Translations under genes and position numbers: made by a program
Source: Paenibacillus sp. MBLB1832
GTDB taxonomy: Bacteria > Bacillota > Bacilli > Paenibacillales > NBRC-103111
Assembly: GCF_032271945.1 (NCBI RefSeq)
Contig: NZ_CP130319.1
Span: 2,871,001-2,935,000, forward strand
DNA length: 64,000 bases
Direction of reading: 5' to 3'
The notes under the pieces: model-generated
Databases searched by the model: none
Told to the model about the DNA's origin: nothing
The model's input: the letters and a program-made list of their open reading frames with translations, nothing else
Shown: in pieces, positions 1-64,000 of the stretch
How positions within the stretch are numbered: the first letter of the stretch is position 1
Layout of the letters: every line of letters starts with the position of its first letter

Positions 1-320
1 ACAAATACTAAAACCAATAAAGGAACAGCTGCATCCGTTACGAGGCCTGCGGCGAGATTCGTAAAAGTCGCTCCGATCATGATGACAATCATGATCATTA
101 ACGATGAAGCTGCCGCTTTTTGGCTACGGTAGCCGGCTATAAGAATCAATCCGGCCAAAACTTCGAAAACGCCAACTGTGTAAATCAATGAGACTGGCGT
201 ACCAAGTTTGTCGGTGAACAATTCTCTGATTTGGGAGGCAGTGGAGAAGAGTTTCGAAGCCCCAGAAAACAAAAAGTTCAATGCAATTAGACCATGCAGA
301 ATACGTACAACCCATTTCAT
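1..320 (-). CDS. DoxX-like membrane protein (3' end outside window)
   Basis: Small integral membrane protein of the DoxX/DoxD-like type; the C-terminus lies beyond the window edge. The visible 106 residues start with MKWVVRILHGLIALNFLFSG followed by ASKL, the family's first membrane segment. At least two more hydrophobic segments follow (around residues 47-64 and 70-90). The ATG at 318-320 is preceded by a good ribosome binding site (AAGGAG, about 335-340). It is the last visible gene of an ArsR - SRPBCC - DoxX series on one strand, a set often found together. The biochemical role of such DoxX proteins is poorly defined; a redox or quinone-linked role is only a family-level suggestion. Confidence 0.75.
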   Translation of the reverse strand, partial: MKWVVRILHGLIALNFLFSGASKLFSTASQIRELFTDKLGTPVSLIYTVGVFEVLAGLILIAGYRSQKAAASSLMIMIVIMIGATFTNLAAGLVTDAAVPLLVLVF

Positions 321-393
321 AAGTCAAACACTCCTTAAGGGGATTACTTTTTCGCATATATATAATTCAATAATGGTCTTGGTTCCAGCTGCC

Positions 394-909
394 CTATTTC
401 TTTAACTCGTGCAATAGTTCTTCTAGACGACCCCAAGTTTCTGTAATACCCTGCAACATGCCCATGTCCATAACGAGTTTAAGAGCCTCAGGGGACACAT
501 ATTCGGAACGATTGACCAGCATTGTCCTGCCACCCAAATCAATGAACTCTACTGTGACATTGGTCGATGGCATTGTGGCATTTGTATTTCCTTCAGCATC
601 TGCGAAGTAATCAGTGTAGACGATTTTCTCCGGTTCGATAATATCTTTAAAAACCGCTTTGCCCCAAGATTCCATACCGTAAAATTGGCCTTGATGCTGA
701 TCCACACACTTCATGCAGTAGTGCCAAACTCCTCCCGGCTGGAAATCAATGTTGCAAACAGGTAGATCCCAGCCTTTAGGTCCAAACCAACGCTTGAGAT
801 GCTCAGGCTCTTTAAACATTTTGAATACGAGATCGCGCGGTGCATCGAAAATGCGCTCCAACACTAGCACCCGTTCTTTCTCTACCCTTGAAACTATTGT
901 GTATGACAT
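394..909 (-). CDS. SRPBCC / AHSA1-domain protein
   Basis: A 171-residue protein of the Activator-of-Hsp90-ATPase-homologue-1-like (START/SRPBCC) fold. It shows the usual N-terminal signature, an ERIFDAPRDLVFKMF strand-helix and then a KRWFGPKGWDLPVC loop, and a C-terminal GRLEELLHELKK helix. These proteins form a hydrophobic ligand cavity; the ligand is unknown here. It lies 30 nt downstream of the ArsR-type regulator and upstream of the DoxX gene, so the three probably form one operon controlled by the ArsR protein. No lesion was seen. Family identification is firm; any specific function is not. Confidence 0.85.
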   Translation of the reverse strand: MSYTIVSRVEKERVLVLERIFDAPRDLVFKMFKEPEHLKRWFGPKGWDLPVCNIDFQPGGVWHYCMKCVDQHQGQFYGMESWGKAVFKDIIEPEKIVYTDYFADAEGNTNATMPSTNVTVEFIDLGGRTMLVNRSEYVSPEALKLVMDMGMLQGITETWGRLEELLHELKK

Positions 910-939
910 TGTAGTTTCTCCTCGTGATTAGGAATGACT

Positions 940-1284
940 TTATGGTTTTTCTTTGTTCTGAAGTTCCCGCAAGTAGTCGTCCAGCTTGTCGTATCTTTCT
1001 TCCATCACTCTCAGAAAGGATTGCGCCCAATTATTCAGCGCTTGGAACGGCTCCAGCCGGATTCTGTAGATACGGCGGTTCGCTTCTGCCCTTACTTCTA
1101 AAATCCCGTGGTCGCTAAGCATCTTCAAATGCTTCGAGGCTTGAGGCTGACGAAGCCCCAAACGTTCGGCGACTTCCCCCACAGTCAGGGGACCATGGCG
1201 CAGGAGTTCTACGATACGCATACGATTAGGTTCAGCCAAAGAGCTCAACGTTGATATCTCCATGGCCTGTTTTTTGACTGACAT
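940..1284 (-). CDS. ArsR-family winged-helix repressor
   Basis: Metalloregulator-fold HTH protein of about 114 residues. It contains the classic LAEPNRMRIVELLRHGPLTV helix pair followed by GEVAERLGLRQPQASKHLKML, the ArsR recognition helix, then a beta-wing (ILEVRAEANRRIYRI). No CXC metal site is visible, so it is probably one of the non-metal ArsR proteins that sit in front of SRPBCC genes. The ATG at 1282-1284 is preferred over the GTG nine bases upstream because the GAGGTG ribosome binding site spaces best with it. First gene of the presumed ArsR-SRPBCC-DoxX operon, probably autoregulated through the AT-rich palindrome upstream. Confidence 0.88.
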   Translation of the reverse strand: MSVKKQAMEISTLSSLAEPNRMRIVELLRHGPLTVGEVAERLGLRQPQASKHLKMLSDHGILEVRAEANRRIYRIRLEPFQALNNWAQSFLRVMEERYDKLDDYLRELQNKEKP

Positions 1285-1366
1285 GCTGCTCACCTCACGT
1301 AATCAATTTGAATAATTCTACCATCCCCTTATCACTATACTATGTTATCATGTTGTTGACTCCAAT

Positions 1367-1384
1367 ATATTCCATAATGAATAT
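1367..1384. promoter_or_regulatory. Candidate ArsR operator palindrome
   Basis: The inverted repeat ATATTC-CATAAT-GAATAT lies about 85 bases upstream of the ArsR start, and a further GAATATT copy follows at about 1395. ArsR-type repressors bind AT-rich 12-2-12-like palindromes near their promoter. Between it and the gene lies a possible promoter (TTGGAG, then TAGTAT 17 bases later, on the minus strand). Binding is inferred from position only. Confidence 0.35.
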
Positions 1385-1546
1385 TCACGTCAAGGAATAT
1401 TTGTACAATGACACTTTTGTTCAGTTCTGAGCGTTTGCCTTACACGACGGTTCTTCTTTTCATCCACAAGAGAGATTACTCCGTAGCATAATCCCCACAA
1501 TAAAAAAACCGATTCTTCATGCGGAATCGGGGTGACCTTTTCAAAA

Positions 1547-1770
1547 TTAATTAAATATTCCGCCGCGAGAATCGATAGCTCGTATGTAAACACTTTCTCG
1601 TTGTGGTTGTTCTCAAAGAGGACACGAAACGTACCGATCCGGAGTCGATACAAGCCAACTTAACCCTTCTCGGTTTGATATCGCCATCTAGTGGAATGCT
1701 GAGCAAACCATTCAGATCCTGCACGATTCGCTCTTATATAGCTTTCTCTTGTTTAGCGTTATTTTCACCG
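1547..1770 (-). pseudogene. Decayed RelE/ParE-type toxin
   Basis: On the minus strand three frames together give a recognisable RelE-superfamily toxin. First comes a helical part (AKQEKAI, in-frame stop, ERIVQDLNGLL..GDIKP), then in another frame YRLRIGTFRVLFENNHNEKV, the diagnostic central strand pair, then in a third frame VYIRAIDSRGGIFN and a stop, the diagnostic C-terminus. At least two frameshifts and one in-frame stop separate the pieces, so this is a dead toxin. No antitoxin gene was recognised upstream. The central piece alone can be read as an 87-codon ORF at 1390-1653, which is not a real gene. Confidence 0.7.
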
Positions 1771-1805
1771 AGTCTTAATGTGGTCAGTCAACTTGTAAAC
1801 CGAAC

Positions 1806-1922
1806 TCAGCTCAGTGGCGTTGGGATGAAATATTGCCCAAAAAGCATTGCAACGATGATTCCAAAAAACAGTACAAATATGAAGATTAACAAAATACCAA
1901 GAACAAATCTTCGTAGTTTCAT
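1806..1922 (-). CDS. Possible 38-residue single-span membrane peptide
   Basis: A short frame starts MKLRRF, continues with about 24 strongly hydrophobic residues (Ile, Leu, Phe, Val rich), and ends with FGQYFIPTPLS before TGA. A GAGGAA ribosome-binding-like sequence precedes the ATG. The positive-inside N-terminus and single span look like a real small membrane protein, but the length is too short for statistical support. It lies just upstream of the decayed RelE toxin on the same strand. Function unknown. Confidence 0.4.
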   Translation of the reverse strand: MKLRRFVLGILLIFIFVLFFGIIVAMLFGQYFIPTPLS

Positions 1923-2063
1923 GTTATTCCTCGTTTCAATTTTGTCGCTAAACCCGTTAGAACGAACCAAAAACGGCTACGTTTAGCAATCGTATTCAGT
2001 TATCGTTCTGCGTTAGAGTTCAATGCCAAACCCATTCCGAGCAATGGTGATTATTATGCCCTG

Positions 2064-2519
2064 TTAGAGCCTCGCGAACGTGATGTAATCGACTTGAACT
2101 GGATCTGCATATTCGATCCGAAGTGCCCGGTTAATCTGTCCCCGGTGATATTGCCCATGTAAGAGGACCTGCAACAGGATGTCCCGGACGGATGTTCGGA
2201 ACGGAACCCCGCTCTGATTCGCATAGTCCATCATCTCGTCCAACTCGGATTCCTCGAGCCCTTCGATATAGACGCGATATTGCTCGGCGTTTTCTTCGAA
2301 CATCCTCCGGATCGCCGTCAGGTCTTCCGCTTCCTCCCACAACGTATATTGCGCGCTCCCTTTGCCCTCCAATCGGTACAGCCAGACTCGTTCCGCGACC
2401 GCGACGTGCCGAACCAGCTTCAGAAGGTCCTTGTTCTTTGTCTCACTCTCCTCGAGCGCGTCCAAGATGCGTCCGTCCGCCCAGTACAGGTGGTTCATCA
2501 TGCACTTAATCGTCTTCAT
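2064..2519 (-). CDS. DinB-family four-helix metal-binding protein
   Basis: A 151-residue DinB/YfiT-like protein. It has the N-terminal MNHLYWADGRILDALEE helix, a VRHVAVAERVWLYRLEGK segment and the C-terminal LLHGQYHRGQINRALR helix carrying the paired His of the usual metal site. Members include bacillithiol-S-transferase and other thiol-transferase-like enzymes, but the substrate here cannot be read. It is monocistronic. Its base composition is more GC-rich than the AT-rich gene downstream at 2577-3047. Confidence 0.8.
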   Translation of the reverse strand: MKTIKCMMNHLYWADGRILDALEESETKNKDLLKLVRHVAVAERVWLYRLEGKGSAQYTLWEEAEDLTAIRRMFEENAEQYRVYIEGLEESELDEMMDYANQSGVPFRTSVRDILLQVLLHGQYHRGQINRALRIEYADPVQVDYITFARL

Positions 2520-2576
2520 TTCGGTTTCCCCCTCTTCGTCTCATCGACTACTTGAACCTACTGATCTCCCGTTAGA

Positions 2577-3047
2577 CTATAACAACTCTTTTCTAAATGA
2601 TATTAGTCTCAGTTGCTCATCTTCCTTGAAGTTATTACATTTAGACAATTCAACATCAAGGAACTCGTTGTCCCTTTCATTCATTCGAATCGATTTACAG
2701 ACATATTCTGTCTTGCCTTGGTCACTCCATGCGTCTCTTGTGTTATCAACTATCCAATGTATTTCCCTACCATTTGAATTTACGTCATGAATAATTGGAC
2801 TGCCTTCCACTGTAGGAGAAACAATCATTAAGTTATCCCCTTTACCTTCATTAAATCTATTCATCATTTCATCTACACGGTCCAAATCCACTTGATCAAA
2901 GTTAATAATGATTGACTTGTTTTTGTTTGTATTTTCTTTATGGGATTGTTGATTTATGAGTACAAAAATAACACTGACCAATCCAATAAATACGATTATT
3001 TGAATGTAATTTATTGTTTTCTTATATTTAACGATTTCCACCTCCAC
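2577..3047 (-). CDS. Membrane-anchored hypothetical protein
   Basis: A 156-residue protein with one N-terminal membrane segment (about residues 13-31, IQIIVFIGLVSVIFVLI) and an outside-facing hydrophilic domain. The domain pattern (a DQVDLDRVDEMMNRF helix, then strands ending in REIHWIVDNTRDAW and TEYVCKSIRM) resembles DUF4362-type lipoprotein domains; this is an impression, not a match. No ATG is near the start: the frame opens with GTG at 3045-3047, and the GGAGGTGG overlapping it could instead be a ribosome binding site for a later non-ATG start. AT-rich compared with the neighbours. Confidence 0.55.
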   Translation of the reverse strand: MEVEIVKYKKTINYIQIIVFIGLVSVIFVLINQQSHKENTNKNKSIIINFDQVDLDRVDEMMNRFNEGKGDNLMIVSPTVEGSPIIHDVNSNGREIHWIVDNTRDAWSDQGKTEYVCKSIRMNERDNEFLDVELSKCNNFKEDEQLRLISFRKELL

Positions 3048-3481
3048 AATAATTCAATATTTAAAATATTCGGCAAAGGAGTAAACTATCCTCCCCTTTA
3101 CTTTAATAAACAAAAGAGGAGCTGCCGCGAAGCAAGCTAGTTTGCGAAGCCAAGGATAACTCTGCTGGATCTATTTGGCTCCATAAGTAAGGAGCTAGCA
3201 CGCTGGCTATAGGTCAAAAATGAGGAAACCTCCCCGTTGTCATTGACATGGGGAGGTTTTGTCGTTGCGTGAGCATGAAAATCAAGCGATGCGTTTCACG
3301 CAAACCCACGCTCGGCGTGTTACTGTAGGGACAGCTTTTGTTACTGCGTCCGTGTTAAGCATAACTTCCGGCGGCCCTGGTTGTTAGCCGTGCCATCCAG
3401 GCTTAAACTATGGTTTCACAAATTCGGGCTCGATTTGCTACCCTTAACCCCAACGTACTAGCACCTTAATCGTCTCTCTCA
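3048..3481. other. Intergenic stretch without a recognisable gene
   Basis: About 430 bases with no supported coding frame. It holds one clear hairpin (3226-3260) and otherwise low-information sequence. No promoter for the gene at 2577-3047 could be fixed with confidence. Confidence 0.5.
3226..3260 (+). terminator. Hairpin terminator-like element
   Basis: AACCTCCCC and GGGGAGGTT form a 9-base-pair stem around a loop of about a dozen bases, followed by a short T run on the plus strand. The plus strand has no obvious gene ending here, so it may be left over or act for the minus strand. Confidence 0.5.
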
Positions 3482-4312
3482 TCAAGTGTACGGGTTCGTC
3501 CCTTCGGCTGCGGGGAGCTTCATCGCTTTCAGCGGCACCATCGATTCATCCGGCACGTAATACTTGAATCGATTGGTGCTGATATCGCCAAGCAGCTGCC
3601 GGCGTATCGGATCGGCGCCTTCCAGCAGGGCTGGACTCGCTTGATGATAATCGATCGGCCGCATCCATATGGGACTGTAGCCTATGAACAGCTGCCGTCT
3701 TGTGTGCGAAGAACGGTTCGGAGCTCCAGAATGCCACAGATTCTGGCCAAAGATGAACACATCGCCCGGCTTGCCGCAAATCTGCACCTCGTTCTCTAAC
3801 GGAACATCGACGTTGGTCTGTATCGGAACATAGTTCGGAATGAGATGGCTCCTCGGAATCACTTTCGTATTCCCGCGATTCTCCTCTGACATATCGCTCA
3901 GAATATAGCCGATTTTGATATAATACGTTGACGTCAGCCCTTGAATAGAAGGAAATCCCGGGTGGGGGCCATCCTGGTGCCAATTAATGAAGCTGCTCGT
4001 CTCTGTCTTGCGGTTGTCCGGATTCGGCTTGCGTACCGTGAGATGAGAAATATGCAGCTGGATGTTGAATCCCAATAGATTCACTATCAGCGGCAGTAGC
4101 GCCGGATGATCGATCAGTGACAGAATTGCCGGATCCCGCTCCACGCTATTATAGATATTGTAGGAAAGCGCTTCGGGCTCCTCCTTCAGAATTCGGTCTA
4201 CGGCCGCGTTCACCTCGGCCACTTTATCTTCTGAGAGAACGCCTCTCAGAATCAAGTACCCATCTTGTTCAAATTGCTGCATCAAAGACGGAATCGCAAG
4301 TTCCACTCCCAA
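3482..4312 (-). CDS. Phytanoyl-CoA dioxygenase (PhyH) family protein
   Basis: Fe(II)/2-oxoglutarate-dependent oxygenase of the PhyH family, 276 residues. The iron-binding facial triad is visible: H112 and D114 in NWHQDGPHPG and the distal H194 in QNLWHSGAPN. An Arg pair in the next strand (SSHTRRQLFIGYSP) could hold 2-oxoglutarate. It is the last gene after two ABC permeases and a binding lipoprotein, 55 nt downstream of the lipoprotein, so it probably hydroxylates the imported compound or a breakdown product. The start is a TTG with an AGGAG site nine bases before it; a GTG two codons later is an alternative. Substrate unknown. Confidence 0.85.
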   Translation of the reverse strand: MGVELAIPSLMQQFEQDGYLILRGVLSEDKVAEVNAAVDRILKEEPEALSYNIYNSVERDPAILSLIDHPALLPLIVNLLGFNIQLHISHLTVRKPNPDNRKTETSSFINWHQDGPHPGFPSIQGLTSTYYIKIGYILSDMSEENRGNTKVIPRSHLIPNYVPIQTNVDVPLENEVQICGKPGDVFIFGQNLWHSGAPNRSSHTRRQLFIGYSPIWMRPIDYHQASPALLEGADPIRRQLLGDISTNRFKYYVPDESMVPLKAMKLPAAEGTNPYT

Positions 4313-4367
4313 GTTGGCTCACTCCTTTATAGACACATATCATAATGTCATTAATAATTGGCTGATT

Positions 4368-5924
4368 TTATTTACTATAACCGAGTGTCTGCAGCTGCTT
4401 GATCGCCGAATCCATGTAGGTCTTGTAATTCATTGTCGTCTCCAGCGATTTCAGGAAGCCGTCATACTCGGATAATGGCCGCTTGCCATACACAAACTTT
4501 GTTATTTCTTCCTCCACGAAGCGGCTCGCATCTGCCGCATTATAACCGTCCGGATAAGTCAGGAACCCATTCAGCACTTGAATTCGGGGCTGTTTGTTGG
4601 CAAAGTCGATGTACTTCACTTGAGGGGCGAATTTCACTGACAAGTAAGCTTGTTCCGGCCGCCCCGTAAATTGATACAGCCACGTATAACCGGCTTCCTT
4701 GCCCATCAGATCCGTAGGGATAACTTTATCCCCTTCCAGATTAAAGTGTTTGCTCTTTACGCCGAACTGCACAAGCAGGGATCCGTCTTTGGTGGATACA
4801 TAATTCAACAGATCGAATACCTTCTGCAGCTTAGCTTTGTCCTTCTCCACTGATTTCGGAATCACGAACAACCCCGGTGCGGTACCAATATCCCATGAGC
4901 CATCGTTCTGAGCAACAGGACCTTTCGGTGCCGCCATCTGAAGCCATTCCGCATTCGGGTTGACCTTCTTAATCTGGTCAGCAAATTGTTCTTTGGTTAC
5001 GTTTGGCCAATCCAACCAGACGATGCCCGCCTGTCCTTTAATGGCCTTCTCCTGATGCTGAAGCCCATTGTTAGCCATAAGCTCAGGGTCAGCTGAACCA
5101 CTGGCGATAAATTTATTGATAAAGGCAAGTGCATCCTTCATACCGCTGTCATACAAAGAATTTACGATTTTGCCATCTTTGACGTAGAACTCCCCCGCAC
5201 CGCCACTAATATAAGGGTTGCCTACGCCGTAGCCGCCGAAGACCGGAGCGAACGCCTGTAGCTTGCCCCCGGTTAGGCCGTACGTATCCTTCTTCCCGTT
5301 GCCATCCGGATCCTGCTCCGTGAAAGCCTTGGATACGTTCAGCAATTCATCAAAGGTGGTTGGAGCCTTGAGATTTAGCTTATCGAGCCAGTCTTTACGA
5401 ATCCAATACGTGTTGTAGGGGATTTGCGGTGCTTTTGCGATTGCATAGATTTTGCCGTCTACCGTGCCCTTCTTTAAACTGTCAGCCCCGATGAAATCCT
5501 TGACCGACTTCAGCTCTTTATCCAGATAAGGCGTCAGGTCCAACAGCAGGCCCTGCTGTGCGAACTGCTTCAATTGTGATTTGTCTACCCCGAACAGATC
5601 AGGGAAATTGCCTGAAGCGACACGGACGTTAAGTTGATTCTTATAATCGTCTCCAGCCGCATAGGCGGTCAGATTGATATCTGTGTTCAGCGCCTTATCC
5701 AGCTCTTGCTTAATGAAATCCTTATCTGGTGTCGGCAATCCGCTAGCGTTCTCTATAATGTCCAGCTTAACCGGTTTGCTTAGCGCTGCTGTTGATGCCG
5801 GTGCGCTTTCGGTCACTGTCTTGCCGCCGGCCCCTCCTGTGTGGCCGCTGCTGCAGCCCGCGAGGAGTGTGCCTGCAAGCAGTAGAGCCGTTATTGAATT
5901 CCGTGCCGTCAGTTGACGTTTCAT
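4368..5924 (-). CDS. Extracellular solute-binding lipoprotein (LplA-like)
   Basis: Family 1 extracellular binding protein of 518 residues. The signal peptide ends in a lipobox (LLAGTLLAGCSS, Cys about residue 24), so the protein is tethered outside the membrane. The mature part carries typical carbohydrate-binding-protein segments (NFPDLFGVDKSQLKQFAQQG, NTYWIRKDWLDKLNLKAPTT, DPDGNGKKDTYGL). It follows the two permeases by 104 nt, which places it in an LplB/YtcP/LplA-type importer. No ATPase gene is present; importers of this kind usually share a general MsmX-type ATPase encoded elsewhere. The cargo is probably an oligosaccharide or glycoside, by family. Confidence 0.88.
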   Translation of the reverse strand: MKRQLTARNSITALLLAGTLLAGCSSGHTGGAGGKTVTESAPASTAALSKPVKLDIIENASGLPTPDKDFIKQELDKALNTDINLTAYAAGDDYKNQLNVRVASGNFPDLFGVDKSQLKQFAQQGLLLDLTPYLDKELKSVKDFIGADSLKKGTVDGKIYAIAKAPQIPYNTYWIRKDWLDKLNLKAPTTFDELLNVSKAFTEQDPDGNGKKDTYGLTGGKLQAFAPVFGGYGVGNPYISGGAGEFYVKDGKIVNSLYDSGMKDALAFINKFIASGSADPELMANNGLQHQEKAIKGQAGIVWLDWPNVTKEQFADQIKKVNPNAEWLQMAAPKGPVAQNDGSWDIGTAPGLFVIPKSVEKDKAKLQKVFDLLNYVSTKDGSLLVQFGVKSKHFNLEGDKVIPTDLMGKEAGYTWLYQFTGRPEQAYLSVKFAPQVKYIDFANKQPRIQVLNGFLTYPDGYNAADASRFVEEEITKFVYGKRPLSEYDGFLKSLETTMNYKTYMDSAIKQLQTLGYSK

Positions 5925-6028
5925 AGATATTCCCCTTCTTTCTTTGAATGGTACGAATGAGTGGAGCTACTTTATTGAAGCGATTACAGACGAACGTCCC
6001 TGCAGGTCAACGTTCCTCCAAACCGATT

Positions 6029-6889
6029 TCAACCTTTGATAGAACCGAGCAGCATGCCCTTGGTGAAATGCTTTTGCATGAACGGATACACTAGGATAAT
6101 AGGTAGGCTCGCCATAACTACGGAGGCCATCTGCAGCGTTTCAGTAGGTGTCAAATTCTCGGCATTTTCCAGCGGTTGCTGAGTTTGTATCAGAATCTCC
6201 CGCACAATCACCTGTAATGGGAAGAATGAACGATCCGTCACATACATAATCGCTTGAAAAAATTCGTTCCAATGTCCGACCGCATAGAAGAGTGACACGG
6301 TCAGTATTACCGGTACGGACAAGGGCAGCGCAATCTGCCACAGCACCCGAAATTCCTTGGCTCCGTCCATTCTTGCCGATTCGAAAAGCTCTTCGGGCAG
6401 CTGCTCGAAGAAGCTTTTGACGATTAGGATATTAAAGCTCCATACGAGGTTGGGCAAGATCAACGACCAAAGTGAGTTGAGCAGCCCTACGGACTTGACC
6501 ACGAGATAGGTTGGAATGATTCCACCGTTGAAAAGTAGGGTAAATACTACCATCATCAAGATAATACTACGTCCCGGCAGCTTCCGCCGACTGAGCGGAT
6601 ACGCCATCAGCGCGGTCACGATAATGTTCAGAACCGTTCCAACGATCGTAATGTAGGCGGTGACGCCAAGTGCTCTTGGTATACCAGAATCCGTCAGTAG
6701 CTTATGATAAGCAGCCAAAGTAATATGCCTCGGTATCAGAATGAAGCCGCCGTTCTTCAGCACCTCGCTAATCGGGGTAATTGATACGGATACGACATAC
6801 AGCAGCGGAAACACGACGGCCGCTCCGCACAAGAGTAGAATGATGAACGTAACCGTATTAAAAAAGCGATCTTCCCAGCTGTTTACCAT
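6029..6889 (-). CDS. ABC transporter permease, YtcP/MalG type
   Basis: Inner-membrane permease of about 286 residues with six predicted spans. It carries the EAA loop (ELFESARMDGAKEFRVLWQIALPLSVPVI) that docks the ATPase, and the C-terminal LVYPFMQKHFTKGMLLGSIKG typical of this subfamily. The ATG at 6887-6889 is chosen because a GGGGGA site sits just before it; it overlaps the stop codon of the upstream permease, so translation of the two is probably coupled. Confidence 0.9.
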   Translation of the reverse strand: MVNSWEDRFFNTVTFIILLLCGAAVVFPLLYVVSVSITPISEVLKNGGFILIPRHITLAAYHKLLTDSGIPRALGVTAYITIVGTVLNIIVTALMAYPLSRRKLPGRSIILMMVVFTLLFNGGIIPTYLVVKSVGLLNSLWSLILPNLVWSFNILIVKSFFEQLPEELFESARMDGAKEFRVLWQIALPLSVPVILTVSLFYAVGHWNEFFQAIMYVTDRSFFPLQVIVREILIQTQQPLENAENLTPTETLQMASVVMASLPIILVYPFMQKHFTKGMLLGSIKG

Positions 6890-7851
6890 ATACCATCCCC
6901 CCAAATCTTCGCAATCCGGTTCGCCACCAGCACGAGCGTTAAGCCAATAACAGCCTTGAACAATCCGACTGCTGCCGCCAAGCTGAAGTTCAACTGCTGC
7001 AGTCCAGTACGGAACACCCAGGTGTCGATAATGTCCGCAACGGGATATACTTGAATGTTATACATGATGTAGATTTGTTCGAAGCCTGCGTCCATAATAT
7101 GGCCGAGCCGCAGAATCAGCAGCATCACGATTACGCTTCGTATTCCGGGCAGTGTAATGTGCCAGATCATCCTAAGCCTTCCCGCTCCGTCGACACGCGC
7201 TGCTTCATACAGCGTCGGATCAATGCCGGCAATCGCCGCGAGATAGATAATGGCACCCCAGCCCAAGTTCTGCCATACTTCAGAACTTACGAGGATGGTG
7301 CGGAAATAATCCGTTGAGGTCAGGAAAGGGATCGCTCTAAGGCCAAGATGGACGACCCATTGGTTGAACAGGCCGGAACTCTGGGATAGCAGCGCCAGCA
7401 GAATCCCATAAATAATGACCCACGAAAGAAAATGCGGCATATACGTCAGAGTTTGGATCAGCGATTTAAACCAGCCCACCCGGCACTCATTAAGCAGCAG
7501 TGCGAACAGGATCGGCGGCAATGCACCGAATGCCAGCTTATACAGACTGATAAGGAACGTATTGGTCAGCAGCTGGACGAAATAAGGCGAGTGAAAGAAG
7601 GTCAGGAAATGCTTATCCCAAGGCTGAGCCCATGGACTGCCCAGGATACCATCGACAATAGAGAAGTCTTTGAATGCAATGATAATGCCGTACATAGGAA
7701 CGTATCGAAAAATTAAATAGAAGATTACCCCTGGCAGCAGCATGGCGTACATGGCCTTGTATTGCCATAGCCGCTTCATGCCTTTAACCCGTTTTTGGGG
7801 ACGCCTTATTGCCGCCTCTGTGTGTTTATGTATAGCTATTTGCTGCTCCAT
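6883..7851 (-). CDS. ABC transporter permease, LplB/MalF type
   Basis: Partner permease of about 322 residues. It shows the LplB-type first span (YAMLLPGVIFYLIFRYVPMYG) and the EAA loop (LYEAARVDGAGRLRMIWHITLPGI). The ATG at 7849-7851 has a GAGGTG site six bases before it; an in-frame ATG 48 bases further upstream has a weaker one. First gene of the importer operon (permease, permease, binding lipoprotein, PhyH oxygenase), separated from the sensor kinase gene by a hairpin. Confidence 0.88.
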   Translation of the reverse strand: MEQQIAIHKHTEAAIRRPQKRVKGMKRLWQYKAMYAMLLPGVIFYLIFRYVPMYGIIIAFKDFSIVDGILGSPWAQPWDKHFLTFFHSPYFVQLLTNTFLISLYKLAFGALPPILFALLLNECRVGWFKSLIQTLTYMPHFLSWVIIYGILLALLSQSSGLFNQWVVHLGLRAIPFLTSTDYFRTILVSSEVWQNLGWGAIIYLAAIAGIDPTLYEAARVDGAGRLRMIWHITLPGIRSVIVMLLILRLGHIMDAGFEQIYIMYNIQVYPVADIIDTWVFRTGLQQLNFSLAAAVGLFKAVIGLTLVLVANRIAKIWGDGIW

Positions 7852-7985
7852 GGATTCACCTCGTATGCCGGCTTCGGACATTTTTGTTTGCGTTTTCATT
7901 TCGATGATCCTAGTATATCAATCAAGCAATCTTCATGAATATGCAGTAATGTTACGAAAATAGGAGGTACAGCAGCAAATCGAAA

Positions 7986-8005
7986 GGCGTGCCACACGGC
8001 ACGCC
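7986..8005 (-). terminator. Hairpin between the kinase gene and the importer operon
   Basis: GGCGTGCC-ACAC-GGCACGCC is a perfect 8-base-pair stem with a 4-base loop directly after the sensor kinase stop codon. The T run is short (TTTCGATTT on the minus strand), so termination may be partial and allow some read-through into the importer genes. Confidence 0.6.
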
Positions 8006-8006
8006 C

Positions 8007-9785
8007 CTAAGCATGTATATCAATCACATCGGTCGTTCGCTTCCCAGCATACGGAATGGCAGGGAGCTCAATGACCACGATCGTTCCGACATTCTTGATG
8101 CTGCGAATTTTTATGCCATAGCGTTCTCCGAAGTGGAGCCGAAGCCGCTCATGAACATTGTTCAGCCCAATACCCGTAAACCGCTCCTTCTGAAGGGCAG
8201 CTCCGCCTGTTTGGATGACCCCCTGAAGCCGATCAGGCTCGATCCCTACACCGTTATCTCGAATCACGAAACGCAGTAATCCACGTCGTACTTCGCCCCG
8301 CAGACTGATTGCCCCATGCCGGCGGCTTGGCGCTATGCCGTGAAAGATCGCATTCTCGACAATAGGCTGCAGCGTCAGCTTTAGAATGGAGCAGGTTCCT
8401 ACAGCAGTTTCTACTTGGTATTCGAAGGTGAACTTATCGCCATAGCGTGTCTTTTGAATTTGCAAATATTGCAGAAGTCCCTCCATCTCCTCATCTACAC
8501 TGACGAACTCCGATGTCTTATCAAAGCTAAATTTCAATACCCCGACCAGCGCTCGAATCGTTTCCTTCACTTCATCGGTCCGATGCTGCCTGGCCAAACT
8601 GCCGATACAAGCAAGCGTATTATATAGAAAATGCGGGGCAATCTGGCTCTGCAGCACCTTCAGCTCCAGCTCTTTCTTCCGGGCCTCCATCTCCTTGGTT
8701 TCCAGAAGCAGAACTCGAATCCGTTCCATCATCGCATTGTAGCTTCGCGTCAAGCGGCCTATCTCATCATCGCGGCGAACCGTAATGCTGGATACGACCT
8801 CCATATCACGGACGCGGTCCATACGAATAGCCAGCATGCGGATCGGGTGTGTCATAAGGCGGGACATCGCGTATGCCGTCAACAGCAGAGCGGCCAGCAT
8901 GATCATGGCGCCTGTCTGATAGTCGTTATATAGTGTGGAGATATTCTGATAAAAGTAGCTTTCCTTAATGAAGAAAATGAGCGACCAGCCTAGCCGGTTC
9001 TGACCTGATTTCAGCACAGCCATCCTTCCCTGCGGTCCATCCAGCTCCTGAGAGCCGACTGGAAGCTCGGCCAAGTGCTTAACGAAATCATCCGGAAGCT
9101 CGGTAAGGTAAGCATTCTTCTTGCTCGGAAGCAGCTCTGTCTGCCTGTCATAGCTCACTAGCTCGTTCCTATCGGATATCAGTACAAAGGTTTGCTCGTG
9201 CTGGGACAGCTCAGTCAGCTTGCTCCTCAGCTTATCCAAATTCAGCTCAACGACTGCGACTCCAAGCCGCTGCCCTTGCTTATCGAACACAGGCCGGGCA
9301 ATGGCTACCGTGTAACCAGATTGCGGTGAGTTATAGGGCTGGCTGACAATCGAATAGGCATTCACCTGCGCCATTTCATAAAGCTTTGGCAGCATTGGAT
9401 TGCCTAACACCTCGTAGAATACTTGGGAATTGCTGAAGATAGTTGCATCCGTACGCATAATATAGACGTTCTTAACTGTATTGCTGTTATTATCCGCCAC
9501 CGAGCGAAGGAAATCTTCGACACTTTTGTTGTCCGTTGATTTCAGCAATTCGATATTGGCTGAGAGAAGAAGAAGGATATTCTGTCCATTATCGAGATAT
9601 GTGTCTAGAAATTGATTCGTTCTAGCAATCAGCTGCTGCGCGTCATCTACAATCTGATGCTTGAATAAACTGGCGGCGCGGTTGTAATTATTGGCGGCCA
9701 GGAAGGCGAACAATGTGAAGGTGACGAGAAATAACAGTAAGAATTGCTTGGTGGCCATACTCCAGCTTCTGATCCAAAGCACCAT
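8007..9785 (-). CDS. YesM-type sensor histidine kinase
   Basis: Membrane sensor kinase of 592 residues. Two spans (about residues 12-30 and 290-310) flank a Cache-like extracellular sensor. Next comes a HAMP segment (MSRLMTHPIRMLAIRMDRV), then the His_kinase box with the phospho-acceptor His in QSQIAPHFLYNTLACIG, the N box PIVENAIFHGI and the G box DNGVGIEPD. It follows the response regulator by 5 nt, so the two are co-transcribed. By position it senses an extracellular signal linked to the downstream importer. Confidence 0.9.
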   Translation of the reverse strand: MVLWIRSWSMATKQFLLLFLVTFTLFAFLAANNYNRAASLFKHQIVDDAQQLIARTNQFLDTYLDNGQNILLLLSANIELLKSTDNKSVEDFLRSVADNNSNTVKNVYIMRTDATIFSNSQVFYEVLGNPMLPKLYEMAQVNAYSIVSQPYNSPQSGYTVAIARPVFDKQGQRLGVAVVELNLDKLRSKLTELSQHEQTFVLISDRNELVSYDRQTELLPSKKNAYLTELPDDFVKHLAELPVGSQELDGPQGRMAVLKSGQNRLGWSLIFFIKESYFYQNISTLYNDYQTGAMIMLAALLLTAYAMSRLMTHPIRMLAIRMDRVRDMEVVSSITVRRDDEIGRLTRSYNAMMERIRVLLLETKEMEARKKELELKVLQSQIAPHFLYNTLACIGSLARQHRTDEVKETIRALVGVLKFSFDKTSEFVSVDEEMEGLLQYLQIQKTRYGDKFTFEYQVETAVGTCSILKLTLQPIVENAIFHGIAPSRRHGAISLRGEVRRGLLRFVIRDNGVGIEPDRLQGVIQTGGAALQKERFTGIGLNNVHERLRLHFGERYGIKIRSIKNVGTIVVIELPAIPYAGKRTTDVIDIHA

Positions 9786-9790
9786 GGCAC

Positions 9791-11338
9791 TTACCCCCTC
9801 TTGAATTCCGTTGGCGACGCCCCGGCATGCTCCCGAAAGGTAGTCGTGAAATAGCGGTAGCTGGGTATACCAACGGCAATGGCGACTTCATAGACACGCA
9901 TCGTAGTTGTCTGCAGCAGATGAACGGCCCGTTCCATTCGTTTGCGCGTGACATAGTCGTTGTAGGAGATCCCCGTCTCTTCCCGGAATAACCTGCTAAA
10001 ATAAGTGGAGCTTAGCTCGACATGCTCCGCTACCTGAGTGAGCGTGATCGGCTTATCCAGATGCACCTCGATATAGGCCTGAGCTGCCGTAATTTCCTTG
10101 CGCTGCTTAGCTTTTGGGCCATACCCGCTCTCAATCTCATGGACCGCAATGGCGATTAGCTCACTTAAGCTGCGTACTTCCATCATGGCGTTGGCCGTCT
10201 CCACGCGCTTCTCGATCCCCCCTTCGGCCGAAACGTCCACCCACAGCTGCCGCCACTCGAGCACCAAATTTTTCAGTACCTCTGCAGGAAGCCGGTGCTT
10301 GCTAGCCCAACGCGTTAGCTCGTTGCGCAGACATTCCACCAGCTTAACGCGGTCCCCTTTCGTCTGCCGCAACTTCTCTGCCATCTGTGATGCAGCTGCC
10401 GAAGAGAGGGGCGCCGCTGAAGCTTTCCCTCCAATGAACACCTTCACCGCCTGATCATAAAATCGAAGCGTCTGCTCTTCCGTGACGAATTCGTACATCT
10501 CCCTTAGTTCTTCGGGCTTGCGGACCGGCTCACCGACTACGGCGTATATATTCACCGCACCGCTTAAATAAGGGAGCTGGCGCTCCACCATATCGCATAA
10601 CGTACTTGTGATCGTCTCAAGCTGGCTTCTCAGACTGATGGAAGTCATCGACTCTTGGGAGAAGAGCAGCACATACACGCCATCCTCCGCAGGCAGCCAG
10701 TGAAAAGGGTGCTTCGGCCATTCCAGCCTGGTTAGCATCTCCTCCACCTCGCGATGCACAAAAGGCCTGTAGGCCTTGCGAGACTCTACATGGATAGCCG
10801 TAAGCCACAGGGGCATGAGCAATTTAAACCGACTTAGAAAGAACTCGCTAATCTCCTTCTCACTGACAGCTGAGCCATTGGTGAGATTAACCCATTCCTT
10901 CGATAGCTGCCAGCGCCGATCTTCCGATTCTTTCCTGTGAATCGATCTTGCCCGATCATGAGCCTCTCTGGCCTTATTCAGCGCCTCAGCTAATTCCTGC
11001 TCTTGCATAGTGACCTTCACCAGATAACCTGTCGCCCCAAGCTGCAGCGCTTTGCGCGCATATGCGAAATCCGAATGACACGTAAGCAGAATCACCTGAG
11101 TAAGGGGAAATTCCTCTTTCAACTTGCTGAACATCGTTAAACCGTCCATGACTGGCATGGTAATATCGGTCAATACGATATCGGGGGAAAAATTACGGCA
11201 GAAAATCAGCGCTTCTTCACCATTCTCCGCTTCTCCCACTAGCTCCAAGCCATTTGCCTCCCAAGGAAACAAACGCAGCTCCTGCCGCAGGGGGACTTCA
11301 TCATCTACGACTAAGACGGTCAGTAAATCCCGGTTCAT
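9791..11338 (-). CDS. YesN-type response regulator with AraC output
   Basis: A 515-residue regulator. The N-terminal receiver has the acidic VVDDE pocket, the phospho-acceptor Asp in VLTDITMPVMDG and the conserved Lys in ATGYLVKV. A long central linker follows, then a C-terminal AraC-type double HTH (ITLTQVAEHVELSSTYFSRLF and the final YRYFTTTFREHAGASPTEFK). The ATG at 11336-11338 is preferred over an earlier in-frame codon because GGGAGGT lies five bases before it. Probably activates the importer/PhyH operon. Confidence 0.9.
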   Translation of the reverse strand: MNRDLLTVLVVDDEVPLRQELRLFPWEANGLELVGEAENGEEALIFCRNFSPDIVLTDITMPVMDGLTMFSKLKEEFPLTQVILLTCHSDFAYARKALQLGATGYLVKVTMQEQELAEALNKAREAHDRARSIHRKESEDRRWQLSKEWVNLTNGSAVSEKEISEFFLSRFKLLMPLWLTAIHVESRKAYRPFVHREVEEMLTRLEWPKHPFHWLPAEDGVYVLLFSQESMTSISLRSQLETITSTLCDMVERQLPYLSGAVNIYAVVGEPVRKPEELREMYEFVTEEQTLRFYDQAVKVFIGGKASAAPLSSAAASQMAEKLRQTKGDRVKLVECLRNELTRWASKHRLPAEVLKNLVLEWRQLWVDVSAEGGIEKRVETANAMMEVRSLSELIAIAVHEIESGYGPKAKQRKEITAAQAYIEVHLDKPITLTQVAEHVELSSTYFSRLFREETGISYNDYVTRKRMERAVHLLQTTTMRVYEVAIAVGIPSYRYFTTTFREHAGASPTEFKRG

Positions 11339-11368
11339 CCGGCACCTCCCATTTGCTTTGAATGAATT

Positions 11369-11382
11369 GGTAAACGCTTTCA
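11369..11382 (-). promoter_or_regulatory. Candidate cre (CcpA) site
   Basis: GGTAAACGCTTTCA matches the Firmicute cre consensus TGWAANCGNTNWCA at 13 of 14 positions. It lies about 30 bases upstream of the response regulator start, where CcpA binding would block transcription. This suggests glucose repression of the whole YesN/YesM-importer locus. Inferred from sequence only. Confidence 0.6.
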
Positions 11383-11840
11383 AATTATAAGTGTAACATA
11401 CTCCTCTCTGGAGACAATATGCAGAAATTATATCATTTTATCCACAATGGGAAACAAATTGCAACCATCATAAGGGAATAGATATTAGAGATACCTAAAG
11501 CAAAGCATCGCTTCAACTTTGAAAACAGTTGGCAGCGGTGCTTTTGTGTGATTCAACGAAAGAATTCCCTCTATTTGATTCTTGTCCCCAGTATTTGTCG
11601 ATTCATGATTGTAAATAAAAAGTTCAGCAGACTCTATTTAATCTACCCCTTAATATTGGCTCCAAAAGAACATGTAAATTTGGAATAAACCATCTTTGCT
11701 TCGAACAGTTCCATCTTACAAGAGTTGACTGATTCTAAATATTGATTTTTAATGACCTCATGTTCTTCGATAACCCAGTTAGCATAATGAAGAATCTAAT
11801 TGTAATTTAAATCCTAATAACTTTCTATTTTAATTACAAA

Positions 11841-11975
11841 TTATCCTGCCAGTGGTCCTATTTCAGCTTTGTCTCGATCTTTTAAATCAATAAAGTCCCA
11901 GTCAACTTTACTACAACCTTTGCATGGAATTAAATAGTTAATTTGCTGATCATTAGCTGAGAATATTGGTCTCAC
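11841..11975 (-). CDS. Possible 44-residue protein or gene remnant
   Basis: A GTG-started frame of 44 codons (RPIFSANDQQINYLIPCKGC, then SKVDWDFIDLKDRDK and IGPLAG). Its composition (CxxC pair, acidic/basic alternation) looks like real protein. The GTG overlaps the stop codon of the upstream frame fragment in the arrangement GTGA, which is typical of translationally coupled genes. The upstream frame is itself truncated, so this may be the surviving end of a decayed operon. Family not recognised. Confidence 0.35.
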   Translation of the reverse strand: MRPIFSANDQQINYLIPCKGCSKVDWDFIDLKDRDKAEIGPLAG

Positions 11976-12221
11976 CTCGCAAGTTCAATGTCGTCTGGTC
12001 TTACAGCAAACAATGCCTTTGTAATTCCAGCCTCACCCGAAAACTCTAAGAAATTGTGTCGCAAGAATACAATGTAGGCACTTTTGTGTCATTGGACAAT
12101 AGTTTTGTATAGTTTTCCCTTTTATGCTGATAACACCACGCCTACTCCCTCTATGGAGTAACGCTTTGCTCTTAAATACTCTCGTTTTCTCAGTTTTTGA
12201 CCATCAATACTTTTCAGGAGA

Positions 12222-12368
12222 TTACATTTTAATGGTATGAAGTTGTAGATGAAGAATATTATGGATATTCCAAGGGGCAAAAGACTCTCTACCTAAACCA
12301 TCAGATATAAAAAAGGATGGAATGGTAATGGTGTATGGTTGCACCTTTGGATCTCCATATGTGCTCAT
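12222..12368 (-). CDS. Possible 48-residue protein, unrecognised
   Basis: A frame beginning MSTYGDPKVQPYTITIPSFF and ending in LQLHTIKM. A GGGAGGG sequence ten bases upstream could be its ribosome binding site. The neighbouring frame continues with protein-like sequence to 12,122, so this may be the 5' part of a longer frameshifted gene. Unknown function; could be chance. Confidence 0.3.
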   Translation of the reverse strand: MSTYGDPKVQPYTITIPSFFISDGLGRESFAPWNIHNILHLQLHTIKM

Positions 12369-12518
12369 GGCGGTCAACCCTCCCACTTCTCTTTTACGTA
12401 ACGTACATTAACTTCATCAGAATAGTCATTGTACTAAATTACATTGTGTTTAATATCCAGGAATTTTCGATTCGGAAGTAGGAAGCCTACGAATAAATGG
12501 ACATACTAACTATTTTTA

Positions 12519-13217
12519 TTACTGCTTTTCCTTGATACGTAGCCAAGCTTCCGCCATTCGTCTTCCTAAGCTTCGTGCAGAAGGTGCATCATAATGTAAA
12601 CAGTCTCCTCCGTGTTGTAGACCATCTGAAGAAACAAACTCATAGCAAGGAAAATCATAGCGAGCCGATTTTAAAGCGGAATTAATGTGACCAGTGTAGG
12701 GATATTTGTCTTGTTCAATGAATGTCCCAAGTTCCGATGCAATAAATGGAACGCTCGGTACCATTAATTCTTTACGTATGTCTGCAAGTAAACTATAAAA
12801 GCGCATTCCGTACGACTCAGCATCTGCTAGATTGGTAGAATCACTCTCTCCCTGTGCCCACAAAATCCCTCGAAGTTGCCCTTCCTTCATTGCCAAACGA
12901 CAACGATCTATAGCTGACAAATAGAGGTCTCCAGTGGAAACCCACCTTTCAATTTTGGTACCGCCAACGGCGCATGGAATTAATCCAATTGAAGATATAT
13001 TAGTTGTCTGTAGAACTTCTTTTGCAAATGGTAAGCCAGGACCTACACCCACAAGTTCAGGTTTATCAAAGTGAATTGGCTCCTGCGCGGCCTGCCACTC
13101 TCCATTTTGATTTAATACTTGAATACGTTCATCACTTGCTTCCGATAGATCCTTTTTTGTTAAAGCGCCTCTACCTGCCATATTTGATTGTCCAATGAGT
13201 AAGAACAGATCCATCAT
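12519..13217 (-). CDS. SGNH carbohydrate esterase (sialate O-acetylesterase-like)
   Basis: A 232-residue esterase of the SASA/DUF303 (SGNH hydrolase) type. The nucleophile Ser is in the N-terminal LLIGQSNMAGRG block; AVGGTKIERW and WAQGESDS form the oxyanion blocks; the catalytic acid/His pair should lie in the C-terminal HYDAPSARSLGRRMAEAWL block. No signal peptide is visible, so it is predicted cytoplasmic and may remove acetyl groups from imported oligosaccharides. A GGAGGG site precedes ATG ATG. It stands alone among decayed sequences. Confidence 0.85.
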   Translation of the reverse strand: MMDLFLLIGQSNMAGRGALTKKDLSEASDERIQVLNQNGEWQAAQEPIHFDKPELVGVGPGLPFAKEVLQTTNISSIGLIPCAVGGTKIERWVSTGDLYLSAIDRCRLAMKEGQLRGILWAQGESDSTNLADAESYGMRFYSLLADIRKELMVPSVPFIASELGTFIEQDKYPYTGHINSALKSARYDFPCYEFVSSDGLQHGGDCLHYDAPSARSLGRRMAEAWLRIKEKQ

Positions 13218-13765
13218 AAATTCCCTCCACTATATCCTATATATTCCAAAATATTCCTATAAATATTATTTCTCTAGTTTAAAATACACGACAATTTGGG
13301 CATTATCTTGTCCAAGAAGATGTAGTCTTACAATCTTTTGCACGAAAGGAAACTAGAAAATTTGAAAACGTACGCTTAGCAGCACCCTGCCTTCCAGCAG
13401 CTTAATCCTAAGGCGGTGGTCATTGAGCCATCAATAATGCTTGTATTACTATACTTCAATATTTTTCTCATAACCAATCAGTGAATATAATCGGTTTCCT
13501 CGCCTGTAAAAGTGATTTGATAAAATCGGTTATACCGGTTATCCCCTTCCCATTGCCGTGTAACGTGACCATTTTCGGTAAGGGTTTTTAGTCGCTGACT
13601 GAAATAAGCATCATTATTACTTTTCCAATTTTAACTCCCCATTTTCATACTCAAACTGTAATTACCAATTGACATAAAATCTCATTGAGGGTGTTATTCT
13701 TTATGTACATTAACAGATACCACATTTATTTCTTTTCCTTCGCTTTCTTGTCTCTCAGATAAAAC
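13218..13765. other. Intergenic stretch holding one gene remnant
   Basis: About 550 bases. Only the C-terminal remnant listed at 13478-13640 is protein-like. The rest is AT-rich and I see no convincing promoter, repeat or RNA structure in it. Confidence 0.4.
13478..13640 (-). pseudogene. C-terminal remnant of an unknown, possibly winged-helix protein
   Basis: An open minus-strand frame without a start gives NNDAYFSQRLKTLTENGHVT, then RQWEGDNRYNRFYQITFTGE and a stop at 13478. The helix-turn-strand pattern (QRLKTLTENGHVTRQ, then paired strands) would suit a winged-helix module. Just upstream, in another frame, FEYENGELKLEK ends at a double stop, so the gene is frameshifted and has lost its front. 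Family not identified. Confidence 0.45.
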
Positions 13766-14734
13766 TTAAGAAAATTTTAAATTGGCTAAACGTTCTTCCA
13801 AAATCATGCGCAACTCATCAGGAATCCGACCAAACTCGACCCCTTTTCCTAAAAACAAAAGCCAATCCGCATAATAAGCCAGCGCTTCAACATCGGTTAC
13901 ATCCAGCTGAACATTGAAAATCCCGCTAGACTGAAACATACCAGTAAATGACAATCTAATCCCTGGCGGGTGCATTCGCTTAAATCGCTGAATCCCAGTC
14001 GTATCTAGTTTCACAACAAGATTGGCCTCACGTGCAACGAGGCGTTTTTTGTTTAAAATCTCTTGCTCAGACAACTTCATCTCAAGCTCAGATATTGCAG
14101 AATCTCGCAGCATCTCAACAGGTAAATAACGAAACTCATCCGCATCAAAATCATACACCTCTACTAACCACCGAGCGTTTGAGTTAAAAATATGAAGTAA
14201 AAAAACGTCCAGCAACTGTGGCCAGCCAAGACTCTGCTCATAAGTCACGCGCAAATGCTTATCTCGCACAGCAAGTGAAATCAACTGGTTCAGCTCCGCT
14301 GGTGCCGCGTCATCGAGCTCCAAAAGATTCGGATTGGCAGGATTCGTATTTTCAAAAAGTAAAATATTATTCAGCTCAATCAGCTCGTCCTGCTGGGTTT
14401 GCGAAGCGATGCCGATGAGCTTTTCTGTGATTGAGCGGCGATTTTGCAGATAAGGCAGCTGTGAATTTTTTGAAGCGATAAAGCTGATAAAAATCGCCTT
14501 CAGCTCTTCTGGCGTAAAGCGGGCGGCGGGCAGATACTGATTTTGCAGGACATTGTAGCCGCCACCGCGTCCAAGCTCGGTCGTCAGCGGAAAACCCATC
14601 GCCTGAATCTCGTTAATGTCTCGGATCGCGGTCGCGCGGGAAATCTTGAACTCCCTCTGAATCTCGGCGATTGTAAAATGGGCGCGGTTATTGATATAGC
14701 GCATGATCAAGTTTACTCGTTCTGTTTTTTTCAT
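13766..14734 (-). CDS. HTH/WYL-domain transcription regulator (YafY/DeoR-like)
   Basis: A 322-residue regulator. The N-terminal DeoR-like HTH is visible (FTIAEIQREFKISRATAIRD, INEIQAMGFPLTTELG wing). The central and C-terminal part has the WYL ligand-sensing arrangement (ISLAVRDKHLRVTYEQSLGW, then NARWLVEVYDFDADEFRYLPVEML). It is divergent from the GyrI-like gene at 14871, with an operator-like palindrome between them, so it probably controls that gene and itself in response to a small molecule. The pair is more AT-rich than the flanking catabolic genes and could have been acquired together. Confidence 0.88.
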   Translation of the reverse strand: MKKTERVNLIMRYINNRAHFTIAEIQREFKISRATAIRDINEIQAMGFPLTTELGRGGGYNVLQNQYLPAARFTPEELKAIFISFIASKNSQLPYLQNRRSITEKLIGIASQTQQDELIELNNILLFENTNPANPNLLELDDAAPAELNQLISLAVRDKHLRVTYEQSLGWPQLLDVFLLHIFNSNARWLVEVYDFDADEFRYLPVEMLRDSAISELEMKLSEQEILNKKRLVAREANLVVKLDTTGIQRFKRMHPPGIRLSFTGMFQSSGIFNVQLDVTDVEALAYYADWLLFLGKGVEFGRIPDELRMILEERLANLKFS

Positions 14735-14798
14735 AATTTTATTGTATCAAAAAAGTAGCAAAAGAAAAATGTCTGAGCTGACGCGGACTCGATAAAAA

Positions 14799-14815
14799 GT
14801 ATCACTTTTTGATAC
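14799..14815. promoter_or_regulatory. Palindromic operator between WYL regulator and GyrI-like gene
   Basis: GTATCA-CTTTT-TGATAC is a perfect inverted repeat with a 5-base centre. A second half site, GTATCA followed by an A run, lies at 14744-14749 next to the regulator's start. The divergent position between a regulator and its likely target makes this the obvious binding site for the WYL protein. Confidence 0.6.
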
Positions 14816-14870
14816 ATTCAACAAATAGAATCAATCTTGTAAATAATAATTCTGCAGAGGAGATAATAAA

Positions 14871-15848
14871 ATGACTAATTACGCAATCAAAACAATCTCG
14901 GAAAACTACAAAATGACTGCTTTCGGTGTTGCATTTGAAGATTTCAACGACTGGGCAGGTAATGCAGCAAAAACTGCAGCAAAAAAAGCCGAGATAACGG
15001 AAAACGGCAAGCTTGCTGAACTTCTCGCACTAGCTGACGGCCAAGCATATCAAATCAACTACATTTTAGACGGCAAAGCTTGGCGCGGTTTCGGCGTGAT
15101 GGGTGAGTTCGACGTGGAAGGCGCGGTCGTCCTCGATTTCCTCGCTGGCGACTATCTCGTTGTGCCAGGCACAGGTGCTGACAAAGACCGCCTTGCTGAC
15201 GAAATTACAGGTAAAGTTTTCGGCGGCATGCTGCAAGCAGTCACAGAATACAAATATGTTGGTCCTGGTAACTCAACGTTCGTCAAAGAAGCTGAAAACG
15301 GTCAATTCTACGGTGAAATGTGGCTTCGTGTAATAAAGTTGAAGTTTAATCCAGTTAAAAGGAGTACTCCTATGACAGTCTATACACTTGAACACAAAAA
15401 ATCATTCACATTGACCGCTTATGGTTTCTCAATCCAGTCGAATTTCCAAGACATGCCGGCTATGCAAAAAGAAAAAACCGAGTTTTGGCGCAGACTCAAG
15501 GATGACGGGCGCTTTGACAAGCTCAAAAAAGCTGCAAAAGATGATCGTGAATGGTCAGTCAACGAAGTTTATCTAGGTAAACCGTGGAATTATTTCGCGG
15601 TAGAAGCTGGCAAATCAGTGGCTGACGCAACACGCATCATCGAGTTTCCAGAGAGCGAGTACATCGTGGTTGCAGGAAATGGCGACAAGGAAACCTTGTT
15701 TGACCAGCTGACTTACCGCGCTTTTGGCGAAGTCTTGGCTCAAATTACGGATTATGCGTACATTGGCGGTCCAAACGCGACGTATCGCAAAGATAACGGT
15801 GATGGCACTTTCTACGGTGAATTTTGGGTGCCAGTGGTTAAAAAATAA
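14871..15848 (+). CDS. Tandem GyrI-like effector-binding protein (probable stop-loss fusion)
   Basis: A 325-residue protein made of two homologous GyrI-like/AraC effector-binding domains, residues 1-156 and 168-325. The halves align: LADGQAYQINYILDGKAWRG with YLGKPWNYFAVEAG; DYLVVPGTGADKDRLADEITG with EYIVVAGNGDKETLFDQLTY; FYGEMWLRVIK with FYGEFWVPVVKK. At the junction, codon 157 is TTG (15339-15341) where a TAG would give the first half a natural end. An AAAAGGAG site and an ATG at 15372 survive before the second half. I read this as two tandem genes joined by loss of a stop codon. Such domains bind hydrophobic drugs or regulate gyrase and AraC-type factors; the ligand is unknown. Confidence 0.82.
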   Translation: MTNYAIKTISENYKMTAFGVAFEDFNDWAGNAAKTAAKKAEITENGKLAELLALADGQAYQINYILDGKAWRGFGVMGEFDVEGAVVLDFLAGDYLVVPGTGADKDRLADEITGKVFGGMLQAVTEYKYVGPGNSTFVKEAENGQFYGEMWLRVIKLKFNPVKRSTPMTVYTLEHKKSFTLTAYGFSIQSNFQDMPAMQKEKTEFWRRLKDDGRFDKLKKAAKDDREWSVNEVYLGKPWNYFAVEAGKSVADATRIIEFPESEYIVVAGNGDKETLFDQLTYRAFGEVLAQITDYAYIGGPNATYRKDNGDGTFYGEFWVPVVKK

Positions 15849-15861
15849 AGGTTTATGCCAA

Positions 15862-15893
15862 GGATCCGAGCTGCCAATAATGGGCTCGGATCC
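15862..15893 (+). terminator. Hairpin after the GyrI-like gene
   Basis: GGATCCGAGC and GCTCGGATCC make a 10-base-pair stem immediately after the stop codon. It is not followed by a T run, so factor-independent termination is uncertain. Confidence 0.4.
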
Positions 15894-15902
15894 AATACTG
15901 GT

Positions 15903-16246
<344 letters not shown>

Positions 16247-16324
16247 TAACATCTCTCCTCATTTTTTACGGACTAAATAACAGAAGTTTCATCGAAATAT
16301 ATGGGCAGTTAGGAGGAATACAAC

Positions 16325-17362
16325 ATGAAGAAAACAAAGCTTGCTCTGACTAGTGTCACACTGGCGATGACATTTACTGCTTTGCTCTATACCTCTCCGT
16401 TGCATGCCGAGTCAACGCCATCTCCTTCTGTTTATTTGGACGGCCATGAGTTGAACTTTCAGTCACCTCCTGTGATCGAAAACGGCTATAGCCTCGTACC
16501 TATGCGTGCCCTCTTCGAGGCTGAAGGCGCTACAGTAACTTGGGAGGAGAGTACGCGAACGGTTACCGCGATGAAAGATGACACTGTATTTACTTACCGA
16601 ATTGGCGAAAATGTTGCTCATAAAAATCAAGAAGTGTTGGAGCTCCCCCTCCCAGGAAAGATTATCGATGGGTCTACCATGGTTCCCCTGCGATTGATAA
16701 GCGAAACACTTGGAAATCTCGTGAAATGGCATGAATATTCCCGTTCGATTACAATATCATCCGTACATACCTTTGAAACTACAATTCAATATGGCGTGAA
16801 CTTACGTGATGCACCTGACAAGAATACCACTACCCATATCCTTCAAATGTTGCCGAAAAGCGATAAAATTCATGTCATCCGTGACATCAATGCGAATTGG
16901 CTGGAGGTGCAGACCAAAGATGGAATCATTGGTTTTATTTCTGCCGATCCGATGTATTCTGATTTCAAGAGCTCAACAGAGGCCGAGAAGCAAGCAGATG
17001 CATTGATCGCCTTTGGTTCCAAATTTCTTGGAATCCCCTATGAGTTCGGCGCCGCAGTTGGACAAACGTACACATTCGATTGCTCTTCTTTCGTAAAATA
17101 TGTATTTAACGAAGTATTCTCGATCGAATTGCCACGTTCCTCCTACGATCAAGCGCTGAAAGGAAAAGAAGTAAGCATAAACGAGCTCCGTAAAGGCGAT
17201 TTACTGTTCTTTCGTGCTCGTGGCCTAGACATTGGTCATGTTGCCATGTATGCGGGAAACGGCCAGCTTCTTCATACTTATTCGAAAGAGCTTGGTGTGC
17301 ATTTCGAAGCGTTCGATGATTCCTGGAAGAAACGTTTTGTTGTTGCCAAGCGGTTGTTCTAA
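16325..17362 (+). CDS. Secreted NlpC/P60 peptidoglycan hydrolase with stalk and SH3 domains
   Basis: A 345-residue exported protein. After a signal peptide (cleavage near LHAES, residue 29) comes a copper-amine-oxidase N-terminal-like beta module (about residues 35-146, with repeated LVPMRALFEAEGATVTW and MVPLRLISETLGNLVKW units), then an SH3b-like domain (about 150-210). The C-terminal NlpC/P60 domain (about 222-345) has the catalytic triad C253 (FDCSSF), H305 (IGHVAMY) and H317 (LLHTYS). It probably cleaves D-Glu-diaminopimelate bonds in peptidoglycan. A GGAGG site precedes the ATG. It is followed by a short membrane-protein gene. Confidence 0.9.
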   Translation: MKKTKLALTSVTLAMTFTALLYTSPLHAESTPSPSVYLDGHELNFQSPPVIENGYSLVPMRALFEAEGATVTWEESTRTVTAMKDDTVFTYRIGENVAHKNQEVLELPLPGKIIDGSTMVPLRLISETLGNLVKWHEYSRSITISSVHTFETTIQYGVNLRDAPDKNTTTHILQMLPKSDKIHVIRDINANWLEVQTKDGIIGFISADPMYSDFKSSTEAEKQADALIAFGSKFLGIPYEFGAAVGQTYTFDCSSFVKYVFNEVFSIELPRSSYDQALKGKEVSINELRKGDLLFFRARGLDIGHVAMYAGNGQLLHTYSKELGVHFEAFDDSWKKRFVVAKRLF

Positions 17363-17459
17363 CAGTAATCAAGATTCTCCTCACAAATTCCATAATGGTA
17401 ATTCGAGGAGGTTATTGGGTCATAATAGGATGTATAGTCCCGACGGCCTTAAGGAGGTG

Positions 17460-17645
17460 TTGAGAATTAAACGATTTCTAGGATTTGTCATGTTTACTCT
17501 ATATGCACTGGTGACGTTTTTTGGGCTAGGACCTGTTCTCTTTGCGGACGGCAGCCAAAAAGAGCGAATGATTACCCTTCTCGTTGTGATTCTTATCTAT
17601 GTCGTCTTAACGATACCTCTATATTTAATTTTCCGAAAAAAATAA
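17460..17645 (+). CDS. Small two-span membrane protein
   Basis: About 61 residues with two hydrophobic spans (GFVMFTLYALVTFFGLGPVL and ITLLVVILIYVVLTIPLYLI) separated by a short charged loop (DGSQKERM) and ending in FRKK. AAGGAGG at 17451-17457 is a perfect ribosome binding site, but the only codons in frame near it are a TTG at 17460 (close) and an ATT at 17466 (ideal spacing), so the exact start is open. Function unknown. It precedes a strong terminator. Confidence 0.6.
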   Translation: MRIKRFLGFVMFTLYALVTFFGLGPVLFADGSQKERMITLLVVILIYVVLTIPLYLIFRKK

Positions 17646-17666
17646 TCCAGCAACATCATGCAATTT

Positions 17667-17712
17667 CAAAAAGCTTCGCCTTAGGTAATAAGCCTAAGCG
17701 GAGCTTTTTTTC
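17667..17712 (+). terminator. Rho-independent terminator
   Basis: AAAAGCTTCGCCTTAGG and CCTAAGCGGAGCTTTTTTT form a long stem around TAATAAG, with a T run. It ends the NlpC/P60 and small membrane protein unit. From here to 17,941 there is only the upstream region of the metalloprotease gene. Confidence 0.9.
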
Positions 17713-17941
17713 ATCCTTTCTTTTTCGGCAGTTATGCTTTGTTACAAATTCAACCGCCGCCGAGCGCACAAGTAACACGATTAGACATCTTTCTTGCAAA
17801 TGTCGAAAAAGGAAATATATGGGCCAATGTGCACATGACTAAAAGCACTTACTAGTTTTGTAGAATCTATTATTTAATATTTATATACCACTGGTTAAAT
17901 ATATCAGTAGGTTTCATATTCTACTTGTAGGAGGTTTCATA

Positions 17942-20305
17942 TTGAAAAACAACACCTCGAAGATTACTAGAATGCTATTGGTTACGAGTTTGACCGCAGG
18001 ACTTTTCAGTACATCGACCGCAATGGCAGCAGGATCCGACAACTACGCAGGAGCAATTGAAGCACCTCCCGTAGATTTAAACATTGTTGACGATGATCGT
18101 TTGGCAAAAGGATTAATGGATCGGGGCCTTATTAGTAAGAATGCTACTCCTGAACAAATTGCCAAAGCCGTCAAATCGTACGTTGCAACGAAAAATAGTA
18201 AAATGATTAGTTCCAAAACTATCAATCAACACGAAGAGATGGATCGAAAGTCGAAAGAATTTATTGCGAAGCAAAAGGCTACTCTTTTAACGCAAATGAA
18301 TAAAGACCGTCTGGACCCGAAAAATAATTTTCCCAACGGCGCCCCCATCCCTGCTGCTAAACAAGATGGCTACAACGGACCTGTACGTGTAGATAAAGTC
18401 CTTGTGCTTTTGACAGAATTCGCTGACTTTAAGCACAACAATGTGGTGCAAGAGCCTGGTTTCATGTATGCCAATAATTTCGATCGTGAACATTACCAGA
18501 AGCTTATGTTTGGCAATAAGGATTTCACGTTATTTGACGGTTCTAAGATTAAAACCTTCAAACAATATTACGAAGAGCAATCGGGTGGCAGTTATTCGGT
18601 AGATGGCTTTGTGTCTGATTGGCTGACGGTGCCTGGACAAGCCGTTCAATATGGTGATGACAATCCAGCTGGCGGTCATGATAATCTAAACCCTAAAGGT
18701 CCTCGCGATCTTGTGAAGGATGCACTGAAAGCAGCTGCTGCAAATGGCATCAATTTAGCGGACTATGACAAGTTTGACTTATATGATCTGGATGGCGATG
18801 GCGATTTGAACGAACCCGATGGTCTGGTTGACCACCTGATGATTATTCACGCAGGTTCGGGGCAAGAAGCGGGTGGCGGTCAATTAGGCGATAATGCGAT
18901 TTGGTCGCATCGCTGGACACTAAATGGTGTATACCCTGTTCCTGGCACCACAGCTGCGGTCGATTATTGGGGCGGCTCCATGGCGGCTTATGATTATACG
19001 ATTCAACCTGAAGATGGCGCAGTTGGGGTGTTTGCCCATGAATTTGGCCATGACTTAGGTCTTCCAGACGAATATGATACGCAATACAGTGGAAATGGTG
19101 AGCCAATTGCGTCATGGTCCATCATGAGCGGCGGCAGCTGGAATGGTAACATTGCGGGTACGACGCCTAGCTCTTTTTCACCTCAGAATAAAGAGTTTTT
19201 CCAGAAAACAATGGGCGGCAATTGGGCCAAAATCACAGAAATTGACGCTGCGGATATTACAAATGTAGGTACATCTACCCTAATTGATCAGAGTGTAACG
19301 AAATCGAAGAACCCAGGAATCGTGAAAGTGAACTTGCCTGACAAAGCGGTTGCTGGCATTCAACCTGCGTTTGGCGCTCACTATTATTACAGTACGAAGG
19401 GCGATAATCTTCATACGTCCCTCTCCACGCCAGAGTTTGATTTAACCCAAGCACAAACGGCCTCATTTGATTTTAAAACGCTATATGATATCGAATTTGA
19501 ATATGATTACTTAACGGTAACTGCTACAACTTCTAACGAAACTGTAACCCTAGATATCATTGGTGATGATGACACGAACGGCGACGCACGTGCAGAATCT
19601 ACGAATGGCGCCTGGGTAGACAAGTCCTATGATTTAAGCCAATTTGCTGGCAAAAAAGTGACTCTCCACTTTGATTATGTGACAGACGGCGGACTCGCAT
19701 TAAATGGATTTGCCATGGATAATGCGAAATTAACAGTAAACGGTCAAGTCGTCCTTTCTGACGACGCTGAAAGCACTCCTTCCTTTAACTTGGACGGTTT
19801 CGTGGTTTCCAATGGAATTGAATATAAAAAGCACTACTATTATCTGGAATGGAGAAATTATGCTGGATCAGATAAAGCCCTTGCCTTTAGCCGTGGTGTA
19901 AAATACAATACAGGACTTCTCGTATGGTATGCGGATGACAGTTATTTAGACAACTGGACTGGCATCCATCCAGGACAAGGCTTCCTAGGCGTAATTGACT
20001 CTCACTCTGATGCATTGGTGTTCAAGAAAGACGGCCAAGATTCCGTTGCGCAAACGACTCGCTATCAAGTTGCTGATGCCGCTTTCTCTTTGGACAATAC
20101 GCCAGCGTGGTACATCAATAACCCTACTAGAGGCGAATACAACTATACATCCTTGCAGGGTGTCGCGGAATTCTCAGATGCAACGGTTTACATGAATTCA
20201 CTCATCCCAGATGCTGGCCGACTCGTGCCAACTTTCGGATTAAAGTTTAAAGTCTTGGGTGAAGCCAAAGATAATTCAGCTGGATTAATTTGGATTCATA
20301 AATAA
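17942..20305 (+). CDS. inhA: Immune inhibitor A-type secreted metalloprotease (M6)
   Basis: A 787-residue zinc protease of the M6/immune inhibitor A family. A signal peptide (cleaved near AMAAG) and propeptide come first. The catalytic block has the zinc motif H366-E367-x-x-H370 within [16 protein letters not shown]. Upstream are the conserved [20 protein letters not shown] and [12 protein letters not shown] segments and a Ca-binding-like [13 protein letters not shown] loop; downstream is the MSGGSWNG Met-turn. The C-terminal half has jelly-roll/MAM-like adhesive domains. The start is TTG with TAGGAGG before it. In Bacillus, InhA degrades host antimicrobial proteins and matrix; here it may be a nutritional or virulence protease. 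Confidence 0.93.
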
Positions 20306-20325
20306 GCAACCTCATACCACAAGAC

Positions 20326-20356
20326 AAGAGGATACGACAAAGTATCCTCTTTCTTT
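20326..20356. terminator. Bidirectional terminator between inhA and sspH
   Basis: AAGAGGATAC and GTATCCTCTT form a 10-base-pair stem with a 6-base loop and T-rich tail, between the convergent metalloprotease and sspH genes. Confidence 0.85.
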
Positions 20357-20374
20357 TGACTTACATCTTTTCGA

Positions 20375-20605
20375 TTAATCAGGTATTGGACATATCATCT
20401 TAACGTCTTCCATATCTAACAATTGAGAACTCTCGACTAAACTGCTTAAAGGGACGCTTTGCTCGTTTTCTGGTTGATCCAAAGGATAAATTCTGGCCGT
20501 GTCATTCTTCTCGTCGACATGTTGGATATAGATTGGTGTCCCGTTATAAGTGACATCAACCATGGTAGGTGAAACTGCAATCTCTTGGGCGCGTAGCTTA
20601 TTCAT
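20375..20605 (-). CDS. sspH: H-type small acid-soluble spore protein
   Basis: SspH-family spore protein. MNKLRAQEIAVSPTMVDVTY, then IYIQHVDEKNDTARIYPL and VPLSSLVE match the SspH family closely in pattern. The chosen ATG (20603-20605) has GGAGGA a few bases upstream; longer readings are unlikely. At 76 residues it is longer than the usual 59 or so because of a C-terminal tail (SSQLLDMEDVKMICPIPD). It is expected to be made in the forespore and degraded at germination. Confidence 0.9.
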   Translation of the reverse strand: MNKLRAQEIAVSPTMVDVTYNGTPIYIQHVDEKNDTARIYPLDQPENEQSVPLSSLVESSQLLDMEDVKMICPIPD

Positions 20606-20666
20606 TTTCAGTCCTCCTTCAAGTACTAGATACATTATTTGTAAATGTGAAAGGATGTATTCATGG

Positions 20667-20695
20667 AAAAGCACCCCCGCTTTCGGAGGTGCTTA
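20667..20695 (-). terminator. Terminator after the PIG-L gene
   Basis: AAGCACCTCCG and CGGGGGTGCTT pair around a short loop and are followed by TTTT on the minus strand. The stem overlaps the stop codon of the deacetylase gene. Confidence 0.85.
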
Positions 20696-21193
20696 CCGTA
20701 CTTGCTTAATGATTTCATAATCAATATATGGTTGTAACCATTCAATATCCTGACTTTTATAGCATGCTAACAGAAGCTGTTTCTTTGCTAATATGTTTTT
20801 ATCTAATTTTTTTTCCGATGTTTCGAATACGTAGAGATTTCGATCAACCAATTCATGAACAATTTTGGATAGCGCGATATGTTGTGTGTGTCCGTATTCT
20901 CCTTTTAAGTTATGAGTCACCACTTTGGAAACAGGTTTCCGTGCAAGCACCTTGGCTAGATCGGACTTCAAACGAAGCTGATCAAAATCGCCATCCCATT
21001 TATCTTCATACTCCCACATTTCAAATTCCGTATAAACCTTCTTCATGACTTTCTGGAATTCCTTGCGTCTGAGCTTGTTGTTTCCATTTGTCACACAAAT
21101 GACCAGCCATCCCTTTTCTTGTATGAGCTGGGCCCCGCCAAATATCATTTCATCATCGGGATGAGCAACAATCATCATTTTATCATAGTTCAT
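20693..21193 (-). CDS. PIG-L/LmbE-family deacetylase
   Basis: Zinc-dependent N-acetylglucosamine-type deacetylase fold, 166 residues. The metal motif AHPDDE (H11, D13, D14) and the second His pair in GEYGHTQH (H102, H105) are present. At 166 residues it is shorter than most of the family (about 220-240). It starts within the last codons of the glycosyltransferase gene, so the two were translationally coupled: the transferase would add an N-acetyl sugar and this enzyme deacetylate it. Target unknown; a bacillithiol pair (BshA/BshB) is not favoured because of the divergent lengths. Confidence 0.85.
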   Translation of the reverse strand: MNYDKMMIVAHPDDEMIFGGAQLIQEKGWLVICVTNGNNKLRRKEFQKVMKKVYTEFEMWEYEDKWDGDFDQLRLKSDLAKVLARKPVSKVVTHNLKGEYGHTQHIALSKIVHELVDRNLYVFETSEKKLDKNILAKKQLLLACYKSQDIEWLQPYIDYEIIKQVR

Positions 21194-22304
21194 TAATTCT
21201 CATCTCAATTATCCTTGTTCTATATATGTTCAAAATTTTCTTTGTTACTTTGGAAATATCCATAGATTTCTTCAAATTTCGCCTCAACTCTTTTTTCCAA
21301 TGCGCATGCGGTACTTTATAACACATGCCATCCAGGATAGCTTTTGTAATATGATTCTTATCCATAGGCAGATAACATTTATGATCACAGAAATAATAGT
21401 TCAAAGCCTTATTGAAATTATCAAGTGTAACTAAGCCAAACGTTCCTTCGGTACCAATCGCGATTACGGGGCACTCGCAAGAAATGGCTTCTAATGCAAC
21501 TCTGCCAGTTCCCACAACATAGTCACATATTGCGTACAACTCAGACATATCCTCTAGGTTCCCCAAATACTGGATTCGCTTTGAATTTATTTTAGAGTTA
21601 ATACGTGTCTTAATTTTCTCGGCATTCATACCGCCGCCAGCGATAAGAAGATATAGATTAGGGAATGCATCTAGTAATTTTTCTTCACTAGCATCTAACA
21701 ACAGATTGCAAATCTTATACTTGGTATCCTCTAACCTGCTGGCGTACAGTATGACTTTGGACTTCTCGGGAATGTTTAAAGTCCTTCTTAGATTCGACTT
21801 TTATCGCCTGAATAATTTCATATCAATCCCATTCGGAATGAATACGGTGAAGATGCCATTCTGTTTCAAATGATGCTGAACGGGTTCACTAACACTAATT
21901 AGTGTAGGTTTAATTGAGCATTGCTTGAATAACTCTTTTGTTTCTTCCAGGTTGTAAAAAATCCCATGAAATGTGTAAATCAATGGTATATTTAATTTCT
22001 TAGACAATTGCACGGCAACAATGCCACTATCCTGTAAATGAGCGTGGATCACATTAATTTTGTTGATTCGAATCCAATTCTCAAGTTTCTGTTTATTGGT
22101 TTTATCTATATAAATTTCGCAACTAAGCTTTTTAAATTGATTTTCGAGCGGTCCAGGATCCCCTGTTACAAATACAGAACTACCTTGTTTTATTAATTCT
22201 TTCGCAAGTGATAGAACATGCGTTTCTGTTCCGCCAATATCAAAAGCATCAAGCACCAAAAGAACCCTTACCTCATGACCTTCCAATTCTTCCTCTCCTT
22301 TCAT
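21183..22304 (-). pseudogene. GT4-family glycosyltransferase interrupted by an in-frame stop
   Basis: A GT-B fold glycosyltransferase of about 373 codons. The N-half has VLLVLDAFDIGGTETHVLSL, then HAHLQDSGIVA and PLIYTFHGI; the C-half has KVILYASRLEDTKY, then LLIAGGGMNAEKI and the UDP-sugar-binding VALEAISCECPVIAIGTEG. A TAA at 21801-21803 separates them, and both halves are in the same frame, so one substitution (for example from CAA, AAA or GAA) is enough to explain it. The TTG at residue 7, with AAAGGAG before it, may be the true start. The end overlaps the PIG-L gene start. Confidence 0.85.
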
Positions 22305-22323
22305 AAGGTTAATATATGTAACA

Positions 22324-22348
22324 AAAAACCGCTCAGTGAGCGGTTTTT
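22324..22348 (-). terminator. Terminator after the SDR gene
   Basis: AAAAACCGCTCA-CTGAGCGGTTTTT is a near-perfect symmetric hairpin with T and A tails, able to act in either direction. It closes the large aromatic/gamma-glutamyl catabolic block. Confidence 0.9.
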
Positions 22349-22379
22349 CAGTATGGAAGCGAAGATTAGGTTATCTTGT

Positions 22380-23150
22380 TCAAAAATAATTGCAAGTAAT
22401 CCCCCCATCGATATTAAGAATCGCACCGTTGGTCCAATCCGATTCATCCGATGCTAAATAGATCGCGCTGTTCACAATGTCTTCAGGTTTTCCAAAACGC
22501 CCGCTTGGCTGTCGACCCAGTCGAATCCGCTTCGCTTCCTCATCTTTCAGCAGCCAGTCGGTTAATAAGGGAGTCTCAATCGGTCCTGGACATATCGCAT
22601 TACTGCGAATGCCTTGGGGTCGAAATTGAATCGCCAGCGACCGAGTTAAGGAAACGATGGCTCCTTTGGATGCCGTATAAGCGTCCTGAGGCACACTGCA
22701 TCCCATGAACGCAACGAAAGAGGCGATGTTGATAATGGATCCCTTCTGTTGCTTTACCATATGCGGGATAACATGCTTACACGTAAGAAAAGTTCCTTTC
22801 ACATTGACACCCATGACCCGATCCCATACGTCGACGGTCGTATGAAGGACAGAGCCGTCCTCCGAAGGCATAATGCCTGCATTATTATAGAGAACATCCA
22901 CTTTACCGTAGTGTTGTATGACCTGAGCCACTGCTGTCTGCACACTCTCTTCATTGGCCACGTTGCAAGGAAAGAAAGCCGCGACTCCTCCATGCTCTTG
23001 TATCTCCAAAGTTGCTTTAAGCCCTGCCTGTTCGTTTACCTCAAAGAGTGCAACCTTTGCTCCTTCCCGTGCAAACAAATGAGCCGCCGTCTGCCCCATA
23101 CCGCTGCCTGCACCCGTAATGATGCATACTTTATCCTGTAAACGCCCCAT
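22380..23150 (-). CDS. Short-chain dehydrogenase/reductase (SDR)
   Basis: Classical SDR of 256 residues. The NAD(P)-binding TGAGSGMG is at residues 12-19, the NNAG motif in VLYNNAGIMP and the catalytic pair in YTASKGA. The C-terminus ends NGAILNIDGGITC. The ATG at 23148-23150 has a GGGAGGG site. It follows the glutamine-synthetase-like gene by 16 nt, and is the last gene of the block. It takes the place where PuuB (amine oxidase) would stand, so it may oxidise a gamma-glutamylated amino alcohol. Substrate not determined. Confidence 0.88.
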   Translation of the reverse strand: MGRLQDKVCIITGAGSGMGQTAAHLFAREGAKVALFEVNEQAGLKATLEIQEHGGVAAFFPCNVANEESVQTAVAQVIQHYGKVDVLYNNAGIMPSEDGSVLHTTVDVWDRVMGVNVKGTFLTCKHVIPHMVKQQKGSIINIASFVAFMGCSVPQDAYTASKGAIVSLTRSLAIQFRPQGIRSNAICPGPIETPLLTDWLLKDEEAKRIRLGRQPSGRFGKPEDIVNSAIYLASDESDWTNGAILNIDGGITCNYF

Positions 23151-23166
23151 CGTCGGCCCTCCCTTA

Positions 23167-24555
23167 TCAGATTTGCTCAAAATATCTGGCTCTCTCCCAA
23201 TCGGTGACAAATGTATTCAAAGCCTGCTGCTCCACTTTAGCCATGTTGTAGTAATGGTCTGTCACTTGATCTCCGAGTGCGCTGCGCACAATCGGACTTT
23301 CCTTCCAAAGCTCCATTGCTTCATACAGCGACGCCGGAACACGGGGAAGTCCTTTCATGGTGTAGGCGTTTCCTTTCCACTCTGCTGTAGGCTCGATCCC
23401 ATTCTCGATGCCATATAAGCCGGCAGCGATCATCGCCGAGTAGGCGAGATAAGGGTTCATATCTGCGCCGGGAATTCGGTTTTCAATTCGCAGGCTTTGT
23501 TGATCCCCAACAATTCGCAAGCCGGAGGTTCGATTATCATGGCTCCAGACGATATGTACAGGTGCCCAGCTATCAGGGGCAAAACGTTTGTATGAATTCA
23601 CATTTGGGGCGAAAAAAAGAGAAAAATCGCGTGTGCACGCTAAGATACCGCCTAGAAAATACTTCATCGTCTGTGACATCCCGTACGGCTGCTCAGCAGC
23701 GTCGTAAAATAGATTCTGTTCTCCCTGTAGGTCCCATAAACTGATGTGGATATGACCGCTCGATCCTGTCCACCCATTATGGGGTTTGGCCATGAAGGTC
23801 ACCGCATGCTCATGCTGCATGCAAATCTCTTTGACCCCGTGCTTTAGCATGACATGCCGATCGGCAGAAGTGAGGGCATCCGCATACAACATATTAATCT
23901 CATGCTGCCCAACCGCCGCTTCCCCCTTCGTCGATTCAATCGGAATTCCCGCCGCATTCATATGATTTCTGATTTTCCGATAAAGCGGCTCGTTGCGTGT
24001 TCCCTGCAGCAAATTATAATCCTCGTTATAGTGACCTGAGGTCTGCATATGCTGGTAACCTTTATCATGAATGTTCTCATACGATTCTTTGAATAAATAA
24101 AATTCAAGCTCGCTCGCCATCATCAAGCGAAATCCCTTTTGTTCCGCTCTTAACATTTGCTTTTTAAGAATATTGCGCGGTGCAATACCGATGGGGGAGC
24201 CTGCTTTTTCATCTGCGACATCGCAGAGGACCATTGCTGTCTTTTCCAGCCAAGGGATGACGCGCAAAGTGGACCAATCGGGGCTCGCTAACCAATCTCC
24301 GTAGCCGGATTCCCAATTCATCTGCTCGTACCCGCTGGGAGTGTTCATCTCCATGTCGGTTCCAAGTAAATATGTACAGAAGTGAGTCCCTTTGGACTGC
24401 ACATTGCGTAAATAAAATTCGCCAGTAAGTCGTTTGCCCATCAATCGGCCCTGCATATCGCAAAAGGCAATCATCACCGTATCAATAAGCCCTGATTGAA
24501 TGGCCTGTTCCAGCTCCGCTGGAGTAATCAGCCCTGAAAGCCGGTTCTCATCCAT
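23167..24555 (-). CDS. Glutamine-synthetase-family gamma-glutamyl-amine ligase (PuuA-like)
   Basis: A 462-residue GS-fold ligase. Conserved ATP/glutamate-site blocks are present: MASELEFYLF, GEAAVGQHEINMLYADAL, VTFMAKPHNGWTGSSGHIHI, RIVGDQQSLRIENRIPGADM (the metal-binding Arg/Glu block) and NPYLAYSAMIAAGLYGIE. Position among puuD- and puuC-like genes argues for gamma-glutamylation of an amine rather than ammonia assimilation. The ATG at 24553-24555 has AAGGAGG eight bases upstream. The amine cannot be read; putrescine, ethanolamine or an aromatic amine are all possible. Confidence 0.85.
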   Translation of the reverse strand: MDENRLSGLITPAELEQAIQSGLIDTVMIAFCDMQGRLMGKRLTGEFYLRNVQSKGTHFCTYLLGTDMEMNTPSGYEQMNWESGYGDWLASPDWSTLRVIPWLEKTAMVLCDVADEKAGSPIGIAPRNILKKQMLRAEQKGFRLMMASELEFYLFKESYENIHDKGYQHMQTSGHYNEDYNLLQGTRNEPLYRKIRNHMNAAGIPIESTKGEAAVGQHEINMLYADALTSADRHVMLKHGVKEICMQHEHAVTFMAKPHNGWTGSSGHIHISLWDLQGEQNLFYDAAEQPYGMSQTMKYFLGGILACTRDFSLFFAPNVNSYKRFAPDSWAPVHIVWSHDNRTSGLRIVGDQQSLRIENRIPGADMNPYLAYSAMIAAGLYGIENGIEPTAEWKGNAYTMKGLPRVPASLYEAMELWKESPIVRSALGDQVTDHYYNMAKVEQQALNTFVTDWERARYFEQI

Positions 24556-24585
24556 AGACATCCCCTCCTTCGGAAACGTCAGCAT

Positions 24586-26043
24586 TTAATCCTCTATTTT
24601 TAAATGGATATACTTCAGATCTAAAAATTCCTCCAAGCCATGATGTCCGCCTTCGCGTCCCATTCCGCTTTCCTTGATTCCGCCAAATGGCGCTTGAGGA
24701 ACACTGAGCGATGTTCCGTTGACCGCGACCATACCGAATTCCAGCCTTTCACACACACGGTATACTCGGCTCACATCACGCGTAAACAAATAGGCGGCCA
24801 ATCCATATGGCGTATTATTGCAGCGGGCGATCACTTCTTCTTCGGATTGAAAAGCGAGTATAGGCGCGACAGGGCCGAAAATCTCCTCTTTCGTAAGTGC
24901 CATTTCATCATGAACATCGTCTAACACGGTTGGGGCGTAAAAATAACCCTTCGCATAGTCACCTTCCTCTAATCGATGCCCGCCTGTTAAAATTTTGGCC
25001 CCTTTCGCAGCAGCTTCGCTTACTAGGCGTTCTACTCTTTCAAGGGCTGCCTGATCGATCAAGGGACCTACGTCCATCCCCAATTCCGTTCCAACCCCCA
25101 CTCGAAGTTGGCGAACGTTCGAAACGATTTTCTCACTCAAAGATGCCCGAATGTCTTCATGCGCGTAAATTAAATTAATGCCATTACAGACTTGGCCGCA
25201 GTTCTCGAATTTATTGCTGACAATGCAGTCTGCCGCTAGGTCCAGATCGGCATCAGGAAAAACAAGCACTGGCGCAATCCCTCCAAGCTCTAAGGAAAGC
25301 CGTTTTAACTGCTTAGAAGCGCTTTGCATGATGTGCTTGCCCACTTCAGTTGAACCTGTGAATGAAATTTTACGCACCCGGGAGTCGGTTAAGAGGACTT
25401 GGCCTATCTCAGTTGCATCTCCCGTTACGAGATTAGCCACACCATTTGGAAGTCCAGTCTCGATCAACAGCTGAAACAGCGCCACAGCGATTAACGGCGT
25501 TTGACGAGCCGGCTTGACAACAACCGTGCAGCCTGCAGCCAGAGCCGGAGCGACCTTGCGGACCACCATGGCGGCAGGATAATTCCAAGGGGTAATCATG
25601 CCGACGATACCAATGGGCTGACGCCAGACCATGATTCGCTGATTTTTGCTGGAGCCCGGTATTGTTTCTCCGTAGATCCGCTTCCCTTCTTCCGCATACC
25701 ACCTAATAAACTCTGCCGAACCCTCCAGCTCCCCTTTTGCTTCTTCGACCGGCTTACCCTGCTCCTTGGACATCAAGATGGACAGCTCATCCCGATGCAG
25801 CAAAATTCGGTCCGCCCATTCGCAGAGATAGCGGCCACGTTCTTTCGCTGTTAGCTGCCTCCATGCGGTCAGGGCCTGATCTGCGGCGTCGACCGCTTTC
25901 ATAGCGGCTTCCCCACCGCCCTTGGGAACTTTGCCAACCACCTCTCCAGTGGCGGGATTGTAGACCCTCATACTTTCTGGCAGCACAATTTGCTCCCCGT
26001 TAATCCATAGAAAGTTCCATTTTTTCTGATCCCCAGTTGTCAC
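24586..26043 (-). CDS. NAD-dependent aldehyde dehydrogenase (PuuC/gabD-like)
   Basis: An ALDH of 485 residues. Conserved features: GMITPWNYPAAMVVRKVAPA, the FTGSTEVGKHI cofactor loop, the general base Glu in SLELGGIAPVLVF, the catalytic Cys in ENCGQVCNG, and KEEIFGPVAPIL. The GTG start overlaps the stop codon of the puuD-like gene (GTGA), showing translational coupling. In a gamma-glutamyl pathway it would oxidise gamma-glutamyl-aminoaldehyde to the acid that PuuD then hydrolyses. Succinate semialdehyde dehydrogenase activity is an alternative. Confidence 0.88.
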   Translation of the reverse strand: MTTGDQKKWNFLWINGEQIVLPESMRVYNPATGEVVGKVPKGGGEAAMKAVDAADQALTAWRQLTAKERGRYLCEWADRILLHRDELSILMSKEQGKPVEEAKGELEGSAEFIRWYAEEGKRIYGETIPGSSKNQRIMVWRQPIGIVGMITPWNYPAAMVVRKVAPALAAGCTVVVKPARQTPLIAVALFQLLIETGLPNGVANLVTGDATEIGQVLLTDSRVRKISFTGSTEVGKHIMQSASKQLKRLSLELGGIAPVLVFPDADLDLAADCIVSNKFENCGQVCNGINLIYAHEDIRASLSEKIVSNVRQLRVGVGTELGMDVGPLIDQAALERVERLVSEAAAKGAKILTGGHRLEEGDYAKGYFYAPTVLDDVHDEMALTKEEIFGPVAPILAFQSEEEVIARCNNTPYGLAAYLFTRDVSRVYRVCERLEFGMVAVNGTSLSVPQAPFGGIKESGMGREGGHHGLEEFLDLKYIHLKIED

Positions 26044-26798
26044 GGTGATCCCCCTCCGTTCACTTGATCGATGAGCCATCGGAAAGGTATGAGTCCTTCC
26101 TCATGCTTCACCGCCATCATCTCCGGATGCCACTGCACTGCCAATAAGTTCGGATGATTAGGATGAATGAGAGCTTCAATAATCCCATCATCTGCAACGG
26201 CCGCCGCTTCAAGCCCAGCTCCGAGCTGATTGACTGCTTGATGATGGTAGCTGTTCGTTCGGATTTCATTAGCCTGGTAAAGCTTCTTAAGGGACGGTGT
26301 CAGCAGCTTAACCCGATGACCCAAATACCACCGAGGCGCACGTGAAAATTGATGAGCCAGTACATGTTCACCATGATCAGATATGTCTACATATAACGTG
26401 CCGCCGAAGCACACATTCAAAAGCTGCATCCCTCTGCAAATAGCGAGTATCGGCTTATGAAGGCGCAGAGCTTCTTCGATCAATGCAAGCTCAAAATAAT
26501 CCCGCTCCGGGGTGATCGTCCAACAGCGAAGATCTGGACTCGAGCCGTACAGCTGCGGATCAATATCCTCCCCGCCTGCCAAAATCAATCCATCGATTGC
26601 CTGCAGAATCTCAGAACAAGTTGAACGATCCCCAACTGGGATACCAATTGGTATGGCCCCAACCTGCTTCACCGCCTGGATATAATCGTGGCCAATGACG
26701 CTGAAGCCTTGTCCCTTCACTCCTCGAAAGGTACCGCCGACGCCTTCCTCTCCAGGCACATGATAACCCGTTATTCCGATTAGCGGCTTTTTCCTCAT
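26040..26798 (-). CDS. Gamma-glutamyl hydrolase of peptidase family C26 (PuuD-like)
   Basis: Class I glutamine-amidotransferase-like hydrolase of 252 residues. The nucleophile C121 is in PILAICRGMQLLNVC; the His/Glu partner is in AVQWHPEMM near the C-terminus. The substrate-binding GGEDIDPQLYG loop is typical of PuuD. It frees glutamate from gamma-glutamyl-amino acids. The ATG at 26796-26798 with AGAGGTG before it is preferred. It is 79 nt downstream of scoB and overlaps the ALDH gene. Confidence 0.9.
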   Translation of the reverse strand: MRKKPLIGITGYHVPGEEGVGGTFRGVKGQGFSVIGHDYIQAVKQVGAIPIGIPVGDRSTCSEILQAIDGLILAGGEDIDPQLYGSSPDLRCWTITPERDYFELALIEEALRLHKPILAICRGMQLLNVCFGGTLYVDISDHGEHVLAHQFSRAPRWYLGHRVKLLTPSLKKLYQANEIRTNSYHHQAVNQLGAGLEAAAVADDGIIEALIHPNHPNLLAVQWHPEMMAVKHEEGLIPFRWLIDQVNGGGSP

Positions 26799-26877
26799 CG
26801 CTACACCTCTTCTCTCCACTATGTTATTCGGAGTGAATGAAACACATAACCTGTTGGTATGGAAAAGAGAGGCATAG

Positions 26878-27525
26878 TTACACCTTAAGGAGAGGAGACA
26901 CGCTGTAAGCTGCCTCGGTCTTTGCAGCTACGTCTGCCAGAGTGGCGTCAGGCTGTAACGCTACCAGAATCATGCCATTCTCATTGAAGTCAAACACGGC
27001 CAAATCCGTAATAAGACGGTTCACAACCCTTTTTCCTGTTAATGGAAGTGTACATACGCTTTTCACTTTCGATTCACCGAATTTGTTGACGTGCTCCATG
27101 ATTACGACAATACGTTTAGCCCCGCTGACGAGGTCCATCGCTCCGCCCATTCCTTTGACCATTTTCCCTGGAATCATGTAGTTGGCAAGGTCGCCATTCT
27201 CGGCTACTTCCATACCGCCAAGAATCGCCAGATCCACATGGCCGCCGCGAATCATCGCGAAAGAGTCTGCACTGTCAAAGTATACTGCCCCTTGCATGGC
27301 GGTAATCGTTTCTTTGCCCGCGTTAATCAAATCTGGATCCTCTTCGCCTTGCACCGGGTAAGGACCGATGCCAAGCAGCCCATTCTCAGACTGAAGCATC
27401 ACTTGGATATCCTCAGGTATATAGCTTGCAATCATGGTTGGCATACCGATCCCTAGATTCACATACATACCATCGTGGATTTCTTGAACGGCACGCAGTA
27501 TGATTTTCATACGGTCATCACTCAT
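26878..27525 (-). CDS. scoB: 3-oxoacid CoA-transferase, subunit B
   Basis: Beta subunit (215 residues) of succinyl-CoA:3-oxoacid CoA-transferase. The catalytic Glu lies in the strongly conserved SENGLLGIGPYP block; NLGIGMPT and GGHVDLAILGGMEV are further signatures. Together with ScoA it activates acetoacetate, the end product of tyrosine breakdown, to acetoacetyl-CoA. A GGAGGAGG site precedes the ATG; 30 nt separate it from scoA. Confidence 0.93.
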   Translation of the reverse strand: MSDDRMKIILRAVQEIHDGMYVNLGIGMPTMIASYIPEDIQVMLQSENGLLGIGPYPVQGEEDPDLINAGKETITAMQGAVYFDSADSFAMIRGGHVDLAILGGMEVAENGDLANYMIPGKMVKGMGGAMDLVSGAKRIVVIMEHVNKFGESKVKSVCTLPLTGKRVVNRLITDLAVFDFNENGMILVALQPDATLADVAAKTEAAYSVSPLLKV

Positions 27526-27555
27526 GTTGCAGTTTCCTCCTCCCCAAACAAGAAC

Positions 27556-28251
27556 TTATACGCTCCGCACCTTGAGGCGCTCAATCCGTTTGACGTTGCT
27601 GACGCACTTCACAACGCGCTGTACGTAGATGCCTGGCGTATGAATATCATTCGGATCCAGCTCTCCCACGCCTACGATTTCTTCCGCTTCTACAATCGTA
27701 ATTTTGCCAGCCGTTGCCGCGATCGGGTTAAAATTGCGGGCCGTTTTTCTGAAAATGAGGTTGCCTAGCGGGTCCGCTTTCCAAGCTTTGACTAAGGCAA
27801 AATCGCCAACGATGCCCCGTTCCAAGATGTAGGTGCGTCCGTCAAACGTCTCATGCGGCTTGCCTTCCGCGACTAAAGTGCCTACCCCAGTCGCTGTATA
27901 GAAGCCTGGTATACCTGCACCGCCAGCTCGGATTCGTTCTGCCAGCGTCCCCTGCGGTACGAGCTCCACTTCCAGCTCGCCGCTTAGGAACTGCTTCTCG
28001 AACGTTCTATTTTCACCGACATAAGAAGATACCATTTTCTTAATTTGTTTGTTGGCTAGCAGCAGGCCAAGTCCCCAATCGTCCACGCCGCAGTTGTTAC
28101 TAACCACGGTTAGTTGGTTAGTCCCTTGTATTTTCAAAGCCTCTATAAGCGTTTCTGGAATGCCGCACAACCCGAATCCCCCAACAACCAGCGTGGATCC
28201 TTCCCGAATATCCTGAATGGCTTCCTCAACCGAATGAATCAGTTTATTCAT
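27556..28251 (-). CDS. scoA: 3-oxoacid CoA-transferase, subunit A
   Basis: Alpha subunit (231 residues). Diagnostic segments are [32 protein letters not shown] and [21 protein letters not shown]. The ATG at 28249-28251 lies inside the last codons of the phenylalanine hydroxylase gene, giving an 8-base overlap. This links CoA activation of acetoacetate directly to aromatic amino acid breakdown. Confidence 0.93.
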
Positions 28252-29989
28252 CGCGGTCCTCTCCTGTTTGCGCATAAATGACTGAAAGTCCATTGTTTAT
28301 TAGGTTAGTAAAAGAAGCCACCTTACTTAACTCATTCAACTCTTCTTTAATTGGTAATTCCAAATGTTTCAATGACAGTTTAGACGCCGCTAATTCAAGT
28401 AACTCTAGCCGTAGTAGCCAGTCATTCGGATAAGAAAGATGAAGTTGATTATTAATGTCATTAAGTACTTGAATACTTTCGTTGGTGAAAGTGTTGTTCT
28501 CTCTTATTGTTGCAACTTGCTGATAGAGCATTTCTAATTCGGTGAGAGAAGCAGGTGGCTCTTTGATAGTTTCAGCTTGCTGAAGGGTTTCACTAAAGTA
28601 GGAAGCAGGGTCAGCAGCACCCGGATATGCGCAAACAATTCGCGAGCCAACGGCCATATCATAAGTGCCCCATTCCTTCTTAAATAGCTCATGTCCATCC
28701 AATGTCACGGTACAATCCTCGAATGAAATTAAAATGACTTTTTGATTGTCTTTGATGATACTTTTAATGCGTCCAGAAACGCGTATACCGCTTACAAACA
28801 AGAGATCAACGAAATTTCCTTCAACAATACTCAAATTTACAAGTGCTTGATCATCGCACGCTTCTAAGGCAATATTTCCTTGCAGCATACCAATTGGCGT
28901 ACCAAATCCTTTAGCATGATAGTCTTTTCCGTGACCTTTCAATTGTTGGTTATGAACTGAAAGCGCGGTTTCACCTGTTGTGTTCACATAGATCGCTTCA
29001 CCGTTCTTATCCTTTACTAGTGCATGAACGATGCCCGTTACGCTGATGCTGGAATTGAATTCGAAGGTGGCAACATTTCTCGAGCGCAGTGCTTTCTCTA
29101 GACTTTCCGTTCCGCCAACTCGGAATGCCATCGTATTCGCTAGAAATTCGGCGCCAGCCATTAATTCTTCAAAGCTATTACAAACAAATAATTTAGTTTG
29201 CATCTCTGTCACCGTTTTTGGGCTCGCTATACACGCTTCAACAGAGTACGGCAATTTCACTACTGCTTCTGTAAAACAATGCTTGCTTTCACCAACGGAA
29301 GACAATAAACCGGCGCCGTAAATTTTCGGATTATCCATGTCCCCCATCAGTCCATATTCAACCGTAGCCCAGAATAAACGGGATACTTTCTCTGCTTCCG
29401 ACAGATCGATGATCGCATTTTGTTTTTCCTCAACGAATTTTTGGGCGGCCGCTATTTCTTCAACCGTTGATTTTGGATCCTCCTTGATGATCGTTAATTG
29501 CCGAAGCGCCTCGAATACTTCCCGATTTTCCTTCATGGAAAAAGCCTTTGCGCCGATCGAGCCGATGGTTTGCACATACGCCCTATATTCCCGATCAAAC
29601 AAGATGGGCGCATGCCCTGCCGCTTCATGAATAATGTCTGGGGCAGGCGTGTATTCAATGTTCGTTAATTTTCTGATTTCTGTTGCGATAGGTAAGATTC
29701 TGTTCGCCAGCAGTTCATAAAAGACAGAGCCTGGGATCAATCCATTTACAATCGCCGCGCCCCATCCAATTTTCGAAAGACACGTATTCATCTCTGAAAC
29801 GCGAGGTATTTTCTCTGTTTGAATACCTGACTGTAGGAGTCCGTCTACAAATGCAGAGTGAGCTGTATGAAGTAAAGCATGATGATTCTGACGCATGACA
29901 TATCGCCATACGGCATGATCAATGGGGGTATACCTATCATAATGTTGCTCTGTTACAAATGGTTTTAAATGAGTTGGAATCATTTTCAT
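28244..29989 (-). CDS. phhA: Aromatic amino acid hydroxylase (phenylalanine 4-monooxygenase), long form
   Basis: Pterin-dependent hydroxylase of 581 residues. The iron facial triad is visible: H121 and H126 in [16 protein letters not shown] and E211 in [11 protein letters not shown]. The first 300 residues are the catalytic domain; the remaining 280 form the extension seen in Bacillus-type members and absent from the short proteobacterial enzyme (about 270-300 residues). It would turn phenylalanine into tyrosine, feeding the homogentisate route. The ATG at 29987-29989 has GAGGGAG before it. It needs a tetrahydropterin recycling system not seen here. Confidence 0.88.
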
Positions 29990-30003
29990 ATCAACAACTC
30001 CCT

Positions 30004-31162
30004 CTATTTTTGAACCCAACTGTACGGATATTTGTGGTCCTCTAATTGTAAAGCTCCTTTCACCACCCGTAGTGGACGGAAGGTATCAATCATAACCGCT
30101 AGCTCTAACGTCTCTTTTTTACCAATGCTGGCTTCAATTTTTCCAGGATGCGGTCCATGCGGTATTCCAGACGGATGCAGGGTAATCGAGCCTTCCTTCA
30201 CGCCTTTGCGGCTCATAAAATTGCCTTGGACATAGTAGAGCACCTCATCACTATCCACATTGCTATGAAAATACGGAGCTGGAATGGATTCCGGATGGTA
30301 ATCAAATAATCTCGGAACGAACGAGCAGACAACAAAGTTATTCCCCTCAAACGTTTGGTGTGTGGGTGGCGGCATGTGAATTCGACCTGTAATCGGTTCA
30401 AAATCTCCGATGTTGAAAATATAAGGATACAAATAGCCATCCCAACCCACGACGTTACATGGATGATGGTTGTAGATATGGGTGTGTAAATACCCTCTGC
30501 TTTTGGTTCTAACCTCAAATTCGCCAACATCTGTGTGGGTTTCCAGAGTTTCAGGAAGTCGAATATCTCTCTCACAGAAAGGGCTATGCTCTAGGAGCTG
30601 TCCATGCTCGTTCCGGTAGCGCTTCGGTGTGCTTACCCAGCTATTCGTTTCTATGTTTAAAAATTTGGATTCGCCTGGCTCCGGAAACGATTCGATAAAT
30701 CGTACCCACTGGAATCACGATATAGTCCCCTGGACGGTAGCTGAGGTTACCAAACATAGACTCAACTTTTCCCGACCCGCGATGAGCAAATAACAATTCA
30801 TCCCCGTCAGCGTTACGATAATAATAATCCATGGTTTGCGTCGGGTTAGAAACGGATATTAAAATATCTTCATTTCCAAGCAGATAGTACCTGCCATTTA
30901 TCGCATCCCCTGTATCTAAGTACTGTCCCGCCAAGAAGTGCCTGCATGTCAACGCGCCTTGTTCTTCGTACTCTAGCTTGAAGGGAGCGTAGATATTGGA
31001 CTTCACGATGTCCGTCGGAGCGGAATGATGATAAAGAATAGACTGTATGCCCGAAAAGCCCTTCGTACCCATCACTTGTTCCCGGTACAAAGAGCCATCC
31101 TGTTTCTTGAACTGCGTATGTCTTTTCTTGGGAATTTCACCCATGCGGTGATAAAAAGGCAT
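30004..31162 (-). pseudogene. hmgA: Homogentisate 1,2-dioxygenase with a one-base frameshift
   Basis: Cupin-type ring-cleaving dioxygenase of about 386 codons when repaired. The N-half (MPFYHRMGEIPKKRHTQFKK to PVGTIYRIVS) and C-half (EPGESKFLNIETNSW, then THIYNHHPCNVVGWDGYLYP, PYFHSNVDSDEVLYYVQGNF and HPSGIPHGPHPGK with its metal-binding His/Glu) are in different frames. The shift falls at the CCGG of 30681-30684: TCCGGAGCC where TCC GAG CCA would keep the frame, so one extra G is enough. Total length 1159 is 3n+1, as expected. A good AGGAGGAAGG site precedes the ATG. Either a real mutation or a base error; flanks show no other damage. Confidence 0.88.
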
Positions 31163-31259
31163 ATGACCTTCCTCCTAAAATTACCCCACAAAGTGACGTG
31201 TTACTTCGAAGTATAGTCCGATTACTTTGCGGGGACCCCGAAATATTTAATTATCGTGG

Positions 31260-31324
31260 AAAACTTGCTTCGTAAGCATCAGCTAAAAGTTTTCGTGAGA
31301 AAACTTACTTCGTAAGCATTAGCT
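31260..31324. repeat. Two 25-base direct repeats at the fahA 3' end
   Basis: AAAACTTGCTTCGTAAGCAT-CAGCT at 31260-31284 and AAAACTTACTTCGTAAGCAT-TAGCT at 31300-31324 differ at only two positions and are 40 bases apart. Each contains a short hairpin (CTTAC-GAA-GTAAG in the second copy). The second overlaps the fumarylacetoacetase stop codon. Confidence 0.75.
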
Positions 31325-32584
31325 TAGAGCGGCTGGCAGCACTCGGCCAGTCACCTCGCCGAAGCCGACTCTATATCCGTCTCCCTGACACCAGCCAGTC
31401 ATCGTTATTGTGTCGCCATCCTCCAGCCAAGTACGTTCATCGCCATTCTCCAATTGCAGCGGCTCGCTGCCACGCCATGTTAATTCCAACATGCAGCCTC
31501 GTGAGTCCTTCGCAGGACCGCTAATCGTTCCGGAAGCCAACAAATCCCCGGGCCGTAAATTGCAGCCGCCTATCGTATGATGAGCAATCTGCTGTGCCAT
31601 CGTCCAATACAAATAGCTGAAGTTGCTGGCTGAGATACGGTTCCGTCGCTTCATGGCATCGCTCTGCAAATAAACCTCCAACTGGATATTGAAAGAGCCT
31701 GGAGAGTTCTGCCGCAAATAGGGAAGCGGCTCAGGATCCTGCTTCGGAGCAGGAACACGAAATGGTTCTAAGGCTTCAAAAGGCACGACCCATGGCGATA
31801 TCGAGGTAGCAAAGTTTTTGGCTAGGAAAGGGCCTAGCGGCTGGTATTCCCACGATTGGATATCCCGCGCGCTCCAATCATTGACGAGTACAAGCCCAAA
31901 TATATAATCTTCTGCTTTTTCAATTGAGACCGGCAAACCTTGTTCATTTCCTGTTCCAATCAGACAGCCCACTTCCAATTCGAAGTCTAGCTGACGGCTC
32001 AATCCGAAAATAGGCGGAGCCGAGTCCAGCGGCTTCATCTGTCCTTGCGGGCGACGGACATCCGTGCCGCTGATCACGATGGAGCTGGCTCTCCCGTGAT
32101 AACCGACGGGCAGATGCAGCCAGTTCGGCATAAGCGCATTCTCCTTGCCACGGAACATGGTGCCAACATTCGTTGCATGATCTTTGGAAGCATAGAAGTC
32201 TGTATAATCGCCAATCTCTACAGGCAGCAGCAACTCAACGTCGTTTTGAAGATACAGGGCTGTGGCTCGTAGTCCTTTGTTATCACGTAATGCGGGTTCT
32301 TCCACATCCAGCAGACGCCTAATCGTCAACCGAAGTTCCTTCCAAACTGGACGGCTATAGGACATTAACGCATTCAACGATGGCTGACTGAATATGTTTT
32401 TGCCGGACACTGCCGTTTGGTCAAAATATCCAGCACTGTCTAACTGGGCCAGATCCAGCACATAGTTCCCGATCGCTACGCCGATTCGCGGCTGTCCGCC
32501 TTTAAGGGGACGAAATACACCATATGGCAGGTTTTGTATAGGAAAATGCGAATCTGGCTCCACGTCAATAAAAGAACGGACCAT
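31319..32584 (-). CDS. fahA: Fumarylacetoacetase
   Basis: A 421-residue FAH. The N-terminal domain (LPYGVFRPLKGGQPRIGVAI) and the metal-binding catalytic domain are complete: DYTDFYASKDHATNVGTMFR, PVGYHGRASSIVISG, QLDFELEVGCLIG with the acidic metal ligands, VLVNDWSARDIQSWEYQPLG and PGDLLASGTISGP. It cleaves fumarylacetoacetate to fumarate and acetoacetate. The ATG at 32582-32584 has GAGGAG nine bases upstream; the gene follows the unknown 317-residue gene by 4 nt. Confidence 0.93.
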   Translation of the reverse strand: MVRSFIDVEPDSHFPIQNLPYGVFRPLKGGQPRIGVAIGNYVLDLAQLDSAGYFDQTAVSGKNIFSQPSLNALMSYSRPVWKELRLTIRRLLDVEEPALRDNKGLRATALYLQNDVELLLPVEIGDYTDFYASKDHATNVGTMFRGKENALMPNWLHLPVGYHGRASSIVISGTDVRRPQGQMKPLDSAPPIFGLSRQLDFELEVGCLIGTGNEQGLPVSIEKAEDYIFGLVLVNDWSARDIQSWEYQPLGPFLAKNFATSISPWVVPFEALEPFRVPAPKQDPEPLPYLRQNSPGSFNIQLEVYLQSDAMKRRNRISASNFSYLYWTMAQQIAHHTIGGCNLRPGDLLASGTISGPAKDSRGCMLELTWRGSEPLQLENGDERTWLEDGDTITMTGWCQGDGYRVGFGEVTGRVLPAALS

Positions 32585-32588
32585 GCGA

Positions 32589-33542
32589 TTATCTCCTCTG
32601 CGTAAGGATTTGAAATGCTCGCATCTCGTCACGCGGTTCGTCGAAGCTGCAGCTCCCATAAGAGCACAATCCTTTATTGCGATAGGCCTGGATTTCACAA
32701 GAAGTCATGGAGAGATGCCTCCAATGCAAGCCGTCACTTGAGAATTGGAAACTTTCCGGATTCTCGTCTTCAAGGATTTCCGCGATTGTCTGAATGTCCA
32801 ACTTGTGCGAGTTGGCCAGTAATCCCGCAAAAAACACATTAAGAAATCCATGCATCTTCGTATTGACCTCACCGCGGTATATGCGAACAGGATGATGCAG
32901 CCCTGCGGTAAATTTAAGTGGAAGATTTCTGTCTCTGCACGCCGCCAGAACAAGGGCAACCTGATTAGCTGTAGGAAATGCTTCTGCTGTAACGCCTCCG
33001 GTTCTAAGTTTTATACCAAGCCTAGATCCGCTTGTTACATTATATGCAGCAATTGCATTCAATCCAGCAATCATTCTTGTTTTCCAATCATCATTTAATT
33101 CATCTGTCAATTCGCAGAATATCTGCAAACCTAGCTTGGATGCCCCTCTTCCTATTTCCTCAAGAAGATGATCTTGTAAGGCAATCGGAGGTAACGGCAC
33201 ATCAAGTACATTAATCCGGGCTGCTGCTCTAGCGTGATTCCTAAACGTTTGAATTTTCTCGAAACTTCCCCTCAACAGCTCCATACATTCATCAGTTTCT
33301 CGACTTCGATTCCCAATGACGGAAAGCAGAAGTGGATTATCTTTTGAAAACATAGGTATATAAGGGTCTAACTCATGCAACCGCGTGACTGGGATAATAA
33401 ATTTACCTAACATCCAGCTATCTTGATCGAGACGGTAACCATGGTAATTTTGGATTGCAGCTTCAATCGGCAGCCCCGCCGGAGGAAAAAGTCCTGCATA
33501 ATCAATTAGCTTCTCCATGAAATGCCGAACGCTCGGGTACAT
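32589..33542 (-). CDS. Conserved unknown protein inside the tyrosine-degradation operon
   Basis: A 317-residue soluble protein I cannot assign to a named family. The start MYPSVRHFMEKLIDYAGLFP, then PAGLPIEAAIQNYHGYR, looks conserved-domain-like. Alternating hydrophobic strands (WMLGKFIIPV, LLLSVIG, ARINVLDVPLP, LQIFCELTD, LGIKLRTGGV, LPLKFTAGLHHPVR) suggest a TIM-barrel-like fold, with Lys and His residues at strand ends that could be active-site groups. Two Cys (GLCSYGSCSFDEPRDEM) lie near the end. It lies 15 nt after hppD and 4 nt before fahA. The pathway between HmgA and FahA needs a maleylacetoacetate isomerase, and no GST-type MaiA is present, so this gene is a candidate for that step. 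That is inference from context only. Confidence 0.6.
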   Translation of the reverse strand: MYPSVRHFMEKLIDYAGLFPPAGLPIEAAIQNYHGYRLDQDSWMLGKFIIPVTRLHELDPYIPMFSKDNPLLLSVIGNRSRETDECMELLRGSFEKIQTFRNHARAAARINVLDVPLPPIALQDHLLEEIGRGASKLGLQIFCELTDELNDDWKTRMIAGLNAIAAYNVTSGSRLGIKLRTGGVTAEAFPTANQVALVLAACRDRNLPLKFTAGLHHPVRIYRGEVNTKMHGFLNVFFAGLLANSHKLDIQTIAEILEDENPESFQFSSDGLHWRHLSMTSCEIQAYRNKGLCSYGSCSFDEPRDEMRAFQILTQRR

Positions 33543-33557
33543 CTCTGCACCTCCCTT

Positions 33558-34673
33558 TTACAGATTTCCTCGTCGCGCCTGTTCTCTTTCAATCGATTCA
33601 AACAATGCTTTAAAATTGCCTTCGCCGAAGCCTCTCGATCCTTTGCGCTGAATGATTTCGAAAAATAAAGTTGGACGGTCTACGATAGGCTTTGTGAAAA
33701 TTTGCAATAAATAACCTTCATCGTCACGATCAACCAGAATCTTATTTTCTTGAAGCTTTTGAAGGTCTTCATCGATCGTACCTACGCGTTCGGAAAGCAT
33801 CTCATAGTAGGCATCCGGAGTGTCAAGGAATTCGACGCCGTTAATGCGAAGCTTTTGCACGGTATCCAGAATATCGTTGGTCAATATCGCGACATGCTGA
33901 ACACCTGCGCCATTATTAAATTCAAGGTACTCTTCAATCTGCGATTTACGCTTTCCGGTTGCCGGTTCGTTCAGAGGGAATTTAATTCGTCCCCCATTAT
34001 GCATGACTTTCGACATGAGCGCTGAGTACTCTGTACTGATATCCTTATCATCAAAGTGGATCATTTGCGTAAAACCCATGACGTTCTCGTAATAGGAAAC
34101 CCACGCTTCCATTTGTTCCACATTTCCAACAACGTGATCGACGCCAATCAGGCCTGTTTCTTCATAAGGAATCACATGGTCAATGGGCTGATAACCAGGC
34201 ATGAAAATCCCCTTGTAATTCTTTCTTTCCACAAGCGAATGCACCGTATCGCCGTAAGTTCCTATCATTGCTTTTATCACTATCCCGTTTTCATCCGTTA
34301 AAACTTGCGGCTTATGAATCGGGATAGCCCCTCTAGAGACAGCCTCCATGTAAGCCTTTTCAACATCTACTACACGGAGTGCAATGTCTTTTACGCCTTC
34401 GCCATGCTTTTTCACAAAATCGCTGACCGGATGATCATCTTGGAGCGAACCAGTTACGACAAACCGAGTCTTCTTCTGTTCGAGCACATAAGACACTTTA
34501 TCCCGTTGACCAGTTTCCAACCCTGCATAAGCAATAATTTTGAAACCAAAAGCTCTGCTCAAAAAGTAACTTGTTTGCTTGGCATTCCCAACATACATTT
34601 CGACATAATCAAAGTCATGAATCGGGAAGAAATCCTGCTGCTTTTTGTTTTTGCTCAAAGCTTCCTTTTTCAT
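33558..34673 (-). CDS. hppD: 4-hydroxyphenylpyruvate dioxygenase
   Basis: A 371-residue HPPD with two VOC-fold halves. The iron ligands are H180 (GVDHVVGNVE), H260 (GVQHVAILTNDI) and E339 (PTLFFEIIQRKG). It turns 4-hydroxyphenylpyruvate into homogentisate. First gene of the block, preceded by AAGGAGG and a near-consensus promoter at 34722-34750. An aromatic aminotransferase to supply its substrate is not in the window. Confidence 0.95.
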   Translation of the reverse strand: MKKEALSKNKKQQDFFPIHDFDYVEMYVGNAKQTSYFLSRAFGFKIIAYAGLETGQRDKVSYVLEQKKTRFVVTGSLQDDHPVSDFVKKHGEGVKDIALRVVDVEKAYMEAVSRGAIPIHKPQVLTDENGIVIKAMIGTYGDTVHSLVERKNYKGIFMPGYQPIDHVIPYEETGLIGVDHVVGNVEQMEAWVSYYENVMGFTQMIHFDDKDISTEYSALMSKVMHNGGRIKFPLNEPATGKRKSQIEEYLEFNNGAGVQHVAILTNDILDTVQKLRINGVEFLDTPDAYYEMLSERVGTIDEDLQKLQENKILVDRDDEGYLLQIFTKPIVDRPTLFFEIIQRKGSRGFGEGNFKALFESIEREQARRGNL

Positions 34674-34721
34674 AATGTATTACAGCCTCCTTGGGAAAAA
34701 TATCCTTTTGCCTTTAATTTG

Positions 34722-34750
34722 AGTATAGTGAGCTTCCAAAAATCGTGCAA
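34722..34750 (-). promoter_or_regulatory. Sigma-A promoter of the tyrosine-degradation block
   Basis: On the minus strand TTGCAC is followed after exactly 17 bases by TATACT, 49 bases before the hppD start. This is close to consensus. Sequences just upstream (GATACGTGTC and neighbours) contain short imperfect palindromes that might bind a regulator. Confidence 0.75.
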
Positions 34751-34867
34751 AAACATACGATAATGTAGACACGTATCGACGCACATCCGCTTTAACCTGT
34801 TAAAATGATTGAAGTGTGCCCTTTTTCGTCCTTCTAAAGCATATGACTGGACCGTTCGAGATGACAA

Positions 34868-34898
34868 AAAAAAGAGAAGATCCAATTGGACCTTCTCC
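34868..34898 (-). terminator. Terminator after the DUF4846 gene
   Basis: GAGAAG-GTCCAATTGGAT-CTTCTC followed by TTTTTTT on the minus strand, directly after the stop codon. The centre CCAATTGG is itself palindromic, extending the stem. Confidence 0.85.
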
Positions 34899-35750
34899 CT
34901 ATTCTGTGAACCTATACAGTTGTTCCTTCGTAAATGTCCATTCGGGGGAATTCAACTTCCCCTCAAATGAAGTGGAATACCAAGGATTCCCCTTCCCGTT
35001 AGCCATATTCTCTAGAATGTGGATTTCTTGCGCAGGCGTGTAGCCCTGAGCTAACATAAAGAGCTTTTCACCGGTCTCAGGGTTCTTAGCCATATCCAAA
35101 ACAACGATGGCATGACCTGGGCTGCCCCCTTCCAGAAACACATCGCCAGCCTGCATTTCTGACAGCGGAACCTGCTTCATTTCCTTCGACAAGGACAATG
35201 TTCCCGCGTACGCAAATACCATGTTCAAATAGCTTCGAAACACCTCGTAGCTGTCAGAAGCCGCTCCCCGTTTTGCCCATGAAACTTTGTTGCCGGAAAC
35301 TTCAATCCGATTTCCTTTCCTCCATGTTGCATAGTCAGCTTTAAAGCCATTAGTAAAGTTGAAATGAATCTGATCTTGCTTGCCACTGCCGTACAGGTAT
35401 TCGGCCCTCAGCCTCATAACCGCATCAGCGCACTGCTGCAGGTCCCGCTCCCCTACATCCACATCGAGCACAGCTTCGTAAACCTCTTTGGACTTAAGCT
35501 CCCCATTATACAAATGCACCTTGGAGCCATGCGGCTTCAGAGGCAGATTCCGAAAATAATCGCCATAGGACCCATGCTCAACAGGAACCCTTTCATAACC
35601 GTTAGGAACAGCTATCCTTTCCATCACATTGGTTCCTTCCGCATGAATCAATTGTTGTTTGTGGGACTTCGTGCTCGAAACCGAATCCGCGGCGGAGCAG
35701 GAACTAAGCAGCAGCGCAGAAAGGCCAGTAATCGTTATCCATTTATTCAT
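34899..35750 (-). CDS. DUF4846 lipoprotein
   Basis: A 283-residue protein with a lipoprotein signal (LSALLLSSCSAADS, Cys about residue 18). The mature part has the DUF4846 pattern: NGYERVPVEHGSYGDYFRNL, then VHLYNGELK, QCADAVMRLRAEYLYGSGK, IHFNFTNGFKADYATWRKGN and PGHAIVVLDMAKNPETGEKL with its Gly-His. It may be an extracytoplasmic peptidase-like enzyme, but function is unproven. Monocistronic with its own terminator. Confidence 0.82.
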   Translation of the reverse strand: MNKWITITGLSALLLSSCSAADSVSSTKSHKQQLIHAEGTNVMERIAVPNGYERVPVEHGSYGDYFRNLPLKPHGSKVHLYNGELKSKEVYEAVLDVDVGERDLQQCADAVMRLRAEYLYGSGKQDQIHFNFTNGFKADYATWRKGNRIEVSGNKVSWAKRGAASDSYEVFRSYLNMVFAYAGTLSLSKEMKQVPLSEMQAGDVFLEGGSPGHAIVVLDMAKNPETGEKLFMLAQGYTPAQEIHILENMANGKGNPWYSTSFEGKLNSPEWTFTKEQLYRFTE

Positions 35751-35838
35751 ATAGCACTCCGTTGGTAAATGGTGGTGTCATTAGTAATATCCTACACTAA
35801 TTTCCTCCACCATTCTACCACTAAGCTCTAAGACACAT

Positions 35839-36000
35839 TTATCTAAATGATTCAAAGCGTCGATTCAATTCATTCATTTTTATATGAGCGGCTAATGAAT
35901 TCACTAGATTAATCTTGTTCGTATCCCAATCCATTAAATACGTTTTAAGCATGTGTTCTTGTATTCTATTTTTTGATAGTAAATATTCGAGACCTTTCAT
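35839..36000 (-). CDS. Possible 53-residue soluble protein
   Basis: A frame starting MKGLEYLLSKNRIQEHMLKT, then YLMDWDTNKINLVNSLAAHI and KMNELNRRFESFR. Composition looks protein-like (amphipathic helices), but the ribosome binding site (AAGGAA) is poor and distant. A longer reading into the mreB upstream region is unlikely. No family recognised. Confidence 0.35.
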   Translation of the reverse strand: MKGLEYLLSKNRIQEHMLKTYLMDWDTNKINLVNSLAAHIKMNELNRRFESFR

Positions 36001-36127
36001 GGATATTAAAATGGAATTGTTCCTTGTTCTCCCTGCCCCCTTAAATCCACATCCAACCAAGAATACTATACAGGACGCGACTCCCCCTCCCAAGCCATTC
36101 AACCTACTACTAAGGAGGACATGATTG

Positions 36128-37171
36128 ATGTTCAAACAGTTTGATAAATGTTATGGAATTGACCTAGGTACTTCGAACACCGTTATTTTCGAAAAGGGTA
36201 AAGGAATCGTGCTTAACGAACCATCCGTTGTTGCCTTTCATCACGATACGGGTGAATTGCTTGCCGCAGGTTCTGAAGCACAGTCAATGATTGGCCGCTC
36301 CCCTGCCCATGTAGAGATTACGTATCCGTTGAAAAATGGTGTCATCGCTAATTTTGACAAGACAAGCATTATGTTGAAATATTTTATTAAAAAGATCCAA
36401 GGCAGACCCTCTTTTTTTCGCGGTTCTCAGATTTACATCTCGGTGCCATGCGGCATTACGAATGTACAGAAACGGGCGATTGAGGAAACTATCATTCACA
36501 AAGGGGGCAAAAAGGCGATCGTCGTCGAGGAACCACTTGCGGCAGCCCTTGGTGCAGGACTTAGGCTCGACGAACCCATCGGTCACTTAGTACTGGATAT
36601 CGGGGGTGGGACATGCCAAGTAGCCGTCCTCTCGCTTGGAGGAATCGTTGCCAGCCACACGATAAACCGTGCAGGCTTGTCGATTGATCGTGACATTATG
36701 GATTACGTGAAACGGCAATATAATATGGAAATCGGGGAACGAACAGCCGAGTTCATCAAGACACAAATTGGCACGGCCAGCACCACAACAGACGAACGAA
36801 CACTGGACATACGAGGACGCGATTTAGTTAATGGATTGCCACGATCCATTCGGTTAGTCTCTAGTGAAATTTACATGGTGATCAACGATTTCTTAGTGAC
36901 TTTGATCGATGCGATTCGAGCAACCTTAGAGCTTTGTCCTCCTGAGCTTGCAGGCGATGTCATGGAACAAGGCATCCTATTATGTGGTGGAGGCGCGTTA
37001 CTGGAAGGTATCGCTGATCGAATCCGAGCTGAAACAGGTGTTGCCGTTCATATCGCGGATCAACCGCTTGAATGTACCGCATTAGGTACGGGGATGATGC
37101 TTGGCGCATATAAAAGTAAGATCAAACCCGTATCGCAGATCGATACAGCTGCAGAAGATACGGCAGTATAA
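36128..37171 (+). CDS. MreB/Mbl-type actin homologue
   Basis: A 347-residue bacterial actin. Phosphate-1 loop GIDLGTSNTVIF, phosphate-2 LVLDIGGGTCQVAVLSLGGI, adenosine loop GILLCGGGALLEGIADRI and the EEPLAAALGAGL connect motif are present. It directs cell-wall synthesis along the cylinder. It stands alone, without mreC/mreD, so it is an MreBH/Mbl-type paralogue rather than the main operon copy. AAGGAGGA precedes the ATG at 36128. Confidence 0.92.
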   Translation: MFKQFDKCYGIDLGTSNTVIFEKGKGIVLNEPSVVAFHHDTGELLAAGSEAQSMIGRSPAHVEITYPLKNGVIANFDKTSIMLKYFIKKIQGRPSFFRGSQIYISVPCGITNVQKRAIEETIIHKGGKKAIVVEEPLAAALGAGLRLDEPIGHLVLDIGGGTCQVAVLSLGGIVASHTINRAGLSIDRDIMDYVKRQYNMEIGERTAEFIKTQIGTASTTTDERTLDIRGRDLVNGLPRSIRLVSSEIYMVINDFLVTLIDAIRATLELCPPELAGDVMEQGILLCGGGALLEGIADRIRAETGVAVHIADQPLECTALGTGMMLGAYKSKIKPVSQIDTAAEDTAV

Positions 37172-37175
37172 TGAA

Positions 37176-37222
37176 TAAAGCTTAGTCTGATTTGCCGTTG
37201 GCACAAAGACTAAGCTTTTTTT
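37176..37222 (+). terminator. Rho-independent terminator after the mreB paralogue
   Basis: AAAGCTTAGTCT and AGACTAAGCTTT pair around a 19-base loop and are followed by a T run. Confidence 0.88.
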
Positions 37223-37242
37223 CATGACATACAAGAATGGAA

Positions 37243-37812
37243 CTAGGACATAAAGCTTTTTAATTGCTCGATACTATTGTTGGCTCTCAGATTGAGTGAC
37301 TTTTTGTCCTTCAAATTGAATTGCTTCAGTTCATGTCCTGGATCTAAAATTAATGGATTCAACATGATATCATCAAGAATTATTTTGGTCGTTTTCAAGG
37401 ACTCAAACAATGTTTCTTGTGAAATGACAGCTTTTACAGAAGTAAGCATATCGACAATCGACTCGGCATACTTAAGTTTGACTAGACTATCCGCGCTTTT
37501 AATATGCTTGGAAGCGAAACTGACGACATTCGTTAACACACGAACATCTTTAAAATCCCTGGCGATCGATGCCAAACTGCTAAGTACTTCCCAATCTCGA
37601 ATGGAAAGTTCACGCGTGAAGCGATCTATCATTTCTTGCACCCATTGCAGCTCCATTTCCTTCGAAGCCAAATAGGACTTATATTCGTTGTAAACGCCTT
37701 CTCGATGCATTAGAATCGTGCTGCCTCGAAATTGGGTAAATAACGCCTTCGCTCTTTGTTGCTCTAATTCCATGCTGAACTGCCCCCAAGGAAATGAGAT
37801 TATTTCTTCCAT
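37243..37812 (-). CDS. Unknown mostly helical protein
   Basis: A 189-residue protein without recognised motifs. The sequence is largely helical (LASKEMELQWVQEMIDRF, EVLSSLASIARDFKDVRVLT, SADSLVKLKYAESIVDML), with no signal peptide or membrane span. It is divergent from the RMD1/YagE-type gene at 37863 with only 50 bases between, so the two may be co-regulated. An alternative start at residue 14 cannot be excluded. Confidence 0.6.
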   Translation of the reverse strand: MEEIISFPWGQFSMELEQQRAKALFTQFRGSTILMHREGVYNEYKSYLASKEMELQWVQEMIDRFTRELSIRDWEVLSSLASIARDFKDVRVLTNVVSFASKHIKSADSLVKLKYAESIVDMLTSVKAVISQETLFESLKTTKIILDDIMLNPLILDPGHELKQFNLKDKKSLNLRANNSIEQLKSFMS

Positions 37813-37862
37813 TTACTGCTAATACTAGCGAGTATACATATTATATCGTTGAGTGGTGAATT

Positions 37863-38708
37863 ATGAAAATTATTTCGTTTAAGGCGTTGGCAATTACCAA
37901 TGAAATTGATCTAAACAAAATTGCGATTCACTGTGGGATTCCGAAAAAATACACATGGGAACAACCTCTAATCCTCAGGCATAAAGTTCTACAAAAAATT
38001 TATCAAAAGGAATTAGACGACTTACAGCAAGTACTGGTCTTCTCCTTTGGCAGTGTTGTCTTCGTGAATCTGACACATCAGGATGAAATCACAGCTTTAT
38101 TGAAGTTTATTCAATCGTTCGAGCCCGATATCGCACTCGAAAGAGCCGATAAATTCACGGATGATTATAGTCTCCACATTGAAGAAATCGAGCATATGAC
38201 CTTGACAGATGAATATGTGGTGGTGTCGGAGTATGAGTTCTTTTTACCTGAAATGATTGCAACCGTACTCGCCAAGTCCGTGGCACTCGAACGAAGTGAG
38301 GAGCAGCTCGGGAAGATCCAAGATAACCTGGAAGTCATCATAGACAGGCTGGAAAAAGGAAAGCTTCGCGTTGGTAACAAAGAATTGGCTAGAACGACCG
38401 CCAAAATTGTTCGCCACGAGTATAACACATTAGCTTATATCATGATACTGGATAAGCCTGAGTTGACGTGGACACATAGCTCAGCAAGTCAATTTTACGA
38501 TGAAATGATCGGCTTTTTTGAGTTAAACGATCGCTATACCATATTGAAAAGTAAAACAGATATTCTCTATCATATCTTAGAAGGATTCTCGACAATTAGT
38601 CATTCGATCCGAGGACTTTTCGTTGAATGGATTGTCGTCATTCTTATCGTCATCGAGGTGGTATTAACGGTATTGCAAATTATCGGGTGGCTACCCTCTT
38701 CTCATTAG
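37863..38708 (+). CDS. RMD1/YagE-family (DUF155) membrane-anchored protein
   Basis: A 281-residue protein of the RMD1/YagE family: VLVFSFGSVVFVNLTHQDEI, then VVVSEYEFFLPEMIATVLAKSVALE, the helical ELARTTAKIVRHEYNTLAY, WTHSSASQFYDEMIGFFELNDRY, and one C-terminal membrane span (WIVVILIVIEVVLTVLQII). The yeast homologue is linked to sporulation and mitochondria; bacterial function is unknown. Divergent from the unknown gene on the other strand. Confidence 0.8.
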   Translation: MKIISFKALAITNEIDLNKIAIHCGIPKKYTWEQPLILRHKVLQKIYQKELDDLQQVLVFSFGSVVFVNLTHQDEITALLKFIQSFEPDIALERADKFTDDYSLHIEEIEHMTLTDEYVVVSEYEFFLPEMIATVLAKSVALERSEEQLGKIQDNLEVIIDRLEKGKLRVGNKELARTTAKIVRHEYNTLAYIMILDKPELTWTHSSASQFYDEMIGFFELNDRYTILKSKTDILYHILEGFSTISHSIRGLFVEWIVVILIVIEVVLTVLQIIGWLPSSH

Positions 38709-38759
38709 ATGAGTAGTAACGAAGAAAGTCGCGATCCATATGAACACGGCTTTCTCCCA

Positions 38760-39773
38760 TTATGTACTCTGTCTAATCATGAGATTTGGCGCTAAGACCG
38801 TAACTTTCTTCACCTTTTCTTTCTGAATTAATTTGGATAAATTCAACATCGCCTGCCTGCCCAGCTGTTCGCTTTGCTGCGATACCGTCGTTAGTTCTGG
38901 ATTCATCGCTGAAGCCAATTGCGTATCATCAAACCCAGCAATCGCGATATCCTCTGGAATCCGTATCCCGCGTGATAGTGCTGTTTTCATTGCACCTATG
39001 GCAACATAATCATTAATACATAAGATAGCGGTAGGTCGATTGGACATGGCTAGAAATGTTTCCATCAATTGTTGACCGCAGGACTTAGAGAAACTCCCGA
39101 AATGCACCCATTCTTTGCGATAAGTAAGATGATTCGCCTCAAGTGTACGCTGGTATGCTTGCAGTTTCTCCACCGTCGTAGTTGTTGCTGCGCTCCCGCC
39201 TAAGAAACCGATGTGACGATGGCCCCGATCAATCAAGTGCTGAACGATCAGCTTGGTACCTAGGTATTCGTCTGTTTTCACGCGGTGAAAAGAATATCCT
39301 GGCAGTGTCCCATTGATCATAACAATAGGGATTTTCCTCTGAATATCCACCACTTCCTGCACGAGTGAAGCGGGACAATGCCGTGCATTAATTCGGCCTC
39401 CCATGAGAATAAGTCCATCCACTTGTCTTTCACATAGCAAATTTAAATACTCCGATTCCCTGCTGTAATCGCTAAAGGTATTGCACAGAAATAGGGTATA
39501 CCCTAACTTTTGCGCTGCAAGCTCCGCCCCTCCGAACACCTCGGGGAAAAACATATTGCTGCTATCCGGAAACAATACGCCAATCATGCCGGTTTTCTTA
39601 TTGACCAGACTGCGTGCGAGAGCATTGGGCTGAAACTTATGCTTTTCAATAATGGCCATAATCTTCTGTCTAGTCGATTCTCGAACTGGTGCTGTATCAT
39701 TGAGCACTCGGGAAACCGTCGCGACGGAAACGTTCGCTTCCCTAGCAATATCGTAGACTGTAATGGTTTCCAG
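38760..39773 (-). CDS. LacI-family repressor with a non-ATG start
   Basis: LacI/GalR regulator of about 337 residues. The full HTH is seen only if translation starts before the first ATG: TVYDIAREANVSVATVSRVL, then NDTAPVRESTRQKI and the hinge PNALARSLVNKKT. In that frame the best start is CTG at 39771-39773, with GGAGAG seven bases upstream; an ATT four codons later is the alternative. The sensor half is complete (MIGVLFPDSSNMFFPEVFGG, IAIAGFDDTQLASAMNPELT). It sits downstream of the importer it may control, and could bind near the cre-like palindrome at 46196. Confidence 0.85.
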   Translation of the reverse strand: METITVYDIAREANVSVATVSRVLNDTAPVRESTRQKIMAIIEKHKFQPNALARSLVNKKTGMIGVLFPDSSNMFFPEVFGGAELAAQKLGYTLFLCNTFSDYSRESEYLNLLCERQVDGLILMGGRINARHCPASLVQEVVDIQRKIPIVMINGTLPGYSFHRVKTDEYLGTKLIVQHLIDRGHRHIGFLGGSAATTTTVEKLQAYQRTLEANHLTYRKEWVHFGSFSKSCGQQLMETFLAMSNRPTAILCINDYVAIGAMKTALSRGIRIPEDIAIAGFDDTQLASAMNPELTTVSQQSEQLGRQAMLNLSKLIQKEKVKKVTVLAPNLMIRQST

Positions 39774-39810
39774 GAGCTCACTCTCCGTTACACCAAAATG
39801 AAAAGCGAAA

Positions 39811-39846
39811 GATCGAAGGCCTGTTCTACAACAGACCTTCGATATC
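39811..39846. terminator. Bidirectional terminator after the second binding-protein gene
   Basis: TCGAAGGCCTGTT-CTAC-AACAGACCTTCGA is a 12-13 base-pair stem with one mismatch. It separates the importer genes from the LacI gene. Confidence 0.8.
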
Positions 39847-39855
39847 TGAAACCTC

Positions 39856-41430
39856 TTATTTCGTGCTTTCTACCATTTTTTTGAATTCATCCAGTTGCTT
39901 TTGTACTTCCGCCATTACTTTGTCAAAGCCGGCAGCTTTCAAACTCGCTCTGAAATCTTCTACTGCTTTCACAGGATCACCCGCTTTTCCGTGAACGATT
40001 GCAGGTCCCTTTTGTCCGACTACTTGTGTAATTGCCGTTAACTCATTCGTGACGTTGGATTTGTCGAAAACAAAACGGCCGTAAGGATACGCCTTCTTGA
40101 TCTTATCATAAGAAGCGAACAAAGCGCCTTTTCCAGCCCAATCTTCGCCATTAGGGATTTCGTTCTTATCGATGCGACCACCCCAGAAGTCGGAATAGAA
40201 GTCATCCCTTTGAACATCATACCCGTCAGGACGGAAGCGTTTGCCATCTTTCACAACATACTGCACGCCTTCAATACCATAATTCATCAGATGATAAATT
40301 TCAGGGTCTTGGCGAATAAGATCATAGACCATTAACGCACGCTCCGGATGCTTACTTTTTGCACCAACGGACGTACCGCCATGTGTGATCGACATCGAAA
40401 CGAGATTATTTTTAGTCGCCGAGAATGGGAAGAATTGCAGATCTGAGCCTGGCTGCAGTTTATCCATTTTGATGCGCTCACCGAGGAAGGTTTGCGTATG
40501 ATGCTGATCCACAGATGTTTTCCCCGCTTCGAGCTCCGCACGGTTGTCGCCTTTGTAGTTCATGACATCCTCGCGCCAGAAGCCCTTGTCACCCCAGTCT
40601 TTCATCATTTTGGCAAAGTTCACGAACGTATCATCGAGGAAAGGGCTATAGGCTTTATACTTATCTGCATAAGATTTGCCGTAGATTAATGCGAACATAC
40701 CTGTATTGATGGGGAGCTCAATCGCGTCCGTGTAGGAATTGATATATCCTCCCACATGGTCGGATGACGTACCATTCGTATCCCAAGGAACAACACCTGG
40801 CTTCTTATCTTTGACACCTTGTAAATATTTCTCCATCATCTTCCAATCCGTGATAGGCGCCGTGATGCCGAATTCCTTGGCCCAATCGCCACGATACTGG
40901 AAGCCGTGATTCACCCATTGCGTATAATGATCTTCCGGGATTAGCATGATCTGATTCTTGTATTTCGTCTCTGCCCAGTTCTCTGGCGGTACTTCCTTCC
41001 ACGTGATCGGCGCATAGGTTGGCAGCAGCTTATCTAATGGCATGAAGGCGCCTTTTTGCGCATTTTGCCACGTATCCAACCAGTCAGTTGCAACGGTAAT
41101 TAGATCAACTGGCTCCCCAGACGCGAGTAATAAATTATATTTCGTTTGCCAATCTGCCCATTCCACCCATTTAATTTCCAGTTTTGCATTGGCCTTTTGT
41201 TTCAACAGGGCATTGAGCTTTTCCATGACTTTCTCGAACTGACCATTCTTCGGCTTGTCGCCTAACATGACATAAGAAATCGTTTGAAACTCAGATGTAT
41301 CGATTTTGCCTCCTGCTGTTGCAGCCGATGTCGAATCTGAAGAAGTGCTGTTCGATGAGGTACAAGCCGTCAAGCTTACTGCAAGCGTCGCAGCGAGTGC
41401 AATACTAAGCGCTTTCTTTTTCTTGAACAT
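39856..41430 (-). CDS. Extracellular solute-binding lipoprotein (LplA-like), second locus
   Basis: A 524-residue binding protein with a lipobox (LAVSLTACTSSN, Cys about residue 23) and a Ser/Thr linker. Typical segments include ISYVMLGDKPKNGQFEKVME, the WVEWADWQTKYNLLLASGEP block and FRPDGYDVQRDDF. Last gene of the permease-permease-binding protein series after the GH35 beta-galactosidase, so it probably binds a beta-galactoside oligosaccharide. Related in type, but not close in sequence, to the protein at 4368-5924. Confidence 0.9.
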   Translation of the reverse strand: MFKKKKALSIALAATLAVSLTACTSSNSTSSDSTSAATAGGKIDTSEFQTISYVMLGDKPKNGQFEKVMEKLNALLKQKANAKLEIKWVEWADWQTKYNLLLASGEPVDLITVATDWLDTWQNAQKGAFMPLDKLLPTYAPITWKEVPPENWAETKYKNQIMLIPEDHYTQWVNHGFQYRGDWAKEFGITAPITDWKMMEKYLQGVKDKKPGVVPWDTNGTSSDHVGGYINSYTDAIELPINTGMFALIYGKSYADKYKAYSPFLDDTFVNFAKMMKDWGDKGFWREDVMNYKGDNRAELEAGKTSVDQHHTQTFLGERIKMDKLQPGSDLQFFPFSATKNNLVSMSITHGGTSVGAKSKHPERALMVYDLIRQDPEIYHLMNYGIEGVQYVVKDGKRFRPDGYDVQRDDFYSDFWGGRIDKNEIPNGEDWAGKGALFASYDKIKKAYPYGRFVFDKSNVTNELTAITQVVGQKGPAIVHGKAGDPVKAVEDFRASLKAAGFDKVMAEVQKQLDEFKKMVESTK

Positions 41431-41471
41431 GGAATTGCCTCCCCAATATTATTTTTGATCTATGCATAACG

Positions 41472-42380
41472 TTAGCCTTTAACAGCACCAACGGTGATAC
41501 CTTTGATGAAATATTTCTGTACCATCGGGTAAAACAGGATGACGGGTCCAGTTGCAACGACCGCCGTGGCCATTTTCATCGATTCAAGCGGCATATCCCT
41601 AGGCTGTACGTTGGAGGCGACCGATGAATTCTTGATGAAGTCCGCGCTGGTGACAACGTTATAGAGAAACAGTTGAAGCGGTCTATATTTCAAATCCGGC
41701 GAAAGGAAGAGCATGGCATTGTACCATTCATTCCAATAGCCCAGCGCTATAAACAATCCGATCGTAGCCAACGCTGGTGTCGTCATCGGCAGGATTAGCC
41801 TAGTAAAAATTCTAAAATCGCCTGCTCCATCCATTTTGGCTGACTCCGTAATCGCATGTGGAATCGAGGTGACGAAGCTTTTCATCATAATAATGAGAAA
41901 GGGGCTCATGAGTCCTGGCAGCAGAACGGCCAAATAATTATCCTTGAGATGCAGCCATTGTGTCATGATTAAGTAAAAAGGAACGACCCCACCTTGAAAC
42001 AATGTTGTGAAGTAGATGAAAAAGGAGATCCGGTTCCGATACGGAAAGTCTGGACGTTGCAAGGAATATCCTGTCATCGCGACGATGAACAATCCCAGGA
42101 TTGTTCCCGCAATTGTAATCCCCAGCGTCACACCATAAGAGCCAACAATAACGCCTGGGTTTTCAAACACGATTTTATAAGCAAATGCACTGAATTCTCT
42201 CGGCCACAAATTATAGCCATGCAGCGTAATGGACTTCTCTGAGGTGAACGAAGTGCCTAGGACGAGAAGAAATGGGATTAGACAGCATAGTGCGAAAAAA
42301 CCGATAAAGCAGTAGCCGAATAATCTTATGGCCACGGACGAAAAATCCGTCCCTCTCTGGCGAGCGATGACTTGCTCCAC
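41472..42380 (-). CDS. ABC transporter permease, YtcP/MalG type, second locus
   Basis: A 302-residue permease with six spans. The EAA loop is AITESAKMDGAGDFRIFTRLILPMTTP and the C-terminus FYPMVQKYFIKGITVGAVKG. It is 19 nt downstream of its partner permease and 41 nt upstream of the binding protein. No ATPase gene is present. Confidence 0.92.
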   Translation of the reverse strand: MEQVIARQRGTDFSSVAIRLFGYCFIGFFALCCLIPFLLVLGTSFTSEKSITLHGYNLWPREFSAFAYKIVFENPGVIVGSYGVTLGITIAGTILGLFIVAMTGYSLQRPDFPYRNRISFFIYFTTLFQGGVVPFYLIMTQWLHLKDNYLAVLLPGLMSPFLIIMMKSFVTSIPHAITESAKMDGAGDFRIFTRLILPMTTPALATIGLFIALGYWNEWYNAMLFLSPDLKYRPLQLFLYNVVTSADFIKNSSVASNVQPRDMPLESMKMATAVVATGPVILFYPMVQKYFIKGITVGAVKG

Positions 42381-42399
42381 GGGATGCCCCTCCTCAGCC

Positions 42400-43374
42400 C
42401 TAAAATAGTGTGTTATCAGGCGAAGCTTTTTTCACAAGCCAGTTTGCTGTAATCACGATGAAGAATCCAAAAACAGACTGATACAAGCTGACAGCACTTC
42501 CTAAAGAAAAGTTAAAATTGTTCATTAAGGAGCGGAACACGAATGTCTCTATAATATCTGTGGAATCAAACAATGCTGTATTATTGGCACCGACTAAGTT
42601 GTAGAATAAGCCGAAATTGCCTCTGAGGATTCCCCCCAATGAGAACAGCAGTAAAATAATGAAAGTCGGCTTTAGCCAAGGCAGAACAATAAAGCGAATA
42701 CGCTGCAAGGCGTTGGCACCATCAATTTCTGCAGCCTCTACAATCTCAGAGTCTAATCCCATAATGGCGGCGAAATATACGATGGAGCCATATCCCGTGG
42801 ACTGCCACAAATAGGTGATAACAATGATAAAAGGCCAAATACTTGGGTTCGAGTAGGTTTTGACAGGATCCCATCCGATCGATTTCAGAATGCCATTCAG
42901 CAAACCGAAATCATAGCTGAGAATGTTATAAGCAATGAGACCAACAAGCACGAATGAAATAAAAAAGGGCAGAAACATGAGTGATTGCGTGACTTTTTTA
43001 AACCACCTTTTTCGAAGCTCATTGAGAAGAATGGCGATCCCGATCTGAAGGATATTTCCGAATAAGATAAAAGCCAGATTATAGAGGATGGTATTGGTCG
43101 TTAACTTCCACAACGCGCCTGAAGTCACTAGAAATTTGAAATTGTCGAACCCAACGAACTGACTGCCGAAGATTCCAGCCGAGTAGTTATAGTTGATAAA
43201 GGCAAGATAGAGCCCAGGCATTGGCAGATAGGACATGACTAAGAAAAAAAGGATCGCGGGTAAACACATGAGTATCAAGGTGCGATGTGACCAAAATCTA
43301 CGCAACGGTTTTGTTCGCTTTCTAACATGTGGCGATACGCCTTCTAATGCCCTTGGTGTTGCGGCAGTTTTCAT
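42400..43374 (-). CDS. ABC transporter permease, LplB/MalF type, second locus
   Basis: A 324-residue partner permease (LILMCLPAILFFLVMSYLPM opening span; EAA loop EIVEAAEIDGANALQRIRFIVLPWL). It follows the beta-galactosidase gene by 18 nt with AGGAG before the ATG, so uptake and hydrolysis are co-expressed. Confidence 0.92.
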   Translation of the reverse strand: MKTAATPRALEGVSPHVRKRTKPLRRFWSHRTLILMCLPAILFFLVMSYLPMPGLYLAFINYNYSAGIFGSQFVGFDNFKFLVTSGALWKLTTNTILYNLAFILFGNILQIGIAILLNELRKRWFKKVTQSLMFLPFFISFVLVGLIAYNILSYDFGLLNGILKSIGWDPVKTYSNPSIWPFIIVITYLWQSTGYGSIVYFAAIMGLDSEIVEAAEIDGANALQRIRFIVLPWLKPTFIILLLFSLGGILRGNFGLFYNLVGANNTALFDSTDIIETFVFRSLMNNFNFSLGSAVSLYQSVFGFFIVITANWLVKKASPDNTLF

Positions 43375-43392
43375 ACGTAAACTCCTTTCTCA

Positions 43393-46095
43393 TTAACTAG
43401 CAGAGACGGGTACGAATCGGAAAGGCTCTAAGATCGCGTCATGATCTAACCCAACTGCCTCCAACCAAATCGCAAGTTCATTCCCCACTTCTCGCTCATG
43501 GAACCAGGGCCCAGGCAAATAAAAGGATTCATCACATCCGCCACGGAATATCGGACGATTCTCTCCGCCCTTGGTCCATAGACGCCCCACCAGATGACCG
43601 TTGAAAAACACCGTCAGTTTCATATCTCGACCGCTGACATATACTCGCCAGCCCAAGCCTTCGTTGCTATCTTCGAGTTCGCTGTAGAGCCATGCGACAG
43701 TTCCTGGCTTCATTGCTATCGCCTCTGTGACAGGTTGTGCGTCTATTTGCGAGATCTGAGCATGCTGCAATAAGCCTTGTTCCTGACACCCCGCGACGGT
43801 CCAATGATTCGCCGACGTTCCTTCGTACAGGGTGATATGTCCGCTCAAAGCGATGTACGTTTTATCCAGAAATACCGTAATGATTGCCGTTTCTCCCGCA
43901 GATACGAAAGGAGTAAGATCAAGGAATGGATCATGTAGATTCACTTGTCCAAGTAATTGTCCATTTACATAAGCATAGGCATAGCTGAAGTTACCTGGTG
44001 TATGAAGGATCCAACGATCAGCTTCGTCCGAGAGCTTAACGTGTTTGCGATAGCAATGATGCGCAGGCTGAGCTGCGGATAACCAGCCACCTATGCTCAC
44101 GATCGGCCATTGCCCGTCATCCACATCCGCAGAAGCATAATCGTCTTGGATCTCGCCGGATTGCATAAGCTTGACTCGCCAGTTTTGGTTCAAATCCCTT
44201 GTCGACGTGACACCAACAACGCTAGTAAGTCCCTTCAAACTATTTAAATGAAGGCTTGGAAGCGTCGTATCATGGAAATTGGTATGCCCCCAAATTTCCA
44301 CGCGAGCTGTCAGATCTGGCGCGACGTGTTTACCTTCAGTAATCGGCAGATAGCAGCTTGTTCCTCCTGGCGTTACGGTGCCCAAATATGCATTACCCGT
44401 ATAGAGTGAAATTACATCACTAGCTTTCTGTAGGATGATGCCTTTATAGTTTGCAGCTTGTGGGAATTGTGCTTTATACCAAGCGAATCCACGGTAGATC
44501 CCGTGCTTTTCTAACTGCTCGGCATGGTCTCCAAGTGAAATCTCATTGGTTGCAAGAGACAGTTCTGGGTTAACGGATGATAGCTGCCATCTCCCCTCCA
44601 TATCTTGGCTTTTCCTCTCTTGTACAGCTAGTGTACCAATGAGCAGCTCACCATTCTCATCGATGCCTTCCAAACGGAGCGCACGTGATCGGCTCATCCC
44701 GATGATTTCAAGAATATGCCCATCCAAGAAGTGAATCCTGGCTCTAGCTTCATTGTCCGATGAGTGAAAGGATAAAGTTACGCTTCGTTCAGATTGAGGC
44801 CCATGTACGGTCATCTCCGTACTCTTTACTTCCATCTCCGAATCAAAGGTGAACTGAACTTCCCCCTCCCCTTCCATATGGAAAATGAAAAAAGTGCGCT
44901 GCTCATGTGCGAGTCGCTTCACTATGAACAGTTCAGCGGTTGCATAATCGAGTTGTCCGCCAGCGATGCCCCATGTTTGTAAAGGCACCTGAAGTGGCAG
45001 AATTGGACAACTTAGTGTTGAGACATTCAATTCGAATACGAGCTCTCCGCCCTGCTTCAAAGCTAGACGATGAAGGTCACTAGACGTTGCTTCAGCTAGC
45101 GAAGCGCCATAAGTCTGTAGGATATGATGCAGCAACCTGCCCTCGTAGGCTTCTTCTCGAATATGCCCTTCTGGCGTGATCATGCCATGGAAATCATAAT
45201 CCGATGTCAGGAAGGACAGCGGATTACCCCAATTGTTGGCGACATTCGTGAAGCCAAAGTTTGTCCCTGACGCCTGCAAATAAGGACCTAGCAATTTGGC
45301 TCCCGCTGATAAAAGTCTCCTAAGCAGAAAGTGAGAGCGGTTCGTTTCGGTTACGAGTAAGGGAAAGCCTCTGCGGCTTAATTCTTCTTTGTAATAATGA
45401 ACTTTTTCTTCGAAGGACGGATCACGATCGTTCGGATAAAAATTGCAAGTGGGCACCACGCCTTCAGCGAAGCCGGATGCTTGAAACAAACCGCCTTGAC
45501 CTGCACATGCGATCAGGGGTACCAGGATGCCATGTTGTAAGGCGAGATCTCTGAGCGCTGAAATATAACCATGGGGATCCTCGCAAGGGTAGAAATCAAG
45601 CTCATTTTCTAACTGAACTGCGATAATGGAGCCTCCCTGTCCATGTTGATACTGCTGAAGAATGGGTAGAATCTGTGCATACCATCTAGCCACATGTGCC
45701 AGGAAAAGCGGATCATGATCCCGAATGCGCATATGTTCATCGATAAATAAATAGGCTGGCAATGCTCCCCCATCCCATTCGGAACAAATGTATGGACCTG
45801 GTCTTGCAATGACCCATAAGCCAGCTTCCGAAGCCTCATGAAGAAAGTGGGCAACATCTTTCTCTCCGCTGAAATCCCATACGCCATGTTCAGTTTCATG
45901 ATAATTCCAAGGAAAATACACATCGATGGCGTTATAACCAAAAGCTTTCACTTTACGCAAACGATCTTTCCATTCCCCCCGCGGGAGTCGGAAGTAAAAT
46001 AAAGAAGCACAAAGAACAATTTCAGAGTTGCCATCTATGCGCAGCGTTTCAGAAGATAATTGAATCCGTTGATTTTGGCTGATGGATGGTTGCAC
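43393..46095 (-). CDS. Family GH35 beta-galactosidase, large form
   Basis: A 900-residue GH35 enzyme. The catalytic barrel (about residues 15-330) has the proton donor E165 in AVQLENELDFY and the probable nucleophile E250 in LLVTETNRSHF, plus RPGPYICSEWDGG, the GH35 signature. Beta-sandwich domains follow, including a GxPxWYKAQFP-like jelly roll (FAWYKAQFPQAANYKG). No signal peptide: it acts in the cytoplasm on the imported oligosaccharide. The start is GTG with GGGGGA before it. First gene of its operon, behind a cre-like site. Confidence 0.9.
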   Translation of the reverse strand: MQPSISQNQRIQLSSETLRIDGNSEIVLCASLFYFRLPRGEWKDRLRKVKAFGYNAIDVYFPWNYHETEHGVWDFSGEKDVAHFLHEASEAGLWVIARPGPYICSEWDGGALPAYLFIDEHMRIRDHDPLFLAHVARWYAQILPILQQYQHGQGGSIIAVQLENELDFYPCEDPHGYISALRDLALQHGILVPLIACAGQGGLFQASGFAEGVVPTCNFYPNDRDPSFEEKVHYYKEELSRRGFPLLVTETNRSHFLLRRLLSAGAKLLGPYLQASGTNFGFTNVANNWGNPLSFLTSDYDFHGMITPEGHIREEAYEGRLLHHILQTYGASLAEATSSDLHRLALKQGGELVFELNVSTLSCPILPLQVPLQTWGIAGGQLDYATAELFIVKRLAHEQRTFFIFHMEGEGEVQFTFDSEMEVKSTEMTVHGPQSERSVTLSFHSSDNEARARIHFLDGHILEIIGMSRSRALRLEGIDENGELLIGTLAVQERKSQDMEGRWQLSSVNPELSLATNEISLGDHAEQLEKHGIYRGFAWYKAQFPQAANYKGIILQKASDVISLYTGNAYLGTVTPGGTSCYLPITEGKHVAPDLTARVEIWGHTNFHDTTLPSLHLNSLKGLTSVVGVTSTRDLNQNWRVKLMQSGEIQDDYASADVDDGQWPIVSIGGWLSAAQPAHHCYRKHVKLSDEADRWILHTPGNFSYAYAYVNGQLLGQVNLHDPFLDLTPFVSAGETAIITVFLDKTYIALSGHITLYEGTSANHWTVAGCQEQGLLQHAQISQIDAQPVTEAIAMKPGTVAWLYSELEDSNEGLGWRVYVSGRDMKLTVFFNGHLVGRLWTKGGENRPIFRGGCDESFYLPGPWFHEREVGNELAIWLEAVGLDHDAILEPFRFVPVSAS

Positions 46096-46195
46096 GTATG
46101 ATCCCCCTTCAGTTGGCCTCGCTACTACCCTTATGAAACCCGTTTCATTCGATAAGAAAGTTTCATGTTGTCTCTATTGCTAGTATAGAGATAAT

Positions 46196-46209
46196 ATAAA
46201 GCGCTTTCA
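46196..46209 (-). promoter_or_regulatory. Candidate cre/LacI operator before the beta-galactosidase operon
   Basis: On the minus strand TGAAAGCGCTTTAT matches the cre consensus at 12 of 14 positions and is centred on the palindrome AAAGCGCTTT. It lies about 100 bases upstream of the GH35 start. It could bind CcpA or the LacI protein encoded at 38760. Confidence 0.6.
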
Positions 46210-46261
46210 TTCGAATAAACTTCTAAATGCATAAGAAAACACCAGTGTTCATTGCATCCTT

Positions 46262-46301
46262 AAAAAGCAAAAAGTTGTGAATTATAAATCAATTCACAAC
46301 T
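46262..46301 (-). terminator. Terminator after the second YesN gene
   Basis: AGTTGTGAATT-GATTTAT-AATTCACAACT is a perfect 11-base-pair stem followed by TTTTGCTTTTT on the minus strand. It separates the regulator operon from the beta-galactosidase operon. Confidence 0.85.
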
Positions 46302-46346
46302 CCATGCCTTCTATAATTCACTGATTTCTTATATTTTTTACATATT

Positions 46347-47879
46347 TTATGACTCACTTCTAAACTCTTTAACGGTTTTCCCTTCAAGCTCTTTGAACAC
46401 TTTACAGAAATAGGAGGTTTCTTGAAAGCCCGTTTTCTCTGCTACTTCATAAACCTTTAAGGCAGGATTCTGAAGCAACAATTTGGCCTTACGAATTCTA
46501 TAGCGATTCAAATATTCTACGAAACGCAAACCTGTCTCACTTTTAAACAAATTAGACACATAATTAGAACTAAGGTGAAGACTTTCAGCCAACTTTGCAA
46601 CAGTGATATCTTCCGCATAGTGCTCTTCGATATAAGCAATGGCCGCTTGAATTTCTTTTCGAAATGGCGTATTCCCCATCGTTTCATAGCACATCTCTTG
46701 ATGCCACTTATGAAATAATTGCTTCAACTGCTGTATGGTTGGGAAACCTTCAAGCTCACGATTAATCTGGCGATAAATTGTCTCCGCATTGGAAGTAAAC
46801 TTACCTCTGCCAATCGCAGCTGCTTTCGTTAAGATGGCCGTTTCTTGGATGACGACTTTTAATTCCTCTAACAAGAGCCTCCTCGCCTTGAGAGAATCAA
46901 AGAATAAATCTGTTTGCCTGTCAATTTCTTCGAATTTACCGCTCTGTATGGCAGAAGCGAAGACTTTCATCGAAATCAATGCATCTTCTGTTTCCTTTGG
47001 CTTCTCACTAAGATAGGAGTAAATGTAACCGATACCATCATATATCGCAAGTTCGAGTGCTGCTACTGCTTGGCGATATAACATTGCCCAATCCTTGATC
47101 CCATAGCCGATCGAACTGATGCCTATTGTCAGGGGGCTATGTTCGCTTTTATTTTCCAAGAGAACGGAAGCTTGCAGTATCAATTCTTCTCTACATCTTC
47201 GTTCGCTATGTTCATTTGGAAAATGGGTCATCAGCACGGTCCGATGCTCAGAAATCGGTACAAGAATAGGGGCTTCTCCTAGTTCAGTATAAAGGGTATG
47301 CGTAGAATTACAGGTAAACTTGCCCTCGATTATGATGATGGCTAGAGGACCTGTGTAGATAGGAAACCGTATCGCTCTTGCTTGCTCCTCCATCTCATCA
47401 ACCGACTTCAATTCCCCGAATATGAGCTTACGTCCTAGTAAATGCCACATTTCATGCAGATTCTCATTTCGAATGGCTGCTTGTCTCTTTAGATGCTGGC
47501 CTGCTTCTATTTTCGTTTTCATTTGCTGGAGCAGTTGTTCCAGAGATTCAGGTTCCAGATCATGTTTGAGCAAATAATCCTCAGCCCCTAGCTTCAGTGC
47601 CTCCTTCACGAATCGAAAATCATCAAAGGAGCTTAGCGCAACAATTTTGATTGAATCATCCTCTTGTTTCACCTTCTGAATCAAATCGATTCCGTTCATT
47701 TCGGGCATTGATATGTCGGTCAGAATGAAATCGACATGTTGATGGTGCAGTAATTCTAAGGCATGGACACCATTCAGAGCTTCGCTCACGATATGAAAGC
47801 CGTAATCTTCCCAACGAATAATCGATTTAATCGCATAGCGATAGATCGCATTGTCCTCAACGATCATGGCGTTTAACAT
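46347..47879 (-). CDS. YesN-type response regulator with AraC output, second locus
   Basis: A 510-residue regulator: receiver with the MIVEDNAIYR acidic pocket, phospho-Asp in ILTDISMPEMNG and Lys in GAEDYLLKHD; a long central region; C-terminal AraC HTH (ITVAKLAESLHLSSNYVSNLF and YFCKVFKELEGKTVKEF). It follows the kinase gene by 13 nt and probably activates the downstream GH35-importer operon. Confidence 0.92.
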   Translation of the reverse strand: MLNAMIVEDNAIYRYAIKSIIRWEDYGFHIVSEALNGVHALELLHHQHVDFILTDISMPEMNGIDLIQKVKQEDDSIKIVALSSFDDFRFVKEALKLGAEDYLLKHDLEPESLEQLLQQMKTKIEAGQHLKRQAAIRNENLHEMWHLLGRKLIFGELKSVDEMEEQARAIRFPIYTGPLAIIIIEGKFTCNSTHTLYTELGEAPILVPISEHRTVLMTHFPNEHSERRCREELILQASVLLENKSEHSPLTIGISSIGYGIKDWAMLYRQAVAALELAIYDGIGYIYSYLSEKPKETEDALISMKVFASAIQSGKFEEIDRQTDLFFDSLKARRLLLEELKVVIQETAILTKAAAIGRGKFTSNAETIYRQINRELEGFPTIQQLKQLFHKWHQEMCYETMGNTPFRKEIQAAIAYIEEHYAEDITVAKLAESLHLSSNYVSNLFKSETGLRFVEYLNRYRIRKAKLLLQNPALKVYEVAEKTGFQETSYFCKVFKELEGKTVKEFRSES

Positions 47880-47892
47880 AGTAAGATCACCC

Positions 47893-49692
47893 TTAACGTT
47901 TTATTTTAAAAGGAATATGTACAATGGCTTTGGTACCCACGCCTATAGCACTCTCATAGCTAAGTCCATATTGCTGACCATAGTAAAGCTGAATTCGCTC
48001 ATGAACGTTCTGAATGCCGATACCTGTAACGCCTGGGACTGATTCTTTCTGCGAGCCCGCATGCAGGATATTCAAGACTTGTCTGGCCTCCATGCCTTTC
48101 CCATTATCTTCAACGACAAGTAGTAAATCTCGCTCAATAACCTCCGCGGTAATACGGATTTTGCCTATTCCCTTCGACATTTCGATGCCATGAAGAATGG
48201 CATTTTCGACCAATGGCTGTAGGATAAAATAAGGAACTTCACAAGCCAATAGCGAATGATCCACCTCATATTCCATTTGAAAAGCTTCCCCATACCCAAT
48301 TTTTTGGATAAAAATATAGTTCTTTAACTGCGTCAATTCTTGGTCCAGGCTATGAAATTCACCTACGCGACGTACCGAAGATTTCAATAAATCGATGACA
48401 GAACTGATCATTCGCTCAATCTCTGGTTGTTCGTTCATGCGCGCATACCACTTCACCGTACCGAGGGTGTTATATAGAAAATGCGGATTAATCTGACTTC
48501 GTAACACAGTGAATTCCGCTTGTTGTTTTGCGATTTGCTCTTTGTAAACGATATTAATGAGTTCATTGATCCGAGCTAACATGAAATTAAAACGGAGTGA
48601 TAAACTACCGATTTCATCTTTGCCTAGTGGAACAATGCGTACATCGAAATTTCCATCTTCTACGCGACGCATCGTTTGCTCCAATATTTTGATATTTCGC
48701 GTAGCAGAGTTGGAAAATATGACGGCAAAACCTGTCGAGATGAGTACAGCTATCAGAGACACAAGTACAATGACCAAAACTAATATTTGCGTTCCCGACA
48801 ACAAAACGGACATTGGAATAAAGCAGAGTACACGCCACCCCATGGTCGGAGTTCGTTCTTGTACGAATAGATGGCTATCTGTGCCAGCGTATTCCACTGT
48901 AGCCATGGCCGCATCCTGTTCACTAAGCACATTGTTTATACTGTTCCGAATGAGTTTGTTAGTTTCTGGACTTCCTCCACCGACCAGCAATTCGTTTAAA
49001 GGATTTAGAATGGCGACATTACTCTGCTTAATTATGGAACTACCGCTGCCGAGGGACAGGAAAAAGTTAGCATCAAGACTATAAATGATGGTCCCTAGGC
49101 TGCGATCAATTTGGTTCACATCCACGAAATCTCGGATTAGAAACACTTCATTTCGTTCACGTATAGAAGGTATCCATCCCACGCTAAGCTGGTTTGCATG
49201 CAGATAAGCTTCCGCACGTATCGTCATGTCAGAAACGGCTTCACGATTCAGTGTATGATCCAGCCCCTTTTTATTTTCCCACCAGTACAATTGCCCTGTG
49301 TTCGTTTGGATCATGATGGCATTCAGATACGGATTTCCATTCCCATATTGCGCCAGCAGAAATTCCATGCGACTCCGGAAGGCAGGATAGCTCTCGTTCG
49401 TTACTTGCTCCCCTTGTTCTGCGACAATTTGCCGAATATTTGTATCACTGAGTACATACACCGAGGAAGTGAAGGCCTCCTTCGCTTTGTTCTCGATATT
49501 ATCCGAAACTTGATGGATGACCTGCATAGAGAGATCCTTGGTGTTGGCTTCAATAAACTTGGTAGAGGCATAAATCGCTACCCCGCCAATTGTCGTAGAG
49601 ATGAACAGAATCAGAATCATATTGGAAAGAAAAAGCTTCGTGCGGATTCGAAAATCTTTGATGCGATTGAATAACGGTTGAAAAGCTCTCAT
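47893..49692 (-). CDS. YesM-type sensor histidine kinase, second locus
   Basis: A 599-residue membrane kinase: two spans (about 17-37 and 298-320), a large extracellular sensor, HAMP (RNIKILEQTMRRVEDGNFDV), phospho-His in RSQINPHFLYNTLGTV, N box PLVENAILHGI, G box DNGKGM. It is preceded after 23 nt by a binding-protein gene, which suggests the kinase reads the sugar-loaded protein. Confidence 0.92.
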   Translation of the reverse strand: MRAFQPLFNRIKDFRIRTKLFLSNMILILFISTTIGGVAIYASTKFIEANTKDLSMQVIHQVSDNIENKAKEAFTSSVYVLSDTNIRQIVAEQGEQVTNESYPAFRSRMEFLLAQYGNGNPYLNAIMIQTNTGQLYWWENKKGLDHTLNREAVSDMTIRAEAYLHANQLSVGWIPSIRERNEVFLIRDFVDVNQIDRSLGTIIYSLDANFFLSLGSGSSIIKQSNVAILNPLNELLVGGGSPETNKLIRNSINNVLSEQDAAMATVEYAGTDSHLFVQERTPTMGWRVLCFIPMSVLLSGTQILVLVIVLVSLIAVLISTGFAVIFSNSATRNIKILEQTMRRVEDGNFDVRIVPLGKDEIGSLSLRFNFMLARINELINIVYKEQIAKQQAEFTVLRSQINPHFLYNTLGTVKWYARMNEQPEIERMISSVIDLLKSSVRRVGEFHSLDQELTQLKNYIFIQKIGYGEAFQMEYEVDHSLLACEVPYFILQPLVENAILHGIEMSKGIGKIRITAEVIERDLLLVVEDNGKGMEARQVLNILHAGSQKESVPGVTGIGIQNVHERIQLYYGQQYGLSYESAIGVGTKAIVHIPFKIKR

Positions 49693-49715
49693 TCCTCCAA
49701 GCTCCTTACCTTATC

Positions 49716-51011
49716 TCATTTGGATGCACGCCGATTTCGATTAAACGCTTGATCCAACTCTTGAATGCATGCATCCACATTGTGAGTGGGGTCTATAATG
49801 AATTTTGTAATGGCATTCAGAAACACCTTCTGCAAATCTTGGCTTACAAAATCAATATAAATGCTTGACCAATCGTACGTTTTTCCTGTCTGAATATAGG
49901 TCGAATCTAATTCGATATAGGTTGGGTCAAAATCTTTGGGTAAACCTTTAATAACGGATAGCGCCTTCTTATTCGTTTGGAAAATTTGGCCCATTTGCTG
50001 CGTTGCAAAAAGCTCCAATGTTCGTAATGCAGCTTCCTTATGTGGGGATTTGGGATTTACAACAATACCGCCTGTCGATTTCAAACCGAATATTGCCTTT
50101 TGCGGATCTGACGAATAAGGAAAGGCGAACAAACCCAAATTGCTTCTTGGATTTTTGGATTTCACCCCATCCACCGTCCAAGTGCCGTTGATGATCATCC
50201 CTGCTTTTCCTTCTGCAAGGAGCATTTGCGCTTGGTTCCAGTCCGTTTCAAATGGATTTTTATTGACGTATTTCAAGCGATCACCAAATCGCTGCAAAAT
50301 CTCTTTAAAATGGATTTGATTGTTTTTAAATGAGGTTTTTCCTGCTTCGATATCCGCAATCCATGTGGGATTGGCTGCATATTGATTCACTAACATATCT
50401 GCCGCGATGTCCCAACTAATCGTCCAAGCATCCTTATAACCTGCTGCGATTGGGGTAATCCCCACCTTTTGCAGAGCTTCACAGGCTTCTAGGAATTGTT
50501 GCCATGTTTTTGGCGGCTCTTGAATACCTGCCTTGGCAAAAGTCTCTTTATTATAAATGACACCAGCACCATTCACATCAATCGGTAATGCCCATATTCG
50601 CCCATCGTTTGACTTGACGCCACTTAGGTAACGTTCATCAATTTGAGCTAGAAATGGCTGTTTACTTAAATCCATCGCATACCCAGAACGAATAAAATCC
50701 ATAGCCGTATCCAAATTATCGATCATATACATATCTGGCATATTGCCAGATATCGCCCAAGTACGCAGCAAACTTAAATAGTTGCCTCCATCGACACCTG
50801 TAAGTGCGAACGAATACGATGGATCCTGTTTACTGAATTGCTGCGTCCCTATTTCTAGCCATTTTCGAGCCCCCTCTTCATCAAAATGGTGAACCCAAGA
50901 GAGTGTTTGTACCTCTGGCTTATTTCTGGGCATTTTAGTTACATGTGATGACTGGCAAGCGGTTAACACCATTGCAATCGTCAGACTAAGGGAGATGATA
51001 CGAGATTTCAT
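49716..51011 (-). CDS. Orphan solute-binding lipoprotein, probable sensor partner
   Basis: A 431-residue family 1 binding protein with a lipobox (IAMVLTACQSSH, Cys about residue 19). Segments such as IWALPIDVNGAGVIYNKETF and AGMIINGTWTVDGVKSKNPR are typical of sugar-binding proteins. It has no permease beside it and is the first gene of a binding protein - kinase - regulator operon. I infer that it delivers the extracellular sugar signal to the kinase rather than to a transporter. A cre-like site lies just upstream. Confidence 0.88.
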   Translation of the reverse strand: MKSRIISLSLTIAMVLTACQSSHVTKMPRNKPEVQTLSWVHHFDEEGARKWLEIGTQQFSKQDPSYSFALTGVDGGNYLSLLRTWAISGNMPDMYMIDNLDTAMDFIRSGYAMDLSKQPFLAQIDERYLSGVKSNDGRIWALPIDVNGAGVIYNKETFAKAGIQEPPKTWQQFLEACEALQKVGITPIAAGYKDAWTISWDIAADMLVNQYAANPTWIADIEAGKTSFKNNQIHFKEILQRFGDRLKYVNKNPFETDWNQAQMLLAEGKAGMIINGTWTVDGVKSKNPRSNLGLFAFPYSSDPQKAIFGLKSTGGIVVNPKSPHKEAALRTLELFATQQMGQIFQTNKKALSVIKGLPKDFDPTYIELDSTYIQTGKTYDWSSIYIDFVSQDLQKVFLNAITKFIIDPTHNVDACIQELDQAFNRNRRASK

Positions 51012-51028
51012 CCAATCACTCTTTCTTT

Positions 51029-51042
51029 TGATAGCGTTTACA
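51029..51042 (-). promoter_or_regulatory. Candidate cre site before the three-component operon
   Basis: TGATAGCGTTTACA (read on the plus strand) matches the cre consensus at 13 of 14 positions and is about 18 bases upstream of the binding-protein start. Confidence 0.6.
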
Positions 51043-51169
51043 TAGTGATTCGTAAGGCAAGTGCCATTTCTGTTCTATAACTTCCACACACTCAACCCTT
51101 ACTATTTCGCATGAAATCATAGATATCCTTTATCATGTTGAGCGACTTTAGATGCCTATATAAAAAAAT

Positions 51170-51197
51170 AAAAGCCTGATTTCTCAAGCTTTTTTAA
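51170..51197 (-). terminator. Terminator after the cupin gene
   Basis: AAAGCTTGA-GAAA-TCAGGCTTT with one mismatch, flanked by A/T runs on both sides. It may act in both directions. Confidence 0.75.
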
Positions 51198-51217
51198 AAG
51201 TGGTTATATTTGCTGGT

Positions 51218-51613
51218 TTAGGACTCGTATTGCTTCTCACTCACTTGTTCCATCCAGTCCACTGTCTTGCCATCAAGTCGTTCTTGAATGGCGATATGAG
51301 TCATTGCTGTAGTTGGCGAAGCACCATGCCAGTGTTTTTCGCCTGGCGGAAACCAGACCACATCACCAGGATTAATTTCCTCGATTTGACCTCCCCAGCG
51401 TTGAACCCTTCCTTGGCCTGCCGTTACTATAAGCGTTTGACCGAGCGGATGCGTGTGCCATGCTGTTCGTGCACCTGGCTCGAACGTGACGTTTGCCCCA
51501 ACAACGCGGGCAGGATCGGTTGCTTCAAACAGTGGATCGATGCGAACCGTACCTGTAAAATAGTCAGATGATCCTTTGCCTGAAGCCTGGGACCCTACTC
51601 TTCTGATTTCCAT
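51218..51613 (-). CDS. Cupin-domain protein of the hydroxynitrile-lyase-like type
   Basis: A 131-residue single-cupin protein. Metal-binding motif 1 is [20 protein letters not shown] and motif 2 is [16 protein letters not shown]. Related cupins are annotated as manganese-dependent (R)-mandelonitrile lyases or carboxymuconolactone-decarboxylase-linked cupins, but the activity here is not known. Monocistronic. Confidence 0.82.
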
Positions 51614-51638
51614 TTTTACATACCTCCAATTTTTCTTA

Positions 51639-52106
51639 TCATTTATCCATTAAATTACGAGTATCTTTACTAAAAGATATTATCAAAATCTTAGTAATTC
51701 CAAATCCAATTATGGCTCCAAACATGTTCAAAATAATGTCATCAATATCCAGACTCCCAACTCGAGTAATCAATTGCGTCAGTTCAACCGCTAAAAGAAT
51801 AAGAAATGAACATGTTAGAAACCGCCAGAAATTAATGGAATTTCTATTAAGCAATGGAATGATAAAGCCCATAGGTATAAACAAAACGATGTTACCGAAT
51901 AAATTTTTGATTAGAATGTCTGTATTATAATGATCTCTATTCACGATGTACGCGTTTATCGTTTTGAAAGGGACTAAGTTATAATCAGCAAACAAATAAT
52001 GTGCCCTTAGGAATAGCAACTTAAGCATTATCAAAATGTAAACAGAGCTGCCAATCATAATAAAGGTATTGAGTATCGAGTTTTTAAAATATACATGCCT
52101 TAACAT
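51639..52106 (-). CDS. VanZ-like membrane protein
   Basis: A 155-residue four-span membrane protein with the VanZ pattern: [10 protein letters not shown] near the front, [20 protein letters not shown], and the C-terminal [20 protein letters not shown] followed by [10 protein letters not shown]. VanZ proteins give low-level teicoplanin resistance in enterococci; most chromosomal copies have no known role. It lies just outside the IS66-type insertion. Confidence 0.88.
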
Positions 52107-52162
52107 GGGGAATTCTTCTTCTTCATTGTTTACATAACATTATTTATGTAAACATTTTATTA

Positions 52163-52170
52163 ATAGGTAC
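52163..52170. repeat. Target-site duplication, left copy (ATAGGTAC)
   Basis: The 8 bases ATAGGTAC directly precede the inverted-repeat end at 52171 and recur directly after the opposite end, at 55775-55782. Eight bases is the normal IS66 duplication length. Confidence 0.85.
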
Positions 52171-52224
52171 GTAAGCGTCACATAGCCTTCACCTAATTAA
52201 GGACGAGGTCTATTGACGCTTACG
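52171..52224. repeat. 54-base unit with two facing IS66 ends
   Basis: GTAAGCGTCA (52171-52180) and TGACGCTTAC (52215-52224) face each other across 34 bases. The inner end resembles the far end of the element (both continue ...CAA.A.ACCT inward). It may be the shrunken remainder of a second IS66 copy. Confidence 0.65.
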
Positions 52225-52410
52225 TTAATTGAGTGGTTAAAGCTAGTTTTTAAAGAGCAAGGCTTCAAAAAAAACAAGACAACATGGAGGAAATCAAAAG
52301 AATTGGGAACTAATCAAAATCCAACCGAAAACGTTTGTCATATTAGTAGTCGCGATATCGTCAAATCGCATAATTTCTACGAGAGCGTCGTCCGATACAT
52401 TACATCTTGA
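52213..52410 (+). pseudogene. DUF4304-like fragment cut by an IS66 end
   Basis: The frame reads LIEWLKLVFKEQGFKKNKTT, then WRKSKELGTNQNPTENVC and ISSRDIVKSHNFYESVVRY. The GFKKNKTTWRK part resembles the N-terminal DUF4304 pattern. The first codons overlap the inner IS66 inverted repeat (52215-52224), so the original start has been replaced. At 65 residues it is far shorter than the family (about 130-180). Confidence 0.45.
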
Positions 52411-52411
52411 A

Positions 52412-53260
52412 TCAATTAATTAAGTATTTTTCAATATCCAAAGGTGACGAAATAATGTCAGTGATTTTATATACTTTACTTGACTTTACATTAATACTAT
52501 ACATCTCCCGAATATAATCATAGATTGAATAGCGATGTGGTATATTAATGGTTTCATTTTCCTGTTTAATTGTTCGAATTTCCTCTCTTGTACCAATACT
52601 TTCAAATTTATTCTGATCAACGGACTGCAGAGGAAAAATATGCATCGTAATGTCCTTAACGCTTACATTAGTTATGTTAATCTTAGATTGGAGGGTCTGA
52701 TATACAAAATCATAACAACTTATTTTGGCTACATTATTGCCAAGATCACAATGCCCGAGAATAATTCCGTTCCAAGTAAGGTATTTTTCTGGATACGTCC
52801 GGTATTCCTCCAAATTGATGGGCCATCGATTCTGGTCATTTGAAATATTATTAAGATCTTTTTTTATTTTTTCGGGTATGTAAGAATTGAACTGATACGC
52901 GAAACTATCATTTTTGACCAAATCTTCGACGCTAGGATATTTTTCTTTAAATGCGGATTTCACAACAATCTCAAGAAAATTTTCAACATACTCACTTCCT
53001 CGGTGACCGCCAACATATATTCCCTTATAATCTTGAGTGCTAACCTCTAAACTATAGCCCCCGCCATCAACTAAATTCCAATCATGATAACTAATCTTAT
53101 CTACTTGGAAGTTAAGATCATATTTCTTCTTCATCATTCTAAGTACGTCCTTTTTGATGCTATTATATGCAAATTCGGATCGTTGCCAGCATCCTGTAAT
53201 AAGCATTATGATCGCGATCCATGCACAGCATTGAAGAAGCTTTGAACAACTATACTTCAT
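52412..53260 (-). CDS. Unknown lipoprotein, passenger of the IS66-type element
   Basis: A 282-residue protein with a lipoprotein signal (WIAIIMLITGCWQRSE, Cys about residue 23). The mature part is charged and mostly alpha/beta (MMKKKYDLNFQVDKISYHDW, NLVDGGGYSLEVSTQDYKG, YIPEKIKKDLNNISNDQNRW). No family recognised. The ATG at 53258-53260 has AGAGGTG before it. AT-rich, and inside the element's terminal repeats, so it was probably carried in by the transposon. Confidence 0.7.
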   Translation of the reverse strand: MKYSCSKLLQCCAWIAIIMLITGCWQRSEFAYNSIKKDVLRMMKKKYDLNFQVDKISYHDWNLVDGGGYSLEVSTQDYKGIYVGGHRGSEYVENFLEIVVKSAFKEKYPSVEDLVKNDSFAYQFNSYIPEKIKKDLNNISNDQNRWPINLEEYRTYPEKYLTWNGIILGHCDLGNNVAKISCYDFVYQTLQSKINITNVSVKDITMHIFPLQSVDQNKFESIGTREEIRTIKQENETINIPHRYSIYDYIREMYSINVKSSKVYKITDIISSPLDIEKYLIN

Positions 53261-53375
53261 AACATCACCTCTTTGCATATTATTCCCATCTACGAAAGCG
53301 AAAAATAGAATTCTCCTTCGAGTTGAAAGTCAAACAGCCCTTACCTAGTGAGGGAAGAGACGAAATATCTTCTGT

Positions 53376-54953
53376 TTAAGACTTTAGCCGGCAATGCGCT
53401 GGCAGCGAGGCTGACCATGGCATGAATGGCTCCAGCGCTTGCAGATCGAGCTGACCGGTTAACTGAGGCAGCTGTTCAAAGAGAAACTGCAAGTAGTCGA
53501 ATGGCTTGAGCCCATTTTCCTTGGCAGTTTCGACAACGCTGTAGATGCTCTCACTGGCCTTTGCGCCTCGCGGGGTATTAGCAAAGAGCCAATTTTTCCG
53601 ACCGATTACAAATGGTTTGATCGACATTTCGCTTCTGTTGTTGTCGATCTCGAGTCGTCCGTCTGCAAGGAATGCCGTCAGTTTCTCCCATTGATTTAAG
53701 CTGTAGGCGATCGCTTGTCCTGTCAAACTCTTAGGTAACGTTCGGGACTGCTGTTGCTTCAGCCATTTATGGAATGCTTCGATCACAGGAAGGCTTCGTT
53801 CCTGCCTTGCTGCATAGCGTTCCTCCGGCATTGCTTCTTTCAGATCCCGTTCAATAGCAAAGAGTTGATTACAGTACTTCAGGCCTTGCTTCGCCACCGT
53901 TTCCGGATTGTTCCTTGCCTCTGGCGGCGCCGCCTTTAAAGCCTCGTCATATTTACGCCGTGCATGTGCCCAGTAGGCGACAAGCGTCACACCGACCACT
54001 TTGTGATACCCTGGATAACCGTCGACATGAAGGTAACCCTTAAATCCAGTCAACAAGTTTCGCGGATGCTCACCGCCTCGGGTTCTCTGGTAATCGAACA
54101 CCACAGCCGGATCTTCTCCGCGTCCGCTGCGATATAACCACAGATAGGATGAGGATTCGGCCGATTTTCCTGGCTCGCGCAATACCTGTAACGTGGTCTC
54201 ATCAGTTTGTAAGATATCTTTCTTCAGCAAGATTTCTTTCATGGCGCTAACCACTGGCGTCAGCCACTTCTCCGCTCCGTAGATCATCCAATTCGCCATC
54301 GTTTGCCGGGATAATGTGAAGCCTAGGCGAGCAAAGTGCTGTTCTTGCCGATAAAGCGGCAAGCTTTCCACATATTTCTGGCACATCACATGCGCCAGAA
54401 TCGATGGTGAAGCTAGGCTCCCTGGATAGACAGGCTTTAGCATAGGTGCTGTGACGATAGGTGTCTGAATTTCATTGCGCTCGCATGATCGGCATGAATA
54501 AACCTGCCTCACGTGGCGGATAATTTTGACTTGAGGCGGCACAATAGCGATTTCGCTGCGCGTCTCGGTGCTCATCTCATGGAGCGCACCGCCACAGCAC
54601 GAAAAGACCTGATCCGTCTCAATGAGTTCATAAGTCACCGTTTCAACCGGCAAATGTTCAAAATCCACCTCACGCTTACCGTTCGTTTTCCGGCGCTCGT
54701 AGGTCACTTGCTCCATCGGCGGTTCTTGTCCTTCAGGTGTCGCGAGTATTTCGGCTTCGTTAAACAGATTTAGTTCCAATTGGTCAGGACTCGTCTTCTC
54801 GCTCGATGCACCATAGCGTTTTTGTTTCGCAATACGGGATTGCTCCTCATACCATTTGAGCATAGCAGTAAGCTCAGCAATTTGCTGTTCCTGCTTGGCA
54901 ATTCGCTGATTCAGTTTTTCGATTGTTTCCAAGTTTTCCGCTCGATTTTCCAT
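53376..54953 (-). CDS. tnpC: IS66-family transposase TnpC
   Basis: A 525-residue transposase. The N-terminal leucine-rich coiled coil (IEKLNQRIAKQEQQIAELTA), a KRYGASSEKTSPDQ LEL segment, a zinc-ribbon (FSCCGGALHE and YSCRSCER) and the DDE core are complete: first D in LQTDETTLQVL, second D in HVDGYPGYHKV, E in IDNNRSEMSIKPFVIGRKNW. The start at MENRAENLE fits family length; an upstream frame extension is not needed. Confidence 0.92.
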   Translation of the reverse strand: MENRAENLETIEKLNQRIAKQEQQIAELTAMLKWYEEQSRIAKQKRYGASSEKTSPDQLELNLFNEAEILATPEGQEPPMEQVTYERRKTNGKREVDFEHLPVETVTYELIETDQVFSCCGGALHEMSTETRSEIAIVPPQVKIIRHVRQVYSCRSCERNEIQTPIVTAPMLKPVYPGSLASPSILAHVMCQKYVESLPLYRQEQHFARLGFTLSRQTMANWMIYGAEKWLTPVVSAMKEILLKKDILQTDETTLQVLREPGKSAESSSYLWLYRSGRGEDPAVVFDYQRTRGGEHPRNLLTGFKGYLHVDGYPGYHKVVGVTLVAYWAHARRKYDEALKAAPPEARNNPETVAKQGLKYCNQLFAIERDLKEAMPEERYAARQERSLPVIEAFHKWLKQQQSRTLPKSLTGQAIAYSLNQWEKLTAFLADGRLEIDNNRSEMSIKPFVIGRKNWLFANTPRGAKASESIYSVVETAKENGLKPFDYLQFLFEQLPQLTGQLDLQALEPFMPWSASLPAHCRLKS

Positions 54954-55020
54954 ACCATATACTTCGGTAAATATCGCTACATCCCTGCCGCAAGGTATGG
55001 CGATACAGCGAACATTCAAG

Positions 55021-55374
55021 TTAAATGACCGTTTCGGCTATAACTTTTTGGTTTGCCTGACGCTGACTAAGCGAAAGTCCATCCAGCAGCCAGCGAAGCT
55101 CACGGGAGGTAATTGTTGCGGTGCCCACGCTTTCGTTCGGCCACTGAAACGTGCCTCGTTCAAGTCTGCGGTAAAACAGCCAAAAACCGTTGTGCTCCCA
55201 GTGTAGAATCTTGAGCTTTTTGCACTCGCGGTTACAGAAAACAAACAAGCATGAAGAAAAGGGATTGAGTCCAAAGCCTTCCTACACGATTGCGGCTAAT
55301 CCGTCGATAGACTTTCGCAGATCTGTTGAACCAGTAGCAAGATAGACATGCTGGACAGTGGATAATGTTAACAT
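55021..55374 (-). pseudogene. tnpB: IS66 TnpB with an in-frame amber stop
   Basis: A 117-codon frame from ATG (55372-55374) to TAA. It reads MLTLSTVQHVYLATGSTDLR, KSIDGLAAIV, then TAG at 55282-55284, then EGFGLNPFSSCLFVFCNREC, KKLKILHWEHNGFWLFYRRL and ERGTFQWP, the IS66 Orf2 signature. A CAG-to-TAG change would explain it. Its start overlaps the tnpA stop codon. Confidence 0.9.
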
Positions 55375-55690
55375 GTCTCTTCCAGTAATTGCACAACTTC
55401 TCTAAGCAAGCGTGGGTCAAATCCAGCACGGATCTCAATTTGGACCGATACGGACGACAAGTGAAGATTCATGGGTAGTAGTTTGGATTGGAGACCTTTA
55501 GCGGATACCAGCTAGGAGAGATAGGGCCATCAGCCTCTGAATGAACTACTTTTAGTTTGCGGAGCCAGTACTTCAACTGCTCTTTGGTTACTTGGTGAGC
55601 ATCGCACCAAGCTGCCATTGAAAGATGACTCGCTCGATAATCCTCGATACGAGTGGACCAATCCTTGCGACGCTGTTCTTTTGTGGTCAT
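55368..55690 (-). pseudogene. tnpA: IS66 TnpA, frameshifted
   Basis: The front reads MTTKEQRRKDWSTRIEDYRA, SHLSMAAWCDAHQVTKEQL, KYWLRKLK, the HTH-like TnpA opening, then meets a stop at 55469. The expected C-terminus (VQIEIRAGFDPRLLREVVQL, LEETC, stop at 55368) is in another frame, so one indel lies near 55,460-55,500. GGAGG precedes the ATG. Confidence 0.88.
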
Positions 55691-55774
55691 AAGGCAACCT
55701 CCAGTTTAAATGGGATGCCTTCATTTTCTCATGTATATTTGGGTTCTAGAAGGTGTGCAGGTTTTGACGCTTAC

Positions 55775-55782
55775 ATAGGTAC
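55775..55782. repeat. Target-site duplication, right copy (ATAGGTAC)
   Basis: Identical to the 8 bases at 52163-52170; marks the right boundary of the IS66-family insertion. Confidence 0.85.
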
Positions 55783-55851
55783 CTTATTACTATACCACTA
55801 CAGTAAAAAATCGGTATCCCTATGATTATTTTAAAAAAATCCACCAAAATC

Positions 55852-55886
55852 AAAAAAGGACAGCCCCCCACTGGAGTAACTGTCCC
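55852..55886 (-). terminator. Terminator after the 53-residue protein gene
   Basis: GGACAG and CTGTCC pair around a 16-base loop and are followed by TTTTTT on the minus strand. Confidence 0.65.
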
Positions 55887-55936
55887 GATGCATTCGGATT
55901 ATTCAATTTGTTCCTATTTGGCGTGGCAGAGATACA

Positions 55937-56098
55937 TTAAGATTTCTTAATGGAGAAGAATCCATATTGCTCGATTTCATCAAGCGCTTTACGTCCAAAA
56001 GACTCGATTAGCTCATCGGCTCGGATTTTGGTTCCCCCTAGAGTAAGCCCGTCCCAGCGTACAATTCTACCGTCCTTAACCAAAAAATAGTCATCCAT
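55937..56098 (-). CDS. 53-residue conserved-looking protein
   Basis: A short gene with a strong GGGAGG site seven to eight bases before its ATG. The product (MDDYFLVKDGRIVRWDGLTL, GGTKIRADELIESFGRKALD, EIEQYGFFSIKKS) has a strand-rich front and a helical end and no membrane segment. A terminator follows. The clean start, stop and terminator make it a convincing real gene. Function unknown. Confidence 0.7.
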   Translation of the reverse strand: MDDYFLVKDGRIVRWDGLTLGGTKIRADELIESFGRKALDEIEQYGFFSIKKS

Positions 56099-56233
56099 AC
56101 GATAACCTCCCAAAAGATAGTTTTGGAAATCTCTGTGCGCTTGAATACGAATTCGCAGAGTATGTATCTGCCAATCCTTATTTTAGCATACTCTTCATGG
56201 GAAGCCAAAGGAGCCGCTTTTTCTGCGTTATAT

Positions 56234-56557
56234 TTATTTTGGTTCTATATTCGGGGCAATCAAAGATAGTAACAACTGAACCTCTTGCTTGTTGAAATTA
56301 TAAGCTCCCGTCGGCTGCATTAGGCTCACAATATGCGTTAGGTCTAACGGATAGACTCCTGGGAAATACGTCATTCGAATATTAAATAACTGTTCCTCTA
56401 CTTGCTCTCTCGAAACATGATCGTAGATCGGAATGCTGATCATATTAGCGGATTTACGTCCAGATGTATCTTTGATGCCAATCCCGATCTTTGTGACGCC
56501 ACTATACCTTGGCAGCATAAAGGCAGTCAATTCGTTTTTCGAAATTTCTGCAAGCAT
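56234..56557 (-). CDS. Unknown 107-residue protein, possibly 5'-truncated
   Basis: From the ATG the product reads MLAEISKNELTAFMLPRYSG, VTKIGIGIKDTSGRKSANM, ending QPTGAYNFNKQEVQLLLSLI. The same frame stays open upstream for about 110 bases to a TGA near 56,670 and looks coding there too (SNHYHLWCPKVYLLDNNDQI), without a usable start codon. Either the gene begins at the ATG, or its front is damaged. No family recognised. Confidence 0.55.
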   Translation of the reverse strand: MLAEISKNELTAFMLPRYSGVTKIGIGIKDTSGRKSANMISIPIYDHVSREQVEEQLFNIRMTYFPGVYPLDLTHIVSLMQPTGAYNFNKQEVQLLLSLIAPNIEPK

Positions 56558-56691
56558 ATAGAGAATTTGATCATTATTATCTAATAAATAGACCTTCGGA
56601 CACCATAAATGGTAATGATTTGATTGGGAAATGACAGGTGTGCTGCTCTCTTTGCCGTCTTTTCCATAGTGATTTCATCATAAATCGACAC

Positions 56692-56720
56692 AAAAAACCC
56701 AAGAATGAAACCATTCTCGG
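56692..56720 (-). terminator. Terminator after the MBL-fold hydrolase gene
   Basis: CCGAGAATG-GTTT-CATTCTTGG with one mismatch, followed by a TTTTTT run on the minus strand. Confidence 0.85.
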
Positions 56721-56733
56721 GATGATTGCGTAT

Positions 56734-57609
56734 TTATTTAAAATATATCAATCTCTCTCCCGCCGACATCATATGAAATTTCTGCGCGGGAAACTTGTGG
56801 AACAAATAATCGACGAAGTAGGACGGGTTATCGCGATTCTTAGAGAACATATCAAAATGGATAGGAACGAGCAGATCCGTTCCGATCTCCACGCCGAAAT
56901 CTGCCGCATCGCGGAAGTTCATGTTGCCTACAATCCCCCTGGCGGTTCTTGCATAATCCCCTCCGTTAATAGGCAGCAGCGTTACATGGGGCTGAAATTG
57001 TTTGGCTTGTTCAATCAATTCGGGTGTGACCACAGTATCGCCTGTATGGAAAATGCGGACGCCGTTGATCTCGATAAAAAAGCCCAAATAGTAGTGATTA
57101 CCCTCTGGATCCCTCTCATACTCCGTGTGTGCGGCTGCTACAGGGGTAACGGTTACCCCTTTCAAAGAAATCGCTTGTTGCTGTTTGGCGGGAATGATGC
57201 GTCCAGCATCGAGTTCGATATCTTGCAGCAAATGGATATGAGATGCTGGAGCTACAAATTTCGTCTCAGGATGAGCTCGGGCCACACCGTTAATCGTGGT
57301 TACATCCATATGATCATTATGAAAATGTGTGATCAAAACCGTATTGACATCAAGCTCATGCGGAGCTAACGGAGGCGGAATTTCCCGCTTAAATTCAGTG
57401 TCGGGATTTTCTTCTTCAATCGAAAAGCTCAAGTACGGGTCCACACAAATGATCTCATCGGTGCTGCCGCCTTTGATCACCACGCCAGCTTGCCCCAAAC
57501 TCCAAATGGCAACAGCCCCTACAGGCACGTTCGTTCTTTGCATTTCCTTGAGCAGCGATTCACCCGCATTGTAAATAGGTCTTAAGCGTTCGTTTCCCAT
57601 CCTAGTCAT
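56734..57609 (-). CDS. Metallo-beta-lactamase-fold hydrolase (UlaG-like)
   Basis: A cytoplasmic MBL-fold hydrolase of about 291 residues. The metal motif is HFHNDHMD, further ligands are in VAAAHTEY, FHTGDT and LVPIHFDMFSKN. It resembles L-ascorbate-6-phosphate lactonase (UlaG), but the usual ula genes are absent, so the substrate is open. The ATG at 57607-57609 overlaps the end of the YdeI-like gene, indicating coupling; an ATG nine bases downstream is possible. Confidence 0.88.
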   Translation of the reverse strand: MTRMGNERLRPIYNAGESLLKEMQRTNVPVGAVAIWSLGQAGVVIKGGSTDEIICVDPYLSFSIEEENPDTEFKREIPPPLAPHELDVNTVLITHFHNDHMDVTTINGVARAHPETKFVAPASHIHLLQDIELDAGRIIPAKQQQAISLKGVTVTPVAAAHTEYERDPEGNHYYLGFFIEINGVRIFHTGDTVVTPELIEQAKQFQPHVTLLPINGGDYARTARGIVGNMNFRDAADFGVEIGTDLLVPIHFDMFSKNRDNPSYFVDYLFHKFPAQKFHMMSAGERLIYFK

Positions 57610-58198
57610 CAATTCCCTTGCCGTCGAGAATGTGCTGCACATATTTGTCAACGCGTGCCTCGCGCGTTTTCGCTTGTTTCGCTTGAGAGAAATAAAGCAA
57701 GTATCCTTTTTGCCGCCCAGGTGTCAAGGCTTCAAAAGCTGTTTTCAACGCAGGCATCTCATCGAGCCGCGTTTGAAACTCAACAGGAAATGCAAATTCT
57801 TCCGTCTTCTTATATGGCACTTCCACACCAGATTTCTCAACTTCAATCGCATCATAAATATAAGATTTAATGATGGATTCCAATGCAATGATTTCTTGTA
57901 CGTTGGTGAAACGAATCTGGCGCGCTGCCTGTACATTCTCCGTTTGTTGAATGAGAATGCCTTGGGCATCTTGCAACAACACGCCTTTGTGAAACAGGAT
58001 CGCACAATAATCTTTAAATCCATGGAATAATAAAACGTTTTTATTCTGGAACGTGTAACAAGGATGCATCCATTTAAAATCCTCGGTCAGCTGACAATCA
58101 AGAATAATACTTCTCAGTCTCTCAAATTCCTCTTTCCACTGTTTTGCCTTTCTTAGAAATCCATCAACTTTCGGATTCAATGTACGATTTGTCATCAA
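57602..58198 (-). CDS. YdeI-like (DUF1801/OmdA-type) protein
   Basis: A 198-residue protein. The DUF1801 part reads LRSIILDCQLTEDFKWMHPC, NVLLFHGFKDYCAILFHKG and the C-terminal YdeI tail LTPGRQKGYLLYFSQAKQAK, TREARVDKY. In B. subtilis YdeI-type proteins are linked to resistance to cationic peptides; the mechanism is unknown. It overlaps the MBL-fold gene and follows the UvrA-like gene by 19 nt. Confidence 0.88.
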   Translation of the reverse strand: MMTNRTLNPKVDGFLRKAKQWKEEFERLRSIILDCQLTEDFKWMHPCYTFQNKNVLLFHGFKDYCAILFHKGVLLQDAQGILIQQTENVQAARQIRFTNVQEIIALESIIKSYIYDAIEVEKSGVEVPYKKTEEFAFPVEFQTRLDEMPALKTAFEALTPGRQKGYLLYFSQAKQAKTREARVDKYVQHILDGKGIDD

Positions 58199-58217
58199 GG
58201 AACACTCCCCTTCCCTT

Positions 58218-60473
58218 TTACTTCAAATATTTCCCCGTAATCGACTTCTCAGAATGGATAATCTGCGTAGGTGTGCCCTCGAACACCACTTGGCCGCCCT
58301 TGCTGCCTCCATCTGGTCCCATATCAATAATCCAATCCGCATGGCTGATTACTTCAAGATTGTGTTCGATTACGATCACCGTATTGCCGGTATCCACGAG
58401 GCGGTTCATGATCTCCAACAAGTGGCCGATATCTGACATATGGAGCCCTGTCGTCGGCTCGTCCATCACGTAGATGCTGCCATTCTTATGCAACTCACTT
58501 GCCAGCTTAATGCGCTGACATTCCCCGCCCGAAAGTGTGCTTAGCGGCTGGCCGAGGGTGATATAGTTCAGCCCCACATCACTCAAAGCTTGAAGCTTGC
58601 GCACGACTTCTTTCAGTTGGAAAAATTCCAAAGCCTGCTCGACCGTCATCTCCAACACTTCGGCAATGGACTTGCCGTCCAGTTTGTAAGTAAGCACTTC
58701 CTCTTTAAAACGTTTGCCTTCGCAAACTTCACATGGCAGCTTCACACTGTCTAGGTATGCGAGATCTGTGTAGACGACTCCCAGTCCTTGGCAATTCTCG
58801 CAAGCTCCCTTGGAGTTGAAGCTGAACAAACCTTGGTTCACCTTATTGGCGGAAGCAAATGCCTTGCGCACATCATCCATAATGCCCGTATACGTTGCGG
58901 GATTCGAGCGTGTTGACACTCCTACCGCCGATTGATCAATGACGATAGCATCAGGATGCTGGCTGAGGAAAACTTCGTTAATCAGCGTACTCTTGCCTGA
59001 GCCTGCAACACCCGTCACGACTGTAAGAACGCCAGTTGGGATATCTACGCTCACCTTGTGGAGATTGTGAAGTGTTGCGTCTTTGATGGCCAGCTTGCCT
59101 GATGGTTGCCTGGAATCCTGCTTCAGCTCTAGCGGTCGCTTCATATGATTGCCTGTCAGCGTACCTGAAGCAAGCAAGCCTGGGTAGCTGCCCTCAAATA
59201 CGATGTTACCGCCGCGACCGCCAGCATGTGGCCCGACATCGACGATATGATCTGCTACTTTGATCACATCGGGATCATGCTCAACAACAAGTACAGTATT
59301 GCCCTTGTCGCGCAGCTTCTGAAGCAATTCATTTAACTGATGGACATCACGGGGGTGCAAACCAACGCTTGGCTCATCGAAAATGTAAGTGACGTCCACC
59401 AAGCTGCCGCTCAGGTGCTTCACCATCTTGACGCGCTGTGACTCACCGCCGGATAAGGTATCCGTCTCACGGTCAAGCGTCAAGTAGTCCAACCCGATAT
59501 CCACGAGATGCTGCAGCCGCTCTGTCAGCGACTTGGCGACTGGCGCAGCGATCGGATCGTCAACTTCCCGAATGACGCGGATCAGTTGTCCAACTTCCAA
59601 GGAAGACATTTCCGCAATGTTAAGTCCATTGATTTTGCAATGGAGCGCTGCTTGACTAAGTCTTGCACCGCGACAACTGGAGCAAGCACCCTCGGAGATG
59701 AATGGTGCAACAGCTTGTTGCGTGCGCTCTGACTTCGTTTTCACATCCTGCTTGATGTACTTATTGGTGAACTTCTCGATGACACCTTCGACTGTAATAT
59801 TGATGGCCTTACCACCAAACTGCATCTGCACTTTCCTTGCCTTGCCATATAGCAATTGCTCTAGTTCCTCTTCCGAATAGTCGCTCAATTTCTTGTCAAG
59901 ATCAAAAAAGCCAGACTCAACGATTATGTTCCAATCCATACTATTCACTTTATAGTCCGGTAGTAGAATGGCCCCTTCGTTTAACGACTTGGTCATGTCA
60001 ATCGACTTACTCATGTCGACGCCAAGCCTGCGACCAAGCCCGTTGCACTCCAGGCACATGCCTTGCGGATCATTAAACGAGAACATATTCGAGGGCCCGA
60101 CAAAGGGTTGACCTACTCGGGAGAAAAGAAGACGAAGAATTGGTGAGATATCAGTAATCGTCCCCATTGTGGAATGGGATCCGCCGCCCAGTCGTTTCTG
60201 ATCTACAATAACAGCCATGCTCAGATTCTCGATCGCATCGGCATCGGGTTGCGGAAATCGCGGTAAAAAATTACGTACAAACATACTGAAATTTTCGTTC
60301 AGCAAACGCTGAGATTCTGAAGCAATCGTATCGAAAACGATCGATGATTTACCAGATCCCGATACTCCGGTGAAAATCGTTATTTTCCGCTTGGGAATAC
60401 GCAAGGACACGTTCTTGAGATTGTTTTCCCTCGCACCCGAAATGACGATGTATTCCTGATTAGTTTCGCTCAT
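58218..60473 (-). CDS. Class II UvrA-like ABC ATPase
   Basis: A 751-residue UvrA paralogue with two ABC ATPase halves. Walker A loops are TGVSGSGKSSIVFD and TGVAGSGKSTLINE; signatures are LSGGESQRVKMVKHL and LSGGECQRIKLASEL; zinc-type CxxC pairs (CLECNGLGRR, CENCQGLGVVY) are present. It is about 200 residues shorter than housekeeping UvrA and lacks the UvrB-binding insertion. Class II forms are linked to resistance against DNA-binding antibiotics. The second ATG is preferred, with GGAAGG nine bases upstream. Confidence 0.9.
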   Translation of the reverse strand: MSETNQEYIVISGARENNLKNVSLRIPKRKITIFTGVSGSGKSSIVFDTIASESQRLLNENFSMFVRNFLPRFPQPDADAIENLSMAVIVDQKRLGGGSHSTMGTITDISPILRLLFSRVGQPFVGPSNMFSFNDPQGMCLECNGLGRRLGVDMSKSIDMTKSLNEGAILLPDYKVNSMDWNIIVESGFFDLDKKLSDYSEEELEQLLYGKARKVQMQFGGKAINITVEGVIEKFTNKYIKQDVKTKSERTQQAVAPFISEGACSSCRGARLSQAALHCKINGLNIAEMSSLEVGQLIRVIREVDDPIAAPVAKSLTERLQHLVDIGLDYLTLDRETDTLSGGESQRVKMVKHLSGSLVDVTYIFDEPSVGLHPRDVHQLNELLQKLRDKGNTVLVVEHDPDVIKVADHIVDVGPHAGGRGGNIVFEGSYPGLLASGTLTGNHMKRPLELKQDSRQPSGKLAIKDATLHNLHKVSVDIPTGVLTVVTGVAGSGKSTLINEVFLSQHPDAIVIDQSAVGVSTRSNPATYTGIMDDVRKAFASANKVNQGLFSFNSKGACENCQGLGVVYTDLAYLDSVKLPCEVCEGKRFKEEVLTYKLDGKSIAEVLEMTVEQALEFFQLKEVVRKLQALSDVGLNYITLGQPLSTLSGGECQRIKLASELHKNGSIYVMDEPTTGLHMSDIGHLLEIMNRLVDTGNTVIVIEHNLEVISHADWIIDMGPDGGSKGGQVVFEGTPTQIIHSEKSITGKYLK

Positions 60474-60558
60474 GCCTGACATCCTTCCGATCGTGTTAAT
60501 TTTCTAGATACTCACACATTATACCTTATCCGACCGCTTCCTGTTTAATAAGACTTGT

Positions 60559-61797
60559 TCAATCCGAATTGGAATCTGTTTGTTTTCTTCGATTTCGTAT
60601 AATTTGCCAAACAAATAATCCAAACGACATGATCAGGAAAAATCCACTTGCCGCATAGAATGGCCAGTTCGTTGTACTTTTCTCCTCTTCGCTGCTCATT
60701 TCAGGAGGAGTTGCCGGCTGTTTGTGTGTAACTGGATTGGCAGCTACGATTGGAATTTGCTTCAGAAATTCACCGTTTTTCCAAATTTGATACGTACCGA
60801 TCACATCGCCTGTCTCTACCGTTTGTTGGTCATTTAACCATGGATTGAAGACAGCCTTGTACGCATAGACTGCGTCATCCTTTCTAAGAATGGTTAGTGC
60901 ATAGGAATCTCCCAGAATCCCCGTAACCGTCTCATCATAGAAGGTTGCATCTCCGGCGTAATCTCCTTTATGAAACATCATCTGAGTTGCAATACGATCT
61001 AGTCCGTACTGGCCAATCGCCTCCACATCGCGGTATTCGTCCTCACGCGACGATTTCAATACGACCGAAATGACCGTTTTATTGTCTTTTTTCATATATT
61101 CGATTAATGTATTTCGAGCTTGATCTGTAAATCCTGTTTTTCCGCCCAATGCGAAAGGATTCTTAAATATGAGGCTGCGATTCGTAATCGTCACCTGCCG
61201 CTGATCAGTTTTTACCGCAGTCCGTTCCGTCCCCATTGCTTCCATAATCGCGGGATACTTCATGGCTTCTTTGGCAAGCAGGGCAAGATCGTAAGCGGTT
61301 GAATAATGCTTCGAGTTGTGCAACCCGTTCGGCGTTACGAAATGGGTATGGAGCATGCCAATCGACAATGCCTTTTCATTCATCATCGCGGCAAAATCAG
61401 CCTGATTACCTCCGATATGTTCAGCAATCATCATCGCCACGTCATTGGCAGAAACCACGATCAGCGCCTTCAACGCTTCTTCTTTTTGCATTTGCTCGCC
61501 TACGTGTAAATTAAACACATAATTGCTAGCTTCCTGGTCCACAGCTTTCTTGCTCGCTGTCATCCATTCCTCGTTACTCATCTTTTCTTCCAAGAGAATC
61601 GCCGTCATCAATTTTGTTAAACTGGCCGGATAGGCTTGTTCATCTTTATTTTTCTCATACAGGATTTCGCCGGCCACACTATCGATCACAATCGCTGAAC
61701 CGCTTCGAATGGAGAGTGCCTCGCTATCGTCGGAAGCGTTTACATTTTGGCATAGCATGGCATACAGGAAGATGAAGAGGAGCGCTGTCTTTTTCAT
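60559..61797 (-). CDS. D-alanyl-D-alanine carboxypeptidase (DacF/PBP5-like)
   Basis: A 412-residue low-molecular-weight penicillin-binding protein. A signal peptide (to about residue 22) precedes the serine-type core with S59-x-x-K62 (ASLTK), S116-x-N118 (VVSANDV) and K220-T-G (LGGKTGFT). A C-terminal membrane span (about 380-402, FYAASGFFLIMSFGLFVWQI) anchors it. It trims pentapeptide side chains of peptidoglycan; the neighbouring cwlJ-type gene suggests possible spore-cortex work. The ATG at 61795-61797 has GGAGG before it; an upstream frame extension is rejected. Confidence 0.92.
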   Translation of the reverse strand: MKKTALLFIFLYAMLCQNVNASDDSEALSIRSGSAIVIDSVAGEILYEKNKDEQAYPASLTKLMTAILLEEKMSNEEWMTASKKAVDQEASNYVFNLHVGEQMQKEEALKALIVVSANDVAMMIAEHIGGNQADFAAMMNEKALSIGMLHTHFVTPNGLHNSKHYSTAYDLALLAKEAMKYPAIMEAMGTERTAVKTDQRQVTITNRSLIFKNPFALGGKTGFTDQARNTLIEYMKKDNKTVISVVLKSSREDEYRDVEAIGQYGLDRIATQMMFHKGDYAGDATFYDETVTGILGDSYALTILRKDDAVYAYKAVFNPWLNDQQTVETGDVIGTYQIWKNGEFLKQIPIVAANPVTHKQPATPPEMSSEEEKSTTNWPFYAASGFFLIMSFGLFVWQIIRNRRKQTDSNSD

Positions 61798-61982
61798 ATG
61801 TTTTCCTCCCCTGCTGTGTTTCATGATGAATCCCTTCTTCCGTTCAATTTCGACAAGACTAATTCCCATTATGCCATAAATATATGTGATTGGGGTTGGC
61901 AATCTTTCCTATGTTCATGAAAAAGGAACAGCTCGCTTGCGCAAACTGCTCCTAGACATTTTCTATTGTCTCTTCTACTACG

Positions 61983-62426
61983 TCAAAACGTATTATACAC
62001 ATTCTGACACTCTTTTGGAGTCGGCTCATAGAAACAGTGCTTCTTGTATCGCCCTGCGTGCGGCTGATTGTACCAGGTTTCAGGACATGGTTTCGGATTC
62101 TCGAACGTCCCTGGACGGAAATACCAGAGGGAGAATTTGCCCGGCCAAAGCCGCTCCCCGTCCACGGCCCGTCTCGCCAGACGGCGTTCTCTCTCTCTTG
62201 CATTTTGATAATACGTGCCATGTTGCAATGCTTCGAACGCGTGCGGCTGGTTAATCATTTGGGGAATGGTCCGAAGGCCTTTGAAATCAGAGCAATTGGC
62301 TCTTATTCGGTTAATACCAACGTTGCCAACAAGGAGCATTCCCTTTTCGCCTTCTGTCTCCGCTTCGGCTCTCAGTAACCTTGCTAACATGTCAATATCC
62401 TGTTTTCTAGCTTTCACGACTGCCAT
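61983..62426 (-). CDS. cwlJ: Spore cortex-lytic hydrolase, CwlJ-like
   Basis: A 147-residue SleB/CwlJ (Hydrolase_2) protein without a signal peptide, like CwlJ. The pattern MAVVKARKQDIDMLARLLRA, GMLLVGNVGINRIRANCSDF, KGLRTIPQMINQPHAFEAL, KFSLWYFRPGTF and the C-terminal CFYEPTPKECQNVYNTF follow B. subtilis CwlJ closely. It helps degrade cortex peptidoglycan at germination. The partner gerQ, often adjacent in Bacillus, is not present here. Confidence 0.92.
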   Translation of the reverse strand: MAVVKARKQDIDMLARLLRAEAETEGEKGMLLVGNVGINRIRANCSDFKGLRTIPQMINQPHAFEALQHGTYYQNARERERRLARRAVDGERLWPGKFSLWYFRPGTFENPKPCPETWYNQPHAGRYKKHCFYEPTPKECQNVYNTF

Positions 62427-62485
62427 TGGCTCACCTCTTCAAAATGTATGTCTGTACCCATCATATTGTAGGTGAAGCTGAAGTG

Positions 62486-63961
62486 TTACTTGAATCCTTG
62501 GCGTAACGTATCCATCATAGCCTTGTCATCATCCAATGTATAGATACGAGCTGGGGTGTCCCCGTCCCAATCGATGCCATTCCACCAGATCGCAGCTCGA
62601 ATCTTCGGATATTGGGGAATCACGCGGAACATGTCCCTGATCCATGCTTCTTTGTCCCCGCCGATTGAACTTGAGGCAAACTCCGTGATCATGAGCGGCT
62701 TGTCCGACCATAGCGCGTAACGTTGGTACAATGGCTCGTACAGTTCTTTGAACGTTCGCCATTTTTCCCCAACGGTTTCGTAATAATTTCCTGTATTATA
62801 AGCGGTTAGTCCGATGACATCCACATATTCATCACCTGGATAGTACATCAGCTCGTGATTCCAGGCAAAACCCGGCTTCGATTCATGATTAGGATTCCAC
62901 ACCCAGATTACATTGTCAACCCCATTACGGAGGAACATATCGTACACATATGTCCAGACGGCTTTATACAGATCCGTGTCTTTCGAACTGTAATAGGCGG
63001 AATACCCCACCCAGTCCCCGTTCATCTCATTATTTAGCCGAAATAAAACAGGATGACCAAAAGCCTTCAAATCTGCCGCATATTGCTGAAAATAAGTATC
63101 GTAGTTCCCATTTAAAATATCATAGGTGAAATTGGCCTTATGATCGCTGCTCAAGGTTTGCAAAGTTAATTCCACTAAGCGATGCTGATCCCATGCATTC
63201 TTCAATGCTTGTTTGGGCAGCTCATGTTGGATAGATTGATATCGGACCAAATAGTCAAAGGTGTGTTGAAAATTGGCTTCTAATTGCTTTAAATTCGTAA
63301 AGGAATCAGGCGCATCTGGCTGATAAATGCCCCAACGGAGTCGATTGCTTTTGAAATGGTGATTGTACATCTGTAAGGTTTCATCACTTCTTATGACTGG
63401 CAACTCTTTAAAATGAACGTCTAAAGGCTTGGTCTCTGTTTTTTCAATAAACTTGAAACTATTCATAATGACTGACTCGTTATTAATAGGCTGACTTGAT
63501 TTCATGAGAATCGTGTAGACTTCCCGATTTGTTCGAGCGATTTCGATGGACACATAATAATTCTTGTCATTAGAAATTTTCGCCAGCTTCTCGCGATGCC
63601 ACTTAAGCATATGAGTAGTCATCCCATTGATTGTCCTCGTTTCGTCATTCTCCACGGTATGATGGCTGTCCGCAATGACCATTTGATTGGAATAACTCAT
63701 GTAAATCGCCGAATCCGCTAACGTATTTGTAAAATGATCATAATAAATTTCGATCTTGGTGTATGCATCTTGCAACACGGTTCGAATGGGCTGCAATGAG
63801 GTGTCGACTTGCATGGATCTGGGGTAAATCAGACTGAACCCATTGACTTTATCCTCCAGCAGTTTCCCTTCGGTATTCGCAAATGAATCGATGGTTGTCC
63901 GCTCAGTCATGATGATGAAAATCAAGGGAATGAGGATAAATGAAACCCATTTTATGTTCAT
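62486..63961 (-). CDS. Secreted GH26-like glycoside hydrolase
   Basis: A 491-residue exported protein with one N-terminal hydrophobic segment (about residues 5-19). Residues 35-175 form a separate beta-rich region with no name I recognise. Residues 200-490 form a GH26-like barrel: the putative proton donor E312 in FRLNNEMNGDWVGY and the nucleophile E427 in LMITEFASSS, with WVWNPNHESK between. GH26 members are mostly beta-mannanases; some act on exopolysaccharides. AGGAG precedes the ATG. Confidence 0.8.
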   Translation of the reverse strand: MNIKWVSFILIPLIFIIMTERTTIDSFANTEGKLLEDKVNGFSLIYPRSMQVDTSLQPIRTVLQDAYTKIEIYYDHFTNTLADSAIYMSYSNQMVIADSHHTVENDETRTINGMTTHMLKWHREKLAKISNDKNYYVSIEIARTNREVYTILMKSSQPINNESVIMNSFKFIEKTETKPLDVHFKELPVIRSDETLQMYNHHFKSNRLRWGIYQPDAPDSFTNLKQLEANFQHTFDYLVRYQSIQHELPKQALKNAWDQHRLVELTLQTLSSDHKANFTYDILNGNYDTYFQQYAADLKAFGHPVLFRLNNEMNGDWVGYSAYYSSKDTDLYKAVWTYVYDMFLRNGVDNVIWVWNPNHESKPGFAWNHELMYYPGDEYVDVIGLTAYNTGNYYETVGEKWRTFKELYEPLYQRYALWSDKPLMITEFASSSIGGDKEAWIRDMFRVIPQYPKIRAAIWWNGIDWDGDTPARIYTLDDDKAMMDTLRQGFK

Positions 63962-64000
63962 TGAATGTTCTCCTATAGGGGGAAAATCATGCTGCTTAGT

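Follow-up and report, generated by a model that had tools for sequence, protein, structure and literature searches.

A TIM-barrel protein encoded beside fahA is a predicted glutathione-independent maleylacetoacetate isomerase in bacteria without MaiA

Gene X, which lies between hppD and fahA in a 64,000-nucleotide stretch of the Paenibacillus sp. MBLB1832 genome (contig NZ_CP130319.1, positions 2,871,001 to 2,935,000; hereafter the window), probably encodes the enzyme that isomerizes maleylacetoacetate in the homogentisate pathway of bacteria lacking MaiA, one unrelated to the zeta-class glutathione S-transferases (GSTs). A known reaction would here fall to a new, unrelated protein, and X very probably represents a widespread unnamed family of glutathione-independent maleylacetoacetate isomerases. 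We infer both the reaction and its mechanism from the place of X in the operon, its co-occurrence with fahA, the lack of MaiA in the X genomes tested, a high-confidence TIM-barrel prediction, and a set of invariant residues. The first-pass annotation of this DNA had likewise cast X as the missing isomerase after finding no visible enzyme for the step, and had named a zeta-class GST elsewhere in the genome as evidence that would count against it; no match to TIGR01262 (MaiA, zeta GST) was found at E ≤ 0.001 anywhere in the host genome (5.85 Mb, single contig, 95.6% complete).

The reading frame of gene X runs on the minus strand from an ATG at 33542-33540 to a TAA at 32591-32589 without internal stops (Table 1). 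The spacings that were first reported, 15 nt from the hppD stop to X and 4 nt from X to the fahA ATG (32584), are correct. The surrounding hppD, hmgA, and fahA block stands in part: hppD and fahA are supported by equivalog-level profile matches, and hmgA is present but not intact, being split over two frames in the window vs a single frame in all seven relatives fetched. Unless this reflects an assembly error, the frameshifted hmgA implies that the tyrosine pathway may be dead in this strain; if the break is true, the pathway would stop at homogentisate. At 591 aa, the aromatic amino acid hydroxylase of the window (NF010657) far exceeds the phenylalanine 4-monooxygenase models in length (248-264 positions). 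Immediately after the tyrosine operon (22380-26819, minus strand), SDR, glutamine-synthetase-like, aldehyde dehydrogenase, and gamma-glutamyl-hydrolase-like genes follow in series, as read by eye, in a row that resembles a putrescine/GABA route.

Table 1. Features of the tyrosine operon and of gene X, in window coordinates.
Feature	Position	Strand	Basis or remark
Gene X, predicted glutathione-independent maleylacetoacetate isomerase, 317 aa	32589..33542	-	ORF, conservation, fahA link, predicted structure
hppD–X gap, 15 nt	33543..33557	-	Contains Shine-Dalgarno-like AGGGAGGTG (read by eye)
Invariant Asp14 codon, beta strand 1	33501..33503	-	Alignment and predicted structure
Invariant Glu144 codon, beta strand 5	33111..33113	-	Alignment and predicted structure
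Invariant Lys178 codon, beta strand 6	33009..33011	-	Alignment and predicted structure
Invariant Lys210 codon, beta strand 7	32913..32915	-	Alignment and predicted structure
Invariant Cys298 codon, end of beta strand 8, proposed nucleophile	32649..32651	-	Alignment and predicted structure
hppD, 4-hydroxyphenylpyruvate dioxygenase	33558..34673	-	TIGR01263, 460 bits, equivalog-level
fahA, fumarylacetoacetase	31319..32584	-	TIGR01266, 602 bits, equivalog-level
hmgA, homogentisate 1,2-dioxygenase, in two frames	30004..31162	-	Frame change between 30681 and 30686
Aromatic amino acid (phenylalanine) hydroxylase, biopterin-dependent	28244..30019	-	NF010657, 746 bits
3-Oxoacid CoA-transferase subunit A (would take acetoacetate, a FahA product)	27556..28293	-	TIGR02429
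3-Oxoacid CoA-transferase subunit B	26878..27525	-	TIGR02428

A search for co-occurrence, which the first-pass annotation had suggested, was carried out in the family of the host. X is present in 16 of the 104 genomes, where it is conserved as a protein (50-100% identity among the carriers), and fahA exceeds its curated cut-off in exactly the same 16 genomes; MaiA was found in none of the 104, even at E ≤ 0.001. Identical sets would arise by chance with a probability of 10^-18.4 if the genomes were independent, which they are not. The carriers span three genera and include only a subset of the genomes in the two larger ones, so that the operon is gained and lost as a whole. Among the matches listed for the 16 carrier loci, X is flanked by hppD and fahA when read by eye, and tblastn recovered the order hppD, X, fahA, hmgA in all seven relatives with longer stretches. 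An order-level sample held X in 10 of 149 genomes, and an even sample of the phylum held one X and one fahA among 398 genomes, both in one and the same genome. This matching presence of X and fahA in the family and phylum samples argues for X as the isomerase. No relatives of X were found among viral contigs.

Linkage to fahA extends to distant bacteria. A tblastn search of 72,556 plasmid records recovered X in 24 (Streptomyces 11, Priestia 6, Rhodococcus 2, Pseudonocardia 2, and Kovacikia, Nonomuraea, and Tsukamurella), with fahA directly downstream in every one when coordinates were compared by eye. In four of these genera (Pseudonocardia, Rhodococcus, Nonomuraea, and Tsukamurella) X occupies exactly the position between hmgA and fahA, a placement that also speaks for the isomerase assignment; the order in Priestia is hppD-X-fahA-hisC-hmgA, and in the cyanobacterium Kovacikia the X-fahA pair is transcribed divergently from hppD and hmgA. 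One further match, weak (E ≤ 1) and on a 'Rhizobium' plasmid, did not recur among the 24 records that two other X queries gave and was set aside as chance. On two linear Streptomyces plasmids (L029 and L031), X-fahA is a reduced pair beside a helix-turn-helix gene; neither hmgA nor hppD is annotated within 8 kb on either side.

A genome collection searched with a ten-sequence X alignment gave at least 590 pattern matches, of which 555 were confirmed, and the flanks of the best 80 of these 555 were analyzed. Titles among the 80 loci include Cyanobacteria, Acidobacteria, Gemmatimonadetes, Planctomycetes, Chloroflexi, Ignavibacteria, and a Deltaproteobacterium, among others. Homologues lying mostly away from the pathway genes would have spoken against the original proposal; fahA instead lies within the flank in 65 of these best 80 loci, directly downstream on the same strand in 58 (median gap 19 nt) and farther away in the remaining seven, once on the opposite strand. 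The other 15 loci, five of which reach a contig end at most 0.9 kb downstream of X, all have fahA elsewhere in the same genome, 14 over the cut-off and one as two pieces with a stop, so that none of the 80 loci comes from a genome without a fahA match. Less frequent in the flanks are hppD and hmgA, each in 23 of 80. In 50 genomes hand-picked from the 80 loci for surveys of hmgA and MaiA, the union of two hmgA probes found the gene in 48, and the two genomes without it are metagenome-assembled; the second probe was added because PF04209 detects HmgA of the cyanobacterial and Bacillota type poorly (17 of 50). Both the fahA linkage in relatives and plasmids and the near-constant presence of hmgA favor X as the isomerase. 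At L047, L053, L067, and other acidobacterial X-fahA loci, HmgA weakly matches the Kovacikia type and the genomes match PF04209 strongly, so that X accompanies two divergent types of HmgA.

The description of X as TIM-barrel-like is borne out by structure prediction, which returned a (beta/alpha)8 barrel (pLDDT 94.9) rather than the thioredoxin-like plus helical fold of GSTs. The nearest fold appears to be that of deoxyribose-phosphate aldolase (DERA), a class I aldolase, and the predicted model of X is of the DERA-type TIM barrel; Foldseek alone gave weak, mixed matches (best E 4.7e-4, TM 0.51, pyruvate carboxylase second). A clear unrelated activity, which would have counted against the first-pass proposal, did not emerge from the fold. 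Against Pfam, X and 62 relatives matched 13 families, each in a single member (best E 0.017), taken as chance, and neither DeoC (PF01791; DERA/class I aldolase) nor the DinB/MDMPI profile was matched by any of the 63. Against NCBIfam, one family was matched by 1 of the 63 members (E 0.004), also taken as chance, and GST families by none; a PDB sequence search returned no solved structure under E 0.07. Sequence kinship with DERA was tried and rejected: hhalign runs (local, global, and low-threshold) against 20 DERAs gave probabilities of at most 2.4%, and Lys178 of X was not paired with the strand-6 lysine of DERA in the low-threshold alignment, so that the link to DERA is one of fold. Alignment A4 comprised 62 of the 80 X loci; the DERA alignment of 20 sequences left out L160, L161, L177, L179, L180, L183, L184, and L186 by choice, together with L162 (no open frame) and L170 (wrong frame).

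Comparison with known enzymes sets X apart from each. MaiA/GSTZ1 (TIGR01262) has the reaction and pathway place predicted for X and adjoins fahA in Pseudomonadota loci, but it has the GST fold instead of a TIM barrel, and X is predicted not to need glutathione. DERA/DeoC (TIGR00126) differs in that X has an invariant cysteine ending strand 8 and motifs of its own (RTGG, KxTAGLHH, YGSCS). Mycothiol-dependent maleylpyruvate isomerase catalyzes an analogous cis-trans isomerization of a maleyl keto acid without glutathione, but is of the DinB fold, a helical bundle, whereas X is a predicted TIM barrel with no match to any DinB model. Maleate isomerase, of the Asp/Glu racemase superfamily, carries out a cofactor-free cis-trans isomerization through an active-site cysteine in a fold other than the TIM barrel, and X has no Pfam match to that family.

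Eight residues (D14, E144, K178, R180, K210, T212, H216, and C298) are invariant in all 104 X sequences aligned, which comprised all 80 loci and 24 others, near-identical ones included; His217 and Arg288 are absent from the Rhodococcus sequence in the alignment. In the predicted structure the invariant residues lie on, or shortly after, barrel strands, which adds to the case for an isomerase. By strand count, K178 falls on strand 6, the strand of the Schiff-base lysine in DERA, and K210 falls on strand 7; the two could correspond to the lysine pair of DERA. In MaiA, the glutathione thiol adds to the double bond of maleylacetoacetate at C2, the bond rotates, and the thiol is eliminated. Cys298 could serve as a built-in thiol in X, with the two invariant lysines activating the neighboring ketone. 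X would thereby convert the maleylacetoacetate made by HmgA into the fumarylacetoacetate on which FahA acts: Arg180, Arg288, and His216/217 would hold the substrate carboxylates, Lys178 or Lys210 would polarize the C4 ketone or form an iminium with C4, and the Cys298 thiol would add to C2 as glutathione does in MaiA, after which the C2-C3 bond would rotate and the thiol leave to give the trans product, with no need for free glutathione. That the X family is a cofactor-free isomerase on a DERA-like barrel, in which a lysine iminium and an internal cysteine do the job of MaiA's glutathione, is a tentative reading that we hold with less than even confidence. On that reading X would found an unnamed enzyme family of such isomerases; members of the X family occur in Bacillota, Actinomycetota, and Cyanobacteriota, and also under record titles that name Acidobacteria, Gemmatimonadetes, Planctomycetota, Chloroflexota, Ignavibacteria, and Deltaproteobacteria.

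MaiA is distributed in a complementary manner. It exceeds the cut-off in none of the 50 X genomes surveyed, 38 of which have no match at all, and the remaining 12, of the cyanobacterial group, hold 5 to 15 GST-like matches each, at 90 bits or less (MaiA cut-off 171). X is thus not confined to lineages without GSTs, and a generic GST in these 12 genomes, though under the MaiA cut-off, could catalyze the step. Because GST matches were altogether lacking in most of the X phyla tested, the absence of MaiA cannot be separated from phylum, and the independent events are fewer than the genomes. Conversely, X was found in none of 11 Pseudomonadota fahA plasmid loci, hand-picked among the matches listed (two overlapping sets of 60 of the 115 fahA records); maiA lies within 4 kb in six of them, including L145, which was chosen because its row named maleylacetoacetate isomerase, and neither X nor maiA lies within 4 kb in the other five. 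Both absences, of MaiA from X genomes and of X from Pseudomonadota fahA loci, support the isomerase reading. In a Nocardia farcinica record (L144), hmgA directly precedes fahA, the locus matches neither X nor MaiA, and the record as a whole yielded no X; its isomerase would be either elsewhere or of a third kind, and a third way of isomerizing maleylacetoacetate is possible there. Bacteroidota are often tyrosine degraders. The Nocardia record, the five Pseudomonadota loci with neither gene, the confounding with phylum, and the hmgA frameshift in the window all weaken the reading of X as an isomerase.

Since its tightest link is to fahA rather than to hppD or hmgA, X might instead be an accessory of FahA, acting in folding, complex formation, or tautomer handling, while maleylacetoacetate isomerizes slowly alone or with a small thiol; work on mouse Gstz1 reportedly describes such slow, thiol-driven isomerization. 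We consider this unlikely. One would expect an accessory to persist where MaiA occurs, but X is lacking from the 11 Pseudomonadota fahA loci, and MaiA exceeds its cut-off in no X genome tested (16 in the family sample, 50 in the hand-picked set); X without MaiA, and MaiA without X, is what replacement by an unrelated isomerase predicts and what a FahA accessory does not. The invariant polar set on the barrel strands of X, moreover, looks catalytic.

Also unlikely is a scheme in which another thiol-dependent enzyme, such as a DinB-type bacillithiol or mycothiol transferase or a generic cyanobacterial GST, is the isomerase and X is otherwise employed in the pathway. Mycothiol-dependent maleylpyruvate isomerases with the DinB fold do exist, a maleylpyruvate-isomerase-N protein is encoded within 6 kb of X-fahA on L029 and L031, and N. 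farcinica has an hmgA-fahA locus without X. In the window, a DinB-family gene at 2064-2519 (minus strand), with a weak Mycothiol-S-transferase match, is a candidate bacillithiol enzyme. According to a legend in a study of Streptomyces albidoflavus, the tyrosine genes of that species include a mycothiol-dependent maleylpyruvate isomerase family gene (PMC11012174). The DinB gene of the window, however, is 30 kb off and outside the operon, X is the regular neighbor of fahA in the loci annotated or scanned, and no other step of the pathway is open for X. That X is a DERA-like lyase cleaving maleylacetoacetate by a retro-aldol or retro-Claisen reaction and so bypassing isomerization, as the nearest fold of a class I aldolase and the invariant lysines on strands 6 and 7 might suggest, is highly improbable, as the cleaving enzyme FahA is encoded in the genomes of all 80 X loci, making a second one superfluous, and X has no sequence relation to DERA.

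A 2025 study of Rhodococcus globerulus detected HmgA and HmgB in cells grown on phenylalanine and on 2-hydroxyphenylacetate (PMC11889516); the word 'isomerase' appears twice in its text, both times in the Introduction, which would be compatible with an isomerase that went unrecognized. In the open-access literature, the titles and abstract openings among the matches listed named no such glutathione-independent enzyme, though prior work elsewhere is possible, and nothing there linked maleylacetoacetate with GapMind.

If X is the isomerase, a gap in the textbook pathway would be closed for a large part of bacterial diversity, and the label 'hypothetical protein' would be replaced in many genomes. 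The finding would explain how bacteria without MaiA complete the breakdown of tyrosine, phenylalanine, and homogentisate, and would add an example of a glutathione enzyme replaced by a non-homologous protein, one whose active site is free of cofactors and open to direct tests of the lysine and cysteine roles. Were the more tentative iminium and cysteine mechanism also to be true, X would offer a case of cis-trans isomerization by covalent catalysis in a scaffold like that of the class I aldolases.
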